Source: Blastococcus sp. PRF04-17 (GTDB lineage Bacteria; Actinomycetota; Actinomycetes; Mycobacteriales; Geodermatophilaceae). Taken from it: a stretch of DNA of 64,000 nt. The stretch spans positions 2,232,001 through 2,296,000 of the forward strand of contig NZ_CP095412.1 in assembly GCF_023016265.1 (NCBI RefSeq), read 5' to 3'. The notes beneath the pieces were generated by a model. It ran no database searches. It was not told the origin of the DNA and was given only the letters and a program-made list of their open reading frames with translations. Position numbers and translations under genes: made by a program. Positions 1 through 64,000 of this stretch are shown here, in pieces; position 1 is the first letter of the stretch, and each line of letters begins with the position of its first letter.

Positions 1-22
1 GACCACTCACCGAGGAGGAGAC

Positions 23-613
23 ATGTCGAGCACCCGCATCCCGGCCACCGAGATCACCGGCATCTACGGGGGTCTGCTCAAGCTGTTCAGCCGGAAGATG
101 TTCGGCCAGGTGCCCGAGGGCGCCGGCGTCATGTGGCACTACCCCGCCGTCCTCAAGGACTCCATGGCATTCGGCCGCAAGGTCGACGCGTGGAACCGGC
201 TGGACCCGAACCTGGCGTCCTTCGCCTCCATGGCGGCGGCCGGCGCGATCGGCTGCAGCTTCTGCCTGGACCTGCACTACTTCCTCACGCACAACCGGGG
301 CCTGGACGAGGGCAAGGCCCGGGAGGTGCCGCGCTGGCGCGAGTCCGCCGTCTTCACGCCGTTGGAACGACGGGTCATGGAGTACGCGGAGGCGATGTCC
401 CGGACACCCGTTGCCGTGACCGACGCGATGTCCGCCGCGCTGCTCGCCGAGCTCGGGGCGCCGGCCATGGTCGAACTGACTGCCAGGATCGGCTTCATGA
501 ACTCCAGTGCGCGCGGGAACGTCGCGCTCGGCATCCGCTCGCAGGAGTTCGCCGCGTCCTGCGGCCTGCCGCCGCTGGCGGCCCGGACGGCGGACGGCGT
601 CCCCGCGGCATGA
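23..613 (+). CDS. carboxymuconolactone decarboxylase (AhpD-like) family protein
   Basis: 196 aa, preceded by a strong GAGGAGGAG ribosome site. The helical CMD/AhpD core carries C78-x-x-C81-x-x-x-H85, the redox motif of AhpD-type peroxidase partners, so a thiol-based redox role is more likely than true decarboxylation. The stop overlaps the start of the next gene (ATGA), an ECF41-type sigma factor. ECF41 sigma genes are known to sit beside genes for carboxymuconolactone decarboxylases, oxidoreductases or epimerases and to control them, so this is the expected target gene. Its promoter lies at or before the window edge, so it cannot be checked here. Substrate unknown. Confidence 0.85.
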   Translation: MSSTRIPATEITGIYGGLLKLFSRKMFGQVPEGAGVMWHYPAVLKDSMAFGRKVDAWNRLDPNLASFASMAAAGAIGCSFCLDLHYFLTHNRGLDEGKAREVPRWRESAVFTPLERRVMEYAEAMSRTPVAVTDAMSAALLAELGAPAMVELTARIGFMNSSARGNVALGIRSQEFAASCGLPPLAARTADGVPAA

Positions 614-1479
614 CCGGCGACCCCTTCACGGCTCACCGCAGCCTGCTGTTCACCGTCGCCTACGAGCTGCTCGGCTCGGCCGCCGACGCCGACGACGTCG
701 TCCAGGAGGCGTGGCTGCGGTGGGCGGGGGCCGATCGGGCAGAGGTGCGCGACCCGAGGGCCTACCTGGTGCGCATCGTCACCCGTCAGGCGCTCAACCG
801 GCTGCGCACCCTGTCCCGGCGCCGCGAGGACTACGTCGGCGAGTGGCTGCCCGAGCCGCTGCTGACCAGCCCCGACGTCGCCGAGGACGTCGAGCTGGCC
901 GAGAGCGTGTCGATCGCGATGCTGACGGTGCTCGAGACCCTCTCGCCGACCGAGCGCGCGGTGCTGGTGCTGCACGAGGTGTTCGACGTGCCGTTCGACG
1001 AGATCGCCGAGGCCGTGGGCAAGTCGAGCGCCGCGGTGCGGCAGATCGCCCATCGCGCCCGGCAGCACGTGGCGGCGCGCCGTCCGCGGATGACGGTGAG
1101 CCAGGCCGAGCAGCAGCGGGTCGTGGACCGGTTCCTCGCCGCCGTGACGGCAGGCGACGTCCTGGGTCTCATGGAGGTGCTCGCGCCCGACGTCGTGGTG
1201 GTCGCCGACAGCGGCGGCCTGGCACCGGCGGCCAGGCGGCCGGTCGCGGGTCGGGAGAAGGTCGCTCGGGCACTCGCCAAGTTCGCGGCGTTCGCACCGG
1301 GCCTGGAGATCACCACACCGTTGGTCAACGGGACCGTGGGCGCGCGTATCGACGCGGGCGGGGAGTTCGACACCGCGCTCACGTTCGTCGTCGAGGACGG
1401 CCGCATCAGCCGCATGTACGCGATGCGCAACCCGCACAAGTTGGGCAGGCTCGACACGGTGGCCGATCTACGGCGGTGA
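610..1479 (+). CDS. ECF41-type RNA polymerase sigma factor with SnoaL-like C-terminal domain
   Basis: 289 aa from the ATG at 610, chosen because it gives the ATGA overlap and starts right at sigma region 2 (residues about 8-70); region 4 lies at about 104-155. The linker has WLPEP (79-83), an ECF41 hallmark. A SnoaL-like domain follows (about 163-289) with NPHKL (274-278) in place of the usual NPDKL, and DSGG (200-203) where DGGG is typical. In this group the C-terminal domain replaces a separate anti-sigma factor and both activates and restrains the sigma factor. Neighbours on both sides (CMD protein, flavoprotein) fit the ECF41 genomic context. Signal unknown. Confidence 0.92.
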   Translation: MTGDPFTAHRSLLFTVAYELLGSAADADDVVQEAWLRWAGADRAEVRDPRAYLVRIVTRQALNRLRTLSRRREDYVGEWLPEPLLTSPDVAEDVELAESVSIAMLTVLETLSPTERAVLVLHEVFDVPFDEIAEAVGKSSAAVRQIAHRARQHVAARRPRMTVSQAEQQRVVDRFLAAVTAGDVLGLMEVLAPDVVVVADSGGLAPAARRPVAGREKVARALAKFAAFAPGLEITTPLVNGTVGARIDAGGEFDTALTFVVEDGRISRMYAMRNPHKLGRLDTVADLRR

Positions 1480-1509
1480 CGGAGTCCGCGGGCCTTCCCG
1501 GGAGCGGAC

Positions 1510-2694
1510 GTGGATGAGACGCAGGTGCTCGTCGTCGGTGGTGGCAATGCCGGCATCTCGCTGGCGGCCCGGTTGCTGCGCGGGGGCGCCGACGGCGTCA
1601 CGGTCGTGGCCCCGCAACCCCTGCACCGGTACAAGCCGCTGCTCAACTACGTCGGCGGTGGCGAGGCGACGATGGCGGACCTGGAGCGTCCGACGGCCGG
1701 CATCGTCCCCGACGGGTGCCGCTGGGTCCGCGACAGCGTCGAGGCGGTCGACGCGGACGCCATGACCGTCCGCACGCGCGGTGGGCAGACGCTGCACTGC
1801 TCCACCCTCGTGCTGTGCCCGGGTCTGGTGGAGGACTGGGACGCCACCCCGGGGCTCCAGCCGGCCTACGCGGACGGGTGGGTCGCCTCCACCTACGTCC
1901 CGGGCAGCGCGCCGCAGGTGTGGCCGAGGCTGACGTCGCTGCGCTCGGGCTCCGTGGTGTTCACCGTGCCGCCGGAGCCGGCGTCGTGCGGCCCGACCGC
2001 GCTCAAGCCGCTGTTCATGGCGTGCGACCACTGGCGGCGGACCGGCGCGCTGGCCGACCTGCGGGTCCGCCTCCTGCTGCCGGCACGGCACCCGACCGAC
2101 GTCCGCGAGGCCGACGAGATCCTCGACCGCGCCTTCGCCGACTACGGGATCGAGGTGCTGCGCGAAACCCGCATCGCCGACGTGGACTGGGCATCGCACG
2201 CGATCACGGTCACCTCCCCCGCCGGCCGGCAGGTGCTCGAGGACGTCGACTTCGCGCACGCCGTGCCGCACTACCGGGCGCCGAGCTGGATCGCCGACGC
2301 GGGCCTGGCCGCCGACCCGACGCCCGGGCTGGTGGACGTCGACCCCACCACCCTGCGCTCGCGCCGGCACGGGGCCATCTGGTCGATCGGCGACGCGGCG
2401 GCCCTGGCGACCCGGCCCTCGGGCGGCGCTCTCCGACGCCAGGTCGAGATCCTCGTCCAGAACATGGCCGCAGCGCGGGACGGGAAGCCGCTGCAGCGGT
2501 ACGACGGCTACACCGTCATGCCGATCACCGTGAGCCGGCGGAAGCTGCTGCTCGCCGAGGTCGACCGTGACAGCCGCCCCACCCCGTCGGTGCCGTTCCT
2601 CGATCCGATGAAGCCACGCCGCGCGACCTGGTTCGCCGACCGCTACCTGCTCCCCCGGACCTACTGGCGGCGGATCCTGCGCGGGAAGCTGTGA
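1510..2694 (+). CDS. FAD/NAD(P)-dependent oxidoreductase, sulfide:quinone reductase-like
   Basis: 394 aa, GTG start, 30 bases after the sigma gene and probably in the same operon. It has an N-terminal dinucleotide fold (VVGGGNAGIS, residues 8-17) and the FAD-binding IGDAA segment (293-297). The layout follows sulfide:quinone oxidoreductases: Cys160 in SCGPTALKP matches the SQR cysteine before GAP-LK. The second catalytic cysteine of SQR, in the GY-x-x-CP segment, is replaced: YDGYTVMPIT (331-340) has Met337. A classical SQR reaction is therefore doubtful, and a related quinone- or persulfide-linked reductase is more likely. The basic tail with aromatic residues (about 370-394) could be a membrane-association amphipathic segment. 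Confidence 0.85.
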   Translation: MDETQVLVVGGGNAGISLAARLLRGGADGVTVVAPQPLHRYKPLLNYVGGGEATMADLERPTAGIVPDGCRWVRDSVEAVDADAMTVRTRGGQTLHCSTLVLCPGLVEDWDATPGLQPAYADGWVASTYVPGSAPQVWPRLTSLRSGSVVFTVPPEPASCGPTALKPLFMACDHWRRTGALADLRVRLLLPARHPTDVREADEILDRAFADYGIEVLRETRIADVDWASHAITVTSPAGRQVLEDVDFAHAVPHYRAPSWIADAGLAADPTPGLVDVDPTTLRSRRHGAIWSIGDAAALATRPSGGALRRQVEILVQNMAAARDGKPLQRYDGYTVMPITVSRRKLLLAEVDRDSRPTPSVPFLDPMKPRRATWFADRYLLPRTYWRRILRGKL

Positions 2695-2701
2695 GCCCGG
2701 C

Positions 2702-3136
2702 TCAGCCCTGACCGTCGTCGAACCGGTCGAGCCGCTTGCGGAGCAGGTCGTCGAGGTCGAACACCTCGCCGTCGCCGGCGCCCTTGCCGACGACGAGCGG
2801 CGGCGGGGTCGGGTCGACGTGGACGGTGCGCCATCGGCCGAACCGCACCGGAGGCACGTTGAGCACGTAGAAGCTGCCGTCCTCGCCGATGCCGACCGAG
2901 CGGTTGCGCTTCAGGTACCACCCGACGATGCCGGTCCGGTAGCGACCGGTCCCGGACCACGGGCGAGCCGTCAGCTCCTCCGTCGGTAGCCCGGCCTGCT
3001 TCGCCTGCTCGACGAACCGGTCGATGAGCACCTGGGCCTTGTCCGACTCCTCCTGCTCCCGCCGGCGCTGAGCCTGCACGTGGTACGCGGCGCGCTCGGA
3101 CTGCTCAGCCCGGCGCCGCGCGGCGTCCTCGACCAT
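2702..3136 (-). CDS. hypothetical protein
   Basis: 144 aa. The start at 3136 was chosen over the upstream in-frame ATG because GGAGG lies just before it. The N-terminal third is a charged, probably helical Arg/Glu/Gln-rich stretch (DAARRRAEQSERAAYHVQ). The rest is a compact region with GRYRTGIVGWYLKRNRS and RFGRWRTVHVDPTPP. No signal peptide or membrane segment. It ends 7 bases from the convergent flavoprotein gene. I do not recognise the family; the single-layer basic core could bind nucleic acid or protein, but nothing proves it. Confidence 0.7.
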   Translation of the reverse strand: MVEDAARRRAEQSERAAYHVQAQRRREQEESDKAQVLIDRFVEQAKQAGLPTEELTARPWSGTGRYRTGIVGWYLKRNRSVGIGEDGSFYVLNVPPVRFGRWRTVHVDPTPPPLVVGKGAGDGEVFDLDDLLRKRLDRFDDGQG

Positions 3137-3294
3137 CACCGACCTCCGTCTCGTGGATCGAGGATGCCCCGCCTCGGACGCAGCCATCCCTCAGGGCGAC
3201 ATCCCGTGCTCTACCGCGAACAGGGGATCCCATCGTTGTAGCGTGCACCGCCCGGTGCCGGTTTCGGCAGTGGCCTGCCCGACTGCGAGGTGCC

Positions 3295-4152
3295 GTGCCC
3301 GTCCTCCCCTCACTGCGTTCGGCTCGATGGATCCGGGTGCTGGCGATCCTCGCCGTCCTCGCCGTGGGCGGAGGGCTCGTGAGCCTCACCGCTCCGGCGA
3401 CGGAGGCGCGTGCGGCGGCACCGACCTGGGCGCTGGCTGCCGGCGCGACGCTGCAGCCGGGTCAGTTCCTCACGTCACCCTCGGGTCTCTGGCGGCTGGT
3501 CATGCAGACCGACGGCAACCTGGTCCTCTTCAGCTGCGGGACAGGTGCGACGAACTGCACGAACCCCTACTGGAGCCTCGGGACCTCCGGTCAGCCCGGC
3601 AATCGCCTCACCCTGCAGCGCGACGGGAACCTGGTCCTCTACTCCCCGACCGGCCGGGTCGCGTGGGCGACCATGACCAACGGCACCGGCAGCACCAACG
3701 TGTTCCAGGTGCAGGACGACGCGAACCTGGTCGTCTACAGCGGCAAGCGACCGGTCTGGTCCACGGGCACGCCATCCACCTACGCGCACGTCTCAGGTCG
3801 CGCCGTGGGGGATCTGACGTCGCAGAACGGCCGGTACACGTTCGGCACCCCGGGGAACTCCATGCACGTCTGGGACCGCAACGTGCCCATCTGGGGCGTC
3901 AACTGCCCGAACGACGGACGGGTCGACTGCGACTCGATCGCCGGCCAGTTGGTCCTGCAGACCGACGGCAATCTGGTCTGGTACCAGCCCGGCAGGAACG
4001 GCGGCCGGGTGGCCGTGTGGAACTCCGGCACCCAGGGGACCGGGCGCACGACCTACCTCCAGCTGCAGAACGACGGCAACCTCGTTCTCCTCGATCTGTG
4101 GCGCCGGCCGCTGTGGAGCTCCAAGACCGGGTTGATCCGGCGGGTGCGCTGA
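3295..4152 (+). CDS. secreted B-type (bulb) mannose-specific lectin domain protein
   Basis: 285 aa, GTG start. An N-terminal signal peptide (RWIRVLAILAVLAVGGGL then ARAAA) suggests cleavage near residue 42 and export. The mature part has two B-lectin domains. The QxDxNxVxY sugar-binding motif appears as QTDGNLVLF, QRDGNLVLY, QDDANLVVY, QTDGNLVWY and QNDGNLVLL, so three copies keep the closing Tyr and two are altered. Two Cys pairs (SCGTGATNC, NCPNDGRVDC) could form disulfides. Known family members bind mannose-type glycans or act as bacteriocin-like lectins (lectin-like bacteriocins); which applies here cannot be told. Monocistronic, convergent with ychF. Confidence 0.88.
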   Translation: MPVLPSLRSARWIRVLAILAVLAVGGGLVSLTAPATEARAAAPTWALAAGATLQPGQFLTSPSGLWRLVMQTDGNLVLFSCGTGATNCTNPYWSLGTSGQPGNRLTLQRDGNLVLYSPTGRVAWATMTNGTGSTNVFQVQDDANLVVYSGKRPVWSTGTPSTYAHVSGRAVGDLTSQNGRYTFGTPGNSMHVWDRNVPIWGVNCPNDGRVDCDSIAGQLVLQTDGNLVWYQPGRNGGRVAVWNSGTQGTGRTTYLQLQNDGNLVLLDLWRRPLWSSKTGLIRRVR

Positions 4153-4170
4153 CGGCCGCCCACGGCGCCG

Positions 4171-5244
4171 TCACACGTTGAAGCGGAACTCCACGACGTC
4201 GCCGTCCTGCATGACGTAGTCCTTGCCCTCCATGCGGACCCAGCCCCTGGCCTTGGCCTCGTTCATCGAGCCGGCCTCGACGAGCTGGTCGAAGGAGACG
4301 ATCTCGGCCTTGATGAAGCCGCGCTGGAAGTCGGTGTGGATGACCCCGGCGGCCTGTGGCGCGGTGGCGCCGATCGGGATGGTCCAGGCGCGGGCCTCCT
4401 TCGGGCCGGCCGTGAGGTAGGTCTGCAGGCCCAGCGTCGCGAACCCGACGCGGGCGAGCTGGTCCAGGCCCGGTTCCTCCTGGCCGATGCCGGCCAGGAG
4501 TTCGGCGGCCTCCTCGGCGGGCAGTTCCGCGAGCTCGGACTCGATCTTGGCGTCCATGAGGATCGCCTCGGCCGGTGCGACCAGAGCGCGCAGCTCGGCG
4601 ATCAGCTCCTCGTTGCCGAGCTCCTCCTCGTCGACGTTGAAGACGTAGAGAAAGGGCTTGGTGGTCATCAGCCCGAGTTCGCGCAGCGGCGCCGGGTCGA
4701 CGCCGGCCGCGAAGAGCGTGCGGCCCTCGTCCAGGACCTTCTGCGCCTCGACGGCGGCCTTGTGCAGGTCCGCCTTGTCCTTGTCCTTGCGCATCTCCTT
4801 CTCCAGCCGCGGGATGGCCTTCTCCAGCGTCTGGAGGTCCGCGAGCAGGAGCTCGGTGTTGATCGTCTCGATGTCGTCGGCCGGGCTGACCTTGCCGTCG
4901 ACGTGCACGACGTCGGGGTCGGTGAACACGCGGATGACCTGGCAGATCGCGTCGCTCTCCCGGATGTTCGCGAGGAACTTGTTGCCCAGCCCCGCGCCCT
5001 CGGAGGCGCCGCGCACGATGCCGGCGATGTCCACGAACGACACCGTCGCCGGGATGATCTTCTGCGAGCCGAACAGCTCGGCCAGCTTGTCGAGCCGCGG
5101 GTCGGGCACGCCCACCACGCCGACGTTGGGCTCGATCGTCGCGAACGGGTAGTTCGCCGCCAGCACGTCGTTCTTGGTCAGGGCGTTGAAGAGGGTCGAC
5201 TTGCCGACGTTGGGCAGGCCGACGATCCCGATGGTGAGGCTCAC
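4171..5244 (-). CDS. ychF: redox-regulated ATPase YchF (Obg family)
   Basis: 357 aa, GTG start, normal length. P-loop GLPNVGKS (residues 9-16) and switch II DIAG. The nucleotide-specificity motif is NVDE instead of NKxD, the hallmark that makes YchF an ATPase rather than a GTPase. A coiled-coil insertion sits at about 125-165 (LEKAIPRLEKEMRKDKDK), and the C-terminal TGS domain ends in VEFRFNV. YchF associates with ribosomes and is linked to oxidative-stress control. Single gene, convergent with the lectin gene. Confidence 0.97.
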   Translation of the reverse strand: MSLTIGIVGLPNVGKSTLFNALTKNDVLAANYPFATIEPNVGVVGVPDPRLDKLAELFGSQKIIPATVSFVDIAGIVRGASEGAGLGNKFLANIRESDAICQVIRVFTDPDVVHVDGKVSPADDIETINTELLLADLQTLEKAIPRLEKEMRKDKDKADLHKAAVEAQKVLDEGRTLFAAGVDPAPLRELGLMTTKPFLYVFNVDEEELGNEELIAELRALVAPAEAILMDAKIESELAELPAEEAAELLAGIGQEEPGLDQLARVGFATLGLQTYLTAGPKEARAWTIPIGATAPQAAGVIHTDFQRGFIKAEIVSFDQLVEAGSMNEAKARGWVRMEGKDYVMQDGDVVEFRFNV

Positions 5245-5288
5245 GGGAGTTCAGGTTACGTGGGGCGGGATCGGCGTCCGCGCGCTCG

Positions 5289-5921
5289 CTAGGAGCCCGG
5301 TCGCGGGAGCAGGCCCCGCTCCACCGCGACCATCACCGCCCGCGTCCGGTCGTCGACGCCGAGCTTCGCGAACACCCGCAGCAGGTGCGTCTTCACCGTC
5401 GCCTCGCCGATGAACAGCTCCCGCCCGATCTCGGCGTTCGTCAGCCCCCGCGAGACCCCGCTCAGCACCTCGAGCTCACGAGCCGTGGGTGCCTCGACCG
5501 CAGGCGCCCTCATCCGTGAGACCAGCCGCGCGGCGACCGGCGGGGCCAGCACCGTCTCGCCCCTCGCCGCCGCCCGCACCGCGTCGGCCAGCTGCGGCAG
5601 CGGGGTGTCCTTGAGCAGGTAACCGGTCGCGCCGGCCTCCACCGCGCGCACGATGTCGGCGTCGGTGTCGTACGTGGTCAGCACCAGCACCCGGACGTCG
5701 GGGTGCGCGGCCGCGATGCGCTCGGTCGCCGCCACGCCGTCCATGCGGGGCATCCGCAGGTCCATGAGGACGACGTCCGGCGCGTGCTCCGCCACCGCGG
5801 TGAGCGCCTCCAGCCCGTCGCCGGCCTCCCCCACCACGTCGATGTCCGGCTGCGCGGCGAGCCAGCCGACGACGCCGCCGCGCACCACCGGGTGGTCGTC
5901 GACCACGAGCACACGGATCAC
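5289..5921 (-). CDS. NarL/LuxR-family response regulator
   Basis: 210 aa. Receiver domain with acidic pocket DD (8-9), phosphoacceptor Asp54 (LMDLRMP), Thr82 and Lys104. A LuxR-type helix-turn-helix follows at about 145-205 (TARELEVLSGVSRGLTNAEIG). The start overlaps the stop of the histidine kinase (ATGA), so the two are translationally coupled. It is the last gene of a four-gene operon: ABC ATPase, permease, kinase, regulator. Such DesR/LiaR-like regulators usually control the ABC transporter encoded with them. Confidence 0.95.
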   Translation of the reverse strand: MIRVLVVDDHPVVRGGVVGWLAAQPDIDVVGEAGDGLEALTAVAEHAPDVVLMDLRMPRMDGVAATERIAAAHPDVRVLVLTTYDTDADIVRAVEAGATGYLLKDTPLPQLADAVRAAARGETVLAPPVAARLVSRMRAPAVEAPTARELEVLSGVSRGLTNAEIGRELFIGEATVKTHLLRVFAKLGVDDRTRAVMVAVERGLLPRPGS

Positions 5922-7165
5922 CGGGCCGGCACCCGCACCGTCACCCGCGTCCCCTCACCCGGTGCCGAGACGACGTCCACGGTGCCCCCGACCTCCTCGG
6001 CACGGTCGCGCAGCCCGGCCAGGCCGACACCGACGGCGTCCTCGGGATCGAACCCCACGCCGTCGTCCTCCACGTGCACCGACACCTGCCGCGACTGCCC
6101 CGTCCCGACGCTGCTGATCCGCAGCACCACCGCCGTGGCCGACGCGTGCCGGCGCACGTTGGCCAGCGCCTCCTGCGCCCCGCGCAGCAGCACGACCTCC
6201 TCGCTGCGGCTCAGCTCGGCGCGGCCCAGGGCAGCGGTGTCCAGCCGCGTGGCCAGGCCGGTCTCCCGCCCGAACCGCTCGACCAGCCGCTCCAGCGCCT
6301 CGACGAGGGTGGCCGAGTCCAGCGCCAGCGGCGAGAACGCGGCCACCATCGCCCGCGCCTCGGCGAGATTCTCGCGGGCGACCTCCTCGATCAGGGCCAG
6401 CCGCTCGGCGACGCCGTCCGCACCGGGTGGCAGCCCCGCAGCCGCGGTCTGCGCGAGGACGACGATGCTCGTGTAGCCCTGCGCCAGGGTGTCGTGCACC
6501 TCGCGCGCCAGCCGCTCCCGCTCGGCCGCCATGCCCTGCGCGTGGTGCAGCCGGGCCAGCTCGACCCGGGTGCGCTCCAATTCGCGGATCAGCAGCGCCC
6601 GCTCCTTGCTCTGCTCCAGCACCCGGCTGATCCAGATGCCCATCGCGATGCTGAACGCGAGGCCGACCAGCGTCTGCCCCGGCCCGGACAGCGGCTCGTT
6701 CCCGCGCGTCCACTCGATGCCCGGCCCCAGCGTCGAGGCCAGTGCCAGCGCGAGCGTCCAGACGATGCCGCGCCGCAGCGACTCGACGAGGAACCACACG
6801 TGCGTGTAGCCGATGAACAGCAGGAACAGCAGCGCCGGCTCCTCCCACGCCAGGATGCCGAAGACGACCACGAGGACGGCGAGGTACGCCTGTGCCCGCC
6901 GCTGGTCCCGCGACGTCAGCGCCGGTGCCCCGAGGAAGGCGTAGGCCACCGCCAGCGCGGCGAGTGCCGACAGCAGGAGCGGCTTCGACCCCGCCAGCGG
7001 CGCCAGCACGATCGTCGCCACGGCGATGGCCAGGAGCGCCACGAAGACCAGGTGCAGGCCGACGATCGTGACCCGCCAGGCCCGCGGCGACAGCGGCAGG
7101 CCGCCGTCGGCCTCCTCCTCGCAGGAAGGGTCGACGGCGGGCGGCCGGCCCGGGTCCGAGGTCAT
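5918..7165 (-). CDS. sensor histidine kinase (HisKA_3/NarL-type)
   Basis: 415 aa. The start at 7165 gives an ATGA overlap with the permease; the longer reading to 7366 lies inside the permease gene and is rejected. About five to six membrane segments (residues 30-185) with almost no extracellular sensor, as in intramembrane-sensing kinases. Dimerisation box EVHDTLAQGY with phosphoacceptor His224, N box EALANVRRHA (332-341) and G box DDGVGF (367-372). It pairs with the adjacent regulator. With the ABC genes in the same operon it probably senses membrane stress or the transporter state; this is inference. Confidence 0.94.
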   Translation of the reverse strand: MTSDPGRPPAVDPSCEEEADGGLPLSPRAWRVTIVGLHLVFVALLAIAVATIVLAPLAGSKPLLLSALAALAVAYAFLGAPALTSRDQRRAQAYLAVLVVVFGILAWEEPALLFLLFIGYTHVWFLVESLRRGIVWTLALALASTLGPGIEWTRGNEPLSGPGQTLVGLAFSIAMGIWISRVLEQSKERALLIRELERTRVELARLHHAQGMAAERERLAREVHDTLAQGYTSIVVLAQTAAAGLPPGADGVAERLALIEEVARENLAEARAMVAAFSPLALDSATLVEALERLVERFGRETGLATRLDTAALGRAELSRSEEVVLLRGAQEALANVRRHASATAVVLRISSVGTGQSRQVSVHVEDDGVGFDPEDAVGVGLAGLRDRAEEVGGTVDVVSAPGEGTRVTVRVPAR

Positions 7166-7983
7166 CCGTCGGCCCGACGCCAGCGGAAGGTCCGCACGCA
7201 CACCACGGCACCGATGATCACCCATGCGGCAAGCACCAGGGCGGTCCGGCCGTGCTCCCAGCTGCCGGCGATCTCGAACGCCCCCGCCTGCTCGGGGAGG
7301 AACGCCGACCGCATGCCCTGCGTCATCCACTTGAGCGGGAACAGGGCGGCAGCCTGCTGCATCCACCCCGGCAGCTCCAGGAAGCCGAAGAAGACACCGG
7401 AGAAGAACTGCAGCACGATCGCGAAGGCGGAGATGCCGGTCGTGACCGAGGACGCGCTACCCCGGAGTGCAGACACCGCGACACCCAGGACCGTGCCCGC
7501 CAGCGCTCCGAGGACGGCCACCCAGGCGAAGGTCAGCCAGCGCTGGGCGTCGGCCGGCATCGGGACGTCGTAGGCGTGGTGGGCGAGCGGCAGCAGCAGC
7601 GCGAGCTGCGCCGCCGTGGTCACCAGCACCTGCCCGGCCTTGCCCGCGAAGTAGGCGACCGGCGGGGTGCCGAGCAACTGCAGCCGTTCCAGCTGGCCGT
7701 TCTCCCGCTCGGCGGCGATCGAGGTGCCGATCGCCTGGAAGCTGGTCAGCATGATGCCGGTCGCCGCGATCCCGGCCAGGAAGTAGTGCGTGAAGGGAAC
7801 TGCCCCCGGCCGCTCGTCACCGCCCAGGACCGCCGCGAAGATGACCAGCATGATCACCGGGTAGGCGAAGGAGAACACCACCTGCTGGCGCTCCCGGAAG
7901 AACAGTTTCAGCTCCAGCCCCACCCGGGCCAGCGCAATGCGGGCGGCCGACGGCGGTGCGGCGGGCGTGCGGACGGCGGTCAT
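7162..7983 (-). CDS. ABC-2 type transporter permease
   Basis: 273 aa with six predicted membrane segments, including FFRERQQVVFSFAYPVIMLVIF near the N-terminus, typical of ABC-2 (daunorubicin/linearmycin-type) exporters. A cytoplasmic loop contains ERENGQLERLQLLGTPP, the conserved ABC-2 coupling helix region. Start and stop overlap both neighbours by four bases. Likely exports a drug, lipid or antimicrobial compound with the ATPase upstream. Confidence 0.92.
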   Translation of the reverse strand: MTAVRTPAAPPSAARIALARVGLELKLFFRERQQVVFSFAYPVIMLVIFAAVLGGDERPGAVPFTHYFLAGIAATGIMLTSFQAIGTSIAAERENGQLERLQLLGTPPVAYFAGKAGQVLVTTAAQLALLLPLAHHAYDVPMPADAQRWLTFAWVAVLGALAGTVLGVAVSALRGSASSVTTGISAFAIVLQFFSGVFFGFLELPGWMQQAAALFPLKWMTQGMRSAFLPEQAGAFEIAGSWEHGRTALVLAAWVIIGAVVCVRTFRWRRADG

Positions 7984-8900
7984 CGGGGGTCTCCCTCGGT
8001 CTGGCCGGGAACGGTGGTGTGCGCGCCGACGAGTTCGAGGTAGACGTCCTCGAGGCTGGGGCGGGTGGCGGTCAGGCCGGGCACGTCCCCGGCGACGGCG
8101 AGCAGGTCGCGCAGCACGGAAGCGGGCGACTCGGTGCGCACCTGGCGCGGGACGCCGTCCTCCAGCCAGTGGACCGTGGCCTGCCGCCGGATGGCCGCGC
8201 CGAGCTCGCCCGGCGGGGCGACCTCGACCAGCCGGCCCTCGGCGACGACGCCGACCCGGTCGGCGAGCTCGGCGGCCTCGTCCAGGTAGTGGGTGGTCAG
8301 CAGCACGGTCGTGCCGTCGGCGCGCAGCCCGCGGATCAGCTCCCAGAACTGCCGGCGGGCGACCGGGTCCATGCCCGTGGTCGGCTCGTCGAGGAAGACC
8401 AGTTCCGGCCGGCCCTGCACGCCCAGGGCCACCGCGAGCCGTCGCCGCTGGCCGCCGGAGAGCCTGCCGACCCGGGTGCCGATCTTCTCGCCGAGCCCGA
8501 CGGCGGCGACCAGCTCCGCGGTCGGCCGCGGCGTCGCGTGGTAGACCGCGAAGTGGTCGAGAACCTCGCGGACGCTGAGCTCCTGTGCCCGGCCCTCGGT
8601 CTGGCTGACGACGCCGATGCGCGCCCGCCAGTCCCGACCGGCGCGCGCCGGGTCCTCACCCAGGACACGGACGTCGCCGCCGTCCCGCTTGCGGATCCCC
8701 TCCAGGATCTCGATGGTGGTCGTCTTGCCGGCGCCGTTGGGCCCCAGCAGGGCGAAGACCTCGCCCCGGTGCACGTCGAGGTCGAGGCCGTCGACGACGG
8801 CCCGCCCCGCGTAGCGCTTGAGCAGCCCGCGGATGCGGACAGCCGGTTCCGTCGGTGTCGGCGTCCCCGCGGGGCGGGGTGCGGCCTGTGTCGTCGTCAT
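7980..8900 (-). CDS. ABC transporter ATP-binding protein (drug-exporter type)
   Basis: 306 aa. Walker A GPNGAGKTT (53-61), Q-loop VVSQTEG, signature LSGGQRRR, Walker B LVFLDEP, and H-loop TTHYLDEA. The roughly 75-residue C-terminal extension (QATVHWLEDGVPRQV onward) matches the DrrA-type domain. First gene of the ATPase-permease-kinase-regulator operon. A TetR-family gene is divergent, with operator-like palindromes in between, so the operon may have two controls. Confidence 0.95.
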   Translation of the reverse strand: MTTTQAAPRPAGTPTPTEPAVRIRGLLKRYAGRAVVDGLDLDVHRGEVFALLGPNGAGKTTTIEILEGIRKRDGGDVRVLGEDPARAGRDWRARIGVVSQTEGRAQELSVREVLDHFAVYHATPRPTAELVAAVGLGEKIGTRVGRLSGGQRRRLAVALGVQGRPELVFLDEPTTGMDPVARRQFWELIRGLRADGTTVLLTTHYLDEAAELADRVGVVAEGRLVEVAPPGELGAAIRRQATVHWLEDGVPRQVRTESPASVLRDLLAVAGDVPGLTATRPSLEDVYLELVGAHTTVPGQTEGDPR

Positions 8901-9225
8901 GCCACGAATCTGCTGCGCTCGAGCGGCCGACGGGACCGCCGAACCGCTGGTCCGCCGTCCACCTGTCGGTGGACGGCGGACGGCGGGCAGTCAGCGGGAC
9001 AGGCCGGCCACCGCCGGACGCTCGGCACCACGAACAGCACCGTGAGCACGACCGGCCCGACGACGGCGACCGCGTCGCGCCACCTCGACAGTGCCGTCGT
9101 CCGGGCCGAGCAGCGCGCAGACCGCACCGCGCCCGACCCGCAGGTCCACCCCGTCCAGCGCCGGCGTCTCCCCCTACCTCTCGATGAGTCCGACGACCGG
9201 TGCGGCACTCGCGGCCAGCCGCCCC
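8901..9225. other. gene-free divergent intergenic stretch
   Basis: No intact gene is visible between the ABC ATPase start and the operator region. Apart from a possible decayed ABC ATPase fragment at 9081-9174, the minus strand has a short hydrophobic reading (AVAVVGPVVLTVLFVVPSV) near 9010-9065 resembling the start of a membrane protein. A hairpin GTCCGCCGTCCACC/GGTGGACGGCGGAC lies near 8950-8982, close to the ABC start. The stretch looks like the scar of an older gene set plus the ABC promoter. Confidence 0.5.
9081..9174 (-). pseudogene. possible remnant of an ABC transporter ATPase N-terminus
   Basis: On the minus strand this reads GETPALDGVDLRVG followed by GAVCALLGPDDGTVEV. It resembles the start of an ABC ATPase (ALxGVdLxVxxG then ALLGPNGAGKTT), but the Walker A Lys/Thr are gone and no domain follows. 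It lies just upstream of a complete ABC operon, so it may be a leftover of a duplicated cassette. Short and statistically weak. Confidence 0.3.
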
Positions 9226-9272
9226 CCGTACGCTGTACGGAGTTACAGCGACCGACAACGTACGCCGTACGG
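9226..9272. promoter_or_regulatory. paired palindromic operators, probable TetR binding sites
   Basis: Two copies of a palindrome lie upstream of the TetR gene: CCGTAC-GCT-GTACGG at 9226-9240 (perfect 6-bp arms) and ACGTAC-GCC-GTACGG at 9258-9272 (5 of 6 arm pairs). Their centres are 32 bp apart, three helical turns, so two dimers would sit on the same face of the DNA. The position, 46-92 bases before the TetR start, is typical for autoregulation. Confidence 0.65.
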
Positions 9273-9317
9273 AGGTCGTTCGCCGGCGGCTGCCGAGACA
9301 TGCGCGAGAGTGAGGAC

Positions 9318-10094
9318 ATGGCCACCGAGTTCACCGGCACCGGCGATCCCGCGCGGAGCATGGCGCTGCTCTGGCGCAGGCAGGCGGCCGGCGGCACGCG
9401 CCCAGGACCGCGGGCCTCCCTGGACGTCGACCGCATCGTCGACGCCGCCGTCCGCCTGGCCGACCGGGAGGGGCTGGCCGCGCTGTCGATGCGCCGGGTC
9501 GCCGCCGGGCTGGGGGTGGGGGCCATGAGCCTGTACACGCACGTGCCCGGCAAGGGCGAGCTCGTGGACCTGATGCTCGACACGGTGCTCGGCGAGCTCT
9601 ACCCCGACGAGGCGGTCGTCACCTCCGGCGGCTGGCGGATCCGGCTGCGGACCGTGGCCCACGTGAACCGGGACCTGTTCCTCCGGCACCCCTGGGCGCG
9701 GCACGTGGCCACCGGCCGCCCGCCACTGGGCCCCGGACTGATGCGCAAGTACGAGCTGGAGCTGCGCGCCGTGGACGGGCTCGGCCTGTCCGAGGTGCAG
9801 ATGGACCTGCTGGTCACCCTGGTCAACGGGTTCGTCCGCGGCACGGTCGGCGGGGTGCAGCAGAGGGCCGACCACGAACGGGCCACCGGCATCACCGAGG
9901 ACCAGTGGTGGGCGGCCACCGGGCCGTACCTGGCCGAGGTGTTCGACCCCGAGCGCTACCCGACGGCCGCGCGGGTCGCCCCGGTCGCCGGGGAGGAACT
10001 CCCGGCCGCGTACGACCCGCAGCGCTCCTTCGAGTTCGGGCTCGACCGGCTGCTCGACGGCATCGGCGTGCTGATCCTGGACGCGTCGCGCTGA
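9318..10094 (+). CDS. TetR/AcrR-family transcriptional regulator
   Basis: 258 aa from ATG 9318, preferred over ATG 9300 because GAGTGAGGAC precedes it. DNA-binding domain at about 37-85 (DAAVRLADREGLAALSMRRVAAGLGVGAMSLYTHV), preceded by a 35-residue extension. The C-terminal part is the ligand domain of the TetR_C group. It is divergent from the ABC/two-component operon and has two palindromic sites just upstream. Likely represses itself and possibly the ABC exporter; ligand unknown. Confidence 0.9.
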   Translation: MATEFTGTGDPARSMALLWRRQAAGGTRPGPRASLDVDRIVDAAVRLADREGLAALSMRRVAAGLGVGAMSLYTHVPGKGELVDLMLDTVLGELYPDEAVVTSGGWRIRLRTVAHVNRDLFLRHPWARHVATGRPPLGPGLMRKYELELRAVDGLGLSEVQMDLLVTLVNGFVRGTVGGVQQRADHERATGITEDQWWAATGPYLAEVFDPERYPTAARVAPVAGEELPAAYDPQRSFEFGLDRLLDGIGVLILDASR

Positions 10095-10102
10095 TCGGTG
10101 GG

Positions 10103-10154
10103 CTCGCACGGCGATTCCGCCAGTCGCACGGCGATTCCGCCACTCGCACGGCGA
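10103..10154. repeat. 20-bp tandem repeat, about 2.6 copies
   Basis: Unit [C/G]TCGCACGGCGATTCCGCCA at 10103-10122 and 10123-10142, then a partial copy (12 bases) to 10154. It fills half of the 110-base gap between the TetR gene and the alkA-like gene. No coding or terminator character seen. Confidence 0.85.
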
Positions 10155-10204
10155 CGTCCGAAAACCGCCAGTGGCTGTCGTCCTCCGCTGGCATGCTCGT
10201 CGCC

Positions 10205-11686
10205 ATGAGCCAGGTGCTGGACCACGAGCGCTGCTACCGGGCCGTCGCCGGGCGCGACGCCCGGTTCGACGGCTGGTTCTTCACCGCCGTCCGGACGACG
10301 GGCATCTACTGCCGCCCGTCGTGTCCGGCACGCACCCCACTGGCGCGCAACGTCTCCTTCTTCACCACCGCGGCCGCCGCCCAGGGCGCCGGATACCGGG
10401 CGTGCCGCCGGTGCCGTCCGGACGCCGTCCCCGGGTCGCCGGAGTGGGACGTCCGCGCCGATGTCGTCGCCCGCGCCATGCGACTGATCGCCGACGGCGA
10501 GGTGGAGCGCTCCGGCGTGCCCGGGCTGGCCGCGCATCTGGGCTACTCGGAGCGCCAGCTACACCGCCTGCTGGTCGGCGAGCTGGGCGTGGGGCCGCTG
10601 GCCCTCGCCCGCGCCCAGCGGGCCCAGACGGCGCGGCTGCTCATCGAGACCACGGACCTGCCCATGGCCGATGTCGCCTTCGCCGCCGGCTTCGCGAGCA
10701 TCCGACAGTTCAACGACACCGTCCGCGAGGTGTTCGCCTCGACCCCGAGCGACCTGCGGAGGTCGAAGCCGGCGACGAGCAACGGCTCCCCCGGCTGGCT
10801 GACCGTCCGGCTGGCCGCGCGGGCGCCGTACGAGGCCGCCGAGGTGTTGCTGTTCCTCGGCGCGCACGCCGTGCCCGGCCTCGAGGAGTGGGACGGGACG
10901 ACGTTCTCCCGCGTCCTCGACCTGCCCCACGGCCCCGCGGTGGTCCGGCTCTCCCCCGCCCCGGACGGCGGACCGGCCGTCACCGCCCGGCTGCGGCTGG
11001 CCGAACTGCGCGATCTCGGGGCCGCCGTCACCCGGTGCCGCCGGATGCTCGACCTCGACGCCGACCCGACGGCCGTGGACGACGTGCTGGGCGCCGACCC
11101 GGCGCTGGCCCCGCTCGTCGCGGCCGCGCCCGGCCGCCGGGTGCCGGCCTCGCCCGACGCCGAGGAGCTCGCGGTGCGGGCGGTGCTCGGCCAGCAGGTC
11201 TCGGTGGTCGGCGCCCGCACGCTGACCGCCCGGCTGCTGAGCGCGGGCACCCCTCTCCCCGAGCCGGTCGGCACCCTCACCCACGCGTTCCCCCGCGCGG
11301 CCGCCCTGGCCGAGGGCGACCTGTCGGCGGTCGGATTGACCGGAGCTCGGCGGCGGACGGTGCACGCGCTGACCGCCGCCCTCGCGGCCGGGGAGATCGC
11401 CCTGGACCCGGGTGCCGACCGCGACGAGGCGGGTCGGGCGCTGCTCGCCGTCCCGGGCATCGGTCCCTGGACAGCGGCGCTCGTCGCCCTGCGGGGCCTG
11501 GCCGATCCCGACGTCTGGCTGCCCGGCGACCTGGCGCTGCGCCGATCGCTGGCGGTGCTCGGCAGCAGCGATGCCGACGCCGCGACCCGCTGGCGTCCGT
11601 GGCGTTCCTACGCCGTCCTGCACCTGTGGGCCCTCGCCGTGCCCTCCCTCTTCACCCGTACCTCCCAGCTGCCGAGGAGCGCCTGA
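10205..11686 (+). CDS. alkA: bifunctional Ada-like activator / DNA-3-methyladenine glycosylase (AlkA)
   Basis: 493 aa. The start at 10205 is preferred; ATG 10193 is also in frame. Domains in order: Ada zinc-binding domain with cysteines in YCRPSCPARTP and ACRRCRPD (about 1-75), which takes methyl groups from phosphotriesters in Ada; AraC-type helix-turn-helix (about 85-185, GVPGLAAHLGYSERQLHRL); AlkA N-terminal domain (about 195-310); and HhH-GPD glycosylase domain (VPGIGPWTAALVALRGL, with the catalytic Asp in PGDLAL). This Ada-AlkA fusion is well known in actinobacteria and removes alkylated purines while sensing damage. The stop shares one base with the start of the methyltransferase gene. 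Confidence 0.95.
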   Translation: MSQVLDHERCYRAVAGRDARFDGWFFTAVRTTGIYCRPSCPARTPLARNVSFFTTAAAAQGAGYRACRRCRPDAVPGSPEWDVRADVVARAMRLIADGEVERSGVPGLAAHLGYSERQLHRLLVGELGVGPLALARAQRAQTARLLIETTDLPMADVAFAAGFASIRQFNDTVREVFASTPSDLRRSKPATSNGSPGWLTVRLAARAPYEAAEVLLFLGAHAVPGLEEWDGTTFSRVLDLPHGPAVVRLSPAPDGGPAVTARLRLAELRDLGAAVTRCRRMLDLDADPTAVDDVLGADPALAPLVAAAPGRRVPASPDAEELAVRAVLGQQVSVVGARTLTARLLSAGTPLPEPVGTLTHAFPRAAALAEGDLSAVGLTGARRRTVHALTAALAAGEIALDPGADRDEAGRALLAVPGIGPWTAALVALRGLADPDVWLPGDLALRRSLAVLGSSDADAATRWRPWRSYAVLHLWALAVPSLFTRTSQLPRSA

Positions 11687-12210
11687 TGAGCGTCCGCCAC
11701 GCCACCGTGTCCACCCCGCCGGGACCGTTCACCGTCGTCGTCACGAGCGACCCCGACGGTCGCGACGTCGTCCTCGCCGGCGGCTGGACCGCCGACCTCG
11801 ACCAGCTCCTCCCGGTGGTCCATCCGACCCTCCGCCCGGTGCGCAGCGAGCGGGTCGAGGACCTGCCCGTCCTCGACGTGGTCGAGAAGTTCTTCGCCGG
11901 CGACGTGACCGGGATCGACGACGTGCCGGTGCTCCAGCGCTCGGGCCCGTTCCTGACCCGGGCCTGGGAGGTGCTGCGCACCGTGCCCGCGGGGCAACCG
12001 GACACCTACGCCGCGTTCGCCGCCCGGTGCGGCCGCCCGGCGGCCGTGCGGGCCGCGGCCAACGCCTGCGCCCGCAACGCGGCGGCACTGTTCGTCCCCT
12101 GCCACCGCGTCCTCGGCTCCGACGGCGGGCTCGGCGGGTTCCGCTGGGGGACGCCGGTCAAGCGCTGGCTGCTCGACCACGAGGCGGAGCACGCCGCCGT
12201 TCCTGCCTGA
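11686..12210 (+). CDS. ogt: methylated-DNA--protein-cysteine methyltransferase
   Basis: 174 aa. The start is at 11686, inside TGATG; the much longer open frame upstream is a shadow of alkA. The active-site motif PCHRVL holds the acceptor Cys, with the conserved helix-turn-helix region (TYAAFAARCGRPAAVRAAANA) before it. Transfers O6-methyl from guanine to itself in a suicide reaction. Coupling to the Ada/AlkA fusion makes a two-gene adaptive-response operon. Confidence 0.95.
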   Translation: MSVRHATVSTPPGPFTVVVTSDPDGRDVVLAGGWTADLDQLLPVVHPTLRPVRSERVEDLPVLDVVEKFFAGDVTGIDDVPVLQRSGPFLTRAWEVLRTVPAGQPDTYAAFAARCGRPAAVRAAANACARNAAALFVPCHRVLGSDGGLGGFRWGTPVKRWLLDHEAEHAAVPA

Positions 12211-12250
12211 TCCGCGAAACTGTCGGACCCGTCCGGCAGGGTCTGCGGCC

Positions 12251-13327
12251 ATGGATGCCGCTTCCCTGATCTCCGGTCTCCTCCTCGGCGCGCTGCTGGC
12301 CACGGCGGTGACGCTCGGCGTCGTCGCGCTGCTCGCCAGGCGCCGGCCGGACGACGCCGGGCTCGAGCCCGTGCACGAGTCACTGGACCATCTGCACCGG
12401 CTGCTCGCCGGCATGGAGCGCGCCCGGGCCACCGCGCACGGCGAGCTGCGCGAGCAGATGGGCACGGTGGGCACGACCTCCGCACAGTTGAAGCAGGAGA
12501 CGGCCGCCCTGGTCACCGCGCTGCGCACCCCGCACGTCCGCGGGCGCTGGGGCGAGGTGCAGCTGCGCCGGGTGGTCGAGGTGGCCGGGCTGGTCGAGCA
12601 CTGCGACTTCGTCGAGCAGCCGGGCGGCACCAATGACGAGGGCGCCGGCGTGCGGCCCGACCTCGTGGTCACCCTCGCCGACGGCCGGCAGGTGATCGTC
12701 GACGCCAAGGTGCCCTTCACCGGCTACATCGAGGCGGTGCAGGCCGAGGACGTCGCCGTGCGCGCCCAGCGGGTCGCCGCCCACGCCCGGCAGTTGCGCA
12801 CCCACATCGACGCCCTGGCCGCGCGCCGGTACCCCACCGCCTTCCGCCCGGCCGCGCCGTTCACCGTGCTCTTCGTCCCGTCCGACGGGTTCCTCACCAC
12901 GGCGCTGGAGGCCGAGCCCGGACTGCTCGAGCACGGCTTCGCCAAGGACGTCGTCGTGGCGACCCCGAGCACGCTGCTCGCCCTCCTGCGCACCGTCGCC
13001 TACTCGTGGCGTCAGGAACGTCTGGCGCGCGACGCCGACCAGGTGCTGGAGGTGGGCCGCCGGCTGCACGCCCGGCTGAGCACACTGTCCGGTCACCTGA
13101 CCCGCCTGGGCTCGGCTCTGGGCACCACGATGACCCGGTTCAACGAGACGGTCGGCTCCTACGAGCGGTCCGTGCTCACCGCCGCCCGCCGGTTCGACGA
13201 CCTCGGCATCGCCGGGAGCCCGGTGCCCGAACCCGAGCCGATCGAGGCGACGATCCGCACGCTGCGCCCGGCCGAGCCCGCCTTCGACGACGAGGCGACC
13301 GATGCCCGGGACGGGACGAACGGCTAG
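12251..13327 (+). CDS. rmuC: DNA recombination protein RmuC
   Basis: 358 aa. N-terminal membrane anchor (residues about 6-29), a coiled-coil region, then the RmuC nuclease-like core with RGRWGEVQLRRVVEVAGL and the acidic/basic VIVDAKVPF segment. RmuC limits inversions at short inverted repeats in E. coli. Single gene after the repair operon, convergent with ispH. Confidence 0.93.
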   Translation: MDAASLISGLLLGALLATAVTLGVVALLARRRPDDAGLEPVHESLDHLHRLLAGMERARATAHGELREQMGTVGTTSAQLKQETAALVTALRTPHVRGRWGEVQLRRVVEVAGLVEHCDFVEQPGGTNDEGAGVRPDLVVTLADGRQVIVDAKVPFTGYIEAVQAEDVAVRAQRVAAHARQLRTHIDALAARRYPTAFRPAAPFTVLFVPSDGFLTTALEAEPGLLEHGFAKDVVVATPSTLLALLRTVAYSWRQERLARDADQVLEVGRRLHARLSTLSGHLTRLGSALGTTMTRFNETVGSYERSVLTAARRFDDLGIAGSPVPEPEPIEATIRTLRPAEPAFDDEATDARDGTNG

Positions 13328-13333
13328 CGGTGG

Positions 13334-14299
13334 TCAGTCGGCCTGCGCCGCGCGCTCGGCCCGACGGAGTTCGTGCGGCAGCGCGAAGACCAGCCGCTCC
13401 TCGGCCGCCTTGACCGTCTCCACGTCGGCATAGCCGCGCTCGGCCAGCCAGTCGAGCACCTCACTCACCAGGATCTCCGGCACCGAGGCGCCGCTGGTGA
13501 CGCCCACGGTGCCGACTCCCTCGAGCCACGCCGGGTCGATCTCGGAGGCGAAGTCGACGAGGTGCGAGTCGCGGGCACCGGCCTCCAGCGCCACCTCGAC
13601 CAGGCGCACCGAGTTCGACGAGTTCGTGGATCCGACCACCAGGACCAGGTCGCAGTCGGCAGCCATCTGCTTCACGGCCTGCTGCCGGTTCTGCGTGGCG
13701 TAGCAGATGTCGTCGCTGGGCGGGGACTGCAGCCCGGGGAACCGGGTGCGCAGCTGGTCGACGGTCGCCAGGGTCTCGTCCACCGACAGCGTGGTCTGCG
13801 ACAGCCACACCACCTTCTCGGGGTCCCGGACCTGGACGTTCGCGACGTCGTCGGCCCCGTCGACCAGCTGGATGTGCGACGGCGCCTCGCCCGACGTGCC
13901 CTCGACCTCCTCGTGCCCGCGGTGGCCGATCAGCAGGATGTCGTAGTCGTCGCGGGCGAACCGCTTGGCCTCCTGGTGCACCTTCGTGACCAGGGGGCAG
14001 GTCGCGTCGATGGTCCGCAGCTGCCGGGCGGCTGCCTCCTCGTGCACTGCCGGGGAGACCCCGTGCGCGCTGAAGACCACCACGGAGCCCTCGGGCACCT
14101 CGTCGGTCTCCTCGACGAAGATCGCGCCCCGCCGCTCGAGGGTCGCCACCACGTGCTTGTTGTGGACGATCTGCTTGCGGACGTAGACGGGGGCGCCATG
14201 GATCTCCAGCGCCCGCTCGACGGCGACGACCGCGCGGTCCACGCCGGCGCAATACCCGCGGGGGTCGGCCAGGAGGACGCGTCCGCGCTGATCAGCCAT
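13334..14299 (-). CDS. ispH: 4-hydroxy-3-methylbut-2-enyl diphosphate reductase
   Basis: 321 aa, full length. The three 4Fe-4S cysteines are present: Cys17 (RGYCAGV), Cys101 (ATCPLVTK) and Cys199 ([10 protein letters not shown]). TNSSNS substrate-binding segment. Last step of the MEP isoprenoid pathway, making IPP and DMAPP. Divergent from the Rv1109c-like gene, the same arrangement as lytB2/Rv1110 in M. tuberculosis. Confidence 0.97.
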
Positions 14300-14436
14300 G
14301 CACCCATGGTAGGCAGGTCACGGCGGGGCGCCCGTTCGCCGCTGGTGGGATCGACCACCACGCTTCCGTGTGGCAGCGCGCGTGGAACTGCCCACATCGC
14401 GTGTCGCGTCGCAGGTTGTGGGGCACGCTGTGCCCC

Positions 14437-15639
14437 ATGGCCCGAGAGATCCCCGAAGTCGTCCGCGCCGCCGCCGGACTGGCCGCCACCGTGCTGGACG
14501 AGGCGCGCAGGCTGCCCGAGACCCTGCCGGGTCTGCCGGTCCGGCTCATCGGCCTCGCCATGCAGCACGCGATGAAGGTGCAGCAGCAGTACGCCGGCTT
14601 CGTCGCCCGCGGCGACGAGCTGTTCACCGGCCTGCGCGGCGAGAACGAACCGGGTCTGGCCACCTTCGACGACGACGACGAGGTCGCAGAGCCGACGGCC
14701 GGCGGCTTCCGCGACTCCGCGTTCGACCGCGCGACCGCCGAGCCCACCAGCGACGGCATCAGCGACGCCGAGGTCCAGACGCTGCCCTCGGACCCGGCCG
14801 CCGACGCGGTGACCGGCGTCGTGGACCGGCTCGCCGACCAGGTCGAGGAGGGCCGCCAGTCGATCGAGGAGCTCGCCGAAGCCGTCCCCGGCACCGACGA
14901 GATCCTCGACGAGATCGCCATCGACGAGCTCATCGACCAGGCACCGACCCTCGACGAGACGGCACCCACGACCACCGCCGGCGAGACCCCCGATGTCGCC
15001 ACGACGGTCGACGTCCTCACTCCCGACGGCGAGGTCGCCCGCGTCGAGGCGTCCGTGACCGACGAGGGCATCGCCGCGCCCGAGGCGCCCGCGAAGAAGG
15101 CCGCCCCGGCCAAGAAGGCGGCCCCGGCCAGGAAGGCGGCGGCGAAGAAGGCTCCGGCCAAGAAGGCTCCGGCCCAGAAGGCAGCTCCGGCGAAGCAGGC
15201 CACCCCGACGACCGGCACCGACACCGGCCCGGCCACCGCCACGGACGAGGGCGGCAGCCCGGTCGCGGCGGCCACCGGCGTCCGCACGGACGAGGGCGAG
15301 ACCGGCACGGCCCCGGAGGACGCCGCCATCGCCCAGGGGGCTGCGATCGACGCCGTGGGCGGTTACTCGGCCGCGCCGACCGACGACCCGCAGGGCGGCA
15401 GCGAGCTGTCCGGCTCGCAGGCCGCCGGCACCGCGCCGATCGAGGGCTACGACAGCTTCTCCATCGCCCAGCTGCGCGGCCGGCTGCGCGGCTACGCGCT
15501 CCGCACCGTGCAGGACCTCGTCGCGTACGAGGAGGCCACCAAGGCCCGTGAGCCCTATCTCCGCATGCTGCGCAACAGGCTGGAGAAGCTCGAGGAGCAG
15601 GCCGTCGCCGCCAGCCCGCTGGCGCCCCGGGGGGCGTAA
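14437..15639 (+). CDS. Rv1109c-like protein (lipid droplet-associated type) with Lys/Ala/Pro repeats
   Basis: 400 aa from ATG 14437. A conserved N-terminal part (residues 1-70, MAREIPEVVRAAAGL) is followed by a long acidic, disordered region. Then comes a basic AKKAAPAKKA-type repeat (about 217-258) like histone H1 tails, another acidic stretch, and a conserved helical C-terminus (SIAQLRGRLRGYALRTVQDL, about 345-395). The neighbourhood (ispH, xseA, xseB) matches Rv1109c. Homologues are often named lipid droplet-associated protein. The basic repeat may bind nucleic acid or acidic surfaces; inference. Confidence 0.75.
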   Translation: MAREIPEVVRAAAGLAATVLDEARRLPETLPGLPVRLIGLAMQHAMKVQQQYAGFVARGDELFTGLRGENEPGLATFDDDDEVAEPTAGGFRDSAFDRATAEPTSDGISDAEVQTLPSDPAADAVTGVVDRLADQVEEGRQSIEELAEAVPGTDEILDEIAIDELIDQAPTLDETAPTTTAGETPDVATTVDVLTPDGEVARVEASVTDEGIAAPEAPAKKAAPAKKAAPARKAAAKKAPAKKAPAQKAAPAKQATPTTGTDTGPATATDEGGSPVAAATGVRTDEGETGTAPEDAAIAQGAAIDAVGGYSAAPTDDPQGGSELSGSQAAGTAPIEGYDSFSIAQLRGRLRGYALRTVQDLVAYEEATKAREPYLRMLRNRLEKLEEQAVAASPLAPRGA

Positions 15640-15681
15640 CCGGGCAGAAGCCGGTCGGACGGGGATGGCACTCTCGGCGAC

Positions 15682-16905
15682 GTGAGCTCCCCCTCCTCCC
15701 CCGAGGCGCCGTGGCCGGTCCGGACGGTCGCGCGGAAGGTCGCCGACTGGATCGGCCGCCTCGGTGAGGTCTGGGTCGAGGGGCAGATCGCCCAGCTGTC
15801 CCGCCGGGGCGGCGCGGCGACCGTCTTCATGACGCTGCGCGATCCGGCGGCCGACATGTCCATCCCCGTCACCTGCCACCGCGACGTGGCCGACCGACCC
15901 GGCCTGGAGCTGACCGAGGGCGCCCGCGTCGTCGTCCGGGCGCGGCCGGACTACTACGTCGCCCGCGGCTCCTTCTCCCTGCGCGCCACCGAGGTCCGCG
16001 CCGTCGGCCTGGGCGAGCTGCTGGCCCGCATCGAGCGGCTCCGGCAGCTGCTGGCCGCCGAGGGGTTGTTCGACGCCGTCCGCAAGCGGCCGCTGCCCTT
16101 CGCGCCCGCGGTCGTGGGTGTCATCACCGGCCGTGACAGCGCGGCCGAGCGCGACGTCCTGGTCACCGCCCGGCGCCGCTGGCCCGCGGTGCGCTTCGCG
16201 ATGCACAACTGCGCCGTCCAGGGCCCCAACGCGGCGGCCAACGTGATGGAGGGCCTCCGCCGACTCGACGCGGAGCCCGACGTCGAGGTCATCGTGATCG
16301 CCCGGGGTGGCGGCTCGGTCGAGGACCTGCTGCCGTTCTCCGACGAGGGGCTCGTGCGCGCCATCGCCGCGACCCGCACCCCGGTGGTCTCCGCGGTCGG
16401 CCACGAGACCGACACGACGCTGGTCGATCACGTCGCCGACGTGCGCGCGGCGACACCCACCGACGCCGCGCACCGGATCGTCCCCGAGATCGGCGAGCAG
16501 CGGCGGCTGGTCGAGGTGCTGCGCTCCCGCGCCCGCCACGTCGTCACCGTCCGGGTGGAACAGCAGGAGCGCTGGCTGGAGTCGATCCGCACGCGCCCGG
16601 TGCTGGCCTCGCCCGAGCGGCTGCTGCACGGCCGAGAGGAGGACGTCGAGGCGCTGCGGGGGCGAGCGCGCCGAACCCTCCTGCACCGCGTCGAGGGCGC
16701 CGAACGCGACCTGGAGCACGCCCGGGCGCGGGTGGCGGCGCTGTCGCCGGCGGCGACGCTGGAGCGAGGCTACGCCGTCGTCCAGAAGGAGGACGGCGCA
16801 CTGGTGCGCGACCCGTCGGAGGTGGCCGACCGGGAGCGGCTGCGGGTCCGGGTCGCGGGTGGTCGGCTGGCCGTGCGGGTGGAGCGAGAGGATGGGCAAC
16901 CGTGA
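15682..16905 (+). CDS. xseA: exodeoxyribonuclease VII large subunit
   Basis: 407 aa, GTG start. N-terminal OB-fold domain (about 10-110), then the catalytic domain with [14 protein letters not shown] and the conserved [14 protein letters not shown] and SAVGHETD blocks, followed by a helical region and ERGYAVV near the end. Degrades single-stranded DNA with XseB. The stop overlaps the xseB start (GTGA). Confidence 0.96.
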
Positions 16906-17126
16906 GCAGTGCAGAGGCCGCCGAGCCGACGACCACCTACGAGCAGGCCCGCGAGGAGCTCGCCGACGTCGTCCGCCGGCTGGAGGCGGGCGGACTCACG
17001 CTGGAGGAATCGCTGGCCCTGTGGGAGCGCGGCGAGCAACTGGCCGAGCTGTGCCAGCACTGGCTGGACCGTGCGCGCGAACGGCTGGCGGCCGCCGCGC
17101 CGGCGGACGACGCCGACCGGTCCTGA
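16902..17126 (+). CDS. xseB: exodeoxyribonuclease VII small subunit
   Basis: 74 aa, GTG start overlapping the xseA stop. Typical XseB helices: [19 protein letters not shown] then [20 protein letters not shown]. Binds the large subunit as several copies. Confidence 0.95.
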
Positions 17127-17146
17127 TCGGCGTCGTCCGCTCGGCC

Positions 17147-17476
17147 TCAGGCGGCCTGCTGCAACTGGCCGTCGGCGGTGACCACGAACCCGGCCGCGGC
17201 GAGCGCGGTGATCATGCGCTCGGCGCGGCGGCGCAGGATGCCGGACATCCGGAGGTCGTCCGGTCGGTGGTCGGTGACGTCGTGGGCCAGGGGGTCACCC
17301 GGGCCGTCGTAGAGGCACCGGGCGAGGGCGTCGCGCACGTCCGGCGCGGCGAGCGGCCGTGTGGGGGACTGCACCGGCTTCCGGCTCGGAATCCGGGTCA
17401 CCATGCCGCAGGCACACGATCCACCGGTGGCAGGGGGCCGGTGGTCGCTGCCGGGGCAGGTGTCACGAGGGGGCAT
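17147..17476 (-). CDS. hypothetical protein
   Basis: 109 aa. The start at 17476 was chosen for the GGAG site upstream; the open frame runs back to 17599 without support. The N-terminal CPGSDH then SCACG gives clustered Cys/His that could hold a metal. The C-terminal part is helical (MSGILRRRAERMITALAAAGFVV), resembling a small winged-helix-like segment but too short to be sure. A 16-bp palindrome and dyads lie about 75 bases upstream. I do not recognise the family. Confidence 0.6.
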   Translation of the reverse strand: MPPRDTCPGSDHRPPATGGSCACGMVTRIPSRKPVQSPTRPLAAPDVRDALARCLYDGPGDPLAHDVTDHRPDDLRMSGILRRRAERMITALAAAGFVVTADGQLQQAA

Positions 17477-17546
17477 CGCGGGCTCCTTCGACGTGGTGCG
17501 AGTGTGACTCGCGGGACTGACGGGACGGAAGAGTCCCGTGAGACCG

Positions 17547-17562
17547 CGCGTGTCGACACGCG
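17547..17562. promoter_or_regulatory. 16-bp perfect palindrome upstream of a small hypothetical gene
   Basis: CGCGTGTCGACACGCG reads the same on both strands. It lies 71-86 bases before the start at 17476 on the minus strand. A second dyad (GGGAC...GTCCC) at about 17518-17537 lies between it and the gene. Probably an operator or regulator site; no regulator is identified. Confidence 0.45.
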
Positions 17563-17640
17563 ACGCACCCGGCCGATACCACCTTGTGACATGCGGCACA
17601 TTCGTCGGCTCAGCCGCCTAATTGCCCACACCCGGAGCCG

Positions 17641-18276
17641 TCAGTCGTTGTACGGCTCCACCGCGGCTGCCACCGTCTCCAGTTCGTCGTCCCCCGCGGA
17701 GCCGAAGACGACGACGACGGCGCCGGCGACCTCGACCGACAGCGCGGTCTCGCCCTTCTCCGTGGTGGACCGCGTCCACGTGCGGCCGCCGATGTCGACC
17801 GCGCCTTCTTCCCGCGCCCCGTCGAGCACGTCGGCGAGCGGTTCCGCGCGGCGGTCGTCGCTCACCACGAAACCGGCGAACCGCTCCCCCGGCGTCAGAT
17901 AGCCGATCTCGAGGGTCACCGGATCGCCGTCCTGCGCGTCGCCGGCGTCGGTCCGGGCGCTGGTCGGCCGGAAGCCCTCCTCCAGCCCGTCCGGCGCGAG
18001 CAACGGGTAGCTCGCCCGCGCCGCGGCTAGCTGCACCGTGGTGGAGGGGTCGACGGTCCGGACCCCGGTGTCGCCGCTCTGCCGGAACGCCGTCCAGGCC
18101 GCGATCAGCAGGCAGATGACGACCAGCGGGAGCAGCGACCGGACCATGTTCGCCGCGTTCATCCGGCCGGCCCGCTCGATCGCCGCGGACGGCGCGGCCG
18201 CGGGCGTCGGGCTCGCCACCCCGGGCTCGTCCTGCGACGGATGCGGGCGTTGGCTCGTCGGGCCGACTCCGGTCAT
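17641..18276 (-). CDS. DUF4245 domain membrane protein
   Basis: 211 aa from the ATG at 18276. A Pro/Ala-rich cytoplasmic lead is followed by one membrane segment (about residues 44-63, SLLPLVVICLLIAAWTAF) and an extracytoplasmic DUF4245 domain ending VEPYND. In M. tuberculosis the homologue (Rv1100) also lies beside glpX, so the conserved context is kept. Function unknown. Confidence 0.85.
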   Translation of the reverse strand: MTGVGPTSQRPHPSQDEPGVASPTPAAAPSAAIERAGRMNAANMVRSLLPLVVICLLIAAWTAFRQSGDTGVRTVDPSTTVQLAAARASYPLLAPDGLEEGFRPTSARTDAGDAQDGDPVTLEIGYLTPGERFAGFVVSDDRRAEPLADVLDGAREEGAVDIGGRTWTRSTTEKGETALSVEVAGAVVVVFGSAGDDELETVAAAVEPYND

Positions 18277-18401
18277 GCCCCTAGGATCGCAGGCAAGCCC
18301 CCCCACCTCGTCGACCCGCCGTGTCGTCCCATGGCCCCGTTCCGCGCCCCGCTCCGAGCCCGCGAAGGGTGGACGGACGAGGTCCTTCTCCAGGAGGTCC
18401 C

Positions 18402-19451
18402 GTGTCGCTGCCAGTCCCCGAAGGCCACCGCCCCGCGAGCAGCAGCTTCCGCTCGGACCGTCCGGCCCCCGACCGCAACCTCGCCCTCGAGCTCGTCCGG
18501 GTGACCGAGGCAGCGGCCATGGCGGCGGGCCGCTGGGTGGGCCGCGGCGACAAGAACGGTGGGGACGGCGCCGCGGTCGACGCGATGCGCGCGCTGATCG
18601 GCACGGTGCGCATGAAGGGCGTCGTCGTCATCGGCGAGGGTGAGAAGGACGAAGCCCCGATGCTCTACAACGGCGAGCAGGTGGGCGACGGCCAGGGGCC
18701 GGAGTGCGACGTCGCGGTCGATCCCATCGACGGGACGACGCTGATGGCCAAGGGCATGCCGAACGCCATCGCGGTCATGGCCGTCGCCGACCGCGGCGCC
18801 ATGTACGACCCGTCGGCGGTCTTCTACATGGAGAAGATCGCGGTCGGCCCCGCCGCGGCCGACGTCGTCGACATCACGGCACCGGTCGCCGAGAACATCC
18901 GCCGGGTCGCCAAGGCCAAGAAGAGCTCACCCGGCGACGTCACCGTCTGCATCCTCGACCGGCCGCGGCACGAGCAGCTGGTCAGTGAGGTCCGCGAAGC
19001 CGGGGCCCGCATCAAGTTCATCACCGACGGCGACGTCGCCGGTGCGATCGCCGCCGCCCGCGAAGGCACGGGCGTGGACATGCTCCTCGGCATCGGCGGC
19101 ACGCCCGAGGGCATCATCGCCGCCTGCGCCCTCAAGTGCATGGGCGGCGAGCTCCAGGGCAAGCTCTGGCCCAAGGACGACGAGGAGCGGCAGAAGGCCG
19201 TCGACGCCGGTCACGACCTCGACCGGGTCCTGCGGATCGACGACCTGGTCCGCGGTGACGTCTTCTTCGTCGCCACCGGGGTCACCGACGGGGAGCTCCT
19301 GCGCGGCGTCCGCTACAGCTCGGGAGGCTGCACGACGCAGTCGCTGGTCATGCGTTCGAGGTCGGGCACGATCCGCTCCATCGACAGCCTGCACTCCCTC
19401 GAGAAGCTGCGGGCCTACTCGGCCGTGCCGTTCGACCGCCCGGAGAACTAG
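18402..19451 (+). CDS. glpX: class II fructose-1,6-bisphosphatase
   Basis: 349 aa. GTG at 18402 was chosen because AGGAGG lies six bases before it. The metal and substrate motifs of GlpX-type FBPases are present: [18 protein letters not shown] and TGVTDGELL. Hydrolyses fructose-1,6-bisphosphate in gluconeogenesis and is the main FBPase of actinobacteria. It lies near fumC and gltA, as in mycobacteria. Confidence 0.97.
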
Positions 19452-20138
19452 CTAGGGCCAGCGCGGCGGCGTCGGCGGAAGCGGTGGCGGAAGCGGTGGC
19501 ATCGGCGGGAGCGGGGGCAGCGGCCGGGCCGCCAGCCGGTCGAGCAGCGCCCGCCACCTGCTCGGCGACTCCCCCGGCGCGAGGCTGCGCAGCTTGACGT
19601 CGCCGAAGGCCGCCCGGGCGTGCACGACGACCAGCGGCGTGCCGGCCAGCCGGCGCACCGGCGCGAGGTCGACCTTGCGGTCCCCGATCCAGGCCCGGCC
19701 CTCGAGCACCGCGTCCACCCCCTCGGCGACGATCACGTCGATGTCGCCGAAGACGGTGCTGAGGTACAGGTCGATGCGGTCGGCGTCGGTGCGCAGCGGG
19801 CGCAGGTCGATCCTGATGTCACCGAAGACCGTGCTGGCCCGCTGCGGCGGCACCGCGCCGACGGTCAGCGTGATGTCACCGAAGACGTTGCGCAGCTCCT
19901 CGGCCGCCCGCATGCCGACGATCTCCACCGGGGGGCCGCCCGGCCGCGGGAGGTCGGCCACCAGTCCGTCCAGCTCGCTGGTCGTCGTCGCGTAGGCCGC
20001 GTCGGCCCGCTGGCCGAACTCGTCGAGGTCGATCCGCCCTTCCCCGAGCGCCGCCTGCAGCCGGGCGACCACCGCGTCCCGGTCGGCGTCGGAGGCCCGG
20101 ACACCCGGCGAGGACTCGGACGACGGATCGGACACCAC
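19452..20138 (-). CDS. DUF1707 domain protein with LiaF-like C-terminus
   Basis: 228 aa, GTG start. DUF1707 occupies about residues 14-65 (RASDADRDAVVARLQAALGEGRIDLDEF). A beta-rich region follows with three FGDI repeats (VFGDITLTVG, VFGDIRIDL, VFGDIDVIV) of the cell-wall-active antibiotics response (LiaF/YvqF) type. The last 30 residues are almost only Pro and Leu (PLPPLPPMPPLPP). No membrane segment, so probably cytoplasmic or peripheral. Stop directly abuts the convergent glpX stop. Confidence 0.85.
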   Translation of the reverse strand: MVSDPSSESSPGVRASDADRDAVVARLQAALGEGRIDLDEFGQRADAAYATTTSELDGLVADLPRPGGPPVEIVGMRAAEELRNVFGDITLTVGAVPPQRASTVFGDIRIDLRPLRTDADRIDLYLSTVFGDIDVIVAEGVDAVLEGRAWIGDRKVDLAPVRRLAGTPLVVVHARAAFGDVKLRSLAPGESPSRWRALLDRLAARPLPPLPPMPPLPPPLPPTPPRWP

Positions 20139-20141
20139 GCG

Positions 20142-20927
20142 TCACTCCCCGGAGAACGCCACCGTGCAGAGGACCTGGGTGCCCTCCGGCTGGCGACCGG
20201 CACACGTGTCCCCGTACGCCTTGTACACCGAGCCGTCCTCCGAGAACCCGTAGAGGGAGTCGCAGTCCTCCATGCTGCCGTCGTAGCAGCTCTGGGCCAG
20301 CTCGTCGAGGAAGGGGTCGTCGCCCAGCCCGTCAGGGGTCACGGTCGCGGGCGGGATGCCGGCTGCGCCGGTCGGCTCGGCCTCGCTGGTCGAGGTCGAC
20401 GTGCTGGTGGACGTCGACGTCGTCTCCTCCGAGCTCGAGCTGGTCGTCTCGCCGGTGGTCGTGGAGCTCGCCGTCGTCGACGCGTCGTCGTCGCCGAGCA
20501 GCAGCCAGAGCGCCACGCCGATGGCGGCCACGACGACGACGCCGGCCACCAGGAGCGCGATCAGGGTGCTGCTGCCCCTCTTCGGTGGCCGCCCGCCGGG
20601 CGGGCCCCACTGCTGCTGCCCGGGCGGCCCGTACGGCGGCTGGCCCGGGGGGCCATAGGGCACAGCGCCGTAGGGCTGACCCGGCTGGCCGTAGGGCTGG
20701 CCGGGTGGCGGTCCGTAGGGCTGCTGGCCGTACGGCGGCTGCTGTCCGTAGGGCCCGGGGGCGCCGAACTGCTGCGTCTGGTCGCGCTGCCCCTCATTGG
20801 GCGGTCCGCTCGGCGGGTGGAACTGCCGGGTCGGGTCGTCCGCCCCCGGCGGCGGCCAGCCCTGCGATCCGGGCTCGTCCCCCCCGGGCTCGTTGCCGCC
20901 CTGCGGTGGATACGGCGGTCGTGACAT
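20142..20927 (-). CDS. proline/glutamine/tyrosine-rich membrane protein with C-terminal cysteine domain
   Basis: 261 aa from the ATG at 20927 (AGGAG upstream). Disordered PYGQQP/PYGPPGQ repeats (about 45-115), one membrane segment (about 120-143), a Ser/Thr-rich extracellular stalk (TTSTSTSTSTSTSEAE), then a 60-residue cysteine domain: SCYDGSMEDCDSLY ... YGDTCAGRQ ... VLCTVAF. The same domain ends the next gene (21037-21711), so they are paralogues. Four Cys suggest two disulfides outside the cell. Function unknown; three bases from the DUF1707 gene. Confidence 0.8.
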   Translation of the reverse strand: MSRPPYPPQGGNEPGGDEPGSQGWPPPGADDPTRQFHPPSGPPNEGQRDQTQQFGAPGPYGQQPPYGQQPYGPPPGQPYGQPGQPYGAVPYGPPGQPPYGPPGQQQWGPPGGRPPKRGSSTLIALLVAGVVVVAAIGVALWLLLGDDDASTTASSTTTGETTSSSSEETTSTSTSTSTSTSEAEPTGAAGIPPATVTPDGLGDDPFLDELAQSCYDGSMEDCDSLYGFSEDGSVYKAYGDTCAGRQPEGTQVLCTVAFSGE

Positions 20928-21036
20928 GGGGGGATCTCCTCGCCGGTGCGTCAGTGCTGCGGATGCTAGGGCTCCACACCCTCGGCCTGCACCACCGCCC
21001 GCCCGGGGCGTCGGATCCGGGCGCATCGACCGGTCG

Positions 21037-21711
21037 CTACTCCAGCTCGGTGCAGTACATGACCATGTAGGCCTTCACGCGGCCACCGCAGGTGAGGCCG
21101 TACTGCTCGTAGTCCGACAGCGGCGGCGACTCGTACATCAGGTCGTCGCAGGACTGCAGGTCGCCTCCGAAGCAGTCCACGGCGTACTGGTTCAGCACCG
21201 GGTCGGGGCCCAGCTCGCCGGGCTCGACAGCCGGGTGCTGCTCGACCGGAGGCATCTCCTCCCCCATCGGTCCCCCGAACTCCTCGTCGGCGAACCCCTC
21301 ACCCAGCATCGACAGCCCCATCTCGCCGAGGGCGTCGACGACCCCGTCGCCGGCCTCGCGGGCGACCTCCGGTCCCACCTCGGCCGCGATCTCCCGACCG
21401 ATGTCCTGCGCGCTGCCCAGGAACACCGCCGTCACCAGGAAGGCCGCACCGACGGCACCCGCGAGCACCCCGGCCAACGCCACCAGTGCGAGGACCACGG
21501 GCCCGCGCGGGACGGACTTCCGCGACGGCGCCGGCGGGATCGGCGCGGCCGGCGCCTCGCCGGGAGGCGGCCACGGCGTCGTCCACGAGGGTGCGGGGGG
21601 TGCGGTCCAGACGGTCCCGCCGTCGGCGATCGGCACCCCGCCGTCGTACGGCGGGTGGGACGGCTCGGGCGCCGGCGTGCCGCCGTCGGGAGGAGTGGTC
21701 GGCTGGGCCAT
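21037..21711 (-). CDS. proline-rich membrane protein with C-terminal cysteine domain
   Basis: 224 aa. Pro/Gly-rich cytoplasmic lead, one membrane segment (about 75-97, GPVVLALVALAGVLAGAVGA), a helical acidic stretch, then the cysteine domain: DCFGGDLQSCDDLMYESPP ... YEQYGLTCGGRV ... MYCTELE. The pattern C-x(6)-C-D-x-L, YGxTCxGR matches the paralogue at 20142-20927. Divergent from fumC. No known function. Confidence 0.8.
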   Translation of the reverse strand: MAQPTTPPDGGTPAPEPSHPPYDGGVPIADGGTVWTAPPAPSWTTPWPPPGEAPAAPIPPAPSRKSVPRGPVVLALVALAGVLAGAVGAAFLVTAVFLGSAQDIGREIAAEVGPEVAREAGDGVVDALGEMGLSMLGEGFADEEFGGPMGEEMPPVEQHPAVEPGELGPDPVLNQYAVDCFGGDLQSCDDLMYESPPLSDYEQYGLTCGGRVKAYMVMYCTELE

Positions 21712-21866
21712 CGGGAGCTCCTGTGATCGGGGACGGCCGCCGGGAGAGGCGTCCGCTCTGCCGTCATCGGCCCGCGCCGCCAGGACCGGAACCCGGACGG
21801 CCCCTCACGGGTGTCTAGGGTCCCTCCCTGAGCACAGTCACCATCCACACCACCCGGGAGCACACC

Positions 21867-23264
21867 GTGGGTCAGGACGCCGCCGAGTACCGCATCGAGC
21901 ACGACTCCATGGGGGAGGTCCGCGTACCGGCCTGGGCGAAGTGGCGGGCCCAGACGCAGCGCGCCGTCGAGAACTTCCCCATCTCCGGCACGCCCATCGA
22001 GCGCGAGCTCATCGGCGCCCTCGCCGCGATCAAGGGTGCGGCCGCGACCGTGAACGCCGACCTCGGCGTGCTCGACGCCGACATCGCCGGCGCGGTCTCG
22101 GAGGCCGCCGCCACCGTCGCGCGCGGCGACTGGGACGAGCACTTCCCGATCGACGTCTTCCAGACCGGCTCCGGGACGTCGAGCAACATGAACACCAACG
22201 AGGTCATCGCGACCCTCGCGACCGAGTCGCTGGGCAGGGCGGTCCACCCCAACGACCACGTCAACGCGTCGCAGTCGTCCAACGACGTCTTCCCGTCGGC
22301 GATCCACATCGCCGCCACCCGGGCGATCGTCGTCACCCTGATCCCTGCCCTCCAGCACCTCGAGGCCTCGCTCGACCGCAAGGCGGAGGAGTTCGCCGAG
22401 GTGGTGAAGAGCGGCCGCACCCACCTGATGGACGCCACGCCCGTCACGCTCGGCCAGGAGTTCGGTGGCTATGCGGCGGCGATCCGGTACGGCGTGGAGC
22501 GCCTGCAGGCGTCGCTGCCGCGCATCGGCGAGCTGCCGCTGGGCGGCACCGCGGTGGGCACCGGCATCAACACCCCGCCCGGGTTCGCCGCCGCGATCAT
22601 CGAGAAGCTGGCCGCCGACATGGACCTCCCGCTCTCGGAGGCGCGCAACCACTTCGAGGCGCAGAGCTCCCGGGATGCGCTGGTAGAGGCGTCCGGCCAG
22701 CTGAAGACCATCGCCGTCGGCCTGGTGAAGATCGCCAACGACCTGCGCTGGATGGGCTCGGGGCCGCGCACCGGCCTGGGCGAGATCTACCTGCCCGACC
22801 TGCAGCCGGGCAGCTCGATCATGCCCGGCAAGGTGAACCCGGTGATCCCCGAGGCGACCATCCAGGTCGCCGCCCAGGTCATCGGCAACGACGCCGCGGT
22901 GACCTTCGCCGGCACGACCGGCAACTTCGAGCTCAACGTGACGCTGCCCCTGATGGCCCGCAACGTGCTCGAGTCGATCCGGCTGCTGGCGAACGTGAGC
23001 CGGATCCTCGCCGACCGCACGGTCGACGGCATCACCGCCAACGTCGAGCGCTGCCGCGAGCTGGCCGAGTCCTCGCCGTCGATCGTCACGCCGCTGAACA
23101 AGTACATCGGTTACGAGGAGGCCGCGATCGTGGCCAAGCAGTCCCTCAGGGAGCAGAAGACCATCCGCCAGGTGGTGGTCGAGCGGGGCTACGTCGAGCA
23201 GGGCAAGCTCACCGAACAGCAGCTCGACGACGCGCTCGACGTCCTCTCGATGACCCACCCCTGA
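21867..23264 (+). CDS. fumC: class II fumarate hydratase
   Basis: 465 aa, GTG start. Class II signature [11 protein letters not shown], catalytic region [12 protein letters not shown] and the [11 protein letters not shown] segment. Converts fumarate to malate in the TCA cycle. Citrate synthase follows 92 bases downstream after a large hairpin, so the two may be separate units. Confidence 0.97.
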
Positions 23265-23271
23265 ACAGCCG

Positions 23272-23315
23272 AGCGGAGTGCGAGGGACGCGGAATCCGCG
23301 CCCTCGCACTCCGCT
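23272..23315. terminator. large hairpin after fumC
   Basis: AGCGGAGTGCGAGGG (23272-23286) pairs fully with CCCTCGCACTCCGCT (23301-23315). Inside, CGCGGA and TCCGCG pair as well, giving a stem of about 21 bp with one bulge. No T tract follows. Probably ends or protects the fumC transcript before gltA. Confidence 0.7.
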
Positions 23316-23356
23316 GAGGGGGCACCTCGGACGTCGGCGCAGTAGCGTCCGAAGGC

Positions 23357-24646
23357 GTGACCGAGACAGATGTAGCCCTGCGCTATGACGGCGGCGAACT
23401 GCCCCTGCCCGTGATCCCCGCGACCGAGGGGTCCGACGGCATCGACACGAGCAAGCTCCTGGCCACCACCGGCAAGGTGGCCCTCGACATCGGCTTCGTG
23501 AACACGGCCTCGTGCACGTCGGCGATCACCTACATCGACGGTGACGCCGGGATCCTGCGGTACCGCGGGTATCCCATCGACCAGCTCGCGAGCTCGGCCA
23601 GCTTCCTCGAGGTGACCTACCTGCTGATCTACGGCGAGCTGCCCACCGCCGACCAGCTCGGCGAGTTCGATCAGCGGATCCGACGGCACACCCTGCTGCA
23701 CGAGGACCTCAAGCAGTTCTTCAACGGCTTCCCCCGCGACGCGCACCCCATGCCGGTGCTGTCCTCCGCGGTGAGCGCCCTCTCGACCTTCTACCAGGAC
23801 TCCCTGGACCCCTTCGACGAGGAGCAGGTCGAGATCTCGACCATGCGGCTGCTGGCGAAGGTGCCCACCATCGCCGCCTACGCGTACAAGAAGTCGGTCG
23901 GGCAGCCGTTCCTGTACCCCGACAACTCCTGCGGCCTGGTCGAGAACTTCCTGCGCATGACGTTCGGGTTCCCGGCCGAGCCCTACGACATGGACCCCGA
24001 CATGGTCAGTGCGCTGGACATGCTGTTCACGCTGCACGCCGACCACGAGCAGAACTGCTCCACCTCCACCGTCCGGCTGGTCGGCTCCTCGCACGCCAAC
24101 CTCTTCGCCTCGGTGTCGGCGGGCATCAACGCCCTCTTCGGCCCACTGCACGGCGGCGCGAACCAGTCGGTGCTGGAGATGCTGGAGGCGATCAAGCGCG
24201 ACGGCGGGAACATCCCCCGGTTCGTCGAGCGGGTGAAGAACAAGGAGCCCGGGGTGAAGCTCATGGGCTTCGGGCACCGCGTCTACAAGAACTACGACCC
24301 GCGCGCGGCGATCGTGAAGAAGACCGCCGACACGATCCTGGGCAAGCTGGGCGGCAACAACGAGCTGCTCGACCTCGCCCAGCAGCTCGAGGAGATCGCG
24401 CTCAGCGACGAGTACTTCGTCCAGCGCAAGCTGTACCCGAACGTCGACTTCTACACCGGCCTCATCTACCGGGCGATGGGCTTCCCGACCCGGATGTTCA
24501 CGGTCCTGTTCGCCATCGGCCGGCTGCCCGGCTGGATCGCCCAGTGGCGGGAGATGATCGCGGACCCGTCGACGAAGATCGGCCGGCCGCGGCAGCTGTA
24601 CACCGGCGCCACGGAGCGTGAGTTCGTCCCCATCAGCAACCGCTGA
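23357..24646 (+). CDS. gltA: citrate synthase (type II)
   Basis: 429 aa, GTG start. Active-site histidines in GPLHGGANQSV and MGFGHRVYKNYDPRA. The length and the N-terminal beta domain with DGDAGILRYRGYPI identify the large, hexameric type. Condenses acetyl-CoA and oxaloacetate. Next to fumC, so a small TCA cluster. Confidence 0.97.
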   Translation: MTETDVALRYDGGELPLPVIPATEGSDGIDTSKLLATTGKVALDIGFVNTASCTSAITYIDGDAGILRYRGYPIDQLASSASFLEVTYLLIYGELPTADQLGEFDQRIRRHTLLHEDLKQFFNGFPRDAHPMPVLSSAVSALSTFYQDSLDPFDEEQVEISTMRLLAKVPTIAAYAYKKSVGQPFLYPDNSCGLVENFLRMTFGFPAEPYDMDPDMVSALDMLFTLHADHEQNCSTSTVRLVGSSHANLFASVSAGINALFGPLHGGANQSVLEMLEAIKRDGGNIPRFVERVKNKEPGVKLMGFGHRVYKNYDPRAAIVKKTADTILGKLGGNNELLDLAQQLEEIALSDEYFVQRKLYPNVDFYTGLIYRAMGFPTRMFTVLFAIGRLPGWIAQWREMIADPSTKIGRPRQLYTGATEREFVPISNR

Positions 24647-24761
24647 GCACCCCGCCCCCGGGCCGGGCCGCTGTCTCCAGCAGGAGCCGGTGACCCGGCC
24701 CGTGTGCGGTCCCGGCGACGCCCCTACGGTGGGGGCGCCCACGGATCCAGGAGGGACGACC

Positions 24762-24956
24762 ATGACCGAGCCGCCGTCCGGCGACGACGTCCTCGTCATG
24801 CCTCCGATGCCCCTGGCGACCGGACAACTGCTCGAGGCCCAGGACGACGGCCCGCCCCAGCGGATCACCAAGGTCGAGGTCGTGATCTCGACCGAGGACG
24901 GCGGGGAGCTACGCATCCCGCTGGTCCACCGGCACGGCGCCTGGTGGGCGCCCTGA
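24762..24956 (+). CDS. small hypothetical protein
   Basis: 64 aa, start chosen for the GGAGGG site 8 bases upstream. Reads as a short acidic lead then a beta-rich core (ITKVEVVISTEDGGELRIPLVHRHG) ending WWAP. No signal or membrane segment. A 7-bp hairpin lies 24 bases after the stop. Unknown function. Confidence 0.65.
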   Translation: MTEPPSGDDVLVMPPMPLATGQLLEAQDDGPPQRITKVEVVISTEDGGELRIPLVHRHGAWWAP

Positions 24957-24980
24957 CGTCCGCCGGAACGGAGTTTCACC

Positions 24981-24998
24981 CTCACCCGGAGGGGTGAG
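24981..24998 (+). terminator. short hairpin after the 64-aa gene
   Basis: CTCACCC, loop GGAG, GGGTGAG: a perfect 7-bp stem, without a T tract. It separates the small gene from the NlpC/VanY gene. Confidence 0.45.
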
Positions 24999-25118
24999 AC
25001 GGGGAGTCGACCCGTTCAGCGGTCCCCCTCGGCACGTCGATGCCACCTGCGACCGCTCCTGCTGCACCCGCAGCCGGAGCCCGCCAGGTAGGACGACGAG
25101 ACGCCGGGGGACGCCGCA

Positions 25119-27098
25119 GTGCCTGCGCCACGCACGTCCTCCCGCACGTCCCCGTCCGGGCAGGTGAAGCGGCCGGCGCTCAGTGCCCGCGAGACCGCTG
25201 TCCTGCGCGAGGCCCTCGCCCTGCGTGCCCGCGCCGCCGCCGGGGAGACGCTCACCGCGGCGCAGCTGGAGCTGGTCCGATCCGCCGCGGGCCTGGCCGC
25301 CCGCACCGGCCGGTCCCCGGCCGCCCCGCGTCCGCGCGCATCGGTGAAGGGACGTCCGCCGGCGCGTCGCACAGCCCGGAAGAAGCCGGCCGCCCGTCGT
25401 GCCGCGGCCGGCCGTCGGGATCGGCCGCGGGCCTCATGGCGGACCCGGATCGGCGTGGTCGCGATGAGCACCCTGCTCATGCCGGCCGCAGCCGCGATGA
25501 CGCTGTCCGGCAGCCCGGACGGAGGCGTCGGCGGCACCGACGACGTGACCACCCTGGCGCTCGCCGCGCAGAGCACGCTGCTCGCCCAGGCCGGCCAGTA
25601 CCGACAGCTCGAGCAGGAGCTCTCCCGGCGGACCGACGAGCTCGAGCAGGCCCGGCTGGCCGAGGAGGCCGCGCAGCTGCGCGTCGACGCGGCGCGCGTC
25701 GCCGTCGGCTCGCGCGCGGCCGAGCTGTACACGTCTGCTCCGGTCGAGCGCTATCCGCTCCTGGGGCTCGACGTGCGGAACGCCTCGGGGACGTCCGACG
25801 TGCTGTTCCACCAGGCCGTGGCCGACCGGGCCGACCGGGACCTCGAGCGCACCGTCGTCCGCGCGGAGCGCACGGTCGCGGCCCTCGAGACGGCGACCGC
25901 CCGGGTCGCCACGGCCGCGGCGGCGGTCGAGGAGGTCAGCGCCCGCGCGGCGCAGGTGCTGGCGGAGGTGCGGGACGAGATCGGCGGTCTCGGCACCGCC
26001 GTGACCGCCCGTCTCGCCGGGCTCGGCGCGCCGGTCGGCGGGGCGGCCCAGGCGCGCAACCAGCAGGCCATGGCCCGCTGGCAGACCTACTTGGCCCGGT
26101 TGGACGACGCCGGAATCGGGCTGCCCACCGCGGCGGAGCTGTCCGATGCCACCCAGCTCCCGATGGGCCTGTCCCCGGCGCTGGACGCGGACCGCCGGCC
26201 GGTTCCGGGCATCGCCTGGGCGGTGATCGGCAGCAGCCCGGTCACCGTGCTGCCCGCCGAGACGGTCGCGGCGGTCAGCACCGCACTGTCCCAGCTCGGC
26301 AAGCCCTTCGCGCCGGCGACGACCGGCCCGGAGACCTACGACTGCGGTGGCCTCGCGGCGAGCGCCTGGCTGCTGGCCGGGTACGCCCTCCCGACCAACC
26401 CCCAGGAGCAGTGGGCCGTGGGGGCGCCCGTGCCGGCGGCCCAGCTGAACACCGGCGACCTGGTGTTCTCGCCCGGCGGCCGCGACGTCGGCATCTACCT
26501 GGGCGACGGCGACGTGCTGAGCGCCTCGGCCGCCACGGGGCAAGTCGGCGTCCGCGACCTCGTGCCCGGGTCGTCGGCGACCCGGGTGACCCTCCCGACG
26601 CCCGCCGCCTCGAATCCGCCCCTGCCCCTGGACGGCCGGGCCGGCAACTGCGGCGCGGTCCCGCCCCCGCCGGGCAAGGCGCCGAGCCCGGCCTGGGGCG
26701 GCTACGCCAACGGGCGGATCCCGGGCGACGCGCTCTGCGAGCTCGGGGTCTACCGGCACGCCCTGCGCTGCGACGCGGCCCATTCGTACAAGCTGATGAG
26801 CGAGGCCTTCCAGGAGGCGTTCGGCAGCCGGCTGTGCATCACCGACTCCTACCGGTCCTACGCGTCGCAGGTGTCGGCGTACGCGCGCAAGCCGGCGCTG
26901 GCCGCCTGGCCCGGCACGTCCAACCACGGCTGGGCGCTGGCGGTCGACCTGTGCGGCGGCATCAACGTCGCCGGTTCACCGCAGTGGAACTGGATGGTGG
27001 CAAACGCCGGGCGCTTCGGATGGGTGCAGCCGACCTGGGCTGCGCCCGGCGGCGAGAAGCCGGAGCCGTGGCACTGGGAGTACGGCTACATCTCCTGA
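25119..27098 (+). CDS. cell wall protein: NlpC/P60-like domain fused to VanY D,D-carboxypeptidase domain
   Basis: 659 aa, GTG start. A basic Ala/Arg-rich cytoplasmic lead (1-108) and a hydrophobic segment (about 110-128) would direct export. Two coiled-coil stretches (150-205, 235-290), then an NlpC/P60-like domain (about 380-495) and a VanY-type peptidase (about 530-659). VanY zinc ligands look intact: His603 and Asp610 in SNHGWALAVD, His652 in WHWEYGY. In the NlpC/P60 domain the usual DCSG reads DCGG (Cys409 kept), and the catalytic His of HVGIYLG is Asp456 (RDVGIYLG). That domain is probably catalytically weak or dead, while the carboxypeptidase is probably active. Confidence 0.88.
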   Translation: MPAPRTSSRTSPSGQVKRPALSARETAVLREALALRARAAAGETLTAAQLELVRSAAGLAARTGRSPAAPRPRASVKGRPPARRTARKKPAARRAAAGRRDRPRASWRTRIGVVAMSTLLMPAAAAMTLSGSPDGGVGGTDDVTTLALAAQSTLLAQAGQYRQLEQELSRRTDELEQARLAEEAAQLRVDAARVAVGSRAAELYTSAPVERYPLLGLDVRNASGTSDVLFHQAVADRADRDLERTVVRAERTVAALETATARVATAAAAVEEVSARAAQVLAEVRDEIGGLGTAVTARLAGLGAPVGGAAQARNQQAMARWQTYLARLDDAGIGLPTAAELSDATQLPMGLSPALDADRRPVPGIAWAVIGSSPVTVLPAETVAAVSTALSQLGKPFAPATTGPETYDCGGLAASAWLLAGYALPTNPQEQWAVGAPVPAAQLNTGDLVFSPGGRDVGIYLGDGDVLSASAATGQVGVRDLVPGSSATRVTLPTPAASNPPLPLDGRAGNCGAVPPPPGKAPSPAWGGYANGRIPGDALCELGVYRHALRCDAAHSYKLMSEAFQEAFGSRLCITDSYRSYASQVSAYARKPALAAWPGTSNHGWALAVDLCGGINVAGSPQWNWMVANAGRFGWVQPTWAAPGGEKPEPWHWEYGYIS

Positions 27099-27106
27099 AC
27101 CGGCGG

Positions 27107-27858
27107 CTACAGCCAGGGCAGGTCGCCGACCCGGTGCCACGGCAGCGTGACGCTGGCCTCCGTCGTCTCCCCGGCCAGGCGGGCGGCGACGGCCGCTCCG
27201 GCGCACGCAACCGGGCGCTGCGTGTCACCACGACGTGCATGTCGTCCAGAGTCAGGCCGGCCGCCGCGATCGCCGCACGCATGCGCCGGGGAGCCACCAG
27301 CGACGAGGTGGCCAGCAGCGGCACGTCCGGATGCGACCAGAGGGCGACCGGGCCCTCGACCCTGAGGTCCAGCGCCACCTCCTGCGCCCGCTCGAGGGCC
27401 GCCGACCGGGCGGCGTCCGCGTCGGCCGCGGCAGTGGGAGCCCAGGGAACGACCACGTCGTCCCGGCGGACGACCAGCCGCCAGCCGACGGCGGTGCGCG
27501 CGGCATCGCGCCAATCGAGGACGGCGATCCCGGAGCTCGCCGCCGCGGCGTCGGTCACCGGGCGGTGGGCGACCCAGCTCGACAGCGCATCGGCGATGCC
27601 CTCCTGGGTCGGTGCGACCCCGGAACTGCTCATCTCGTCGGCCAGCTCGCTCAGGTGCACGCGGGTGCGCCGCTCGTCCTCCTCCAGGACGACGAGCGAG
27701 CCCGCGCCGGGGCGCGAGACGACGTCCACCCTCAGCTGCGCGGTGGCCAGCCGGGGCAGCACGGCATCGGCGACCGCTCGGAGGTCCGACACCTCGACGC
27801 GAGAGGTGCGCAGGCGCTGCAGCAGGCCGGCGGAGCCTCCACCGAACCGGGTCTCCAT
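27107..27858 (-). pseudogene. hypothetical protein gene interrupted by a one-base frameshift
   Basis: From ATG 27858 a clean frame runs about 215 residues to VVVTRSA, then coding character moves to the frame that ends at 27107 (GAAVAARLAGETTEAS, DLPWL). Restoring one C to the CCC run (27213-27215) rejoins them, giving about 250 residues. Helical with a middle beta segment; no signal or membrane part. It is coupled (TGATG) to the 115-aa gene before it. Family unrecognised. A sequencing slip is more likely than decay because codon use stays normal after the break. Confidence 0.65.
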
Positions 27859-28205
27859 CAGCCGTCCGCACCTCCGTCGAGGGTCGCCCGGACGGTGTCG
27901 GACAGGTCGGGGAGCGCCAGGACGCCGGCCAGCTCGGCCGCGCTCAGGCGGACAGGCAGCACGTCGTCGTCCCATCCGGTGGCGAGGCGGACCCGCGCAG
28001 CGGGTGCCGGCCACACGGCGTCGCGGGCCGCGGCGACGTGCAGCTCGGTCAGCACGTCCTCGAGGTGGATCGCGGCGACGGGGTGGACGTAGCGACCGGT
28101 CAGCGCGGCGCGCACCGCGGTCGCGAGCTCGGCTCGCTGCGGGCCGGCCAGCCAGTACGGGACCAGGACCTCGGGAGCGCGGCCGCCGGCGGGCAGCGCG
28201 CTCAC
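27858..28205 (-). CDS. hypothetical protein
   Basis: 115 aa from the GTG at 28205; the upstream open frame to 29684 is a shadow of the beta-propeller gene. Text such as VLVPYWLAGPQRAELATAVR and AIHLEDVLTELHVAAARDAVW suggests an alpha/beta or helical cytoplasmic protein. Stop overlaps the start of the next gene by one base. Function unknown. Confidence 0.6.
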   Translation of the reverse strand: MSALPAGGRAPEVLVPYWLAGPQRAELATAVRAALTGRYVHPVAAIHLEDVLTELHVAAARDAVWPAPAARVRLATGWDDDVLPVRLSAAELAGVLALPDLSDTVRATLDGGADG

Positions 28206-28448
28206 GGGTGTCCGCCGGGGACGGGCCGCACACCGCGGGTCCGGGCACCCTGAGTCCGCGCGCCGTGGTCCGCTGCCCCGGCGGAGCGGTGGGTGCGGGG
28301 ACGAGGCGTCACGTGGTGGATATCGGCAGCGGGAGACGTCGATCGACCCGTGTCGCAACGATTTCCGGCCGCGATCGGCGAACCCGCTGCGTAACCGCAG
28401 GGCGAGCCCGGCGTTTCCATTCCGAAGCCGATGCCAGGAGGACGCTCG

Positions 28449-29741
28449 ATGCGCCGCACCGCCACCGTTGCTCTTGCCGCCACGCTCGCCACGACCGCCG
28501 TCACCACCGGAGCGGCCACCGCCCAGGGCGCGCCCGGCGGTTCCGCTCCGCCGCGGGAGGTCATGTTCGTCGGCAACAACTGGGACGGCACCGCCACCGT
28601 CGTCGATCCACGGACCTACCGGCCGATCACCACGATCGACACGATCCCCGACCGCGCGGAGCGGATGGCCGAGATCCTCGCCAGCCCCGACAAGCTGGCC
28701 TTCTACCTCGCCATCCAGGCGGCGATCGGCGAGGGCAACGCGCAGTACACCGACGACATGTTCACCACGCACGACGGCCGGCTGCTCGCGGTCAGCCGCC
28801 CGAGCTTCGCCGACGTCGTGGGCATCGACCTGACCTCCGGGGACGTCGTCTGGCGCTTCCCGATGGAGGGCTACCGCTCCGACCACATGGGCGTCTCGCC
28901 GGACGGCACGCGGCTGCTGGTCAGCGACTCGACCGCCAACAAGGTGCACGAGCTCGACATCCTCACCGGCGAGAAGACCGGCGAGTTCCCCAGCGGCGAC
29001 AGCCCGCACGAGAACAACTACACGGCCGACGGCGAGCGGGTCTTCCACGCCAGCATCGGCCGCGTCTACACCCCGGTCGACCGGCCGGTGCTGCGCGAGC
29101 CGTACGACACGCAGAAGGGCGAGCGGTACCTCCAGACCGTGCGCACCGACGACCTGTCGATCGAGCACCGCTGGGACATGGGCCGCGAGCTCGAGGAGGC
29201 CGGCCACCCCGGCATGGAGTCGGCGGTCCGGCCGATGACGCTGGCACCCGACGAGCGGTACGTCTACCTGCAGGTGTCGTTCTTCCACGGCTGGATCGAG
29301 TTCGACACCCAGGCTCCCGACATCGACGGCACGACGACCTATGCCGGTGAGCCCGCCGTCGGCGCCGTCACGAGGGTCGTCGACCTCCCGAAGCGGACCA
29401 CCGAGCCGCGCGAGAACTACGTGCTCGACTCCGCGCACCACGGCATGACCATGAACGCCTCCGGCACGACGCTCTGCGCCGCCGGGACGATGGACGGCTA
29501 CGCGGCGATCGTCGACCGCTCGACGGCCCACCACGCGCTCGTCGACGTCGGCGAGAAGCCGTACTGGTCGACCAACGGCCCGGACGGCGAGACGTGCTGG
29601 GTCTCGGTCAGCGGCGAGGACGCGGTCGTCGTCATCGACTACGCCACGGCGGACGTGCTGGCCGAGGTGCCGGTCGGCGACCACCCGCAGCGGGTGCGCG
29701 AGGGCGTCGTCGCCCGGGACGTGCTCCGGTCCTGGAGGTGA
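28449..29741 (+). CDS. secreted YncE-like beta-propeller protein
   Basis: 430 aa with AGGAGG before ATG 28449. Signal peptide (RRTATVALAATLATTAVTTGAATAQG). Repeated beta-propeller blades: MFVGNNWDGTATVVDPRT, VSPDGTRLLVSDSTANKVHELD, and near the end SVSGEDAVVVIDYATADVLAEV. This is the seven-bladed YncE/cytochrome-d1-like fold. No heme or catalytic motif seen. Likely an exported binding or scaffold protein. It ends in a pair of palindromes shared with the convergent gene. Confidence 0.85.
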   Translation: MRRTATVALAATLATTAVTTGAATAQGAPGGSAPPREVMFVGNNWDGTATVVDPRTYRPITTIDTIPDRAERMAEILASPDKLAFYLAIQAAIGEGNAQYTDDMFTTHDGRLLAVSRPSFADVVGIDLTSGDVVWRFPMEGYRSDHMGVSPDGTRLLVSDSTANKVHELDILTGEKTGEFPSGDSPHENNYTADGERVFHASIGRVYTPVDRPVLREPYDTQKGERYLQTVRTDDLSIEHRWDMGRELEEAGHPGMESAVRPMTLAPDERYVYLQVSFFHGWIEFDTQAPDIDGTTTYAGEPAVGAVTRVVDLPKRTTEPRENYVLDSAHHGMTMNASGTTLCAAGTMDGYAAIVDRSTAHHALVDVGEKPYWSTNGPDGETCWVSVSGEDAVVVIDYATADVLAEVPVGDHPQRVREGVVARDVLRSWR

Positions 29742-29746
29742 CCGAG

Positions 29747-29798
29747 CCGAAACCGCGGTTTCGGCGCCTGGCCGGACGAGCCGGAACCGCGGTTTCGG
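29747..29798. terminator. duplicated palindrome between convergent genes
   Basis: CCGAAACCGCGGTTTCGG at 29747-29764 is a perfect 18-bp palindrome. A near copy with one change (CCGGAACCGCGGTTTCGG) is at 29781-29798. Both follow GAG, so the direct repeat is 21 bases with a 34-base period. The pair fills the 60-base gap between two convergent genes and probably serves as a two-way terminator. Confidence 0.7.
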
Positions 29799-29801
29799 TC
29801 G

Positions 29802-30920
29802 TCAGTCGACCAGTTCGGCGAGGCGGTCCTTGAGCGCGAGCTCGACCCGGTCGGCGTAGACGTTCATGTTGCGCACCGAGGTGTTCAGGTCGGCCGACAG
29901 CTGCGTCTTGGTCTGCCCACCCCACGTGGTCAGGTACCACGTCGCCCACCCGAGCACATTGGGCTGGCCCGCCCGCTGGTCCCGGCGGGCGGCCGGGTCC
30001 GGCGCGCAGGCGGCGGTCAGCGCGTGCGAGAGCAGCGTCTGCTCGGCCTCGCCCATGATCTCGTCCGGCGCCTCGGAGGAGTCCGGCAGCAGGATCTCGG
30101 TGGCGTCCGGTCCGCCGTCCAGGGACTGCAGGTTGCGCAGCCCGTTCAGCGTCGCGACGGTCTGGGAGTTGCGCCGCAGGGTCGCCACGCTCTGCCCCAT
30201 GTAGGCGGCCAGTTCCCTCTCGCTGGGCCGCCGCTGGTGCTCGGCGATGAAGGCGGCGATCGCCTTCTGCTGCTTGTGCTCGGTGTCGGCCGCGGTGCGC
30301 CCGTGGGCGTTGCGGCCGAGGTCGTGCACCCACTTGGAGAGCTGGGTCGCGAGGAACGCTCCGAATGGAACCGACTTGCTCTCGTCGTACTGGCTGACGG
30401 CCTTGAGGATCCACTCGTAGACCTGCTGGCCCAGGTCGTCCGGATCGGGCAGGTGCAGGCGGATCGTGCTCATGTTGCGCTGCAGCCGCTTGAGGCTGAC
30501 CGGCCCGTAGTGCCGGCAGAGGTCGGCCAGGAACTCCGGCGGGAGGTCTCGGGGGGTACGGCGGCGGACATCGGTCTCGGCGCGCAGGCCCACCGTCGAC
30601 GACCCGTGCCGCGCCGCCCAGGCCCGGATCCAGTCGGCCAGCACCGAGGCCGACCCAGGGACCCCGTCCACCCGGTAGAGACCCTCACCCTGGTCGTAGG
30701 TGACGGTCACCCCGGCAGGCAGGTCGGCGCGGAACCGGTCGAGGGGCAGCTCGCGGTCCACCCGGAAGTGCACCCGGTCGCGGGGCGTGATGGGCGCCAG
30801 CGCCCAGCCCTCGGACTCAGGGATGCCGCCGAAGACGAGCGGCTGACGAACACGGTTGCGGTTGTCGGTGGCGGTGGACGTCGGGGTGATGACAGGGAAG
30901 GACGTGGCGCGATCGGACAC
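29802..30920 (-). CDS. divergent sigma-70-like protein encoded in the flagellar locus
   Basis: 372 aa. About 145 residues of unknown N-terminal domain come first. A region-2-like segment follows (about 150-207: DDLGQQVYEWILKAVSQYDE, then VPFGAFLATQLSKWVHDLGR), a region-3-like segment (about 218-255: FIAEHQRRPSERELAAYMG) and a C-terminal helix-turn-helix like region 4 (about 325-368, TKTQLSADLNTSVRNMN). The order matches a sigma factor but the sequence is far from FliA, SigB and ECF types, and the -35/-10 contact residues are not clear. It sits 72 bases after a small unknown gene, downstream of csrA. Probably a regulator of flagellar or surface genes. Confidence 0.65.
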   Translation of the reverse strand: MSDRATSFPVITPTSTATDNRNRVRQPLVFGGIPESEGWALAPITPRDRVHFRVDRELPLDRFRADLPAGVTVTYDQGEGLYRVDGVPGSASVLADWIRAWAARHGSSTVGLRAETDVRRRTPRDLPPEFLADLCRHYGPVSLKRLQRNMSTIRLHLPDPDDLGQQVYEWILKAVSQYDESKSVPFGAFLATQLSKWVHDLGRNAHGRTAADTEHKQQKAIAAFIAEHQRRPSERELAAYMGQSVATLRRNSQTVATLNGLRNLQSLDGGPDATEILLPDSSEAPDEIMGEAEQTLLSHALTAACAPDPAARRDQRAGQPNVLGWATWYLTTWGGQTKTQLSADLNTSVRNMNVYADRVELALKDRLAELVD

Positions 30921-30992
30921 CGGTACTCCTGGGCACTACGGGGAAGGAGGATCTCGGGGAAGGAGACCCGGAAGTTGCTCGGGAGGGGGCCC

Positions 30993-31502
30993 TCAGGCCG
31001 GAACCCTCTCGCCCAGACCGTGGGACGGCGACCGCGGCGCCGGGACGACGGCGGCGGACGTCGCCGGCAGGCCCTCCACGACATCGGCGGCCGAGACGCC
31101 GTACGGCGCCTGCTCGAGCAGCACGGCGGCCGCGGCCCGCTCGGCCTCGCCGGGCTCGGCGGTGTAGACCGGCATGTGGTCGTAGAGCGTGGCGAAGAGG
31201 GCGCTGACGAAGGCGTACGCGGCCTGGGCCTGTGGTGAGAACTTGGCGACGGCGGTGCGCGGGCCGAGGTCGACTCCGACGGTCACCCGGACCACCCGGT
31301 CGTCCTTGCTCAGCCCGGTGATGCCGAACGCGACCTGGTCGTGCTCGGTCGCGAGGGCGGCGAGAGCGGCCAGGCACTTGCGCGTGGCACCGCGTCGCGG
31401 GCGCAGCTGGACGTGGACGACCACGCTCTCCTGCTCGGCCTGTTCGGCCTGCTCGCCGCTCCGCGCGTCGAATGCCGCCACGCTGGTTGCACTGCGTTCC
31501 AT
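30993..31502 (-). CDS. hypothetical protein upstream of the sigma-like gene
   Basis: 169 aa, with AGGGGGC before the ATG at 31502. Layout: acidic Gln/Glu lead, a compact alpha/beta core (VVVHVQLRPRRGATRKCLAA, then VAFGITGLSKDDRVVRVTVG), a helix-rich middle (AQAAYAFVSALFATLYDHMP), and a disordered Pro/Ser tail. No membrane segment. It is co-directional with and 72 bases from the sigma-like gene, so the pair probably forms an operon. It could be a partner or anti-sigma-like binder; this is only inferred from position. Confidence 0.6.
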   Translation of the reverse strand: MERSATSVAAFDARSGEQAEQAEQESVVVHVQLRPRRGATRKCLAALAALATEHDQVAFGITGLSKDDRVVRVTVGVDLGPRTAVAKFSPQAQAAYAFVSALFATLYDHMPVYTAEPGEAERAAAAVLLEQAPYGVSAADVVEGLPATSAAVVPAPRSPSHGLGERVPA

Positions 31503-31663
31503 GCTGATCGCCCCCTGTCACTTGCTTGGGGAGAAATCTGCCCTATCGCCTCGGCATCGACCCCGACAACACTCGCCGTGTCATACGCAGTTGTGGACCA
31601 TTACTTCGGCAGATGTTGCCCGTGTCGCCCCCTTCTCGGGTCGCCCTTGCGGACACACAGCAG

Positions 31664-31677
31664 CCTTTGCCCAAAGG
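31664..31677 (-). terminator. small hairpin downstream of csrA
   Basis: CCTTT, loop GCCC, AAAGG. It lies 27-40 bases after the csrA stop on the minus strand and before the next gene. Weak stem, no T tract. Confidence 0.35.
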
Positions 31678-31703
31678 GGGCCGGCCGGAGCCGTGCAGAT
31701 GTG

Positions 31704-32024
31704 TCAGCCGGTGGTCCCATCCGCGGGTGCGGAGCCGCCGGAGCCGCCTGCGGAGATGGGGGCCGCTTCCCCGTCGACCTCGGCCGACCCCGGTGACGGC
31801 GGAGGGGCGAACGCCGCCAGCGCCCCGAGGCTGTCGGCCGTCACCTGGGCTGCCAGCAGGTTCGCCTCGGCGATCTGCCGGTAGACCTCCTCGCGGTGGA
31901 TCGCCACCTCGCGGGGCGCCTTGAACCCGAGTCGGACGGTGCCGCCGCGCACCTCGACGACGTGGACCTCGATGTCGTCGCCGATGCGGATCGTCTCGCC
32001 GACGCTGCGGGTGAGTGTGAGCAC
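31704..32024 (-). CDS. csrA: carbon storage regulator CsrA
   Basis: 106 aa. The start is the GTG at 32024, which gives the standard MLTLTRSVGETIRIGDDI opening and lies five bases after GGAGGGG; longer readings are rejected. RNA-binding strands are intact, including Arg44 (AIHREEVYRQI). Unlike the usual 60-75 residues, this CsrA has a 40-residue Pro/Gly/Ser tail. In Gram-positive bacteria CsrA represses flagellin translation and is held off by FliW, whose gene is next. A GGA-loop hairpin at its own ribosome site suggests self-control. Confidence 0.95.
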   Translation of the reverse strand: MLTLTRSVGETIRIGDDIEVHVVEVRGGTVRLGFKAPREVAIHREEVYRQIAEANLLAAQVTADSLGALAAFAPPPSPGSAEVDGEAAPISAGGSGGSAPADGTTG

Positions 32025-32028
32025 GAGT

Positions 32029-32042
32029 ACCCCTCCATGGGT
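32029..32042 (-). promoter_or_regulatory. possible CsrA-binding hairpin over the csrA ribosome site
   Basis: On the minus strand ACCC, loop ATGGAG, GGGT sits just before the csrA GTG. The GGA of the Shine-Dalgarno is in the loop, which is the form CsrA prefers. The stem is only 4 bp, so this is tentative. Confidence 0.4.
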
Positions 32043-32157
32043 GTGGTGTGGTGGCCGTCCTTGGCGTCCCGCCGGGGCGGGGGTGTTCTGGTGGCGCGGT
32101 CGTTCCGGTGGTGCTGGTCGAGCCGGCGGCTGCACGATGCCACAGTCGCCGACGGAT

Positions 32158-32613
32158 TCATCGGATGAGCGGCTGCCGGATGGGGTGCGTGCCGTCCACG
32201 AGGACGACCTGACGGGCCCGGTGGGTGTCCGGATGCACGACCAGCGGCGCCCGCAGGTTGGCAGTCGCGGTGGCGACGTCGCCGTCGAGCACGGTCACCA
32301 GGCAGAACAGCTGCGCCTCGGCGACGTCGGCGAGATCGAGCTCGTCGCAGACCGCGATCGGCAGGACCGGCGCGTAGTCGGGGAAGAAGGCGCCGGCGCG
32401 CACGGCGAGGAAGCGGGGACCGTCCGGCGCCAGGGACTGCAGCCAGAAGAGCGTCCCGCCCTCCTCCGCGGGGACGAGGACGTACTCCCGGTGCCCGGGG
32501 AAGCCGGGGAGCGGCTCGGACAGGGCGATCGCCTGCACGGCGGCCGGCATCCGCGCGGGGGCGTGCGCGGAGGCCGCCCGCGGCGCGGGCGTGCGGAGCA
32601 GGGACGCGGTCAT
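32158..32613 (-). CDS. fliW: flagellar assembly factor FliW
   Basis: 151 aa. Core motifs PLPGFPGHREYVLVP, LFWLQSL and TANLRAPLVV match FliW. FliW binds flagellin and CsrA in turn: free FliW blocks CsrA from the flagellin mRNA until flagellin is exported. The N-terminal 20 residues are extra. Shares one base with the flgL stop (TGATG). Confidence 0.93.
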   Translation of the reverse strand: MTASLLRTPAPRAASAHAPARMPAAVQAIALSEPLPGFPGHREYVLVPAEEGGTLFWLQSLAPDGPRFLAVRAGAFFPDYAPVLPIAVCDELDLADVAEAQLFCLVTVLDGDVATATANLRAPLVVHPDTHRARQVVLVDGTHPIRQPLIR

Positions 32614-33494
32614 CAGCGCAGGTAGTCCAGGAGGGTCGGCGAGATCGCCTTCGCCGTCGCGGCCAGTGCGGCCTCGTACCCGACCCTCTGCATCTCCAGC
32701 TGCATGATCGTGTTCGGCAGGTCGATGTTCTCCGTCTCCGCCAGCCGCGAGTTCAGGGCCAGGGACCGGTCGAAGTTGATCCGCGCCAGGCCGTCGAGCC
32801 GGTTGGCCCGCGCGCCGACGTCGGCGACCGCCTTGTACATCGTGTTCATGATCGCGTCGAGGTCGGCGAGGTGGGTCTCCAGCGCCGCCGGGGACGTCGT
32901 CACGTCGGTGGCGATGCGGGCGACCACGGCGAACAGATCGTCGCCGGGAGTGCCGAACGCCTCGGGCCCCGTCGTGTCGACGCGGAGGACCTCGGTCTCC
33001 GACACGCGCCGGGTGACCGGCGGGCCGGCCAGCCCGACGTACGCGCCCGTGCTGTCGTATGCCTTGCTGTTCGGGGTCACCCCACCGAAGAGCGGACGGC
33101 CCTGGACATTGGTGTTGGCGAGAGTGAGCAGGCCCTCGCGCAGGGACGCGACCTCGGTGGCCAGCGCCGAGCGGCTGGCCTCGGAACCGCTCCCGCTGCT
33201 GAGGCCCTGGACGGTGAGGTCGCGGATCTTCCGCGTCATGTTGATCATGTTCTGCAGCGTGGAGTCGGTCTGCTCCAGCCAGTTCTGACCGTCGCTGATG
33301 TTGCGCGCCTCCTGGGCGACGCTGGCGATCTCCGCCCGGGCCTGCATCGCCCTGTTCGTGCCGGTCGGCGAGTCCGACGGCGCATTGATGAGGCGACCGG
33401 AGGTGAGCTGGTGCTGCAGCCTGCCGACGGCGTCGAGGTTGCGGTTGAGTCCCTGGAGGCTGGTGAGCGCGACGGCGCGCTGGGTGATGCGCAC
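32613..33494 (-). CDS. flgL: flagellar hook-filament junction protein FlgL
   Basis: 293 aa, GTG start. Flagellin-like N-terminal helix (RITQRAVALTSLQGLNRNL, with INAPSDSPTGTNRAM) and C-terminal coiled coil (LPNTIMQLEMQRVGYEAALA). Links filament to hook with FlgK; start lies 6 bases from the flgK stop. Confidence 0.95.
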   Translation of the reverse strand: MRITQRAVALTSLQGLNRNLDAVGRLQHQLTSGRLINAPSDSPTGTNRAMQARAEIASVAQEARNISDGQNWLEQTDSTLQNMINMTRKIRDLTVQGLSSGSGSEASRSALATEVASLREGLLTLANTNVQGRPLFGGVTPNSKAYDSTGAYVGLAGPPVTRRVSETEVLRVDTTGPEAFGTPGDDLFAVVARIATDVTTSPAALETHLADLDAIMNTMYKAVADVGARANRLDGLARINFDRSLALNSRLAETENIDLPNTIMQLEMQRVGYEAALAATAKAISPTLLDYLR

Positions 33495-33499
33495 TCAGA

Positions 33500-34912
33500 T
33501 CACCGGCCCACGATGCCGGTGCGGTTGATGAGCACGTCCAGGGTCTGGTCGATCGCGGTCACCATGCGGCCCGCGGCGGCATAGGCGTGCTGGAAGGACA
33601 GCATGTTCGTCATCTCCTCGTCGAGGTTGACCCCGGACACCGACTCCCGCGCCGCGTCCACCTGCGTGGTGATCACGTTCTGGATGCCGAGGTTCCGCTT
33701 CGACACCGCCGCCTGGACGCCCAGCTCGACGATCATCTTCCGGTAGGAGGCGTCGACACCCAGCGGCTCCAGCCGGAGCTGGGCGATCCGGTCGGCGACC
33801 GTGTTGTCGACCGCGGGCACGCCGGCCGTCGGCGGCACGCCCGAGGCGGCCACCAGTGCGGGATCGGTGATCAGGACCCGGAGCGACTCAGCAGTGATCG
33901 GTCCGCCCGACGACCCCAGGAGGGGCGTGCCCGGGTTGCCCAGCGAGTCGTAGGCGTTCGTCGTGTGGGCGGTGTTCAGGGCGGCGGCGAGGTCCTGGGC
34001 GAGCCGGTCGAGCTGCCCCCGGTAGCCCGGCAGGATCACGTTGAGCGCGGAGAGCTGACCGCCGGCGGTGCCGCCGGCCGCCACGGTGAACCCGCCGGAG
34101 GCCGTGACGATGCGCGGCTTGTCCGTCGGCGTGATCAGGTTCGGGTCGTTGGGGCCCTGGACGGCGAACTGGCTCGCGGCCGTACCGGAGACCAGCGACA
34201 TGCCGCCGACGATCACGTCCACCATGCCGTCCTCGCCGGGGCGGGTGGTGGCGCCGATCTGGTCGGCGAGCTTCATGACCAGCAGGTCCCGCTGGTCGGC
34301 CAGGTCGTTGGCGGGCAGCCCGCTCTGGGTGGCACCGCGGATGGCCTTGTTGAGCTGCGCGATGGTCGTGGCGGCCGCGTTCACGTCCTTGACCAGGACC
34401 TCGAGGTTCTCCCGCGTCTGACCCCACTGCGCGCCCAGCGACGCCTGGCTGAAGTGGATGCCGCCGACCAGGGTTTCCAGCTGCTGCAGCACCTGGCCGC
34501 GCGCGGCGGGCTCCTTGGGGTTGTTGGCGACGTCCTGCCAGCCCTTCCACATGTCCGAGAGCAGGCTCTGGATGCCGGTGTCCCCCGGCTCGCGGAACGA
34601 CTGCTCGACCAGGTCGTAGGCCTCGGTCTCCGCGACCAGTCGAGCGCTGTTGGCGTGCTCGACGTGACCGCGCCCTTCGAGGAAGGCGTCGCGGATGCGC
34701 GACACGGCGTCCGCATTGACGCCGGCGCCGATCCCGGGGCTGGTCGAGAAGAAGGCCGGGACGGCGCTGCCGCCGATGGCCTTCAGGTCGACCCGCTGCC
34801 GCGAGTAGCCCTCGGTGTTGACGTTGGCGATGTTCTGCCCCGTCACGTCGAGCGCGCGCCGCTGCGCCCACAGCGCGGTCGTGGCCGCGTTCAGCGCCGA
34901 GAACGTACTCAC
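33500..34912 (-). CDS. flgK: flagellar hook-associated protein FlgK
   Basis: 470 aa, GTG start. N-terminal rod-type motif (ALDVTGQNIANVNTEGYSRQ) and C-terminal DEEMTNMLSFQHAYAAAGRM, as in HAP1. The middle is shorter than in enteric FlgK. Its ribosome site lies in a 73-base element that also occurs before motB (see 34913-34985). Confidence 0.96.
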   Translation of the reverse strand: MSTFSALNAATTALWAQRRALDVTGQNIANVNTEGYSRQRVDLKAIGGSAVPAFFSTSPGIGAGVNADAVSRIRDAFLEGRGHVEHANSARLVAETEAYDLVEQSFREPGDTGIQSLLSDMWKGWQDVANNPKEPAARGQVLQQLETLVGGIHFSQASLGAQWGQTRENLEVLVKDVNAAATTIAQLNKAIRGATQSGLPANDLADQRDLLVMKLADQIGATTRPGEDGMVDVIVGGMSLVSGTAASQFAVQGPNDPNLITPTDKPRIVTASGGFTVAAGGTAGGQLSALNVILPGYRGQLDRLAQDLAAALNTAHTTNAYDSLGNPGTPLLGSSGGPITAESLRVLITDPALVAASGVPPTAGVPAVDNTVADRIAQLRLEPLGVDASYRKMIVELGVQAAVSKRNLGIQNVITTQVDAARESVSGVNLDEEMTNMLSFQHAYAAAGRMVTAIDQTLDVLINRTGIVGR

Positions 34913-34985
34913 TTCGACTCCTCGCTGGCGCTCGTCGCCTGCGTTCGCACCGCTCCGGTGCCCATCGGTGAACTCGCGAGCTCGT
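34913..34985 (-). repeat. stop-to-start intergenic repeat element, copy 1
   Basis: On the minus strand it begins at the flgN stop with CGAGCTCGCGAGTTCAC and ends with GACGAGCGCCAGCGAGGAGT just before the flgK GTG, so it supplies the ribosome site. The same parts, in the same order and orientation relative to the genes, lie between motA and motB (53211-53283). Confidence 0.75.
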
Positions 34986-35471
34986 TCACAGTGCGCCGTC
35001 CAGCGTCACGGCCCGGTGGGAGCCGTCGTCGGTGCGACCGGTCGAGCCGTAGGTGCCGGCCGAGGGGGCCTTGGTCTGCACCAGGGCGTCCCCGATGGCG
35101 GCCAGGCCGCCCTCGATGAGCTCGCGGTTGGTGTCGGAGAGGCTGCGCAGGTCGGTCACCAGGACCAGCAGCGCCTCGTGGTGCTTGGCGAAGAGGTCGT
35201 TCCACGGGGCGGGGGCGGCGTCGGACACCTGGCGCAGCGACGGGTCGGCGCCGATGCCGAGCTGGACGGCGATCGCCTCGGTGGCGGCGGCCCGCTCGAC
35301 CTCCAGCGTGCGCAGCTGCTCGAGGACCACCTCGATCTCGTGCGCGATCCGCGCCAGCCACCGCGTCTTCCCGGTGAGGATGAGGTACTGCTTCTCCTCC
35401 GCCTTGAACAGCAGCAGGTCCAGGAGCTCCTGCTCCCGCCACAGCAATGTCGACAGGTGCTGGTAGTCCAC
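34986..35471 (-). CDS. flgN: flagellar export chaperone FlgN
   Basis: 161 aa from the GTG at 35471 (VDYQHLSTLLWREQ), or 172 aa from ATG 35504, which has GGAG upstream. Long helical coiled-coil protein (LLWREQELLDLLLFKAEEKQ) of the FlgN family, chaperone for FlgK and FlgL, whose genes follow. A sigma-28-like promoter at 35534-35561 lies upstream, so either start is compatible. Confidence 0.85.
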   Translation of the reverse strand: MDYQHLSTLLWREQELLDLLLFKAEEKQYLILTGKTRWLARIAHEIEVVLEQLRTLEVERAAATEAIAVQLGIGADPSLRQVSDAAPAPWNDLFAKHHEALLVLVTDLRSLSDTNRELIEGGLAAIGDALVQTKAPSAGTYGSTGRTDDGSHRAVTLDGAL

Positions 35472-35533
35472 GTGTCCACCGCCCTTCCGTCGTCCGGCGC
35501 CCATCCGTCTCCGGGGCGCCTTCGTCGCTGCTG

Positions 35534-35561
35534 CCATCGGCACCCCGCGGAGGGGCCTCAA
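35534..35561 (-). promoter_or_regulatory. sigma-28-like promoter for flgN-flgK-flgL-fliW-csrA
   Basis: Minus strand: TTGA (35561-35558), 16 bases, GCCGATGG (35541-35534). Compare the sigma-28 -10 consensus GCCGATAA. Start would be near 35527, about 23 bases before ATG 35504. Confidence 0.5.
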
Positions 35562-35647
35562 GCCGAAGCGGGAAGACGTGCTCGAGTTCGGAAGGAAATG
35601 TGCCGAGGGCGGTGCCGAGCGCCCCCGGGTCAGCCGAGAAGAAGGAC

Positions 35648-36613
35648 GTGAGCCCAGCCCGTGCACCGGCGACCTCGCGGCCCCTGCGTCAGCGGCCGAC
35701 GCATGAGCGGTCGCAACCACAGCGCCCAGCCACCGGTCGGACCCCGCACCTCGCGCGCACCCGCTCGCAGGAGGAGATCGACGCACTGGTCACCGAGCAC
35801 CTGCCGCTGGCGTCGTTCGCGGTCAACGCCGTCGCCGCGCGCATCTCGCTGCCGGGGCACGTCAGCCGCGACGACCTCCTCTCCTGCGCTCACGTGGCGC
35901 TGGTCGAGGTGGCCAAGCGCTTCGACCCGTCGGCCGGCGCCTCGTTCGCGACGTACGCCCTGGCCCGGCTGCAGGGAGCCGTGCTCGACGAGCTGCGCTC
36001 CGGCGACTGGGCCAGCCGCTCGGTACGAGCCGCGGCCCGTCGCAGCGATGCCGCCGCCGACGCCCTGACGATCTCCCTGGGCCGACCGCCGTCCCGTGAG
36101 GAGCTCGCCACCAGCCTCGGCGTCCCGCGCAGCGAGCTGGACAACCTGCAGGTCGACGTCCACCGTGCCGTGATGGTGAGCATCGACGCCGAGGCCGGTC
36201 AGGACGGCTCGACGCTCGACCTGCCCGACACGGGTGAGTCCCCCGAGCGCGCCGTGCTGCGGGGCGAACGGGCTCGCTACCTCAACGACGCGATCCGGGC
36301 ACTGCCGGACCGCCTCGACGAGGTCATCGAGCGCAATTTCTTCGGTGACGAATCACTGACCGACATCGCCCAAGACCTCGGTGTGACCCTTTCGCGGGTC
36401 TCGCAGATGCGAGCGCGTGCCCTGACCCTTCTGCACGCCGCGATGAGCGAGGTGTGGGACGGCAAGGCGGTTCCGGCCGACGGCGGTGTCCGCGCGCGCA
36501 ACCAGCAGCGGTCCTACGTCGAGCGGGTCGCCAGGCGGGCGCCGACGCCCACGGCCCTCCCCCGGCAGCGCTCGGGCTGGCCGGTGGCCGGCGCCGCGGC
36601 GCAGACCGCCTGA
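35648..36613 (+). CDS. fliA: flagellar/WhiG-type RNA polymerase sigma factor
   Basis: 321 aa. GTG 35648 follows AGAAGGAC. Region 2 (about 43-127) has DDLLSCAHVALVEVAKRFD and FATYALARLQGAVLDELR; region 3 (about 138-190) and region 4 (about 205-262, GDESLTDIAQDLGVTLSRVSQM) complete the sigma-28 plan. The 40-residue N-terminal lead and 55-residue Arg-rich tail are extra. It is adjacent to flagellin and divergent from flgN, so it is the likely reader of the GCCGATGA-type promoters here. Confidence 0.9.
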   Translation: MSPARAPATSRPLRQRPTHERSQPQRPATGRTPHLARTRSQEEIDALVTEHLPLASFAVNAVAARISLPGHVSRDDLLSCAHVALVEVAKRFDPSAGASFATYALARLQGAVLDELRSGDWASRSVRAAARRSDAAADALTISLGRPPSREELATSLGVPRSELDNLQVDVHRAVMVSIDAEAGQDGSTLDLPDTGESPERAVLRGERARYLNDAIRALPDRLDEVIERNFFGDESLTDIAQDLGVTLSRVSQMRARALTLLHAAMSEVWDGKAVPADGGVRARNQQRSYVERVARRAPTPTALPRQRSGWPVAGAAAQTA

Positions 36614-36640
36614 GCGACGCCCCCGGACGAGAGCAACAGG

Positions 36641-37209
36641 GGCGGTCGGCGGTTCGACTTCATATCCACCTATGACGAGCTGTTTCGAGTGCCACGGACC
36701 GAGCGGTACCGCGGGACCGTCGACAGCGACGACCTGCTCGCCCAGCTCAACGCGGCGGCCACCGCCGCCCTCGGCCTCCCTACCGGGCCGTTCCGCACGC
36801 CCCCGGCCACGGACGCGCTCCAGTTCTACGTCCACGACGCCGTGCCTGGGTACACCGATTCCCTGGGGACGACGCGGAGCGACTCCCCGCGGACCTGGCC
36901 CGGGCCACACCGACCTTCGGCTCGACCAGCGGCTCGGTGAGCGCGATCGCGACGGTCTCCTGGGAGCGTGCGAACCTCGGCGCACTCCAGAACCGGTTCG
37001 AGCACACGATCGCCGAGCTGGAGGTGGCTGTCGAGAACCCGACCGCCTCGGAGAGCCGGGTCCGCGACGCCGACATGGCGCAGGAGAGGGTGATGTCCAC
37101 CCGCAACGAGATCCTGGCCCCGGCCGGCACGGCGATGCTCGCGCAGGCCACATCGCCGTCCCGGAACGTCCTCGCGCTGCTGGGCAACACGAACGCCAGG
37201 GGCGGGTGA
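36641..37209 (+). pseudogene. decayed flagellin copy
   Basis: Similarity to the intact flagellin downstream starts near 36641 (RFDFISTYDEL versus SFDLSSVDYST), continues through NAAATAALGLPTGPF, then shifts frame near 36860-36890 and ends as QNRFEHTIAELEVAVENPTA ... SESRVRDADMAQE. The N-terminal half (about 230 residues, D0/D1) is absent and many residues have drifted. It lies only 27 bases after the sigma gene stop. No ribosome site for the remaining part. A former tandem flagellin gene. Confidence 0.88.
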
Positions 37210-37237
37210 ACGTGACCGAGAAATGGGCCGGTTCGCC

Positions 37238-37264
37238 TCAAGGTGGAGGCCCCGCCGCCGTAAT
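37238..37264 (+). promoter_or_regulatory. sigma-28-like promoter for fliC
   Basis: TCAA (37238-37241), 15 bases, GCCGTAAT (37257-37264). Close to the Bacillus sigma-D pattern TAAA-N15-GCCGATAT. A start near 37271 gives a 70-base leader. Confidence 0.6.
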
Positions 37265-37292
37265 ACCCACCGAGACCTCTGCACGGCCCGCA

Positions 37293-37336
37293 GCACGGAT
37301 GCAGCGGGACTCCGGCTAGACCCCATCCAAGGAGGA
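37293..37336 (+). promoter_or_regulatory. possible CsrA sites in the flagellin leader
   Basis: A small hairpin GCA-CGGA-TGC (37293-37302) shows GGA in its loop, and the ribosome site AAGGAGGA (37329-37336) has GGA again. Two such sites, one over the Shine-Dalgarno, resemble the Bacillus hag leader bound by CsrA. Confidence 0.4.
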
Positions 37337-37341
37337 ACATC

Positions 37342-38601
37342 ATGGGTCTGCGCGTCAACAACAACATCGCGGCGATGAACGCGTACCGCAATCTGTCCGT
37401 CACCGACGGCCAGATGAGCAAGTCGCTCGAGAAGCTCTCCTCCGGGTTCCGCATCAACCGGGCCGCCGACGACGCGGCCGGGCTGGCGATCTCGGAGGGT
37501 CTGCGGTCGCAGATCGGTGGCCTGAAGGTCGCCGTCCGCAACACCCAGGACGGCATCTCGGTCGTGCAGACCGCTGAGGGTGCGCTCACCGAGACGCACA
37601 GCATCCTGCAGCGCATGCGCGACCTGTCGGTCCAGGCCGGCAACACCGGCGGCCTGAACACCGACGCCCAGGCGAACATCCAGTCGGAGATCGGCCAGCT
37701 CAAGGCCGAGCTGAACCGGATCGCCGGTGCCACCACGTTCAACGGCAAGAAGCTCCTCGACGGCAGCTTCCAGGCCCTCTTCCAGGTCGGCGCCAACGCC
37801 GGGGAGACCATCACGGTCAACATCGGCTCGCCCGGTTCGGGCATGGACGCCGCCGGCCTGGGTGTCTCCGGGGTCAACGTGACCGGTGTGGGTGCGTTCA
37901 CCAACGGCGCCGCCGCGGCCGGCCGGGTCACCACGACCAACGCCGGTGCGGCCGCGGCCGGCTCGCTGCTGTTCACCGAGCTCGCCGCCGGCGACGACTA
38001 CCTCGACGCCACCGGCGCCGTGGCCGTCGCCTCGTTCATGAAGCTCGACGGCACCATCAACTTCGGTGGCAAGAGCTTCGACCTCAGCTCGGTGGACTAC
38101 AGCACCGCCACCACCGGTGCACAGGCCCGCACCCTGCTGAACAACGCCGCCCAGGCCGCCCTCGGCCTGACCACCGGCCCGTTCGCCGCCGGTACGGCCA
38201 CCACCATCACCTTCAGCGTCACCGAGGCCGTCGCCGGCTTCACCGGCGCCAACGGTTACGCGCTGGGCACCTCCGCCCAGCAGATCGCCTCGGCCACCCC
38301 GACCTTCACCGCCGCCAGCGGTGCCACCGCGGCGATCACCGCCCTCGACGCCGCGATCAAGAAGGTGTCGACCCAGCGGGCCGACCTGGGTGCCATCCAG
38401 AACCGGTTCGACCACACCATCAACAACCTCAACGTCGCGGTGGAGAACCTGACCGCCTCGGAGAGCCGCATCCGCGACGCCGACATGGCCCAGGAGATGG
38501 TCCAGTTCACCCGGAACCAGATCCTGTCCCAGGCCGGCACCGCCATGCTCGCGCAGGCCAACCAGGCCTCGCAGGGCGTCCTGTCCCTGCTGCGCGGCTG
38601 A
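37342..38601 (+). CDS. fliC: flagellin
   Basis: 419 aa with GGAGGA before the ATG. N-terminal D0/D1 (about 1-140: RVNNNIAAMNAYRNL, LSSGFRINRAADDAAGLAIS) and C-terminal D1/D0 (about 335-419: NRFDHTINNLNVAVENLTA, SESRIRDADMAQEM) are conserved. The variable middle is Ala/Gly/Thr-rich. No internal cysteine. Exported filament subunit, likely controlled by the sigma-28-like promoter and by CsrA/FliW. Followed by a strong hairpin. Confidence 0.98.
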   Translation: MGLRVNNNIAAMNAYRNLSVTDGQMSKSLEKLSSGFRINRAADDAAGLAISEGLRSQIGGLKVAVRNTQDGISVVQTAEGALTETHSILQRMRDLSVQAGNTGGLNTDAQANIQSEIGQLKAELNRIAGATTFNGKKLLDGSFQALFQVGANAGETITVNIGSPGSGMDAAGLGVSGVNVTGVGAFTNGAAAAGRVTTTNAGAAAAGSLLFTELAAGDDYLDATGAVAVASFMKLDGTINFGGKSFDLSSVDYSTATTGAQARTLLNNAAQAALGLTTGPFAAGTATTITFSVTEAVAGFTGANGYALGTSAQQIASATPTFTAASGATAAITALDAAIKKVSTQRADLGAIQNRFDHTINNLNVAVENLTASESRIRDADMAQEMVQFTRNQILSQAGTAMLAQANQASQGVLSLLRG

Positions 38602-38642
38602 ACGACCCGCACCTGAGCACTCGCGCGTAGCACCGCCCGGGC

Positions 38643-38669
38643 GAGGGGGAGGCCACCGGCCTCCCCCTC
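38643..38669 (+). terminator. strong hairpin after fliC
   Basis: GAGGGGGAGGCC, loop ACC, GGCCTCCCCCTC: a perfect 12-bp GC stem, 42 bases after the flagellin stop. It probably limits read-through into fliD so flagellin is made in excess. Confidence 0.8.
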
Positions 38670-38709
38670 ACCCGCACCCCCGATCCCGTCCCAGGAGGCT
38701 GCAGACCCC

Positions 38710-40113
38710 ATGAGCATGAGCGTCGACGGCCTCATCAGCGGGATGGACACCACGTCCCTGATCAACCAGCTGCTCAAGGCGGAGGCCGGGACGCAGACCT
38801 CGCTGAAGACCCGGCTGAGCGCCACGCAGCTCGCCGCCTCGGCCTATCGGACCGTGAACACCACCATCGCCGCCGTGCGCGCCGCCGCGGAGGCGCTGAC
38901 CACGACCGCGGTGACCGCCGGCCGCAAGGCGACCACCGACAGCAGCGCCGTCACCGCCAGCGCGACCACGTCCGCCGCGGCCGGGACCGCTCTCACGTTC
39001 ACGCCCTCCGCGCTCGCCGCGACCCACACCGTCCTGAGCAACAGCCAGTGGACGACCACGACCGGCAGCGTCCGCGACCAGGAGCCGGCCTGGCCGATCC
39101 AGATCCGCAAGGCCGACGGCACCACCGTCGTCGGCACCATCGACGTCCCGCCGAGCGCCAGCCTGGCCGACGCCGTCACCGCCATCAACGCCACCGACTT
39201 CGGCGTGAAGGCCACGATCGTCAGCCTGAGCCCCACCGAGCACCGCCTCCAGCTGGTGAGCACGGCGTCCGGCGAGGCGGGCCGGTTCATCGTCAAGAGC
39301 GCCACCGAGTCCGAGGAGGCCGCCGGGTCAGGGTTCACCGCCCTGAGAACCGGCGCCGACGCCACGCTCGACTTCGGGAACGGCGTGCAGGCCAGGTCCG
39401 CCAGCAACACCTTCGCCGACCTGATGCCCGGCGTGTCGGTGACGATCTCGAAGGTCGACGGTTCCGCCGTCACCGTCTCCGTCGCCGCCGATTCCGAGGC
39501 GGTCGCCACCAAGATGCAGACGCTGGTCGACGCCGTGAACTCGGCACTGACCACGATCAGGACCTACACCAGCAGCGCACCGGGCAGCACCGCCGCCCTC
39601 AAGGGCGAGTACGCGGTGACGTCGATCGCCGGCCAGATCCTCGACGCCGCGTCCAAGGCGGTGGGCGCCGACGGGTCCCCGGCCAAGCTCGGCCTCGAGC
39701 TGACCAAGGACGGCAAGGTCACCTTCGACAGGGCCAAGTTCGGCACCGCGCTCAAGGACGACCCGGCGTTGGTGCAGCGCATGGTCGTCGGCACCGTGGC
39801 GAGCAACGGGCCGGACGGCGTGGTCGGCGGCACGGACGACGTCGCCGCGGTCCCGGGCCTGGTCGCCCGGCTCCTCGACGTGGCCAAGGCCGCCTCCGAC
39901 AGCACCACCGGGTCGCTGGTGAATCTGGCCAACGGACAGGATTCGCTGGCCAAGGACTACACCGCCCGCATCGCCGACTGGGACCTGCGCCTGGCCAAGC
40001 GCAAGGAGACGCTGACCCGGCAGTTCACGGCCATGGAGACGGCCCTGAGCTCGCTGAAGAACCAGTCGACCTGGCTGGCCGGGCAGATCAACGCAATGCC
40101 CTCGCGGTCCTGA
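38710..40113 (+). CDS. fliD: flagellar filament cap protein FliD
   Basis: 467 aa, CAGGAGG upstream. N-terminal FliD_N (VDGLISGMDTTSLINQLLKAEA) and C-terminal FliD_C with ILDAASKAVG and a terminal coiled coil (WDLRLAKRKETLTRQFTAM, LSSLKNQSTWLAGQI). Caps the growing filament. Confidence 0.96.
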   Translation: MSMSVDGLISGMDTTSLINQLLKAEAGTQTSLKTRLSATQLAASAYRTVNTTIAAVRAAAEALTTTAVTAGRKATTDSSAVTASATTSAAAGTALTFTPSALAATHTVLSNSQWTTTTGSVRDQEPAWPIQIRKADGTTVVGTIDVPPSASLADAVTAINATDFGVKATIVSLSPTEHRLQLVSTASGEAGRFIVKSATESEEAAGSGFTALRTGADATLDFGNGVQARSASNTFADLMPGVSVTISKVDGSAVTVSVAADSEAVATKMQTLVDAVNSALTTIRTYTSSAPGSTAALKGEYAVTSIAGQILDAASKAVGADGSPAKLGLELTKDGKVTFDRAKFGTALKDDPALVQRMVVGTVASNGPDGVVGGTDDVAAVPGLVARLLDVAKAASDSTTGSLVNLANGQDSLAKDYTARIADWDLRLAKRKETLTRQFTAMETALSSLKNQSTWLAGQINAMPSRS

Positions 40114-40161
40114 TCTCGCTGACACCTGCACGCTCTTCCCCACGTTCCAGGAGACACCCCC

Positions 40162-40548
40162 ATGAGTGCCGCATCCCTCCGCGCCCGCTACCTCGGCGAC
40201 GCCGTCGCGACGAGCTCGCCGCAGCAGGTGCTGGTGATGCTGTACGACCGCCTCGCCCTGGACCTGGAGCGCGCGCAGAAGGCCGTGGCCGCCGGGGAGC
40301 GCGAGGCCGCGAGCGAGCAGCTGCAGCACGCGCAGGCCATCGTCCTCGAGTTGCTGTCGAGCCTGCAGGTCGACGCATGGGAGGGCGGACCGCGGCTGGC
40401 CGCGCTCTACAACTGGCTCATCGGCGAGCTCGTGCAGGCCAACGTCAAGCTGGACACCAACCGCATCTCCTCCTGCCGCCAGGTGGTCGAGCCGCTCCGC
40501 GACGCGTGGCGGCAGGCCGCGGCCTCACTGGCCGGCAGTACGCCGTGA
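40162..40548 (+). CDS. fliS: flagellar export chaperone FliS
   Basis: 128 aa. FliS hallmarks: RARYLGDAVATSSPQQVLVMLYDRLALDLERA at the start and LYNWLIGELVQANVK later. Binds the flagellin C-terminus and keeps it unfolded for export. Stop overlaps the next start (GTGA). Confidence 0.95.
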   Translation: MSAASLRARYLGDAVATSSPQQVLVMLYDRLALDLERAQKAVAAGEREAASEQLQHAQAIVLELLSSLQVDAWEGGPRLAALYNWLIGELVQANVKLDTNRISSCRQVVEPLRDAWRQAAASLAGSTP

Positions 40549-40913
40549 CCGGCCGACGACCCTTCGAGGGCGGGCGGGGAACCGGTCGCGAGACGCCGAC
40601 GGTGAACTGGGCGGTCGTCCTCGACCACCTCGAGGGCGAGGTCCTGGCGGCCGAGCGGACGATGGCGCAGGGGCGCGCCGAGGAGATCGCCGCCTGGGGA
40701 CGGCGCTCGGACGACTGGGTGCCGCCCTCCAACCTCGGCCCGGTGCCCGACGACCTGCGCGAGCGGGCCGCCCGGCTGCTGCAGCACCAGCTCGCCGTCG
40801 CCGAGGCGCTGATCGAGCGGATCACCCAGTCGCAGCGGCAGCGCGACGTCGCCGCACGGATGTCCTTCGGACCGCCGCGGCCGGTCGCGTCGTTCATCGA
40901 CAAGGCGCTCTGA
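40545..40913 (+). CDS. small helical protein in the FliT position
   Basis: 122 aa, GTG start within the fliS stop. Helices NWAVVLDHLEGEVLAAERTM and ARLLQHQLAVAEALIERITQ would form an antiparallel pair like the FliT/FlgN chaperones. Ends PRPVASFIDKAL. Position after fliS suggests a FliD (cap) chaperone, but similarity to FliT is not evident by eye. Confidence 0.6.
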   Translation: MTGRRPFEGGRGTGRETPTVNWAVVLDHLEGEVLAAERTMAQGRAEEIAAWGRRSDDWVPPSNLGPVPDDLRERAARLLQHQLAVAEALIERITQSQRQRDVAARMSFGPPRPVASFIDKAL

Positions 40914-40936
40914 GCCGAGCCTCCAGCCAGTCCCCC

Positions 40937-40975
40937 ACCCCGTCCGCCGGCGCACGCGCCGACGACGGGGTCTTT
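40937..40975 (+). terminator. intrinsic terminator after the fliD-fliS unit
   Basis: ACCCCGTC and GGCGC on the left pair with GCGCC and GACGGGGT on the right, with a small internal bulge, followed by CTTTG. Separates the filament genes from the flgB unit. Confidence 0.75.
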
Positions 40976-41137
40976 GTGCGTTCTCGCCCAGCGTCTGTCG
41001 CCGATACCGGACCGACGGGCGGAAGCTGCCAACTCAGCCGCCCCGGTAGACCGCGGGACACGGCGAGGTCACCGCTGGTCACACCGGCCACGCCGCTCCC
41101 GCCCGGCCCTGCTGTCCCTCGTGTGGGCGACGAGCGG

Positions 41138-41165
41138 TCAGTCCGCGAGGGCCGGGTGCCGATGA
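41138..41165 (+). promoter_or_regulatory. sigma-28-like promoter for the flgB operon
   Basis: TCAG (41138-41141), 16 bases, GCCGATGA (41158-41165). A second -10-like GCCGATAC lies at 41000-41007 but with a poor -35 (TTCT or GTTC). The rest of the 372-base gap (40914-41285) holds the terminator and a possible leader peptide. Confidence 0.5.
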
Positions 41166-41253
41166 GTGGAGAGCACGGACAGCACCACATCGCCACGGAT
41201 CGGCGGACCCCGCACTCGCTCGCGAGTGCCTTCCGCATACCCGGAGGTCGATC

Positions 41254-41289
41254 GTGTCCTGCTGCACCCGTCGGCGACCACTCCCGTGA
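41254..41289 (+). CDS. possible 11-residue leader peptide before flgB
   Basis: GTG at 41254 stands seven bases after GGAGG and reads SCCTRRRPLP before a TGA that overlaps the flgB GTG (GTGA). flgB itself has no good ribosome site, so coupling through this peptide would explain its translation. Too short for certainty. Confidence 0.4.
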   Translation: MSCCTRRRPLP

Positions 41290-41633
41290 TCGGCGACATC
41301 ACGCCTGCGGCGCTGCACGCCAGCCTCTCCGGCCTGGCTCAGCGCCAGCGCGTCACCGCCGACAACATCGCGAACGTCAACACGCCCGGCTTCCTGGCCG
41401 GCCGTGTGGACTTCGAGACATCGCTGCGCGGCGCCCTGAGCGGCGGTGACACCCCGGAGATCAACGGCGGCACGACCCTGCGTTCGCTGGAGCCGACCAA
41501 CACCAACGGCAACAACGTGAACCTCGACGCGGAGACGCTGATCGCCACGGAGACCGGGCTGCGCTACCAGTTGGCGCTCAACGCCCTGGACGGCAAGTAC
41601 AACTCGCTGCGCACGGCCCTCAGGACGTCCTGA
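41286..41633 (+). CDS. flgB: flagellar basal-body rod protein FlgB
   Basis: 115 aa from GTG 41286; an in-frame GTG at 41166 would add 40 unusual residues. Rod motif RQRVTADNIANVNTPGFLA and C-terminal ETGLRYQLALNALDGKY. First gene of a 13-gene basal body operon; one base from flgC. Confidence 0.92.
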   Translation: MIGDITPAALHASLSGLAQRQRVTADNIANVNTPGFLAGRVDFETSLRGALSGGDTPEINGGTTLRSLEPTNTNGNNVNLDAETLIATETGLRYQLALNALDGKYNSLRTALRTS

Positions 41634-41634
41634 C

Positions 41635-42039
41635 ATGGCCATCTTCGACACGTTCGGGATCTCCGGGTCCGGCCTCATGGTCCACCGCAAGTGGCTCGAC
41701 GCCGTCTCGGACAACATCTCCAACATCAACACGGTGACCCGCACCAACGAGAACGCGTTCCAGGAGCGCTTCATCGTGGCGCAGTCGGTCGACTACGGGT
41801 CCGGCAACGGTGGCGTGCGGGTGGCGCGGGCCGAGTTCGGAGACGCCGAAGGCCGCATGGTCTACCAGCCCGACCACCCGCTGGCCGACGCCGACGGTTA
41901 CGTCAAGTACCCGGACATCGACCTGTCCGACCAGATGACCCAGCTGATGATGGCTCAGCGTGGTTACCAGGCGAACCTCGCCGTGGTGGAGCGGGCGACC
42001 AGTGCCTACCAGGCTGCTCTGCAGCTCGGGAAGGGCTGA
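41635..42039 (+). CDS. flgC: flagellar basal-body rod protein FlgC
   Basis: 134 aa. N-terminal SGSGLMVHRKWLDAVSDNIS and C-terminal MMAQRGYQANLAVVERATSA, as in proximal rod proteins. Confidence 0.96.
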   Translation: MAIFDTFGISGSGLMVHRKWLDAVSDNISNINTVTRTNENAFQERFIVAQSVDYGSGNGGVRVARAEFGDAEGRMVYQPDHPLADADGYVKYPDIDLSDQMTQLMMAQRGYQANLAVVERATSAYQAALQLGKG

Positions 42040-42041
42040 CC

Positions 42042-42356
42042 ATGACCTCCCCGATCGGCGGGATGCTGCCCGTCGGCGTCGGCGCCGTCAGCGGTGTCGC
42101 CGGCGCCACCGACGGAGTTCCGCAGGCCCAGGGGGCCGACGGCTTCGCGGCGGTGCTCGCCGCCTCGTTCGACAAATTGCAGGGCACCCAGGCTGCCGCC
42201 GACGAGCTCGCCGCCCAGGCGGCCACGGGCGACCTGCGCGACGTCCACGACTACATGATCGCGAGGAACGAGGCATCCCTCGCCACCGAGATGGTCGTGA
42301 CCTTCAAGAACAAGGCCGTTGAGGCCTTCAACGAGATCATGAGGATGCCTGTCTGA
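42042..42356 (+). CDS. fliE: flagellar hook-basal body protein FliE
   Basis: 104 aa. FliE pattern: GFAAVLAASFDKLQGTQAAA then YMIARNEASLATEMVVTFKN and EAFNEIMRMPV. Joins the MS ring to the rod. Stop shares a base with the fliF start. Confidence 0.94.
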   Translation: MTSPIGGMLPVGVGAVSGVAGATDGVPQAQGADGFAAVLAASFDKLQGTQAAADELAAQAATGDLRDVHDYMIARNEASLATEMVVTFKNKAVEAFNEIMRMPV

Positions 42357-43948
42357 TGAAGTCGGCACTCGCCGGGACGATGGAGCGCGCCCGCTCCACG
42401 TTCTCCACGATCAGCCTGGGGCAGAAGGTCGTCATCGGCCTCCTGCTCGTCGGGCTGCTTGGCGGCGGGGTCTTCTTCTTCCGCTGGATCACCGCACCCA
42501 CGCAGGCTCCGCTGTTCTCCAACCTCGCCTCCACCGACGCCTCGGCGATCGTCGACGAGCTCAACGCCCAGGGCGTCGCCTACGAGCTCACCGACGGCGG
42601 CCAGACGATCATGGTCGCGAAGGACAAGGTCTACGACCTGCGACTGGCCATGAGCGGCCAGGGCCTGCCGGCCGGCTCCGACACCGGCTACGCGCTGCTC
42701 GACGAGCAGGGCATCACCACCAGCGAGTTCCAGCAGCAGGTCTCCTACCAGCGGGCGCTCGAGGGAGAGCTGTCCAAGACGCTCAAGTCCATCGAGGGCG
42801 TCCGCTCCGCGATCGTCCACGTCGCGCTGCCGGAGGACGAGGTCTTCGTGACCGAGACGGCCAAGCCGACCGCGTCGGTGCTGCTCGACCTGGGGCCCGG
42901 CAAGTCGCTGTCGGGCGAGCAGGTCCAGGCGGTCATCAACCTGGTCTCCTCCAGCGTCCAGGACATGGACCCCGACCAGGTCACCGTGGCCGACTCGACG
43001 GGCCGGGTGCTCGCGGCCGCCGGAACCGGTGTGACGGCCGCGGCGGGCGACGCCCGCTCGCAGGTCGAGTCCGAGTACGAGGCGCGGCTGTCGGCCAGCG
43101 CGCAGAAGATCCTCGACTCGGTCGTCGGCCCCAACCGCTCCGTGGTGTCGGTGCGCGCCGACGTCGACCTCTCCCAGCGGGAGACCACGTCGGAGACGTT
43201 CACCTACGACCAGGGCACGCCGCCGGTCTCGGAGAGCACGACCACCGAGAGCTACACCGGCTCCGGCACCCCGGTGGGCGGCGTCCTCGGCCCGGAGAAC
43301 ATGCCCGACGCGGCCGCGAACGCCGGCGGCGGCGGCTCCACGTACAACAAGGAGTCGACGACCGCGAACAACGCCGTCGGCAAGACGACCGAGGTGGTGC
43401 AGGGCGCCCCCGGTGCGCTGAACCGGCTGACCGTGTCCGTCGTCATGGACGAGTCGGTCGCCGGCAACCTCAACCAGCAGCAGATGCGCGACCTGATGAT
43501 GACCGCCGTCGGCCTGGACGAGGCCCGTGGCGACGACATCACCGTCGCTTCGCTGCCCTTCGACACCACCGCGGCCGACGCCGCCGCGGCGGAGATGGAG
43601 GCGGCCCGCGAGGCCGAGGCCGCCGAGCAGATGTGGTCGATGATCCGCACCGGCGGCATCGCGGCCGGCATCGCCCTCGTCGTCCTCGTCGTGTGGCTGC
43701 GCTCGCGTCGCCAGGTCGAGATCGAGGAGGAGTACGAGCCCCTCGAGCTCACCGACGACATGCTCGCCGAGCTCGACCGGATGCGGGTGCAGAGCGTCCG
43801 CGAGGAGGCCAAGCCCGACAACCGCGCCCTCGAGCTGGAGGCCGCCGAGCGGCAGAAGGTGCGCTCCGAGATCTCCACGATGGTCAGCGAGAAGCCCGAC
43901 GAGGTCGCGGCCATGCTCCGCGGCTGGCTGAGCGAGAACAAGTCATGA
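42356..43948 (+). CDS. fliF: flagellar MS-ring protein FliF
   Basis: 530 aa. Two membrane helices (about 26-46 and 425-445) flank the periplasmic-side ring domains (YscJ/FliF family, LPEDEVFVTETAKPTASVLL; FliF C domain with GPNRSVVSVRADVDLSQRE). The C-terminal cytoplasmic tail (PDEVAAMLRGWLSE) is the FliG-binding part. Confidence 0.97.
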   Translation: MKSALAGTMERARSTFSTISLGQKVVIGLLLVGLLGGGVFFFRWITAPTQAPLFSNLASTDASAIVDELNAQGVAYELTDGGQTIMVAKDKVYDLRLAMSGQGLPAGSDTGYALLDEQGITTSEFQQQVSYQRALEGELSKTLKSIEGVRSAIVHVALPEDEVFVTETAKPTASVLLDLGPGKSLSGEQVQAVINLVSSSVQDMDPDQVTVADSTGRVLAAAGTGVTAAAGDARSQVESEYEARLSASAQKILDSVVGPNRSVVSVRADVDLSQRETTSETFTYDQGTPPVSESTTTESYTGSGTPVGGVLGPENMPDAAANAGGGGSTYNKESTTANNAVGKTTEVVQGAPGALNRLTVSVVMDESVAGNLNQQQMRDLMMTAVGLDEARGDDITVASLPFDTTAADAAAAEMEAAREAEAAEQMWSMIRTGGIAAGIALVVLVVWLRSRRQVEIEEEYEPLELTDDMLAELDRMRVQSVREEAKPDNRALELEAAERQKVRSEISTMVSEKPDEVAAMLRGWLSENKS

Positions 43949-43985
43949 CCACCGGTCGTCGCAACGACTCCTGGAAGGAGGACGC

Positions 43986-45059
43986 ATGAGCATCGCCGGC
44001 GTCGAGCAGCTCCTCGGGGGCGGGGGCAACCTCCCCGCCGTGGCCGCCCCGGCCCGAGCCGAGCTGCCCGGTCTGCGCAAGGCGGCCGTCTTCCTGGCCC
44101 AGATGTCGAAGGAGGAGGCGGGCGTCCTGCTGGCCAAGCTCCGGCCGCGCGAGGTCGAGTCGCTGACGCGGGAGCTGATGCGCCTGGGCTCGGTGGAGGT
44201 CGAGGACGTCGACGACGTCATGACCGAGTTCCACAGCCTGATGACCGCCCAGCACTTCATCGGCCGCGGTGGCGTCGACTTCGCGCGCGAGATCCTGGCG
44301 GCCGGCCTCGGCGAGGACAAGGCCGAAGGCATCCTGTCCCGGCTCAACGTCGTCTACACCGAGGTGCCGTTCGCCTCGCTGCGCAATGCCGACGTCCGTC
44401 AGCTCGTCACGTTCCTCAAGGACGAGCACGCGCAGATCATCGCGCTGGTGCTGGCGCACATGACCGCAGCGCAGTCGGCCGAGGTGCTGTCGGGTTTCGC
44501 GCCGGAGCTGCAGGCCGAGGTCGCGCACCGGATCGCGACGATGGACCGGACGTCGCCGGAGATGGTCCGCCTGGTCGAGGAGGAGCTGGGCCGCCGCATG
44601 GGCTCCCTCCTGGCGCACCAGGACATGACGACCGTGGGCGGCGTCGAGACGCTCGTCGAGATCATCAACCGCTCCGCGCGCCCCACCGAGCGCTCCATCC
44701 TCGAGTGGCTGGACAACACCGACCCGGAGCTCGCGGAGCAGGTCCGGTCGCAGATGTTCGTCTTCGAGGACATCGTCACCATCGACGACCGCTCCCTGCA
44801 GCAGGTGCTGCGCGAGGTCGAGGCCAACGACCTGGCCACCGCCCTGAAGGGGGTGCGTCCCGACGTCCGCGACAAGGTGGTGCGGAACCTCTCCGAGCGC
44901 GCTGCCGAGAACCTCAACGAGGAGATCGAGCTGCTCGGCCCGGTCCGCACGCGGACCGTCGAGGAGGCCCAGGCCAAGGTCGTCGGCATCATCCGCACGC
45001 TCGAGGAGCAGGGCGTCCTGACGCTGACGCGTGGACAGGACGATGAGTTCGTCGCGTGA
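43986..45059 (+). CDS. fliG: flagellar motor switch protein FliG
   Basis: 357 aa with AAGGAGG upstream. N domain binds FliF (LRKAAVFLAQMSKEEAGVLLAKL), the middle binds FliM, and the C domain carries the torque helix (VRDKVVRNLSERAAENLNEE). Ends VLTLTRGQDDEFVA, overlapping fliH. Confidence 0.97.
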   Translation: MSIAGVEQLLGGGGNLPAVAAPARAELPGLRKAAVFLAQMSKEEAGVLLAKLRPREVESLTRELMRLGSVEVEDVDDVMTEFHSLMTAQHFIGRGGVDFAREILAAGLGEDKAEGILSRLNVVYTEVPFASLRNADVRQLVTFLKDEHAQIIALVLAHMTAAQSAEVLSGFAPELQAEVAHRIATMDRTSPEMVRLVEEELGRRMGSLLAHQDMTTVGGVETLVEIINRSARPTERSILEWLDNTDPELAEQVRSQMFVFEDIVTIDDRSLQQVLREVEANDLATALKGVRPDVRDKVVRNLSERAAENLNEEIELLGPVRTRTVEEAQAKVVGIIRTLEEQGVLTLTRGQDDEFVA

Positions 45060-45828
45060 GGGGGTCCTGCTCCGCGCCGGTGCGGCGGAGCGGGCAGTCC
45101 CCTACCGCGAGCAGGTCGCCGTCCCCGCGCAGCGGCCGGCGTCCGTGGCCCCGCCGGCGCTGCCCGTGGCCGAGCCCGAGCCGGCGTCGGAGCGCCGCTC
45201 GACCATCCGTCGCGCCGCCGACCAGCCGGTCAACGGCGGCGGGACGTCGTTCCGTCTCGGCGACGTCTACGCCGAGGAGCTGCAGCGGCTGCGCCGGCAC
45301 GCGCACGCGGAAGGGTTCGCGGCCGGTCACGCCGAGGGCATGGCAGCGGCCGCGGCCGTCGTCGCCGAGACCGAGCGGCAGGCCGCCGAGCGGTTGGCCG
45401 ACGTCCAGGCGCGGTGGGAACGGCGCGTGGCGTCGGCCACCGCTGCCCTGGGCGCGGCGGTGACCCGCTTCGACGAGGCGTCGCAGCCGCTGGCCGAGGA
45501 GGTCCGCGAGACGATCCTGGGCACGGTCCTCACCCTGGTCGAGGACCTCCTGGGACGCGAGCTGGCGCTCGCCGACGACCCGGTCATGGACGCCGTCCGC
45601 CGGGCGCTCGTGCTCGTGCCGTCCGACGCGGCGGCCGTCGTCCGCGTGCACCCCGACGACCTCGCCGAGATCCCCGCTGAGTCCCTCGCCGAGCTGCCGG
45701 CCAGCGTGCGGGTCGTCGGCGACCTCGGTGTCGAGCGGGCCGGCGCGGTGGTCGAGTCGGGTCCCCGCCGGATCGACGCGCAGATCGGCACCGCGCTCGA
45801 GCGCGTCCAGGCGGTGCTCACCTCGTGA
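45043..45828 (+). CDS. fliH: flagellar export ATPase regulator FliH
   Basis: 261 aa. ATG 45043 is chosen because AGGACG precedes it; GTG 45031 is possible. Disordered N-terminus, a GxxxG-like coiled coil (AEGFAAGHAEGMAAAAAVV), and the C-terminal FliH/HrpE fold. Inhibits and docks FliI. Overlaps fliG and fliI. Confidence 0.9.
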   Translation: MSSSREGVLLRAGAAERAVPYREQVAVPAQRPASVAPPALPVAEPEPASERRSTIRRAADQPVNGGGTSFRLGDVYAEELQRLRRHAHAEGFAAGHAEGMAAAAAVVAETERQAAERLADVQARWERRVASATAALGAAVTRFDEASQPLAEEVRETILGTVLTLVEDLLGRELALADDPVMDAVRRALVLVPSDAAAVVRVHPDDLAEIPAESLAELPASVRVVGDLGVERAGAVVESGPRRIDAQIGTALERVQAVLTS

Positions 45829-47135
45829 CGTTCCCACCGAACGTGCTGGTGCGCGCCCGGGCCGCGGCTCGGCCGCAGGTCACGGGCATCGTCACCGGCG
45901 CCATGGGCCTGACGCTCACCGTCGACGGGCTCACCGCCGCCGTCGGCGACCTGGTCGAGGTCAACCCCGGCGAGCGGCCACTGCTCGCCGAGGTGGTGGC
46001 CGTGGGCCGCGACCGGCTCACCTGCATGCCTCTGGGCAACCTGTCCGGTGTGCACGCCGGGGCGCCGGTACGGGCGACCGGCATGCCGTTGCAGGTGCCG
46101 GTCGGCGACGCGCTGCTGGGCCGGGTGCTCGACGGCCTCGGCCGGCCCGTCGACGGCGGGCCGGCGCTGGCCTCCCGCGTGTCGTTCGTCGACCTGTCCA
46201 GCGAGACGCCGCACGCGCTCAGCCGCGCCCGCGTCGAGCAGCCGCTGACGTTCGGCGTCCGCGCCCTGGACACGTTGGTGCCCTGCGGCAAGGGCCAGCG
46301 CCTGGGCATCTTCGCCGGCTCCGGCGTGGGCAAGTCCAGCCTGCTCGCGCAGATCACCCGCGGCACCGATGCCGACGTCCGTGTCATCGGGCTGATCGGC
46401 GAGCGTGGTCGCGAGGTCCGCGAGTTCCTCGAGGAGAACCTCGGCGCCGAGGGCATGGCGCGCACCGTCGTCGTCGTCGCCACCTCCGACGAGCCACCGC
46501 TGGTGCGGCTCAAGGCCGCGTTCGTCGCCACCCGGATCGCCGAGGCGTTCCGCGACCAGGGCCGCGACGTGCTCCTGCTGATGGACTCGATCACCCGGAC
46601 CGCCATGGCCCAGCGCGAGGTCGGACTGTCGGCGGGAGAGCCCCCGGCCACCCGGGGCTATCCGCCGAGCGTCTTCGCGATGATGCCGCAGCTGCTGGAG
46701 AAGGCGGGGACCGGCGTCACCGGGTCGATCACCGGCCTCTACACCGTGCTGGTGGAGGGCGACGACCACAACGAGCCGATCGCCGACACCGCCCGGTCGA
46801 TCCTCGACGGGCACATCGTGCTCACCCGCAAGCTCGCCACGACCGGCCACTTCCCGGCGATCGACGTCCTCGAGTCGATCTCCCGCGTCGCGACGGCCGT
46901 CGTCCCGCCCGCCCACATGGCCGACGCTCGCGAGGTGCGCCGCCTCATGGGTGCGCTGCGCGACGTCCGCGAGCTGATCGAGATCGGCGCCTACCAGACC
47001 GGCAGCGACGCTCTCGTCGACCGCGCCCGCCAGCTCGAGCCGGCGATCGAGTCCTTCCTGCAGCAGCCGATGGGTGAGTCGACCCCTGCGCCCGACGCGT
47101 GGGAGTGGCTGCAGCGGATCGTGAGGTCGGCATGA
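45825..47135 (+). CDS. fliI: flagellum-specific ATPase FliI
   Basis: 436 aa, GTG start in the fliH stop. Walker A GSGVGKSS (about 165-172), GERGREVREF, Walker B LLLMDSITR and the EPPATRGYPPS motif identify the T3SS/F1-beta-like ATPase. Powers export with FliH and FliJ. Confidence 0.97.
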   Translation: MTFPPNVLVRARAAARPQVTGIVTGAMGLTLTVDGLTAAVGDLVEVNPGERPLLAEVVAVGRDRLTCMPLGNLSGVHAGAPVRATGMPLQVPVGDALLGRVLDGLGRPVDGGPALASRVSFVDLSSETPHALSRARVEQPLTFGVRALDTLVPCGKGQRLGIFAGSGVGKSSLLAQITRGTDADVRVIGLIGERGREVREFLEENLGAEGMARTVVVVATSDEPPLVRLKAAFVATRIAEAFRDQGRDVLLLMDSITRTAMAQREVGLSAGEPPATRGYPPSVFAMMPQLLEKAGTGVTGSITGLYTVLVEGDDHNEPIADTARSILDGHIVLTRKLATTGHFPAIDVLESISRVATAVVPPAHMADAREVRRLMGALRDVRELIEIGAYQTGSDALVDRARQLEPAIESFLQQPMGESTPAPDAWEWLQRIVRSA

Positions 47136-47590
47136 AGCGGGCCGCGTTCCGGCTGCAACCGGTGCTCGAACTGCGCCGCACCGAGGAGCGGGCCGCCGCG
47201 GCCGCCGCCGCGCAGGCGGCCAGCGCCGCCGCCGATGCCGACCGGCGCGCCACGGAGTACGAGACCAGTCTGGCCACGGCCCGGGTCCCCTCGTCCCTGG
47301 CCGGCGGCGCGTTCGTCGCCGCGATGTCGCTGCTGCGGACGGCGGCGACCGACGCCTCCGACGCCCGGGCCCTGGCGACCGCGTCGGCGGAGCAGGCCGA
47401 GCTCGTGCGTGCGCAGTGGACGGCTGCCGCCCAGCGGACGAAGGGGCTCGAGCGCCTCAAGGAGCGGCACCTGGCCGCCCTCCAGCACGCGGAGGACGTC
47501 GCCGAGGAGCGGGCCGTCGACGACCTGGTCACCGGCCGTGCCGGCCGGTCGACGCCGCCGGGCGACGGGGAGGTGCCGTGGACGGAGTGA
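47132..47590 (+). CDS. fliJ: flagellar export protein FliJ
   Basis: 152 aa. Mostly one long coiled coil: FRLQPVLELRRTEERAAAAA and LERLKERHLAALQHAEDVAE, the FliJ pattern. Start overlaps the fliI stop (ATGA). Confidence 0.88.
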   Translation: MKRAAFRLQPVLELRRTEERAAAAAAAQAASAAADADRRATEYETSLATARVPSSLAGGAFVAAMSLLRTAATDASDARALATASAEQAELVRAQWTAAAQRTKGLERLKERHLAALQHAEDVAEERAVDDLVTGRAGRSTPPGDGEVPWTE

Positions 47591-48516
47591 CCCAGGTCCA
47601 GGCCCGGATCGCGCAGATCCAGTCGCGGTTCGTGTTCCGCGCACCGTCCTCGGGCGACTGGACGTCCGCCGCGTCGGCCGCCGGTCTGACCCCGGCCGGC
47701 GAGATCCCGTCGTCGAGCCACGGCGGCACCGTGTCGGAGAGCGCGGTCGTCGCCGAGGCACACAAGTACCTCGGCGTCCCCTACCTGTGGGGCGGCACCG
47801 ACCCGGCCAAGGGCCTGGACTGCTCCGGGTTCACCCAGCTGGTCTTCGGCAACCTGGGCATCGAGCTGCCCCGCACGTCGTCCCAGCAGGCCACGGCGGG
47901 CCGGGCGGTCGCCTCGATCCACGACGCCCGCCCCGGGGACCTCGTCTTCTTCGACCATTCGTCGTCACGTGCGGGCATCGACCACGTGGGCATCTACCTC
48001 GGCAACGGCAAGATGATCGCCGCGCCGCAGCCCGGCGAAGTCGTCAAGGTGCAGGACGTCGGCACCCCTGCCGTGATCCGGCGGGTCCTCCCGGAGCAGA
48101 CCTTCGCCCTGCCGTCGGCCTCCGGCGGATCGCTCGCGGGCGTTCCCTACGCCGACCTCTTCCAGCGAGCGGGCAGCCGCTACGGGGTCGACGCGTCGCT
48201 GCTCGCGGCCGTCGCCTCGCAGGAGTCGAACTTCGACTCGCAGGCCGTCTCCTCCGCGGGCGCGCAGGGTCTGATGCAGTTCATGCCGGCCACGGCCAAG
48301 GGCCTGGGCGTCAACGCATTCGACCCCACCTCGTCGATCGACGGCGCCGCGCGGTACCTGAGCGACCTCACCCGGCAGTTCGGCTCCACGCCGCTCGCGC
48401 TGGCCGCCTACAACGCCGGCCCGGGAACCGTCAGCCGCTACGGCGGCATCCCGCCCTTTCCCGAGACCCAGAACTACGTCCGCGCCGTGATGAGCAAGGC
48501 GGAGGCCTACCGATGA
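47578..48516 (+). CDS. flagellar wall hydrolase: NlpC/P60 endopeptidase fused to SLT lytic transglycosylase
   Basis: 312 aa, GTG 47578 with GGGGAGG before it; GTG 47587 is also possible. NlpC/P60 domain (about 55-165) with catalytic Cys82 (LDCSGF) and His136 (DHVGIYLG), both intact. Lysozyme-like SLT domain (about 190-310) with catalytic Glu216 (ASQESNFD) and GLMQFMPATA. No signal peptide, so it is probably exported by the flagellar apparatus itself. Position between fliJ and fliK suggests it opens the wall for the rod, the job of FlgJ elsewhere. Confidence 0.9.
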   Translation: MDGVTQVQARIAQIQSRFVFRAPSSGDWTSAASAAGLTPAGEIPSSSHGGTVSESAVVAEAHKYLGVPYLWGGTDPAKGLDCSGFTQLVFGNLGIELPRTSSQQATAGRAVASIHDARPGDLVFFDHSSSRAGIDHVGIYLGNGKMIAAPQPGEVVKVQDVGTPAVIRRVLPEQTFALPSASGGSLAGVPYADLFQRAGSRYGVDASLLAAVASQESNFDSQAVSSAGAQGLMQFMPATAKGLGVNAFDPTSSIDGAARYLSDLTRQFGSTPLALAAYNAGPGTVSRYGGIPPFPETQNYVRAVMSKAEAYR

Positions 48517-50176
48517 CCGCACCCGTGAGCCCGACCCTGCCCGGGGGCGGCCGACGCCGGCCCTCGGTTCCGGGGCCCGGAGCTCCAGCAGCGCAGCGCC
48601 GTTCGCATCGGCGCTGGACTCCGCGCTCGGCTCCGCCCGGTCGGCCGACCGGAGCACGGGCAGCACCCCGGCGTCCGACCGTGCCGTCGAGCGGCGGAGC
48701 ACACCGGACGACCGAGCGGAGGCGGCCGCCGCCCGCGCGGAGAGGGCTGCCGATCGCGCCGCCGCGCGCGCGGCCCGTGCCGAGGCGAGGACCGAGCAGA
48801 GCCCCGACCGGCCGGCGCACGAGAACGCCGACGGCGCCGCGACCGGCCGGCAGGCCGTGGGGACGACACCGGAGGCGACGGACGACGTCCCCGTGGCCGC
48901 GCCCGACCCGGGCTCCACCACCCTGTCCGCCGCGGTCTGGGCCCTGCTGGTGGGCGGTCCCGTCGCCGCGACCGCGGAAGCGGGCGGCGAGGGTGCGCCG
49001 GCGCCGCCGGGTACCGCGGCGCCGACCGTGTCGACCGTTCCCACGGCCGACGTGCCGGTGACCCTCCCGACCCCTGCGGTGGCTGCTCCCGTGCCGGTCG
49101 CGCCGACGGCCGAGGCGGGCGGGCAGGGCGTTCCCACTCCGGCTGCGGCACCGCCCGCCGCGACGCCGCTGCCGGGCACGGAGACCGCCGCTCCCGCAAC
49201 TCCGGCGACCCCGGCCGCTCCGGTGGCGGCCGCACCGACCGAGTCCGCGCTGGCCGCCCTCGGCATCGATGTGGTCACCGTCGCCGACGAGCCGGGTGGC
49301 GCCGGCCCCCGGGCCGCCGTCCCCGCTGCCGTCCCCGCTGCCGTCCCCGCTGCCGTCCCCGCTGCCGTCCCCGCTGCCGTCCCCGCTGCCGTCCCCGCTG
49401 CCGTCGCCCCGGCCGTCGCCCCGGCCGTGCCGGCCGCTGCGGCCCCGGCCGCTGCGACCACGTCCGCGCCGGTCGACGGGGCCGCACCCGTCGCCGGTCC
49501 CGCCGGCGTCGCCGCGGGCGCCGTGCCCCTCTCGGCCGGGACCGGAACCACGGGCGAGGGCAGCTCACCCGGCGGGGGCGGCACCACCCGCCAGGACACG
49601 TGGCGCGCTCCCGAGAGTCAGTCGACCGCACCGGTGACGGGGGCCGGTCCCGCCCCGGTCACCCCCACCCCGGTCGTCACTGCGGCTCCCGTCGCCGGCG
49701 CGACCGGCGACGCGGCCTCCCTGCCGGTGGGCTCCCAGGTGGCCCGGCAGGTCGCCGTCCTCCGCGGCGGTCCCGACGGCACGCAGACCATGACGCTCGT
49801 GCTCACCCCCGACACCCTCGGCCCGGTCGAGGTCTCGGTCACCGTGACCAAGGGGGCGGTCGACCTCACGCTGCGCGGCGCGCACGACATGGGGCGAGCC
49901 GCCCTGCTCGACGGGCTGCCGGACCTGCGCCGGGATCTGGAGAGCGCGGGGCTCACGTGCTCCTCCCTCGAGGTCGACCGCGACACCAGTGGCAGCTGGC
50001 TGAACCGCCACGCGACCCCGCAGGGCCAGCCCCAGGGCGGAGCCGCCGGGGGTGGCGCGGAGCAGACCGGCGGTGACCGGTCACGTCCCGGGGGCGCCCC
50101 TGCCGATACCGCAGTCAGCGGACCGACCTCTGCCGACTCCCGATCCACGTCCGCCGGCGTGGACGTCCGCGTCTGA
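48513..50176 (+). CDS. fliK: flagellar hook-length control protein FliK (one-base frameshift near the start)
   Basis: ATG 48513 overlaps the previous stop (ATGA). After about 11 residues coding character changes frame; adding one G to the G5 run at 48543-48547 restores it (then SAAPFASALDSALGSARSAD). About 554 residues when repaired. A very long Ala/Pro/Val/Thr-rich middle, including seven exact 12-bp units coding AVPA, is followed by the FliK C-terminal Flg_hook domain (LVLTPDTLGPVEVSVTV, then LRRDLESAGL). Measures hook length and switches export substrate. Frameshift is probably a sequence error. Confidence 0.85.
49316..49399 (+). repeat. seven 12-bp tandem units in fliK
   Basis: GCCGTCCCCGCT repeated seven times without change, coding AVPA. 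Identical units suggest recent slippage, and each unit adds four residues without a frame change, so FliK length can vary. Confidence 0.95.
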
Positions 50177-50195
50177 CCAAGGAGCTGACCCACCC

Positions 50196-50624
50196 ATGAC
50201 CACGCCCGTGTACGGGACGAGCGGCCTTGCGACCAGCACGTCCACCAGCGCGGTCGACCGCAAGGACCAGATGGGGAAGGACACCTTCCTCAAGCTGCTC
50301 GTGGCCCAGATGCGCTACCAGGACCCCAGCAACCCCGTCGACAGCAGCCAGATGATGTCGCAGACGGCGGTTTTCACCCAGGTCGAGAAGCTCGAGCAAC
50401 TGGTCAACCAGAACGCGTCGATGCTCGTCCTGCAGGAGTCGGCCACGGCGGGTGCCCTCGTCGGCCGTACCGCGACCTACACCGACACCACGGGAGCGTC
50501 GAAGACCGGCGTCGTCACCGCCGTCCGCCTCGCCAGCCGCGCCAGCGAGGCAGTGGCCGTGATCGACGGGGTCTCCGTGCCCGTGGGCCGCCTCACCGAG
50601 ATCGCCGTCACCAAGACGACCTGA
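50196..50624 (+). CDS. flgD: flagellar hook capping protein FlgD
   Basis: 142 aa, AAGGAG upstream. N-terminal FlgD motif (KDTFLKLLVAQMRYQDPSNP, QTAVFTQVEKLEQL), then a short beta domain. Shorter than enteric FlgD, which has extra Fn3/Tudor domains. Caps the growing hook. Confidence 0.95.
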   Translation: MTTPVYGTSGLATSTSTSAVDRKDQMGKDTFLKLLVAQMRYQDPSNPVDSSQMMSQTAVFTQVEKLEQLVNQNASMLVLQESATAGALVGRTATYTDTTGASKTGVVTAVRLASRASEAVAVIDGVSVPVGRLTEIAVTKTT

Positions 50625-50670
50625 CCCGCCTCGACCGCCGCAGCACTCCACACCTGAGGAGAACTTCCCC

Positions 50671-51910
50671 GTGCTTCGTTCCATGTTCTCGGCCATCTCC
50701 GGCCTCCGCGCCCACCAGACCAAGATGGACGTCACCGGCAACAACATCGCCAACGTCAACACGGTCGGATTCAAGGGCTCCCAGACGGTCTTCCAGGACA
50801 CGCTCTCGCAGGTGATCCGGGCGGCGGGGCGCCGGCCGCCGACCGCGGTGGCACGAACCCGGCCCAGGTCGGGCTCGGGGTCAAGGTCGCCGCCATCACG
50901 ACCAACTGGACCCAGGGCGCGACCCAGTCCACCGGCCGCTCGACGGACTTCATGATCGAGGGCGACGGGTTCTTCATCACCCGCAACAGCAGCGGCGAGC
51001 AGCTGTTCACCCGCGCCGGGTCCTTCGACTTCGACGGCGCCGGCAAGCTGGTCACACCGGACGGCTCGGTCCTGCAGGGCTGGATGGCCAACGGCAACGG
51101 GCAGATCAACACCAACGGGCCGGTGGGCCCCCTCTCCGTGCCCTACGGCCAGACCGTGGCCCCACGGGCGTCCACCAGCGGGTCCGTCGTGGGCAACCTC
51201 GCGTCCGACGCGCCCGTGGGCACCACCGTGACGACCAACATCAAGATGTTCGACGCCCAGGGCGTGGAGCAGGAGGTCGTCTACACGTTCACCAAGATGG
51301 GCGCCAACGACTGGGACATGGACGTGATCGCCAACGGCATCACCCTGATCAACGACGCGACGGTCGCTTTCGACGCCTCGGGTGCGCTCACCACCCCGGC
51401 TCCCCCGGCACCCTCGCCGCGGTCAACCCGAACACCGTCAACGCCGCCGCCTTCCCGAGCTGGAACTCTCCCGTCGTCATCAACATCGCCGGCCTGACCC
51501 AGTTCGGCGGCGCCACGGAGATCAACGCCCCCGACCAGAACGGCTACGCGCTGGGCTCCCTGCAGGCCTTCCAGCTCGGCGCCGACGGCACGATCATGGG
51601 CGTCTACTCCAACGAGCTGCGCCAGCCCATCGGGCGCCTCGCCGTGGCGACGTTCAACAACCCCGGCGGCCTGGAGAAGTCCGGCAACAGCTCGTTCCGG
51701 GTCGGCGTGAACTCCGGCGTCGCCATGGTCGGCACCGCCGGTGCCGGTGGCCGTGGCTCGCTCGTCTCGGGCGCGCTCGAGATGTCGAACGTCGACCTCG
51801 CCGAGGAGTTCACCGGCCTGATCGTCGCCCAGCGCGGCTTCCAGGCGAACAGCCGGGTGATCACCAGCTCCGACGAGATCCTCCAGGACCTGGTCAACCT
51901 GAAGCGCTGA
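50671..51910 (+). CDS. flgE: flagellar hook protein FlgE (two one-base frameshifts)
   Basis: GTG 50671. Starts MFSAISGLRAHQTKMDVTGN; the frame breaks at a G4 run (50826-50829) and again at a C5 run (51402-51406). Restoring one base at each joins the three parts into about 413 residues: DFMIEGDGFFITRNSSG in the middle, EFTGLIVAQRGFQANSR near the end. This is the only hook/rod-type gene here after flgB and flgC; no flgG is seen. Both breaks are base losses in G/C runs. Confidence 0.85.
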
Positions 51911-51972
51911 GCCAGGACCTTCCTCCTTCCCGTCACTCGCAAGCTAGCGGCGGGCCCCCGGAGGAAGGCCCC

Positions 51973-52012
51973 AGTGCGGCCCGGTCACCCCTCCGGGTGG
52001 CCGGGCCGCACT
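51973..52012 (+). terminator. strong hairpin ending the flgB-flgE unit
   Basis: AGTGCGGCCCGG pairs with CCGGGCCGCACT. After one mismatch CACCC and GGGTG pair too, giving about 18 bp with loop CTCC. ATTTCC follows. Confidence 0.85.
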
Positions 52013-52064
52013 GATTTCCCCCGGTTTCCGGGGCCTCCGGGGGCCCGCGCCGGGGTGGTTCGGC

Positions 52065-52092
52065 TCAAGGAGATCCCCTCGTGAGCCGATGA
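52065..52092 (+). promoter_or_regulatory. sigma-28-like promoter for flbD-motA-motB-fliL
   Basis: TCAA (52065-52068), 16 bases, GCCGATGA (52085-52092), 66 bases before the flbD start and 52 after the terminator hairpin. Confidence 0.6.
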
Positions 52093-52158
52093 GAAGAACG
52101 CCTTCCCCGCGCTGTTGGGCAGCGCGACCCGTCCACCATCGAGCAAGAGGACCGAACC

Positions 52159-52437
52159 GTGATCCGTGTGACGCGCCTGAACGGAGAGCAGTTCGCGCTC
52201 AATCCCGACCTGATCGAGCGGGTCGAAGGCCACCCCGACACGGTCGCCTTCCTCGTCGACGGCACCAGGTACGTGGTGAAGGAGAGCGTGGAGGAGGTGC
52301 TGCAGGAGATCCGCGAGTACCGCGCAGCCATCCTCGCCACCAGCTACGAGATGGACCGCGGGGAGTACCGGGTGGTCGTCCCCGAGATCGACAGCGGCTC
52401 GTCGGTCGTGCCCTTCCCGACCCGAGAGGAGCGCTGA
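52159..52437 (+). CDS. flbD: flagellar protein FlbD
   Basis: 92 aa, GTG start. FlbD pattern: IRVTRLNGEQFALNPDLIER then DGTRYVVKESVEEVLQEI. The C-terminal 30 residues are extra. Found next to motA in many Gram-positives; exact role unclear. Confidence 0.9.
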   Translation: MIRVTRLNGEQFALNPDLIERVEGHPDTVAFLVDGTRYVVKESVEEVLQEIREYRAAILATSYEMDRGEYRVVVPEIDSGSSVVPFPTREER

Positions 52438-52440
52438 CCC

Positions 52441-53210
52441 ATGGATCCGGCGACTCTGATCGGCTTCGTCGTCTCCATGATCGCCCTCCTGATCTTCATG
52501 ATCATGGAGGGCGCCGACCCGATGTCGCTGCTCTTCCTCCCGGCGATCATCCTGGTGATCGTCGCCACCTTCGGCGCGGCCATGGCCCACCAGACCATGG
52601 ACGACCTCAAGAAGATGCCGGCCTGGTTCAAGATGGCGTTGATGCCGGGCAGGTGCCGCCGGCCACCGAGCAGATCCAGACCCTGGTCGGCCTGGCGGAG
52701 AAGGCTCGCAAGGAGGGCCTGCTCGCGCTGGAGGCCCAGGTCAAGAACATCCAGGACCCGTTCCTGCGGCGCGGGCTGCAGATGGGCATCGACGGCACCG
52801 ACCCCGAGGAGCTGCGCTCCGTCCTCGAGGCCGAGATCGCGGCCAAGAAGGCCGAGGACAAGGTCGCCGCCAAGTTCATGAACGCCATGGGCGGCTACGC
52901 CCCCACCATCGGCATCGTCGGTTGCATCGTCGGCCTGATGAACGTGATGGCCAACCTCAACGACCCGTCCTCGCTGGGTCCCATGATCGCCGCGGCGTTC
53001 GTCGCGACCCTGTGGGGCGTGATGGCCGCCAACTTCTGGTTCCTGCCCATGGGCGCCAAGATCATCCGCGTCAGCGAGCTGCAGGCCGCGCAGATGGAGC
53101 TGCTCGTCGAGGGGATCTCCGAGATCCAGGCCGGCACCAGCCCGCGGGCCGTGCGGCTCAAGCTGAACTCCCTCATCCCGCCCAGTGAACTGGCCAAGGA
53201 GGCCGCGTGA
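52441..53210 (+). CDS. motA: motor stator protein MotA (one-base frameshift)
   Basis: The first 70 residues (VVSMIALLIFMIMEGADP) and the rest (PPATEQIQTLVGLAEKARKE, then YAPTIGIVGCIVGLMNVM) are in different frames. One G added to the GGG at 52647-52649 joins them as LMPGQVPPATEQ. Four membrane helices and the conserved MotA cytoplasmic loop. Forms the proton (or sodium) channel with MotB. The break is probably a sequence error. Confidence 0.88.
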
Positions 53211-53283
53211 GCGAGCTCGCGAGCTCACGGGTGGATAGAGCAGCGCCGCGAAGCGGTGCGACGAGCGCCAGCGAGGAGTACCG
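53211..53283 (+). repeat. stop-to-start intergenic repeat element, copy 2
   Basis: Begins right after the motA TGA with GCGAGCTCGCGAGCTCAC and ends GACGAGCGCCAGCGAGGAGT five bases before the motB GTG, giving its ribosome site. Same parts as the element before flgK, 18 kb away on the other strand. Confidence 0.75.
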
Positions 53284-54186
53284 GTGAGCGCGGGCCACGG
53301 GGGCCGCCGGCGCGCCAAGAAGCACGAGGAGGAGGAGCACGAGAACCACGAGCGGTGGATGGTGTCCTACGCCGACATGCTGACGCTGCTGTTCGTGCTC
53401 TTCGTCGTGCTGTACGCGATGAGCCAGGTCGACAAGGCGAAGTTCGCCGCCCTGGCCGCCGGCCTGAACCAGAGCTTCGGCGGACCCATCACCGTGACCG
53501 CGGGCGCCACGCCGGAGGGCTCCGTGCTCGACGGACTGCCCGGCGCCATCGACATCGCCTCGGCCATCCCGCCGGACCCCACCGTCCAGGACGCACAGGT
53601 CGACAAGGCGGCGGCGGCCGCAGCGGCGGAGCGGGCCCAGCGCGTCGCCGCCGAGGCCGCCGCGGCCTACGAGGACATGTCGGCAGCGCGGGACAGGATC
53701 GAGCAGGCGCTCGAGGCGGCCGGCTACGCCGGAGCGGCCCGCTACGAGATCGACGAGCGGGGCCTGGTCGTGCACATCGTCGCCGACGCCGTCCTCTTCG
53801 ACGCCGAGCAGGCCGTCCTCCGGCCCGAGGGGCGGGCGATCCTCGACGCCGTCGCGCCGACCCTCGCCGAGCTGCCCAACGTCCTCCGCGTCGAGGGCCA
53901 CGCCAACCACCTCGCGGTCACCCCCGGCGGCCCGTGGCCGTCGAACTGGGAGCTGTCCGGCTACCGCGCCAGCACGGTGCTGCGGCACCTCGCCGGTGCC
54001 GGCGTACCCGAGGTGCGCATGTCGGCGACGGGCTACTCCTCCACCCGGCCGCTGGTGCCCGAGTCCGACCCGGACGCGCTGTCGGTGAACCGGCGCGTCG
54101 ACCTCGTCGTCCTGTCCACCGCATCGGCGGAGGCCAACGCGCTCCTGCCGGGCATCGATGCCGCCAACCGGGAGGCCACCCCATGA
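53284..54186 (+). CDS. motB: motor stator protein MotB
   Basis: 300 aa, GTG start. Charged N-terminus, one membrane helix with the ion-binding Asp31 (SYADMLTLLFVLFVVLYAM), helical plug/linker, and an OmpA-type peptidoglycan-binding domain (about 165-285, RVEGHANHLAV, SVNRRVDLVVL). Stop overlaps the fliL start. Confidence 0.96.
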   Translation: MSAGHGGRRRAKKHEEEEHENHERWMVSYADMLTLLFVLFVVLYAMSQVDKAKFAALAAGLNQSFGGPITVTAGATPEGSVLDGLPGAIDIASAIPPDPTVQDAQVDKAAAAAAAERAQRVAAEAAAAYEDMSAARDRIEQALEAAGYAGAARYEIDERGLVVHIVADAVLFDAEQAVLRPEGRAILDAVAPTLAELPNVLRVEGHANHLAVTPGGPWPSNWELSGYRASTVLRHLAGAGVPEVRMSATGYSSTRPLVPESDPDALSVNRRVDLVVLSTASAEANALLPGIDAANREATP

Positions 54187-54647
54187 GCACCAAGACCGAC
54201 GAGACCGAAGAGGCGCCCGAGAAGGGCGGCAAGAAGAAGCTGCTGCTGCTCGGGCTGGTGATCGTGCTGGCCGCCGCGGGAGCCGCGTACTTCTTCCTGT
54301 TCAGCGGTTCCGGGGAGGCGGAGGCCGCCGCCCCGGAGCACGGCGGGTACGTCGCGCTCGAGCCGATCGCGGTGAACCTCGCCGGCGGCGGCTACCTCAA
54401 GGTGGGTGTCACGCTGGACATCACGGCGGAGGCGGCCGCGGGCGGCGGGCACGGCGGTGCCACGATCGACGGCTCCAAGGCCCTCGACCTGATCATCTCC
54501 ACGTTCTCGCAGGCCTCACCGGCGGACGTGACGGGCGCTCGCGAGGCGCTCAAGGAGGCCCTCAAGGCGAAGATCATCGAGGCGTACACCGAGGAGGGCG
54601 TCCCGATGGTCATGAACATCTACTACAACGAGTACGTCACCCAGTAG
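54183..54647 (+). CDS. fliL: flagellar basal body protein FliL
   Basis: 154 aa. One membrane helix (about 19-39), short Glu/Ala linker, then the FliL domain (VALEPIAVNLAGGGYLKVGV, ending YYNEYVTQ). Stabilises the stator. Followed by a strong terminator. Confidence 0.95.
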   Translation: MSTKTDETEEAPEKGGKKKLLLLGLVIVLAAAGAAYFFLFSGSGEAEAAAPEHGGYVALEPIAVNLAGGGYLKVGVTLDITAEAAAGGGHGGATIDGSKALDLIISTFSQASPADVTGAREALKEALKAKIIEAYTEEGVPMVMNIYYNEYVTQ

Positions 54648-54663
54648 CAGCCGAACGACCCGC

Positions 54664-54693
54664 CGCCGGGCCCCCGTCACCGGGGGCCCGGCG
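54664..54693 (+). terminator. perfect hairpin ending the flbD-fliL unit
   Basis: CGCCGGGCCCCCG, loop TCAC, CGGGGGCCCGGCG: a 13-bp stem with no mismatch, 17 bases after the fliL stop. Confidence 0.85.
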
Positions 54694-54769
54694 GAGTCAC
54701 GCAACAGGAACACTGCGCACCACCCGTCACATCCCTCCCGGCCGACCGGAGGGGCTCGGGAGCCGCCGG

Positions 54770-54797
54770 TCAGGGTCCCGCCCGGCTCCGCCGATGA
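54770..54797 (+). promoter_or_regulatory. sigma-28-like promoter for the fliM operon
   Basis: TCAG (54770-54773), 16 bases, GCCGATGA (54790-54797). The -10 overlaps the first fliM ATG (54794), so if real, translation must start further on, for example at GTG 54806 on a leaderless mRNA. Confidence 0.4.
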
Positions 54798-55875
54798 CGG
54801 AGGACGTGACCCAACCCGACAACGGACCCGACCCCAGCCGGGCGGATCCCCAGTCGTCGGACGCGTCACCGCCCGACGCCGCTCCCCCGGCCGCCGGCCC
54901 ATCCCCCGCCACGCCCGCGCCGTCCGCCCCCGGACCGGCCGCGGTGGCGCAGGCCACCGGTACCGGAGCACGTAGCCGCCGCGGTGAAGCGCGCACCTAC
55001 GACTTCCGCCGCCCCACGAAGCTCTCCCGGGACCACGTCCGCGTGCTCCAGGTCGCCCAGGAGTCGTTCGCCCGCCAGGCCACGACGATCCTCACCACCT
55101 TCCTGCGCGCGGGTGCCCGGCTGGAGCTGGTCGGCATCGAGCAGTTCTCGTACGACGACTACCTGGTGACGCTGCCCAACCCGGTGTTCATCTCGACGTT
55201 CACCCTCGAGCCGCTGGCCGGCAAGGGGCTCCTGGCCTACCCGCTGGACATCGCGATGGCCACCGTCGACCACATGCTCGGGGGCTCGGGCAGCGCCGAG
55301 CAGCCGAACCGGCCGATGACGGCGATGGAGACGGCCATCACCAACCACCTGCTGGGCGGCTCCTGGACGAGTTCGCCTCGTCCTTCGCCGCGATCACCGA
55401 GATCCAGCCGGCCCTCAACGGGTTCGAGTACAACCCGCAGCTCGCCCAGGCCGCCGCCGGCTCGGACACGGTCATGGTGGCGACCTTCGCCATGGCCGTG
55501 GGCAGCCGCGAGGGCGAGGCCACCCTGGTGCTGCCGTTCTCGTCGTTCGCGCAGGCGCTGAACAACGCGGCCTCGCCCCAGCTGTCGGAGTCGGCTCTGG
55601 CCAAGCGCAAGCGGGCCACCGAGGCGCTCACCGCCCGGCTCAACCTCGTGCCGGTCGACGTGAGCGTCCGGTTCGCGCCGCTGTCCGTGTCGTCGGCCGA
55701 CCTGCTGTCCCTGTCGATCGGTGACGTGCTCCTGCTGCGCCATCCCCCGGATGCGCCGCTCGAGGTCACCACGAACGACGTGACGTTCGCGTACGCGATC
55801 GCCAGCAACCACCGGCGCCGTCTGGCCGCCGCGATCGTCCCCACCCCGCAAGCCGCCGTGAAGGACTCAGCATGA
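54794..55875 (+). CDS. fliM: flagellar motor switch protein FliM (one-base frameshift)
   Basis: The N-terminus is a Pro/Ala-rich lead of about 65 residues; the EIDxLL-type CheY-binding peptide is not obvious. The core (FRRPTKLSRDHVRVLQVAQE, GLLAYPLDIAMATVDHMLGG) runs to about residue 190, then the frame breaks at 55360-55361. One C restored gives LLGGLLDEFASSFAAITEIQ and continues to the FliN-like SpoA domain (DLLSLSIGDVLLL). About 360 residues. Torque/direction switch ring. Stop overlaps fliN. The N-terminal start is uncertain (54794 or 54806). Confidence 0.85.
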
Positions 55876-56624
55876 CCTCCTCGATGTCAGGGCCCCGCGC
55901 CGACTCGTCCCAGGACTTCCAGACCGTCTCCGCGGTGGTCACGGCGGCCGCCCAGGCAGCCGCCGCCCTCGTGCCCGCGGCGGTGGAGCTCGTGCCCGGT
56001 GCCCCCGTGAACGACCCCGACCGCGTCCCGCTGCCGCCGGCCGCCGCGACCGCGGTCTCGGCCGGGCTGTCCGGGGAGGTCAGCGGCGACGTCGTCCTGG
56101 TGCTGTCCTCCGACGTCGTCGAGGCGCTGGCCAACTCGCCCGTGGGCCCGATGGACGTCGCCGCCGCGCTGCGTCCCGCCCTCGAGGCGGCCGCCGCCAC
56201 GCTCGGCCGGGTCCGCGTGGCCTCGGAGCGCACGGAGGAGCCGCTGTCGGCGCTCGACGGGCTCCGCGACAAGGGCATGTTCGTCGCCGTCCCCCTGCTG
56301 GCCGGCGGCGAGCACCAGGCCACCTTCGCCATCCAGGTGACCCTGCCGACGACGCACACCCAGCGCGGTAGCCTCGACCTCCTCCGGCACGTCGCGATGG
56401 AGGTCACCGTCGAGATCGGCCGGACGCGGATGACCGTGCAGGAGCTCCTCTCCCTGCACCCGGGCGAGGTCGTCGAGCTCGACCGCGCCGCCAGCGCGCC
56501 GGCCGACCTGCTGGTCAACGGCACGCTCATCGCCCGCGGCGAGGTGGTCGTCGTCGACGAGGACTTCGGCCTGCGGATCAGCGAGATCGTCACCGACGCC
56601 GCCCAGGAGCTGGGTGCCGCATGA
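55872..56624 (+). CDS. fliN: flagellar motor switch protein FliN (FliY-like)
   Basis: 250 aa, longer than a plain FliN. N-terminal two-thirds is CheC-like (SGEVSGDVVLVLSSDVVEAL); the C-terminal SpoA domain (about 170-245) has MEVTVEIGRTRMTVQELLSL and LIARGEVVVVDEDFGLRI. No clear CheC phosphatase Glu-Asn motif seen. Part of the switch C-ring. Confidence 0.93.
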   Translation: MTSSMSGPRADSSQDFQTVSAVVTAAAQAAAALVPAAVELVPGAPVNDPDRVPLPPAAATAVSAGLSGEVSGDVVLVLSSDVVEALANSPVGPMDVAAALRPALEAAAATLGRVRVASERTEEPLSALDGLRDKGMFVAVPLLAGGEHQATFAIQVTLPTTHTQRGSLDLLRHVAMEVTVEIGRTRMTVQELLSLHPGEVVELDRAASAPADLLVNGTLIARGEVVVVDEDFGLRISEIVTDAAQELGAA

Positions 56625-57043
56625 CCTGGATGATCATCCGGCTCGTCCTGTCGCTGGCGTTCATCGCCGCGGTCCTGCTGTTCGCCGCGCGCGTGGCCAA
56701 GAAGCGGGGCCTGGGCCAGGGCAACGGCGTCATCGAGATCGTCGCCCGGCAGCGCATGGGCCGGACGAGCACTGTCAACGTCGTCCGGGTCGGCGACGTC
56801 GTGCTCGTCGTGGGGGCCACCGAGGAGCAGGTCACCCTGCTCGCCGAGGTGGACCCGGAGAGCGTCGACCTCGTGCTGCACCCGGCCGCCGCCGACGAGG
56901 ACGGGGACGACGAGCCGGCGGCGCACCGCCCGGCCCTGGTGGCCCGGTCGACGAGCCCGGCTCTGGCCGGCTCGGTCTTCGACCGCAACGGCTGGGGCAG
57001 CCTCGTGAACCAGATGCGCGAGCGGACGGTCCGCCGGTCATGA
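56621..57043 (+). CDS. fliO: flagellar biosynthesis protein FliO
   Basis: 140 aa. One N-terminal membrane helix (about 1-22) and a small beta domain (IEIVARQRMGRTSTVNVVRV, VVLVVGATEEQVTLL), as FliO/FliZ. Helps assemble the FliP ring. Overlaps both neighbours by ATGA. Confidence 0.88.
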   Translation: MTWMIIRLVLSLAFIAAVLLFAARVAKKRGLGQGNGVIEIVARQRMGRTSTVNVVRVGDVVLVVGATEEQVTLLAEVDPESVDLVLHPAAADEDGDDEPAAHRPALVARSTSPALAGSVFDRNGWGSLVNQMRERTVRRS

Positions 57044-57891
57044 CCGCCGCCGCGCGCCCGTCCGTGGCGCCGGGGACCTGGTCGGCGCGTCGTCGGGCAG
57101 CCCTGGTGCTGCTGTTCGCGCTGCTCTGCACCGTGGCGGCCGTCGTCCTCGCCGGTCCCGCCGCGGCGGAGCCCATCGAGCCGACCGCCCCGGTCGACCC
57201 GACGGCACCGGTCGTGCCGGGCGACGGCAACGTCGACATCTCCATCGGGGACGGCTCGCCGAGCAGCTCGATCACCCTGATCCTGGCGATCACCGTGCTC
57301 TCGGTCGCGCCGTCCGTGCTGCTGCTGGCGACGTCGTTCACCAAGATCATCGTCGTCCTCGGCCTGACCCGCAACGCCCTGGGCCTGCCCTCCTCGCCGC
57401 CCAACCAGGTGCTGACGGGCATCGCGCTGTTCCTCACCCTGTTCGTGATGGGGCCGGTGTTCTCCGACATCAACGAGGTCGCGGTCCAGCCCTACATGGA
57501 CGGCGCCATGACGGTGTCGCAGGCCTACGACGCCGGCGTCGTCCCGCTGCGCGGATTCCTGCTCGACAACACCCGTCAGGACGAGCTGAAGCTGATGATC
57601 GGCCTGTCCGGCGAGGCGGCCCCGGCCGACGCGAGCGAGGTCAGCATGACCACCCTGCTGCCGGCGTTCGTCCTCTCCGAGCTCAAGAGCGCCTTCATCA
57701 TCGGCCTGGTCATCTTCATCCCGTTCCTGGTGCTGGACATGCTGGTCAGCGCCGCGCTCATGGCGATGGGCATGATGATGGTGCCGCCGACGATCGTCTC
57801 GCTGCCCTTCAAGCTGCTGCTGTTCGTCGTCGTCGACGGCTGGACGCTGGTCACCACCGCGCTGGTCGGCTCCTACGGCGGGGGCGGCTAG
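57040..57891 (+). CDS. fliP: flagellar export gate protein FliP
   Basis: 283 aa. Signal peptide (about 19-46), Pro-rich lead, then four conserved membrane helices: FTKIIVVLGLTRNALG, LPAFVLSELKSAFIIG, ALMAMGMMMVPPTIVS. Core of the export pore. Confidence 0.97.
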   Translation: MTAAARPSVAPGTWSARRRAALVLLFALLCTVAAVVLAGPAAAEPIEPTAPVDPTAPVVPGDGNVDISIGDGSPSSSITLILAITVLSVAPSVLLLATSFTKIIVVLGLTRNALGLPSSPPNQVLTGIALFLTLFVMGPVFSDINEVAVQPYMDGAMTVSQAYDAGVVPLRGFLLDNTRQDELKLMIGLSGEAAPADASEVSMTTLLPAFVLSELKSAFIIGLVIFIPFLVLDMLVSAALMAMGMMMVPPTIVSLPFKLLLFVVVDGWTLVTTALVGSYGGGG

Positions 57892-57893
57892 CC

Positions 57894-58169
57894 ATGTCCG
57901 ACGCAGACGTCACCGAGATCGCGGCCGAGACCATGATGCTGGCCGCGAAGGTCGCCGCCCCCGTGCTGCTGACCGCCCTGCTGGTCGGCTTCCTGATCTC
58001 GCTGTTCCAGGCCGCGACCCAGATCCAGGAGCCGACGCTCTCCTTCGTCCCGAAGATGATCGCCGTCGCCATCGCCCTGCTGGTCACCGGCAACTGGGTG
58101 CTCTCGGAGCTGGTCAGCTTCACCGAGAGCCTGTTCGACCAGCTGCCGCGGCTGCTCGACCGGACCTGA
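57894..58169 (+). CDS. fliQ: flagellar export gate protein FliQ
   Basis: 91 aa, two membrane helices, with the FliQ motif GFLISLFQAATQIQEPTLSF. Confidence 0.97.
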   Translation: MSDADVTEIAAETMMLAAKVAAPVLLTALLVGFLISLFQAATQIQEPTLSFVPKMIAVAIALLVTGNWVLSELVSFTESLFDQLPRLLDRT

Positions 58170-58174
58170 CGCCG

Positions 58175-58939
58175 ATGGACCTCTCGGTCCCGGCAGTCAC
58201 GCTGGCGGCACTCCTGCTGGGGACGGCGCGTGCCGTCGGGTTCGTGCTGCTGGCCCCGCCGTTCAACTCGCGCACGATCCCCGGGCCGGTCAAGGCGGCC
58301 TTCGCCCTCGCCCTGTCGGTGCTGCTGTCGACGCAGATCGCCCCGTCGCTGCCGGAGCCGACGGCAGGCTTCCTGGCCGTCGCGGCGGTCACCGAGGTGG
58401 TCATCGGGGCGGCGCTGGGGTTCGTCGTCCAGGTGCTGTTCTCGGCCGTGCAGCTGGCGGGCGACCTGCTCGACGTCACCGGCGGGTTCTCGCTGCAGCC
58501 GGCCTACGACCCCCTGTCGATGACGCAGAACTCCTCGATCGGCCGGCTGCACTACCTGCTGGCCATGACGCTGCTGTTCACCAGCGGCGGGCACCTGCTG
58601 ATCGTGAAGGGCTTCGCGACGTCCTACGTCGGACTGCCCGTCGGCGGGGACGTGCCCACCGACCAGATCGCGGCGGTCCTGGTCACCGCCTTCTCGATGA
58701 TGTTCCTGGCCGCGCTGCAGATCGCGGGGCCGATGGTCGCGGTGCTGCTGCTCGCCGACGTCGCGCTCGCCCTGCTCAGCCGGGCCGCACCCGCGCTCAA
58801 CATCTTCGCGTTCGGCTTCCCGGTGAAGATCATGCTCACCCTGACCCTGCTCGGCCTCACCTTCCCGCTGCTCCCGCCCGCGCTGGATGCGCTGATGGAG
58901 CACGCGGCCCGCGCCATGGTCTCGCTGCGGAGCGGGTGA
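58175..58939 (+). CDS. fliR: flagellar export gate protein FliR
   Basis: 254 aa, about six membrane helices. FliR pattern: RTIPGPVKAAFALALSVLL, QLAGDLLDVTGGFSLQ, PALNIFAFGFPVKIML. Completes the FliPQR pore. Confidence 0.97.
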   Translation: MDLSVPAVTLAALLLGTARAVGFVLLAPPFNSRTIPGPVKAAFALALSVLLSTQIAPSLPEPTAGFLAVAAVTEVVIGAALGFVVQVLFSAVQLAGDLLDVTGGFSLQPAYDPLSMTQNSSIGRLHYLLAMTLLFTSGGHLLIVKGFATSYVGLPVGGDVPTDQIAAVLVTAFSMMFLAALQIAGPMVAVLLLADVALALLSRAAPALNIFAFGFPVKIMLTLTLLGLTFPLLPPALDALMEHAARAMVSLRSG

Positions 58940-58942
58940 CCC

Positions 58943-60085
58943 ATGGCCAAGGACGGTCCCGGTGGTGAGAAGACAGAGAAACCGACTCCCCAGCGCCTGA
59001 AGAAGGCGCGCAAGGAAGGGCAGATCCCGCGGACCCAGGAACTGGGGACGTGGCTGGGCGTGGCCGCGGCGAGCGTGCTCCTGCCGATGCTGGTCGGCAA
59101 CGCCTTCGACGAGGTCCGGAAGCTCATCGTGCAGGTCGGCTCGGTCGCCCATTCCCCGGAGCCGGAGAAGCTGTTGATCCTGCTGGGTCAGGCGCTGACC
59201 GCCTTCATGATCACGATCCTTCCGCTGGGCGTCGGCATGATGGTCGTGGGCACCGCCGCGGCGGCCTCGCAGGGCGGCGTCGCCGTCGCCACCAAGTCGA
59301 TGAAGCCGACCTGGAAGAAGCTGAACCCGTTCCCCGGCATGAAGCGGATGTTCGGCACCCAGGGTCTGTGGGAGGCGACCAAGGCCGTGATCAAGACCGC
59401 CGCCCTGGGCACCGTCGTCATCGTCACCAGCGACCGGGCGCAGGAACTGGTCGCGTCGGCCGGTGCGCTGCCGTTGTCGGCGGTGACGACGATGTTCACC
59501 GACTCGGCGATCCTCATGTTCCGGGTCGTCGCCGTCACCGGCCTGGTCATCGCGGCCGCGGACTACCTCGTCGTCCGGAAGAAGACGATGAAGCAGCTGC
59601 AGATGAGCAAGTACGAGATCAAGCAGGAGAACAAGCAGGCCGAGGGTGACCCGTACATGAAGGCGCACCGCCGCGGAGTGCAGCTGTCGATGTCGCGGAA
59701 CCGGATGATGGCCGAGGTCGCCGACGCCGACGTCCTGCTGGTCAACCCCACCCACTACGCCGTGGCACTGAAGTACGACCCGACGAAGGGCGCGCCCCGC
59801 GTCGTGGCCAAAGGCGCGGGCGAGATCGCGACCAAGCTCCGCGAGGTCGCCACGGACGCGCGGGTGCCGCTCGTGCAGGACATCCCGCTCACCCGGGCGC
59901 TGCACGCCTCCTGCGACCTGGGGCAGGAGGTGCCGGCCCAGCTGTTCACCGCCGTCGCCCGCGTGCTCGCCTTCGTCATGCACCTGGGCGCCAAGGGAGT
60001 GAAGGGCGGCTTCCACCGCCCGGGCTTCGAGGCACCGGAGGTCGAGGGCCTGCCGAAGGCGGGGCGGCGCCGCGCGGCCGCCTGA
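58943..60085 (+). CDS. flhB: flagellar export switch protein FlhB
   Basis: 380 aa. Charged start (EKTEKPTPQRLKKARKEGQI), four membrane helices, and the self-cleavage motif NPTH at about 268-271 (VNPTHYAVAL), which switches export from rod/hook to filament proteins with FliK. Confidence 0.97.
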   Translation: MAKDGPGGEKTEKPTPQRLKKARKEGQIPRTQELGTWLGVAAASVLLPMLVGNAFDEVRKLIVQVGSVAHSPEPEKLLILLGQALTAFMITILPLGVGMMVVGTAAAASQGGVAVATKSMKPTWKKLNPFPGMKRMFGTQGLWEATKAVIKTAALGTVVIVTSDRAQELVASAGALPLSAVTTMFTDSAILMFRVVAVTGLVIAAADYLVVRKKTMKQLQMSKYEIKQENKQAEGDPYMKAHRRGVQLSMSRNRMMAEVADADVLLVNPTHYAVALKYDPTKGAPRVVAKGAGEIATKLREVATDARVPLVQDIPLTRALHASCDLGQEVPAQLFTAVARVLAFVMHLGAKGVKGGFHRPGFEAPEVEGLPKAGRRRAAA

Positions 60086-60122
60086 TTTCGCACGGAGCGC
60101 ACGCCGCGGACGCGGGCGGGGC

Positions 60123-60183
60123 GACGATCAGCGGCCCTGATCGTCGAGCGTCCTCCCGCACGGCCGACGGTGAGGGAGGACGC
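60123..60183 (+). terminator. two hairpins after flhB
   Basis: GACGATCA, loop GCGGCCC, TGATCGTC (60123-60145), then GCGTCCTCCC/GGGAGGACGC (60148-60183, 16-base loop). They separate flhB from the flhA promoter region. Confidence 0.6.
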
Positions 60184-60213
60184 CGCACCACGAGGGAGGC
60201 CGACGCCGTGGGG

Positions 60214-60241
60214 TACCGGCCCTCACCGCGGCTGCCGATGA
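60214..60241 (+). promoter_or_regulatory. possible sigma-28-like promoter for flhA-flhF
   Basis: GCCGATGA at 60234-60241 with TACC 16 bases before it, a poorer -35 than the others. A start near 60249 would leave a 38-base leader before GTG 60287. Confidence 0.4.
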
Positions 60242-60286
60242 GGAATGCGTGAGCCAGCTTCCGTCGTGCACCCCGGAGGTGGGCAC

Positions 60287-62332
60287 GTGACGGGCCTGGG
60301 CAAGGCTGCGGTGCCCATCGGTGTCGTGGCGATCGTTCTCATGCTGGTCGTGCCGATGCCGGCCGCCATGCTGGACCTGCTGCTCGGCCTGAACATCACC
60401 GCGTCGCTGCTGATCCTGCTGGTCGCGATGCAGATCAGGAGGCCGCTGGACTTCGCCGTCTTCCCGTCGCTGCTGCTCGTGGCCACGCTCTTCCGGCTGG
60501 CGCTGAACGTCTCGTCGACCCGCCTCGTCCTCACCGACGGGTACGCCGGGAAGGTCATCGAGGCCTTCGGTCACTTCGTGATCGGCGGCTCGCTGATCGT
60601 CGGTCTCGTCATCTTCGTGATCTTGGTGATCGTCCAGTTCGTCGTCATCACCAACGGTGCGGGCCGCGTGGCCGAGGTCGGCGCGCGCTTCACCCTCGAC
60701 GCCATGCCCGGCAAGCAGATGGCCATCGACGCCGACCTCAACGCCGGCCTGATCAACGAGGCGCAGGCGCGCAAGCGGCGCCATGAGGTGACCGCCGAGG
60801 CCGACTTCTACGGCTCGATGGACGGTGCCTCGAAGTTTGTCAAGGGCGACGCCATCGCCGGAATCATCATCACGCTGATCAACCTGATCGGCGGGTTCGC
60901 CATCGGCGTCATGCAGAAGGGCATGGCCCCCGGCGAGTCGGTGTCGACGTACTCGCTGCTCACCGTCGGCGACGGCCTGGTCTCGATGATCCCGGCGCTG
61001 CTGCTCTCGACCGCCACCGGCATCATCGTGACCCGGTCGGCCACCGAGGGCGACATGGGCACGGACCTGCTCGCCCAGCTGGGCCGGTTCAAGCAGCCGA
61101 TGCGGGTCGCCGGCGGCGCCGCCCTGGCGCTGTGCCTCCTTCCGGGCCTGCCGAAGCTGCCGTTCCTGATCATCGGCGCCCTCTTCCTGATCATGGCCTC
61201 GCGCGTGCAGGAGGCACCGGAGGTCGACGAGGAGGCCGAGGCGGCGGCCGCGGCGCTCGAGAACGAGCCCAAGCCCGACTCGCCCGAGGCGATCGCCGAG
61301 AAGATGCGGGTCGACCCGCTGGAGCTCGAGGTCGCCTTCGACCTGGTGGACCTCGTCGACCCGAACCGCGGCGGGGACCTGCTCGACCGGGTCAAGGCGC
61401 TGCGCCGGAAGGTCGCCATGGACACCGGCCTGGTCATCCCGCTGGTGCGCACCCGCGACAACCTCGACCTGCCCGGCTCGCAGTACGTCATCTGGCTCAA
61501 CGGCGTCCCCGCGGCCAAGGGCATCTCCCCGCCCGGCACGATCCTCGCCATCGGCGACAACCTCGACGGCATCCCCGGCAGGTCGACCCGGGAGCCGGTG
61601 TTCGGGCTGGCCGCCAAGTGGGTGCCCGTCGAGCTGCAGCGTCAGGCCGAGATGGCGGGCGCCACGGTGGTCGACCGCTCGTCGGTCATCACGACCCACC
61701 TGGCGGAGGTCGTGCGGCAGAACGCCGCGGACCTCCTCGGTCGCGAGGACGTGCGCCTGCTGGTCGAGATGGTCCGGCGGACGCACCCGATCGTGGTGGA
61801 GGAACTGACCCCCACGCTGCTCACCCTGGGAGAGGTGCAACGCGTGTTGCACGCGTTGCTGGAAGAGGGTGTGTCGATCCGGGACCTGGTGCGCATCTTC
61901 GAAGCACTATCTGTGCGTGCAAAGACGTCCACCGATCTCGACGGTCTCGTCGAGGCGGCACGGGCGGCGCTCGGCTCGGCGATCAGCCATCCGTACGTGA
62001 CACCCGACGAGCGTCTCCACGTCTTCACCCTCGAGCCCGGGTTCGAGCAGCGGCTCCTCGAGTCGGTCCGGCCCAGCGACGCCGGGCTGGTCCTGGCCCT
62101 CGACGCCGGCGCCATCGACGCCCTCGTGTCCGGCTGCAGCGGCCTGCTCGAGGAGGCCGAGCGGTCCGGCCTCTCCCCCGTCCTGGTGTGCTCGCCCCAG
62201 GTCCGCGCCGCTCTCGCGCGGCTGATGCGCCAGGTCCTGCCCCGGCTTCCGGTGATCTCCTATGCGGAGGTCTCCCGGACAGCGCAGATCGAATCGCTGG
62301 GAGTTGTGAGCGGTGCCGTTGCGATCCGTTGA
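60287..62332 (+). CDS. flhA: flagellar export gate protein FlhA
   Basis: 681 aa. GTG 60287 with GGAGGTG before it is preferred over the upstream ATG 60245. Eight membrane helices in the first half with the FHIPEP-type region (RFTLDAMPGKQMAIDADLNA, INEAQARKRRHEVTAEADFY), and a cytoplasmic C domain that docks export substrates and chaperones. Confidence 0.97.
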   Translation: MTGLGKAAVPIGVVAIVLMLVVPMPAAMLDLLLGLNITASLLILLVAMQIRRPLDFAVFPSLLLVATLFRLALNVSSTRLVLTDGYAGKVIEAFGHFVIGGSLIVGLVIFVILVIVQFVVITNGAGRVAEVGARFTLDAMPGKQMAIDADLNAGLINEAQARKRRHEVTAEADFYGSMDGASKFVKGDAIAGIIITLINLIGGFAIGVMQKGMAPGESVSTYSLLTVGDGLVSMIPALLLSTATGIIVTRSATEGDMGTDLLAQLGRFKQPMRVAGGAALALCLLPGLPKLPFLIIGALFLIMASRVQEAPEVDEEAEAAAAALENEPKPDSPEAIAEKMRVDPLELEVAFDLVDLVDPNRGGDLLDRVKALRRKVAMDTGLVIPLVRTRDNLDLPGSQYVIWLNGVPAAKGISPPGTILAIGDNLDGIPGRSTREPVFGLAAKWVPVELQRQAEMAGATVVDRSSVITTHLAEVVRQNAADLLGREDVRLLVEMVRRTHPIVVEELTPTLLTLGEVQRVLHALLEEGVSIRDLVRIFEALSVRAKTSTDLDGLVEAARAALGSAISHPYVTPDERLHVFTLEPGFEQRLLESVRPSDAGLVLALDAGAIDALVSGCSGLLEEAERSGLSPVLVCSPQVRAALARLMRQVLPRLPVISYAEVSRTAQIESLGVVSGAVAIR

Positions 62333-64000
62333 GGCCGCCTCGCGCGACGACGCGATCGCCGCCGCGCGCGAACAGTTCGGCCCCCAGGCCCGGGTGGTCG
62401 GCGTCCGCCGCGTGCGGTCCGGCGGCGTCCTGGGCTTCTTCGCCACCGAGCGCTACGTCGCGGAGGTGGCTCCCGAGCCGGCGCGTCCCTCCGTTCCCGT
62501 CCCGTCCCGCGCGCGGGCCTTCGAGGACGACCGGTCCTTCGGCCCCGAGGACGACGTCGCGCCGGCCGACTTCTCCTCCCCGCTGGCCTCCGCCGCGCCC
62601 GCTCGCGCCCGCGGCGCCGCTCCCGCGCGCAACGGCGCCGCCGCCTGGGCCGCAGAGGCCACCCGCAGCTCCGATGACTCCTCCGCGCGCCCCTCGCCCC
62701 GGCCCGCCACCGCCGCGGCGGCGGCACGCTCAGCCGCCCCGCCTCCGTGGCAGGCCACCCCGGTGCACCCTGCGGCGCGGGACGAGGACCGGGTGAGCGA
62801 GCTCGCCGGCCTGCTGGGCCAGCAGCAGGAACGCGCCGACACCGACCACTCCCGGACCGCGTTTCCGCGCGCTTCTTTCCCGCGCACGGGGACGACGACC
62901 GGGCGGAGCGGCTCCCTCTTCGACGACGCGGACGACGAGCCGGTGCGGGACCCGGACCAGCGGATCATCCCGGGATCCGGGTCCGGGTCCGGGTCCGGGT
63001 CCGGGGCGCCGTCGCCGTTCACCGCCGCCCTGGCGCGGATGGTCGCCGGGGACCACGACGTCCAGCAGGCGGTGCAGGAAGCCCTCGAACAACCCGCTGC
63101 CGTGCGGCCTCGCGCGCCTGCGGTGCCCTCGCCGACGTGGCCCGGGCCCATCGCGCCAGCAGAGACATCGGTGACGCCCGCCCCGGCGCGCCAGGAGGAG
63201 GAAACGGTGGGAGATCAGGTCATCGCGCCGCCTGCTCCGGAGATCGACCACCCGGTCGACGTGCCGACCTGGGCGGCCGAGCCCGAGGTCCCCGCGTCCT
63301 CGGCCTCCCCCGCGAGGAGGCCATCGCCGACCTGCTGCGCGGGGCACTGGCGCAGGGGCACTCCGACGAGGCACTCGCCGGCATCCTCCGCAAGGTCCTC
63401 GCCGGCGCCTCGCCGCAGACGGCGCTGACCGAGCCGGAGCCCGCTCCCCCGTGGCGGCTCCGATCGCCGCCGCGCCGGTCGAGGACGTCGTGCTGCCCCC
63501 GGTCGCGGAGCCCGAGGTCGCGCTGCCGGAGGTGGTCGTCCCCGAGCCAGTGCTCCCGGAGGTCGTCGTCCCCGAGTTCGCCGTCCCCGCTGCCCCGGTC
63601 GCGGCCGAGTACCACCCGGAGCCGGTGGCCGAGATCGCCGTCGCGCCGCTGCCCGAGCCGGCGCTGGAGCGCCCCGCCGAGCCGATCTACGCGGCCGCCG
63701 ACGGCGCTCCGTCGCTCTTCAGCACCCCGGACTACTCGTTCGGCGACTCGATGTGGGGCATCCCGCTGTCGCAGAGCCTGTGGGGCGAGGCCAGCTCCAC
63801 GTCGCTGACCACCGACGCCCCCATCTGGGAGGAGGTTGCGCGCGCGGAGCCGGCTGTCGAAGCCGAGGACGTCGCGGTCCAGGACGTCGAGGTCGAGGAC
63901 ACCGAGCCCGAGGACGTCGTGGTCCCGGACGCCGAGGACGTCGTGGCCGAGGACGTGGCAGACGTCGTCGTCGAGGACGTCGTCGAGGACGTCGAGGAGT
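62313..64000 (+). CDS. flhF: flagellar GTPase FlhF (partial, two one-base frameshifts)
   Basis: GTG 62313 overlaps flhA by 20 bases. N-terminal FlhF domain (RSVEAASRDDAIAAAREQFG, VRSGGVLGFFATERY), then a long disordered Ala/Pro/Arg region with SGSGSGSG, REEAIADLLRGALAQG, and at the window end a very acidic EDV-rich stretch (EDVVVPDAEDVVAEDVADV). Coding frame shifts near 63288-63305 and at the C5 run 63446-63450. The SRP-like GTPase domain is beyond the edge. Known FlhF places the flagellum at the pole; this copy has an unusually long linker. Confidence 0.85.

Follow-up and report, generated by a model that had tools for sequence, protein, structure and literature searches.

The flagellar sigma factor FliA has a partner protein, FlgM, which is small, largely disordered and helical. 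PhyR-type mimics join a receiver domain to an ECF-like sigma domain; PhyR, a response regulator, frees EcfG by binding NepR. The control of actinobacterial flagella and pili is known mainly via FliA, WhiG and RsiG (general knowledge and the parts of PMC8325347 drawn on here). According to those parts of the paper, the WhiG-RsiG c-di-GMP switch consists of a FliA-clade sigma factor and a dedicated partner, and its tasks, which differ among actinobacteria, include type IV pili in Rubrobacter. RsiG is described there as helical, forming a coiled coil that bears E(X)3S(X)2R(X)3Q(X)3D motifs, and is reported in the Geodermatophilaceae too. The sections of PMC10733313 used here describe SsdA of Actinoplanes as a SigB/F/G-type sigma factor with a C-terminal STAS domain, and SipA, the partner of sigma-SsdA, as a protein with STAS and RsbW-like domains.

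The gene pair analysed here encodes a 372-aa sigma-like protein (SIG) and its 169-aa partner (U169), and lies in a 64,000-nucleotide stretch of DNA from a soil actinobacterium, a Blastococcus, referred to as a whole as the window. No description of the pair was found in the open-licence papers searched on actinobacterial flagellar, pilus and sigma-factor regulation.

The gene pair and its flagellar neighbours

SIG is encoded on the minus strand at 29802..30920, from a GTG start, and U169, a member of a conserved family, on the same strand at 30993..31502, from an ATG start. SIG orthologues were retrieved from 66 named contigs, and at 65 of these 66 loci U169 adjoins SIG on the same strand; the remaining contig, L050, is 4.4 kb long and starts 74 bases before the SIG match. 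Given this distribution and adjacency, we conclude that both open frames are real genes. They overlap by four bases (stop/start) in L108 and, with an analyst-chosen start, in L111.

An open frame for csrA (31704..32135, minus strand; PF02599, E = 2e-22), whose true start probably lies inside it, is located upstream of U169, as a sequence-only reading of this DNA had proposed. Farther upstream and co-directional are fliW (32158-32613; PF02623), flgL (32613-33494) and flgK (33500-34912), the last two named from sequence and not by family search; the order of these three minus-strand genes (32158..34912) is kept in related loci. The same reading had placed a second, FliA-like sigma factor nearby, and Pfam agrees: fliA, an ordinary flagellar sigma gene of uncertain start (35447..36613, plus strand; Sigma70 r2, r3 and r4 above cut-off), begins about 4.5 kb from the start of SIG. 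All 63 named loci extending as far as flgK contain it. Across 63 loci, median identity is 85% for SIG versus 75% for FliA.

Sigma homology and the extra domain of SIG

A comparison of the SIG and FliA profiles with hhalign aligned SIG residues 123-370 over 228 columns (probability 96.9, E = 1.7e-10; hhalign E-values refer to single comparisons). A search of the phylum with the SIG profile returned sigma-70 proteins (best E = 3e-11), and six of the seven such matches examined contained Pfam regions 2, 3 and 4. Pfam matches to SIG itself were sub-threshold (Sigma70_r2, E = 0.11, and Sigma70_r3, E = 0.15; 12.7 and 12.6 bits against gathering cut-offs of 24 and 25.3). Five remote homologues are likewise under the gathering cut-offs for sigma regions, four of them with a sub-threshold Sigma70_r4_2 match at the correct place (E = 0.0017-0.014). 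The profile-profile alignment with FliA and the phylum search settle the question: regions 2, 3 and 4 are real, though weak, and occur in that order. By these profile criteria SIG is homologous to sigma factors over regions 2 to 4, as the sequence-only reading had it. A chance resemblance is ruled out by the phylum search, the Pfam content of its matches and the alignment with FliA.

Residues 123-215 (30276..30554, minus strand; boundaries approximate and set by the analyst) correspond to sigma regions 1.2/2.1 to 3.0, from hhalign to FliA and VIA to 1rp3. Residues 216-268 (30117..30275, minus strand) correspond to region 3, and residues 291-372 (29805..30050, minus strand) to region 4 with its helix-turn-helix, the latter from hhalign and the Sigma70_r4_2 matches of the remote homologues. 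The structure prediction and HMM search that the sequence-only reading had suggested for this protein gave sigma matches as well as the profile homology to FliA. VIA matched residues 124-268 to 1rp3 (Z 9.2, rmsd 8.7), and Foldseek gave 11 matches below E = 1e-3, nine of them sigma chains by title; the other two are titled RPSD-RPOB and RPSB-RPOC, where RPSD and RPSB are presumably Bacillus sigma-D and sigma-B. TM-scores of the Foldseek matches were low (0.16-0.36), and the AF2 model of SIG is of low confidence after residue 254, region 4 included.

The best NCBIfam match of SIG is TIGR02479, FliA_WhiG (E = 2.3e-6), at 27.5 bits against a cut-off of 189.6. Since SIG reaches no curated sigma-family cut-off in Pfam or NCBIfam, annotation with these collections would miss it as a sigma factor. 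ECF sigma factors have regions 2 and 4 only, whereas SIG has region 3, recognised by profile alignment and sub-threshold Pfam. The profiles make SIG a relative, but not a member, of the FliA/WhiG family TIGR02479. The earlier impression that SIG resembles neither FliA, ECF nor SigB types closely therefore stands insofar as SIG is distinct from FliA and below all cut-offs, but has to be amended in that its best family match is FliA/WhiG.

An extra N-terminal domain had also been proposed, and is present; its length was put at 145 residues, while the segment is about 122 residues long and comprises a tail and a domain. The variable tail (residues 1-24; 30849..30920, minus strand), within which the start codon is uncertain, has pLDDT below 50 and a mean entropy of 2.21 bits, and none of its 12 columns that are not mostly gaps is invariant. 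The domain (residues 25-122; 30555..30848, minus strand) is predicted to be beta-alpha-beta-beta-alpha-beta, i.e., ferredoxin-like, from AF2 and VIA, with pLDDT of 75-93 across residues 31-120; VIA aligns residues 43-120. At similar Z (7-8) it lists LarC2, elongation-factor domains and an ACT-type domain, which indicates a common fold and no specific relative. Profile comparison with two ABC ATPases gave a hhalign probability of 96.6 (E = 6.8e-10); this and a class search link the domain to the C-terminal domain of a family of actinobacterial ABC-transporter ATPases. No ABC ATPase is among 50 VIA matches for the domain, which excludes nothing. The domain profile had no convincing match among solved structures (best E = 0.14), and the domain alone had none in Pfam at E<=10; the two ABC proteins have no convincing C-terminal Pfam family among the matches listed. 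The domain may correspond to DUF4162.

Invariant columns make up 22 of 25 at residues 179-203 (region 2.3-2.4), 11 of 13 at residues 346-358 (the 4.2 recognition segment) and 39 of 98 in the N-terminal domain. Region 2.2, the polymerase-binding site of sigma factors, is the least conserved numbered sigma region of SIG (9 of 20 invariant, entropy 0.52 bits). In the alignment, most of the sigma part of SIG is strongly conserved, the segments with which sigma factors contact DNA among them. Since regions 3 and 4.1 equal the 4.2 recognition segment in conservation, DNA contact is not singled out by this measure.

These patterns bear on two other readings of SIG. It may be a sigma mimic that has ceased to drive transcription itself; by binding an anti-sigma factor (U169, RsiG or some FlgM-like protein as yet unseen), its sigma-like part would free FliA or WhiG, in the manner of PhyR with NepR. 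The weak sigma signatures, the comparatively variable region 2.2, the extra regulatory domain ahead of the sigma-like part, the PhyR precedent and the presence of fliA in all named loci that extend to flgK would all suit a mimic. The same can be said of RsiG-WhiG, reported in 16 of 16 Geodermatophilaceae species in the parts of PMC8325347 drawn on here. A mimic would not obviously need the nearly invariant 2.3-2.4 and 4.2 stretches, however, and we consider this reading rather unlikely. Alternatively, SIG could be a DNA-binding activator or repressor that does not bind polymerase and retains region 4, along with some of region 2, as DNA-binding modules, with U169 as a ligand sensor or co-regulator. 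Region 4 is the best-scoring Pfam sigma model in four of five proteins of the pilus lineage (see below), and the ferredoxin-like fold is frequent among sensors of small molecules, but regions 2 and 3 are also conserved, ordered and sigma-like in spacing, which makes such a regulator quite improbable.

U169, its distribution with SIG and their upstream DNA

The sequence-only reading had a 169-aa protein of no known family preceding SIG in the same direction; coordinates and family searches confirm this. No Pfam or NCBIfam family matched U169 at E<=1, RsbW-like and zinc anti-sigma families included, although exclusion of these is not implied. Its core domain (residues 25-116; 31155..31430, minus strand) is predicted by AF2 and VIA to be alpha/beta and ferredoxin-like, with pLDDT of 66-86 over residues 21-110 and 53 for residues 111-120, and VIA Z up to 8.7; Foldseek found no match below E = 0.05. 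The RsiG motif E(X)3S(X)2R(X)3[QH](X)3D occurs in 0 of 51 U169-family rows. The idea that U169 duplicates the N-terminal domain of SIG was rejected (hhalign probability 0.06), though both are predicted to be ferredoxin-like.

Among 37 Geodermatophilaceae genomes, the family of the window, SIG occurs in exactly the 32 with flagellar FlhA (32 of 32 carriers versus none of five non-carriers; Fisher 2.3e-6, kinship ignored), and the five genomes without it fall in three genera. In the same order, seven genomes with flagella have no SIG orthologue, so SIG is not a requirement of flagella as such. One other family yielded a remote SIG homologue, 25-29% identical, that has the same extra domain and a partner next to it. 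At 23 loci of that family the module is part of a type IV pilus cluster, with a U169-family gene beside SIG on the same strand in all 23. In this second family PilC occurs in 24 of 26 SIG carriers versus 2 of 59 non-carriers (Fisher 1e-16, kinship ignored), and only one of the 26 carriers has flagella. A PilC query (E<=1e-15) matched 2 of the 37 genomes of the window's family; every representative treated in PMC9686282 is said there to carry annotated pilus-assembly genes. The U169 profile scored better than E = 1e-20 in only 10 of 394 class genomes, all SIG carriers; weak, short matches in G073 and G408 and at an additional site in G173 (E = 6e-4 to 8.5e-4) are left out of this count. As for a mobile or phage origin of SIG, tblastn gave no match at E<=1e-3 in 72,556 plasmid and 50,697 phage records, and PHROGs matches were weak only; this origin was rejected.

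SIG is paired with U169, and tied to one appendage per lineage. U169 accompanies SIG constantly in two lineages that are only distantly related, and the two therefore likely form a functional pair, in which U169 might act as anti-sigma factor, sensor or activator; the module's place in a type IV pilus locus means that SIG/U169 is not purely flagellar. U169 could also be a separate appendage part, such as a chaperone or an export-linked protein, that is merely co-transcribed, whatever the role of SIG. It diverges faster than SIG (median identity 70% versus 85%) and has neither a known regulator family nor a significant fold match, as an appendage part might. The pair stays intact, however, although flagellar and pilus loci differ in the genes around it, and we regard this role of U169 as unlikely.

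The intergenic region between csrA and U169 (31503..31703, minus strand) was compared in length across loci. Excluding Modestobacter and Goekera, it spans 190-212 bp in 49 of 52 loci, that of the window among them; in the 14 loci of these two genera it spans 121-167 bp. A conserved block, CGACACGGGCAA-N4-TGCCGAAG (31604..31627, minus strand), is a candidate promoter or operator of the pair; its core, ACACnGGCAA-N4-TGCCGAAG, is present in 46 of 66 U169 upstream regions. Apart from this copy, the window's own genome contains one other, with three mismatches, and so no second good copy that would point to a regulon. A second conserved block (31566..31589, minus strand) contains [AG]GCGAGT, found in 57 of 66 upstream regions, and as a whole is unique in the window at <=3 mismatches. 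A hairpin is suggested by eye at this block; no RNA structure is claimed. Upstream of the U169-family gene in 19 pilus loci, GACACnGGC, [AG]GCGAGT and TGCCGAA were found in none, and the looser GCCGAT or CGGCGA in two, several hundred bases away from the gene.

A flagellin-type motif, T[CA]AA-N14-18-GCCG[TA], is present upstream of fliC in 51 of 61 loci and upstream of U169 in just 2 of 66. Three of the 61 fliC regions (L066, L073 and L079) are apparently misplaced, with flgL as best match, and are still counted. The motif was first read off the fliC alignment, which makes the fliC count partly circular but not the absence at U169. The FliA consensus TAAA-N15-GCCGATAA has 10 sites in the window at <=3 mismatches versus 2.85 expected, none with fewer than three mismatches; the N14 variant has five versus 2.98 expected. 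No housekeeping-type promoter or intrinsic terminator was found within 29600-32200, and no Rfam RNA at E<=1 within 29500-32700. An upstream region with its own blocks and without a flagellin-type promoter is in line with a separate switch. That notion, raised from sequence alone, is partly supported: SIG is distinct from FliA, U169 is its constant neighbour and the upstream blocks are the pair's own, but a purely flagellar role does not fit.

A candidate appendage switch and known systems

The reading that we favour, and hold with modest confidence to be correct on balance, is that SIG is a divergent FliA/WhiG-derived sigma factor with a ferredoxin-like N-terminal domain, and U169 its cognate regulator, in a two-gene appendage switch. 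This switch would serve the flagellum in the window's family and type IV pili in the other. U169, the N-terminal domain of SIG, or both would keep SIG inactive pending a signal from assembly or from the cell. Once released, SIG would bind RNA polymerase and direct it to promoters unlike the FliA-type flagellin promoter, perhaps that of the pair among them. That SIG drives transcription, which promoters it reads, that U169 binds it and whether U169 acts positively or negatively are inferences.

The same gene pair beside type IV pili elsewhere points to an undescribed surface-appendage control unit. More tentatively, and with some doubt, we suggest that a FliA/WhiG-derived sigma factor gated by a ferredoxin-like domain in common with an ABC exporter ATPase family, with a new family of anti-sigma or co-sigma partners, was re-used between flagella and type IV pili. 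If true, one ancestral switch was wired to two unrelated surface machines, and the flagellar and pilus versions are natural experiments on the rewiring of a sigma switch to a new machine. A second sigma-like gene in every flagellated genome of the family tested (32 of 32) would add a layer of control; it is better conserved than FliA and has a remote counterpart in pilus loci of a second family. According to the part of PMC9686282 consulted, no motility was seen in the Blastococcus strains studied even though they had flagellar genes; speculatively, a tight SIG/U169 switch could explain this.

The extra domain has its homologue in the ABC-type ATPase family (for example L162, L163 and L188-L208), where about 55-70 profile positions match; there it ends the ATPase, whereas in SIG it precedes the sigma part. 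This predicted ferredoxin-like, ABC ATPase-related domain differs from the receiver domain of PhyR. Sigma-SsdA/SipA resembles SIG/U169 in combining an actinobacterial sigma factor, a fused regulatory domain and a dedicated partner, but it is of SigB/F/G type with a C-terminal STAS domain, while the SIG domain is N-terminal and predicted to be ferredoxin-like. FliA-FlgM likewise joins a flagellar sigma factor to a partner protein; U169, however, is larger than FlgM, has a predicted alpha/beta core and also accompanies pili. WhiG-RsiG shares with SIG/U169 a FliA-related sigma factor, a dedicated partner and a link to appendages, but U169, with its predicted alpha/beta fold, lacks the RsiG motif. 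From FliA/WhiG proteins themselves SIG differs in falling far under the family cut-off, in its extra domain and in the rarity of a flagellin-type promoter ahead of the pair. It resembles them in the order of regions 2, 3 and 4, in its best curated match, in its link to appendage genes and in a profile alignment that starts ahead of region 2 and continues through region 4.

Gene order and distribution

A flagellar locus makes up the window, which comes from a 4.59-Mb, single-contig genome. On the minus strand, flgK, flgL, fliW and csrA are followed by the genes for a 169-aa protein, U169 (30993-31502), and a 372-aa sigma-like protein, SIG (29802-30920); fliA, fliC and fliD are on the plus strand (FlgK, FlgL, FliC and FliD were named from sequence). 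Inspection of the reading frames confirmed the coordinates of U169 and SIG in the sequence-only reading. A scan that detects close relatives only yielded 66 named SIG loci, all titled Geodermatophilaceae bar one record, UNVERIFIED_ORG Bacillus sp. AZ43. The order and strand of those of the six minus-strand genes that were detected were constant in all 66 (U169 and csrA in 65, flgL and flgK in 63). In 14 Modestobacter/Goekera loci (L080-L092, L096), fliW was undetected between flgL and csrA, while csrA was retained. Two near-identical palindromes, ccgaaaccgcggtttcgg and ccggaaccgcggtttcgg, are located at 29744-29800, in the gap where SIG and a beta-propeller gene converge.

Within the family, SIG was found in 32 of 37 genomes, its own included (E under 1e-170), and FlhA, used as a flagellar marker, in exactly the same 32 (Fisher p 2.3e-6, relatedness not accounted for). 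Of 24 genomes belonging to the order's other families, seven had FlhA and none had a SIG orthologue; sigma matches in three of them were weak and partial (E 4e-7 to 1.4e-4). Median identity to the window, calculated over 63 loci from best tblastn segments, was 85.4% for SIG versus 74.9% for FliA (CsrA, 93.3; U169, 69.6; FlgK, 64.0); by this measure, SIG is conserved better than FliA. A search of 394 class genomes (E up to 1e-8) revealed SIG homologues in just one further family, f49 (5 genomes).

Sigma homology and the N-terminal domain

With the single SIG sequence, Pfam Sigma70_r2 and r3 stayed below cut-off, and a PDB sequence search gave no match at E up to 10. When a 13-row SIG alignment was compared by hhalign with an 8-row FliA alignment, 228 columns were aligned, from before region 2 through the end of region 4 (prob 96.9, E 1.7e-10). 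The SIG profile, searched against the phylum, retrieved sigma proteins in 30 of 396 genomes beyond its own (E up to 1e-6; best 3e-11); of seven matches examined, six carried all three Pfam sigma regions (2, 3, 4), and the seventh, a 123-residue piece, carried none. On the strength of profile comparison, we conclude that SIG is a sigma homologue, with regions 2, 3 and 4 as first read by eye. The top NCBIfam model was FliA_WhiG (E 2.3e-6 for SIG, 2.9e-4 for a remote homologue). Since both scores are far under the curated cut-off, SIG is, by sequence score, a relative of the FliA/WhiG group and not a member.

The structure prediction and HMM search that had been proposed for SIG recovered the sigma relationship, with a model of low confidence after residue 254 (mean pLDDT 65). 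Foldseek returned 11 matches under E 1e-3, with TM-scores of just 0.16-0.36; nine are titled sigma chains and two RPSD-RPOB and RPSB-RPOC, which we take to be Bacillus sigma-D and sigma-B. VIA aligned SIG residues 124-268 with sigma-28 of 1rp3 (Z 9.2, rmsd 8.7, 141 residues).

The extra domain noticed ahead of the sigma part is present in the AlphaFold model at residues 25-122, as a predicted beta-alpha-beta-beta-alpha-beta fold (block pLDDT 75-93 over residues 31-120). A search of 85 f49 genomes produced two matches confined to this domain, both in the C-terminal part of ABC-type ATPases (L162:404-1354 and L163:4424-5353). By hhalign, the domain matched these ATPases (prob 96.6, E 6.8e-10) about as well as its flagellar- and pilus-lineage copies matched each other (E 4.6e-10). 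Next to each ATPase gene lie what appear, from sequence, to be genes for heme A synthesis. The domain was matched in 72 of 364 class genomes (E up to 1e-3), and 30 loci with higher-scoring matches were fetched. Nine were SIG copies; the 21 others all encode Walker A proteins matching in their C-terminal part (ABC signature in 20), so that an actinobacterial ABC ATPase family and SIG seem to have this domain in common.

For U169, HMM search and structure prediction, likewise proposed earlier, gave no known family (Pfam and NCBIfam, no match at E up to 1) and a predicted alpha/beta, ferredoxin-like core at residues 25-116. Foldseek returned nothing under E 0.05, and VIA common-fold matches only (best Z 8.7). 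Comparison by hhalign did not support U169 as a copy of the SIG N-terminal domain (prob 0.06).

Homologues in type IV pilus clusters

The 13-row profile retrieved more f49 homologues than the initial class search. They are 25-29% identical to SIG, retain the N-terminal domain, and come from genomes of 1.2-3.7 Mb. The gene sits inside a type IV pilus cluster: PilB (TIGR02538, E 1e-177) and PilC (E 6e-111), both below equivalog cut-off, are followed by a prepilin-like protein with GFTLIELLVV, then by U (the U169 homologue), SIG, a 238-aa protein (no Pfam or NCBIfam family match) and another protein, and by a prepilin peptidase (PF06750, E 6e-37). The two proteins that come directly after SIG, encoded at L109:6515-7231 (-) and L109:5278-6570 (-) in one pilus locus, are conserved, each in 22 of 23 loci.

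A rival explanation holds that U169 is a partner unrelated to SIG. In all 23 f49 loci examined, U and SIG are adjacent and share a strand, and in just 10 of 394 class genomes, each of them a SIG carrier, did the U profile score better than E 1e-20. The prepilin gene was upstream in 20 of the 23 loci, the remaining three stopping at a contig edge; prepilin peptidase was present in 22 and PilC in 19. Among 85 f49 genomes, SIG was found in 26 (E under 1e-90; three partial), PilC in 26, and both in 24 (Fisher 1e-16); completeness is 61% and 65% for the two genomes with PilC alone, and 97% and 91% for the two with SIG alone. FlhA occurred in one of the 26 SIG carriers versus 12 of the 85 genomes overall, an inverse trend that was not significant (Fisher p 0.095). 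In the window's genome, no PilC was detected at E up to 1e-15, a threshold passed by one of the family's 32 SIG carriers; PMC9686282 does report pilus-assembly genes of some kind in the family. Because SIG occurs with FlhA in the window's family and with PilC in f49, the SIG-U module tracks one machine per lineage, the flagellum in the former and the pilus in the latter.

Proposed mechanism and known systems

Among 49 flagellar-lineage sequences, with region boundaries placed by us from the FliA alignment, 22 of 25 columns were invariant in SIG regions 2.3-2.4 and 11 of 13 in the 4.2 recognition segment; for the N-terminal domain the figure was 39 of 98. This near-invariance favours real promoter binding over a sigma mimic, not decisively, since regions 3 and 4.1 are conserved as strongly as 4.2, while region 2.2, the polymerase-contacting part, shows weaker conservation (9 of 20). 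Region 2.2 slightly lowered our confidence in a dedicated sigma and slightly raised it for the mimic, which we consider rather unlikely. A plain DNA-binding regulator is a further rival. We lean, by a little, towards SIG acting as a dedicated sigma factor, with U169 as its cognate regulator, the effect of which could go in either direction.

A flagellin-type motif, T[CA]AA-N14-18-GCCG[TA], preceded fliC in 51 of the 61 loci, against a mean of 0.65 after shuffling (it had first been read off the same alignment), in the window as promoter-like TCAA-N15-GCCGTAA at 37238-37263 (+). The same motif preceded U169 in two of 66 loci. Between csrA and U169, a leader of near-constant length carries two conserved minus-strand blocks, a main one (31604..31627; 46 of 66 loci) and a second (31566..31589; 57 of 66), which may constitute an autoregulatory site. 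As the main block has no good second copy in its own genome, no SIG regulon is in hand. Weak matches to TAAA-N15-GCCGATAA (three mismatches) occur at 10 window sites versus 2.85 expected, a number reached in none of 100 shuffles; none of the 10 is a good match.

Upstream of fliC, GCACGGATGC (37293-37302, +) caps a GC-rich hairpin just before the flagellin start, and is exact in 55 of 61 fliC leaders. CsrA binds GGA in a loop, and CsrA-FliW governs flagellin in Bacillus; the resemblance of the hairpin to a CsrA site suggests similar control here.

The upstream blocks and the rarity of the flagellin-type motif before U169 are in line with the earlier proposal of a separate switch inside the flagellar locus; the pair is not purely flagellar, as pilus loci have it too. 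The original observation is real and of wider interest than claimed: a conserved two-gene module, by inference a sigma and its regulator, is common to flagellar and pilus loci. The accessible text of an actinobacterial flagella survey, which looked for FliA, FlgM, CsrA and FliW among regulators, does not mention the SIG gene (PMC10746217). RsiG is reported in 16 of 16 Geodermatophilaceae (PMC8325347). The window's genome also carries elsewhere a further FliA/WhiG-like gene (locus L002), 31% identical to FliA, and the c-di-GMP motif of RsiG was found in none of 51 U169-family rows. Given the RsiG distribution and the L002 gene, SIG-U169 appears to be an additional system, not RsiG-WhiG itself. 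Sigma-SsdA (PMC10733313) is an actinobacterial sigma with a fused regulatory domain like SIG, but the domains differ. The nearest working parallel is WhiG-RsiG (PMC8325347): in Streptomyces this single FliA-clade switch governs sporulation, and in Rubrobacter bioinformatics and start-site mapping place type IV pili under its control.
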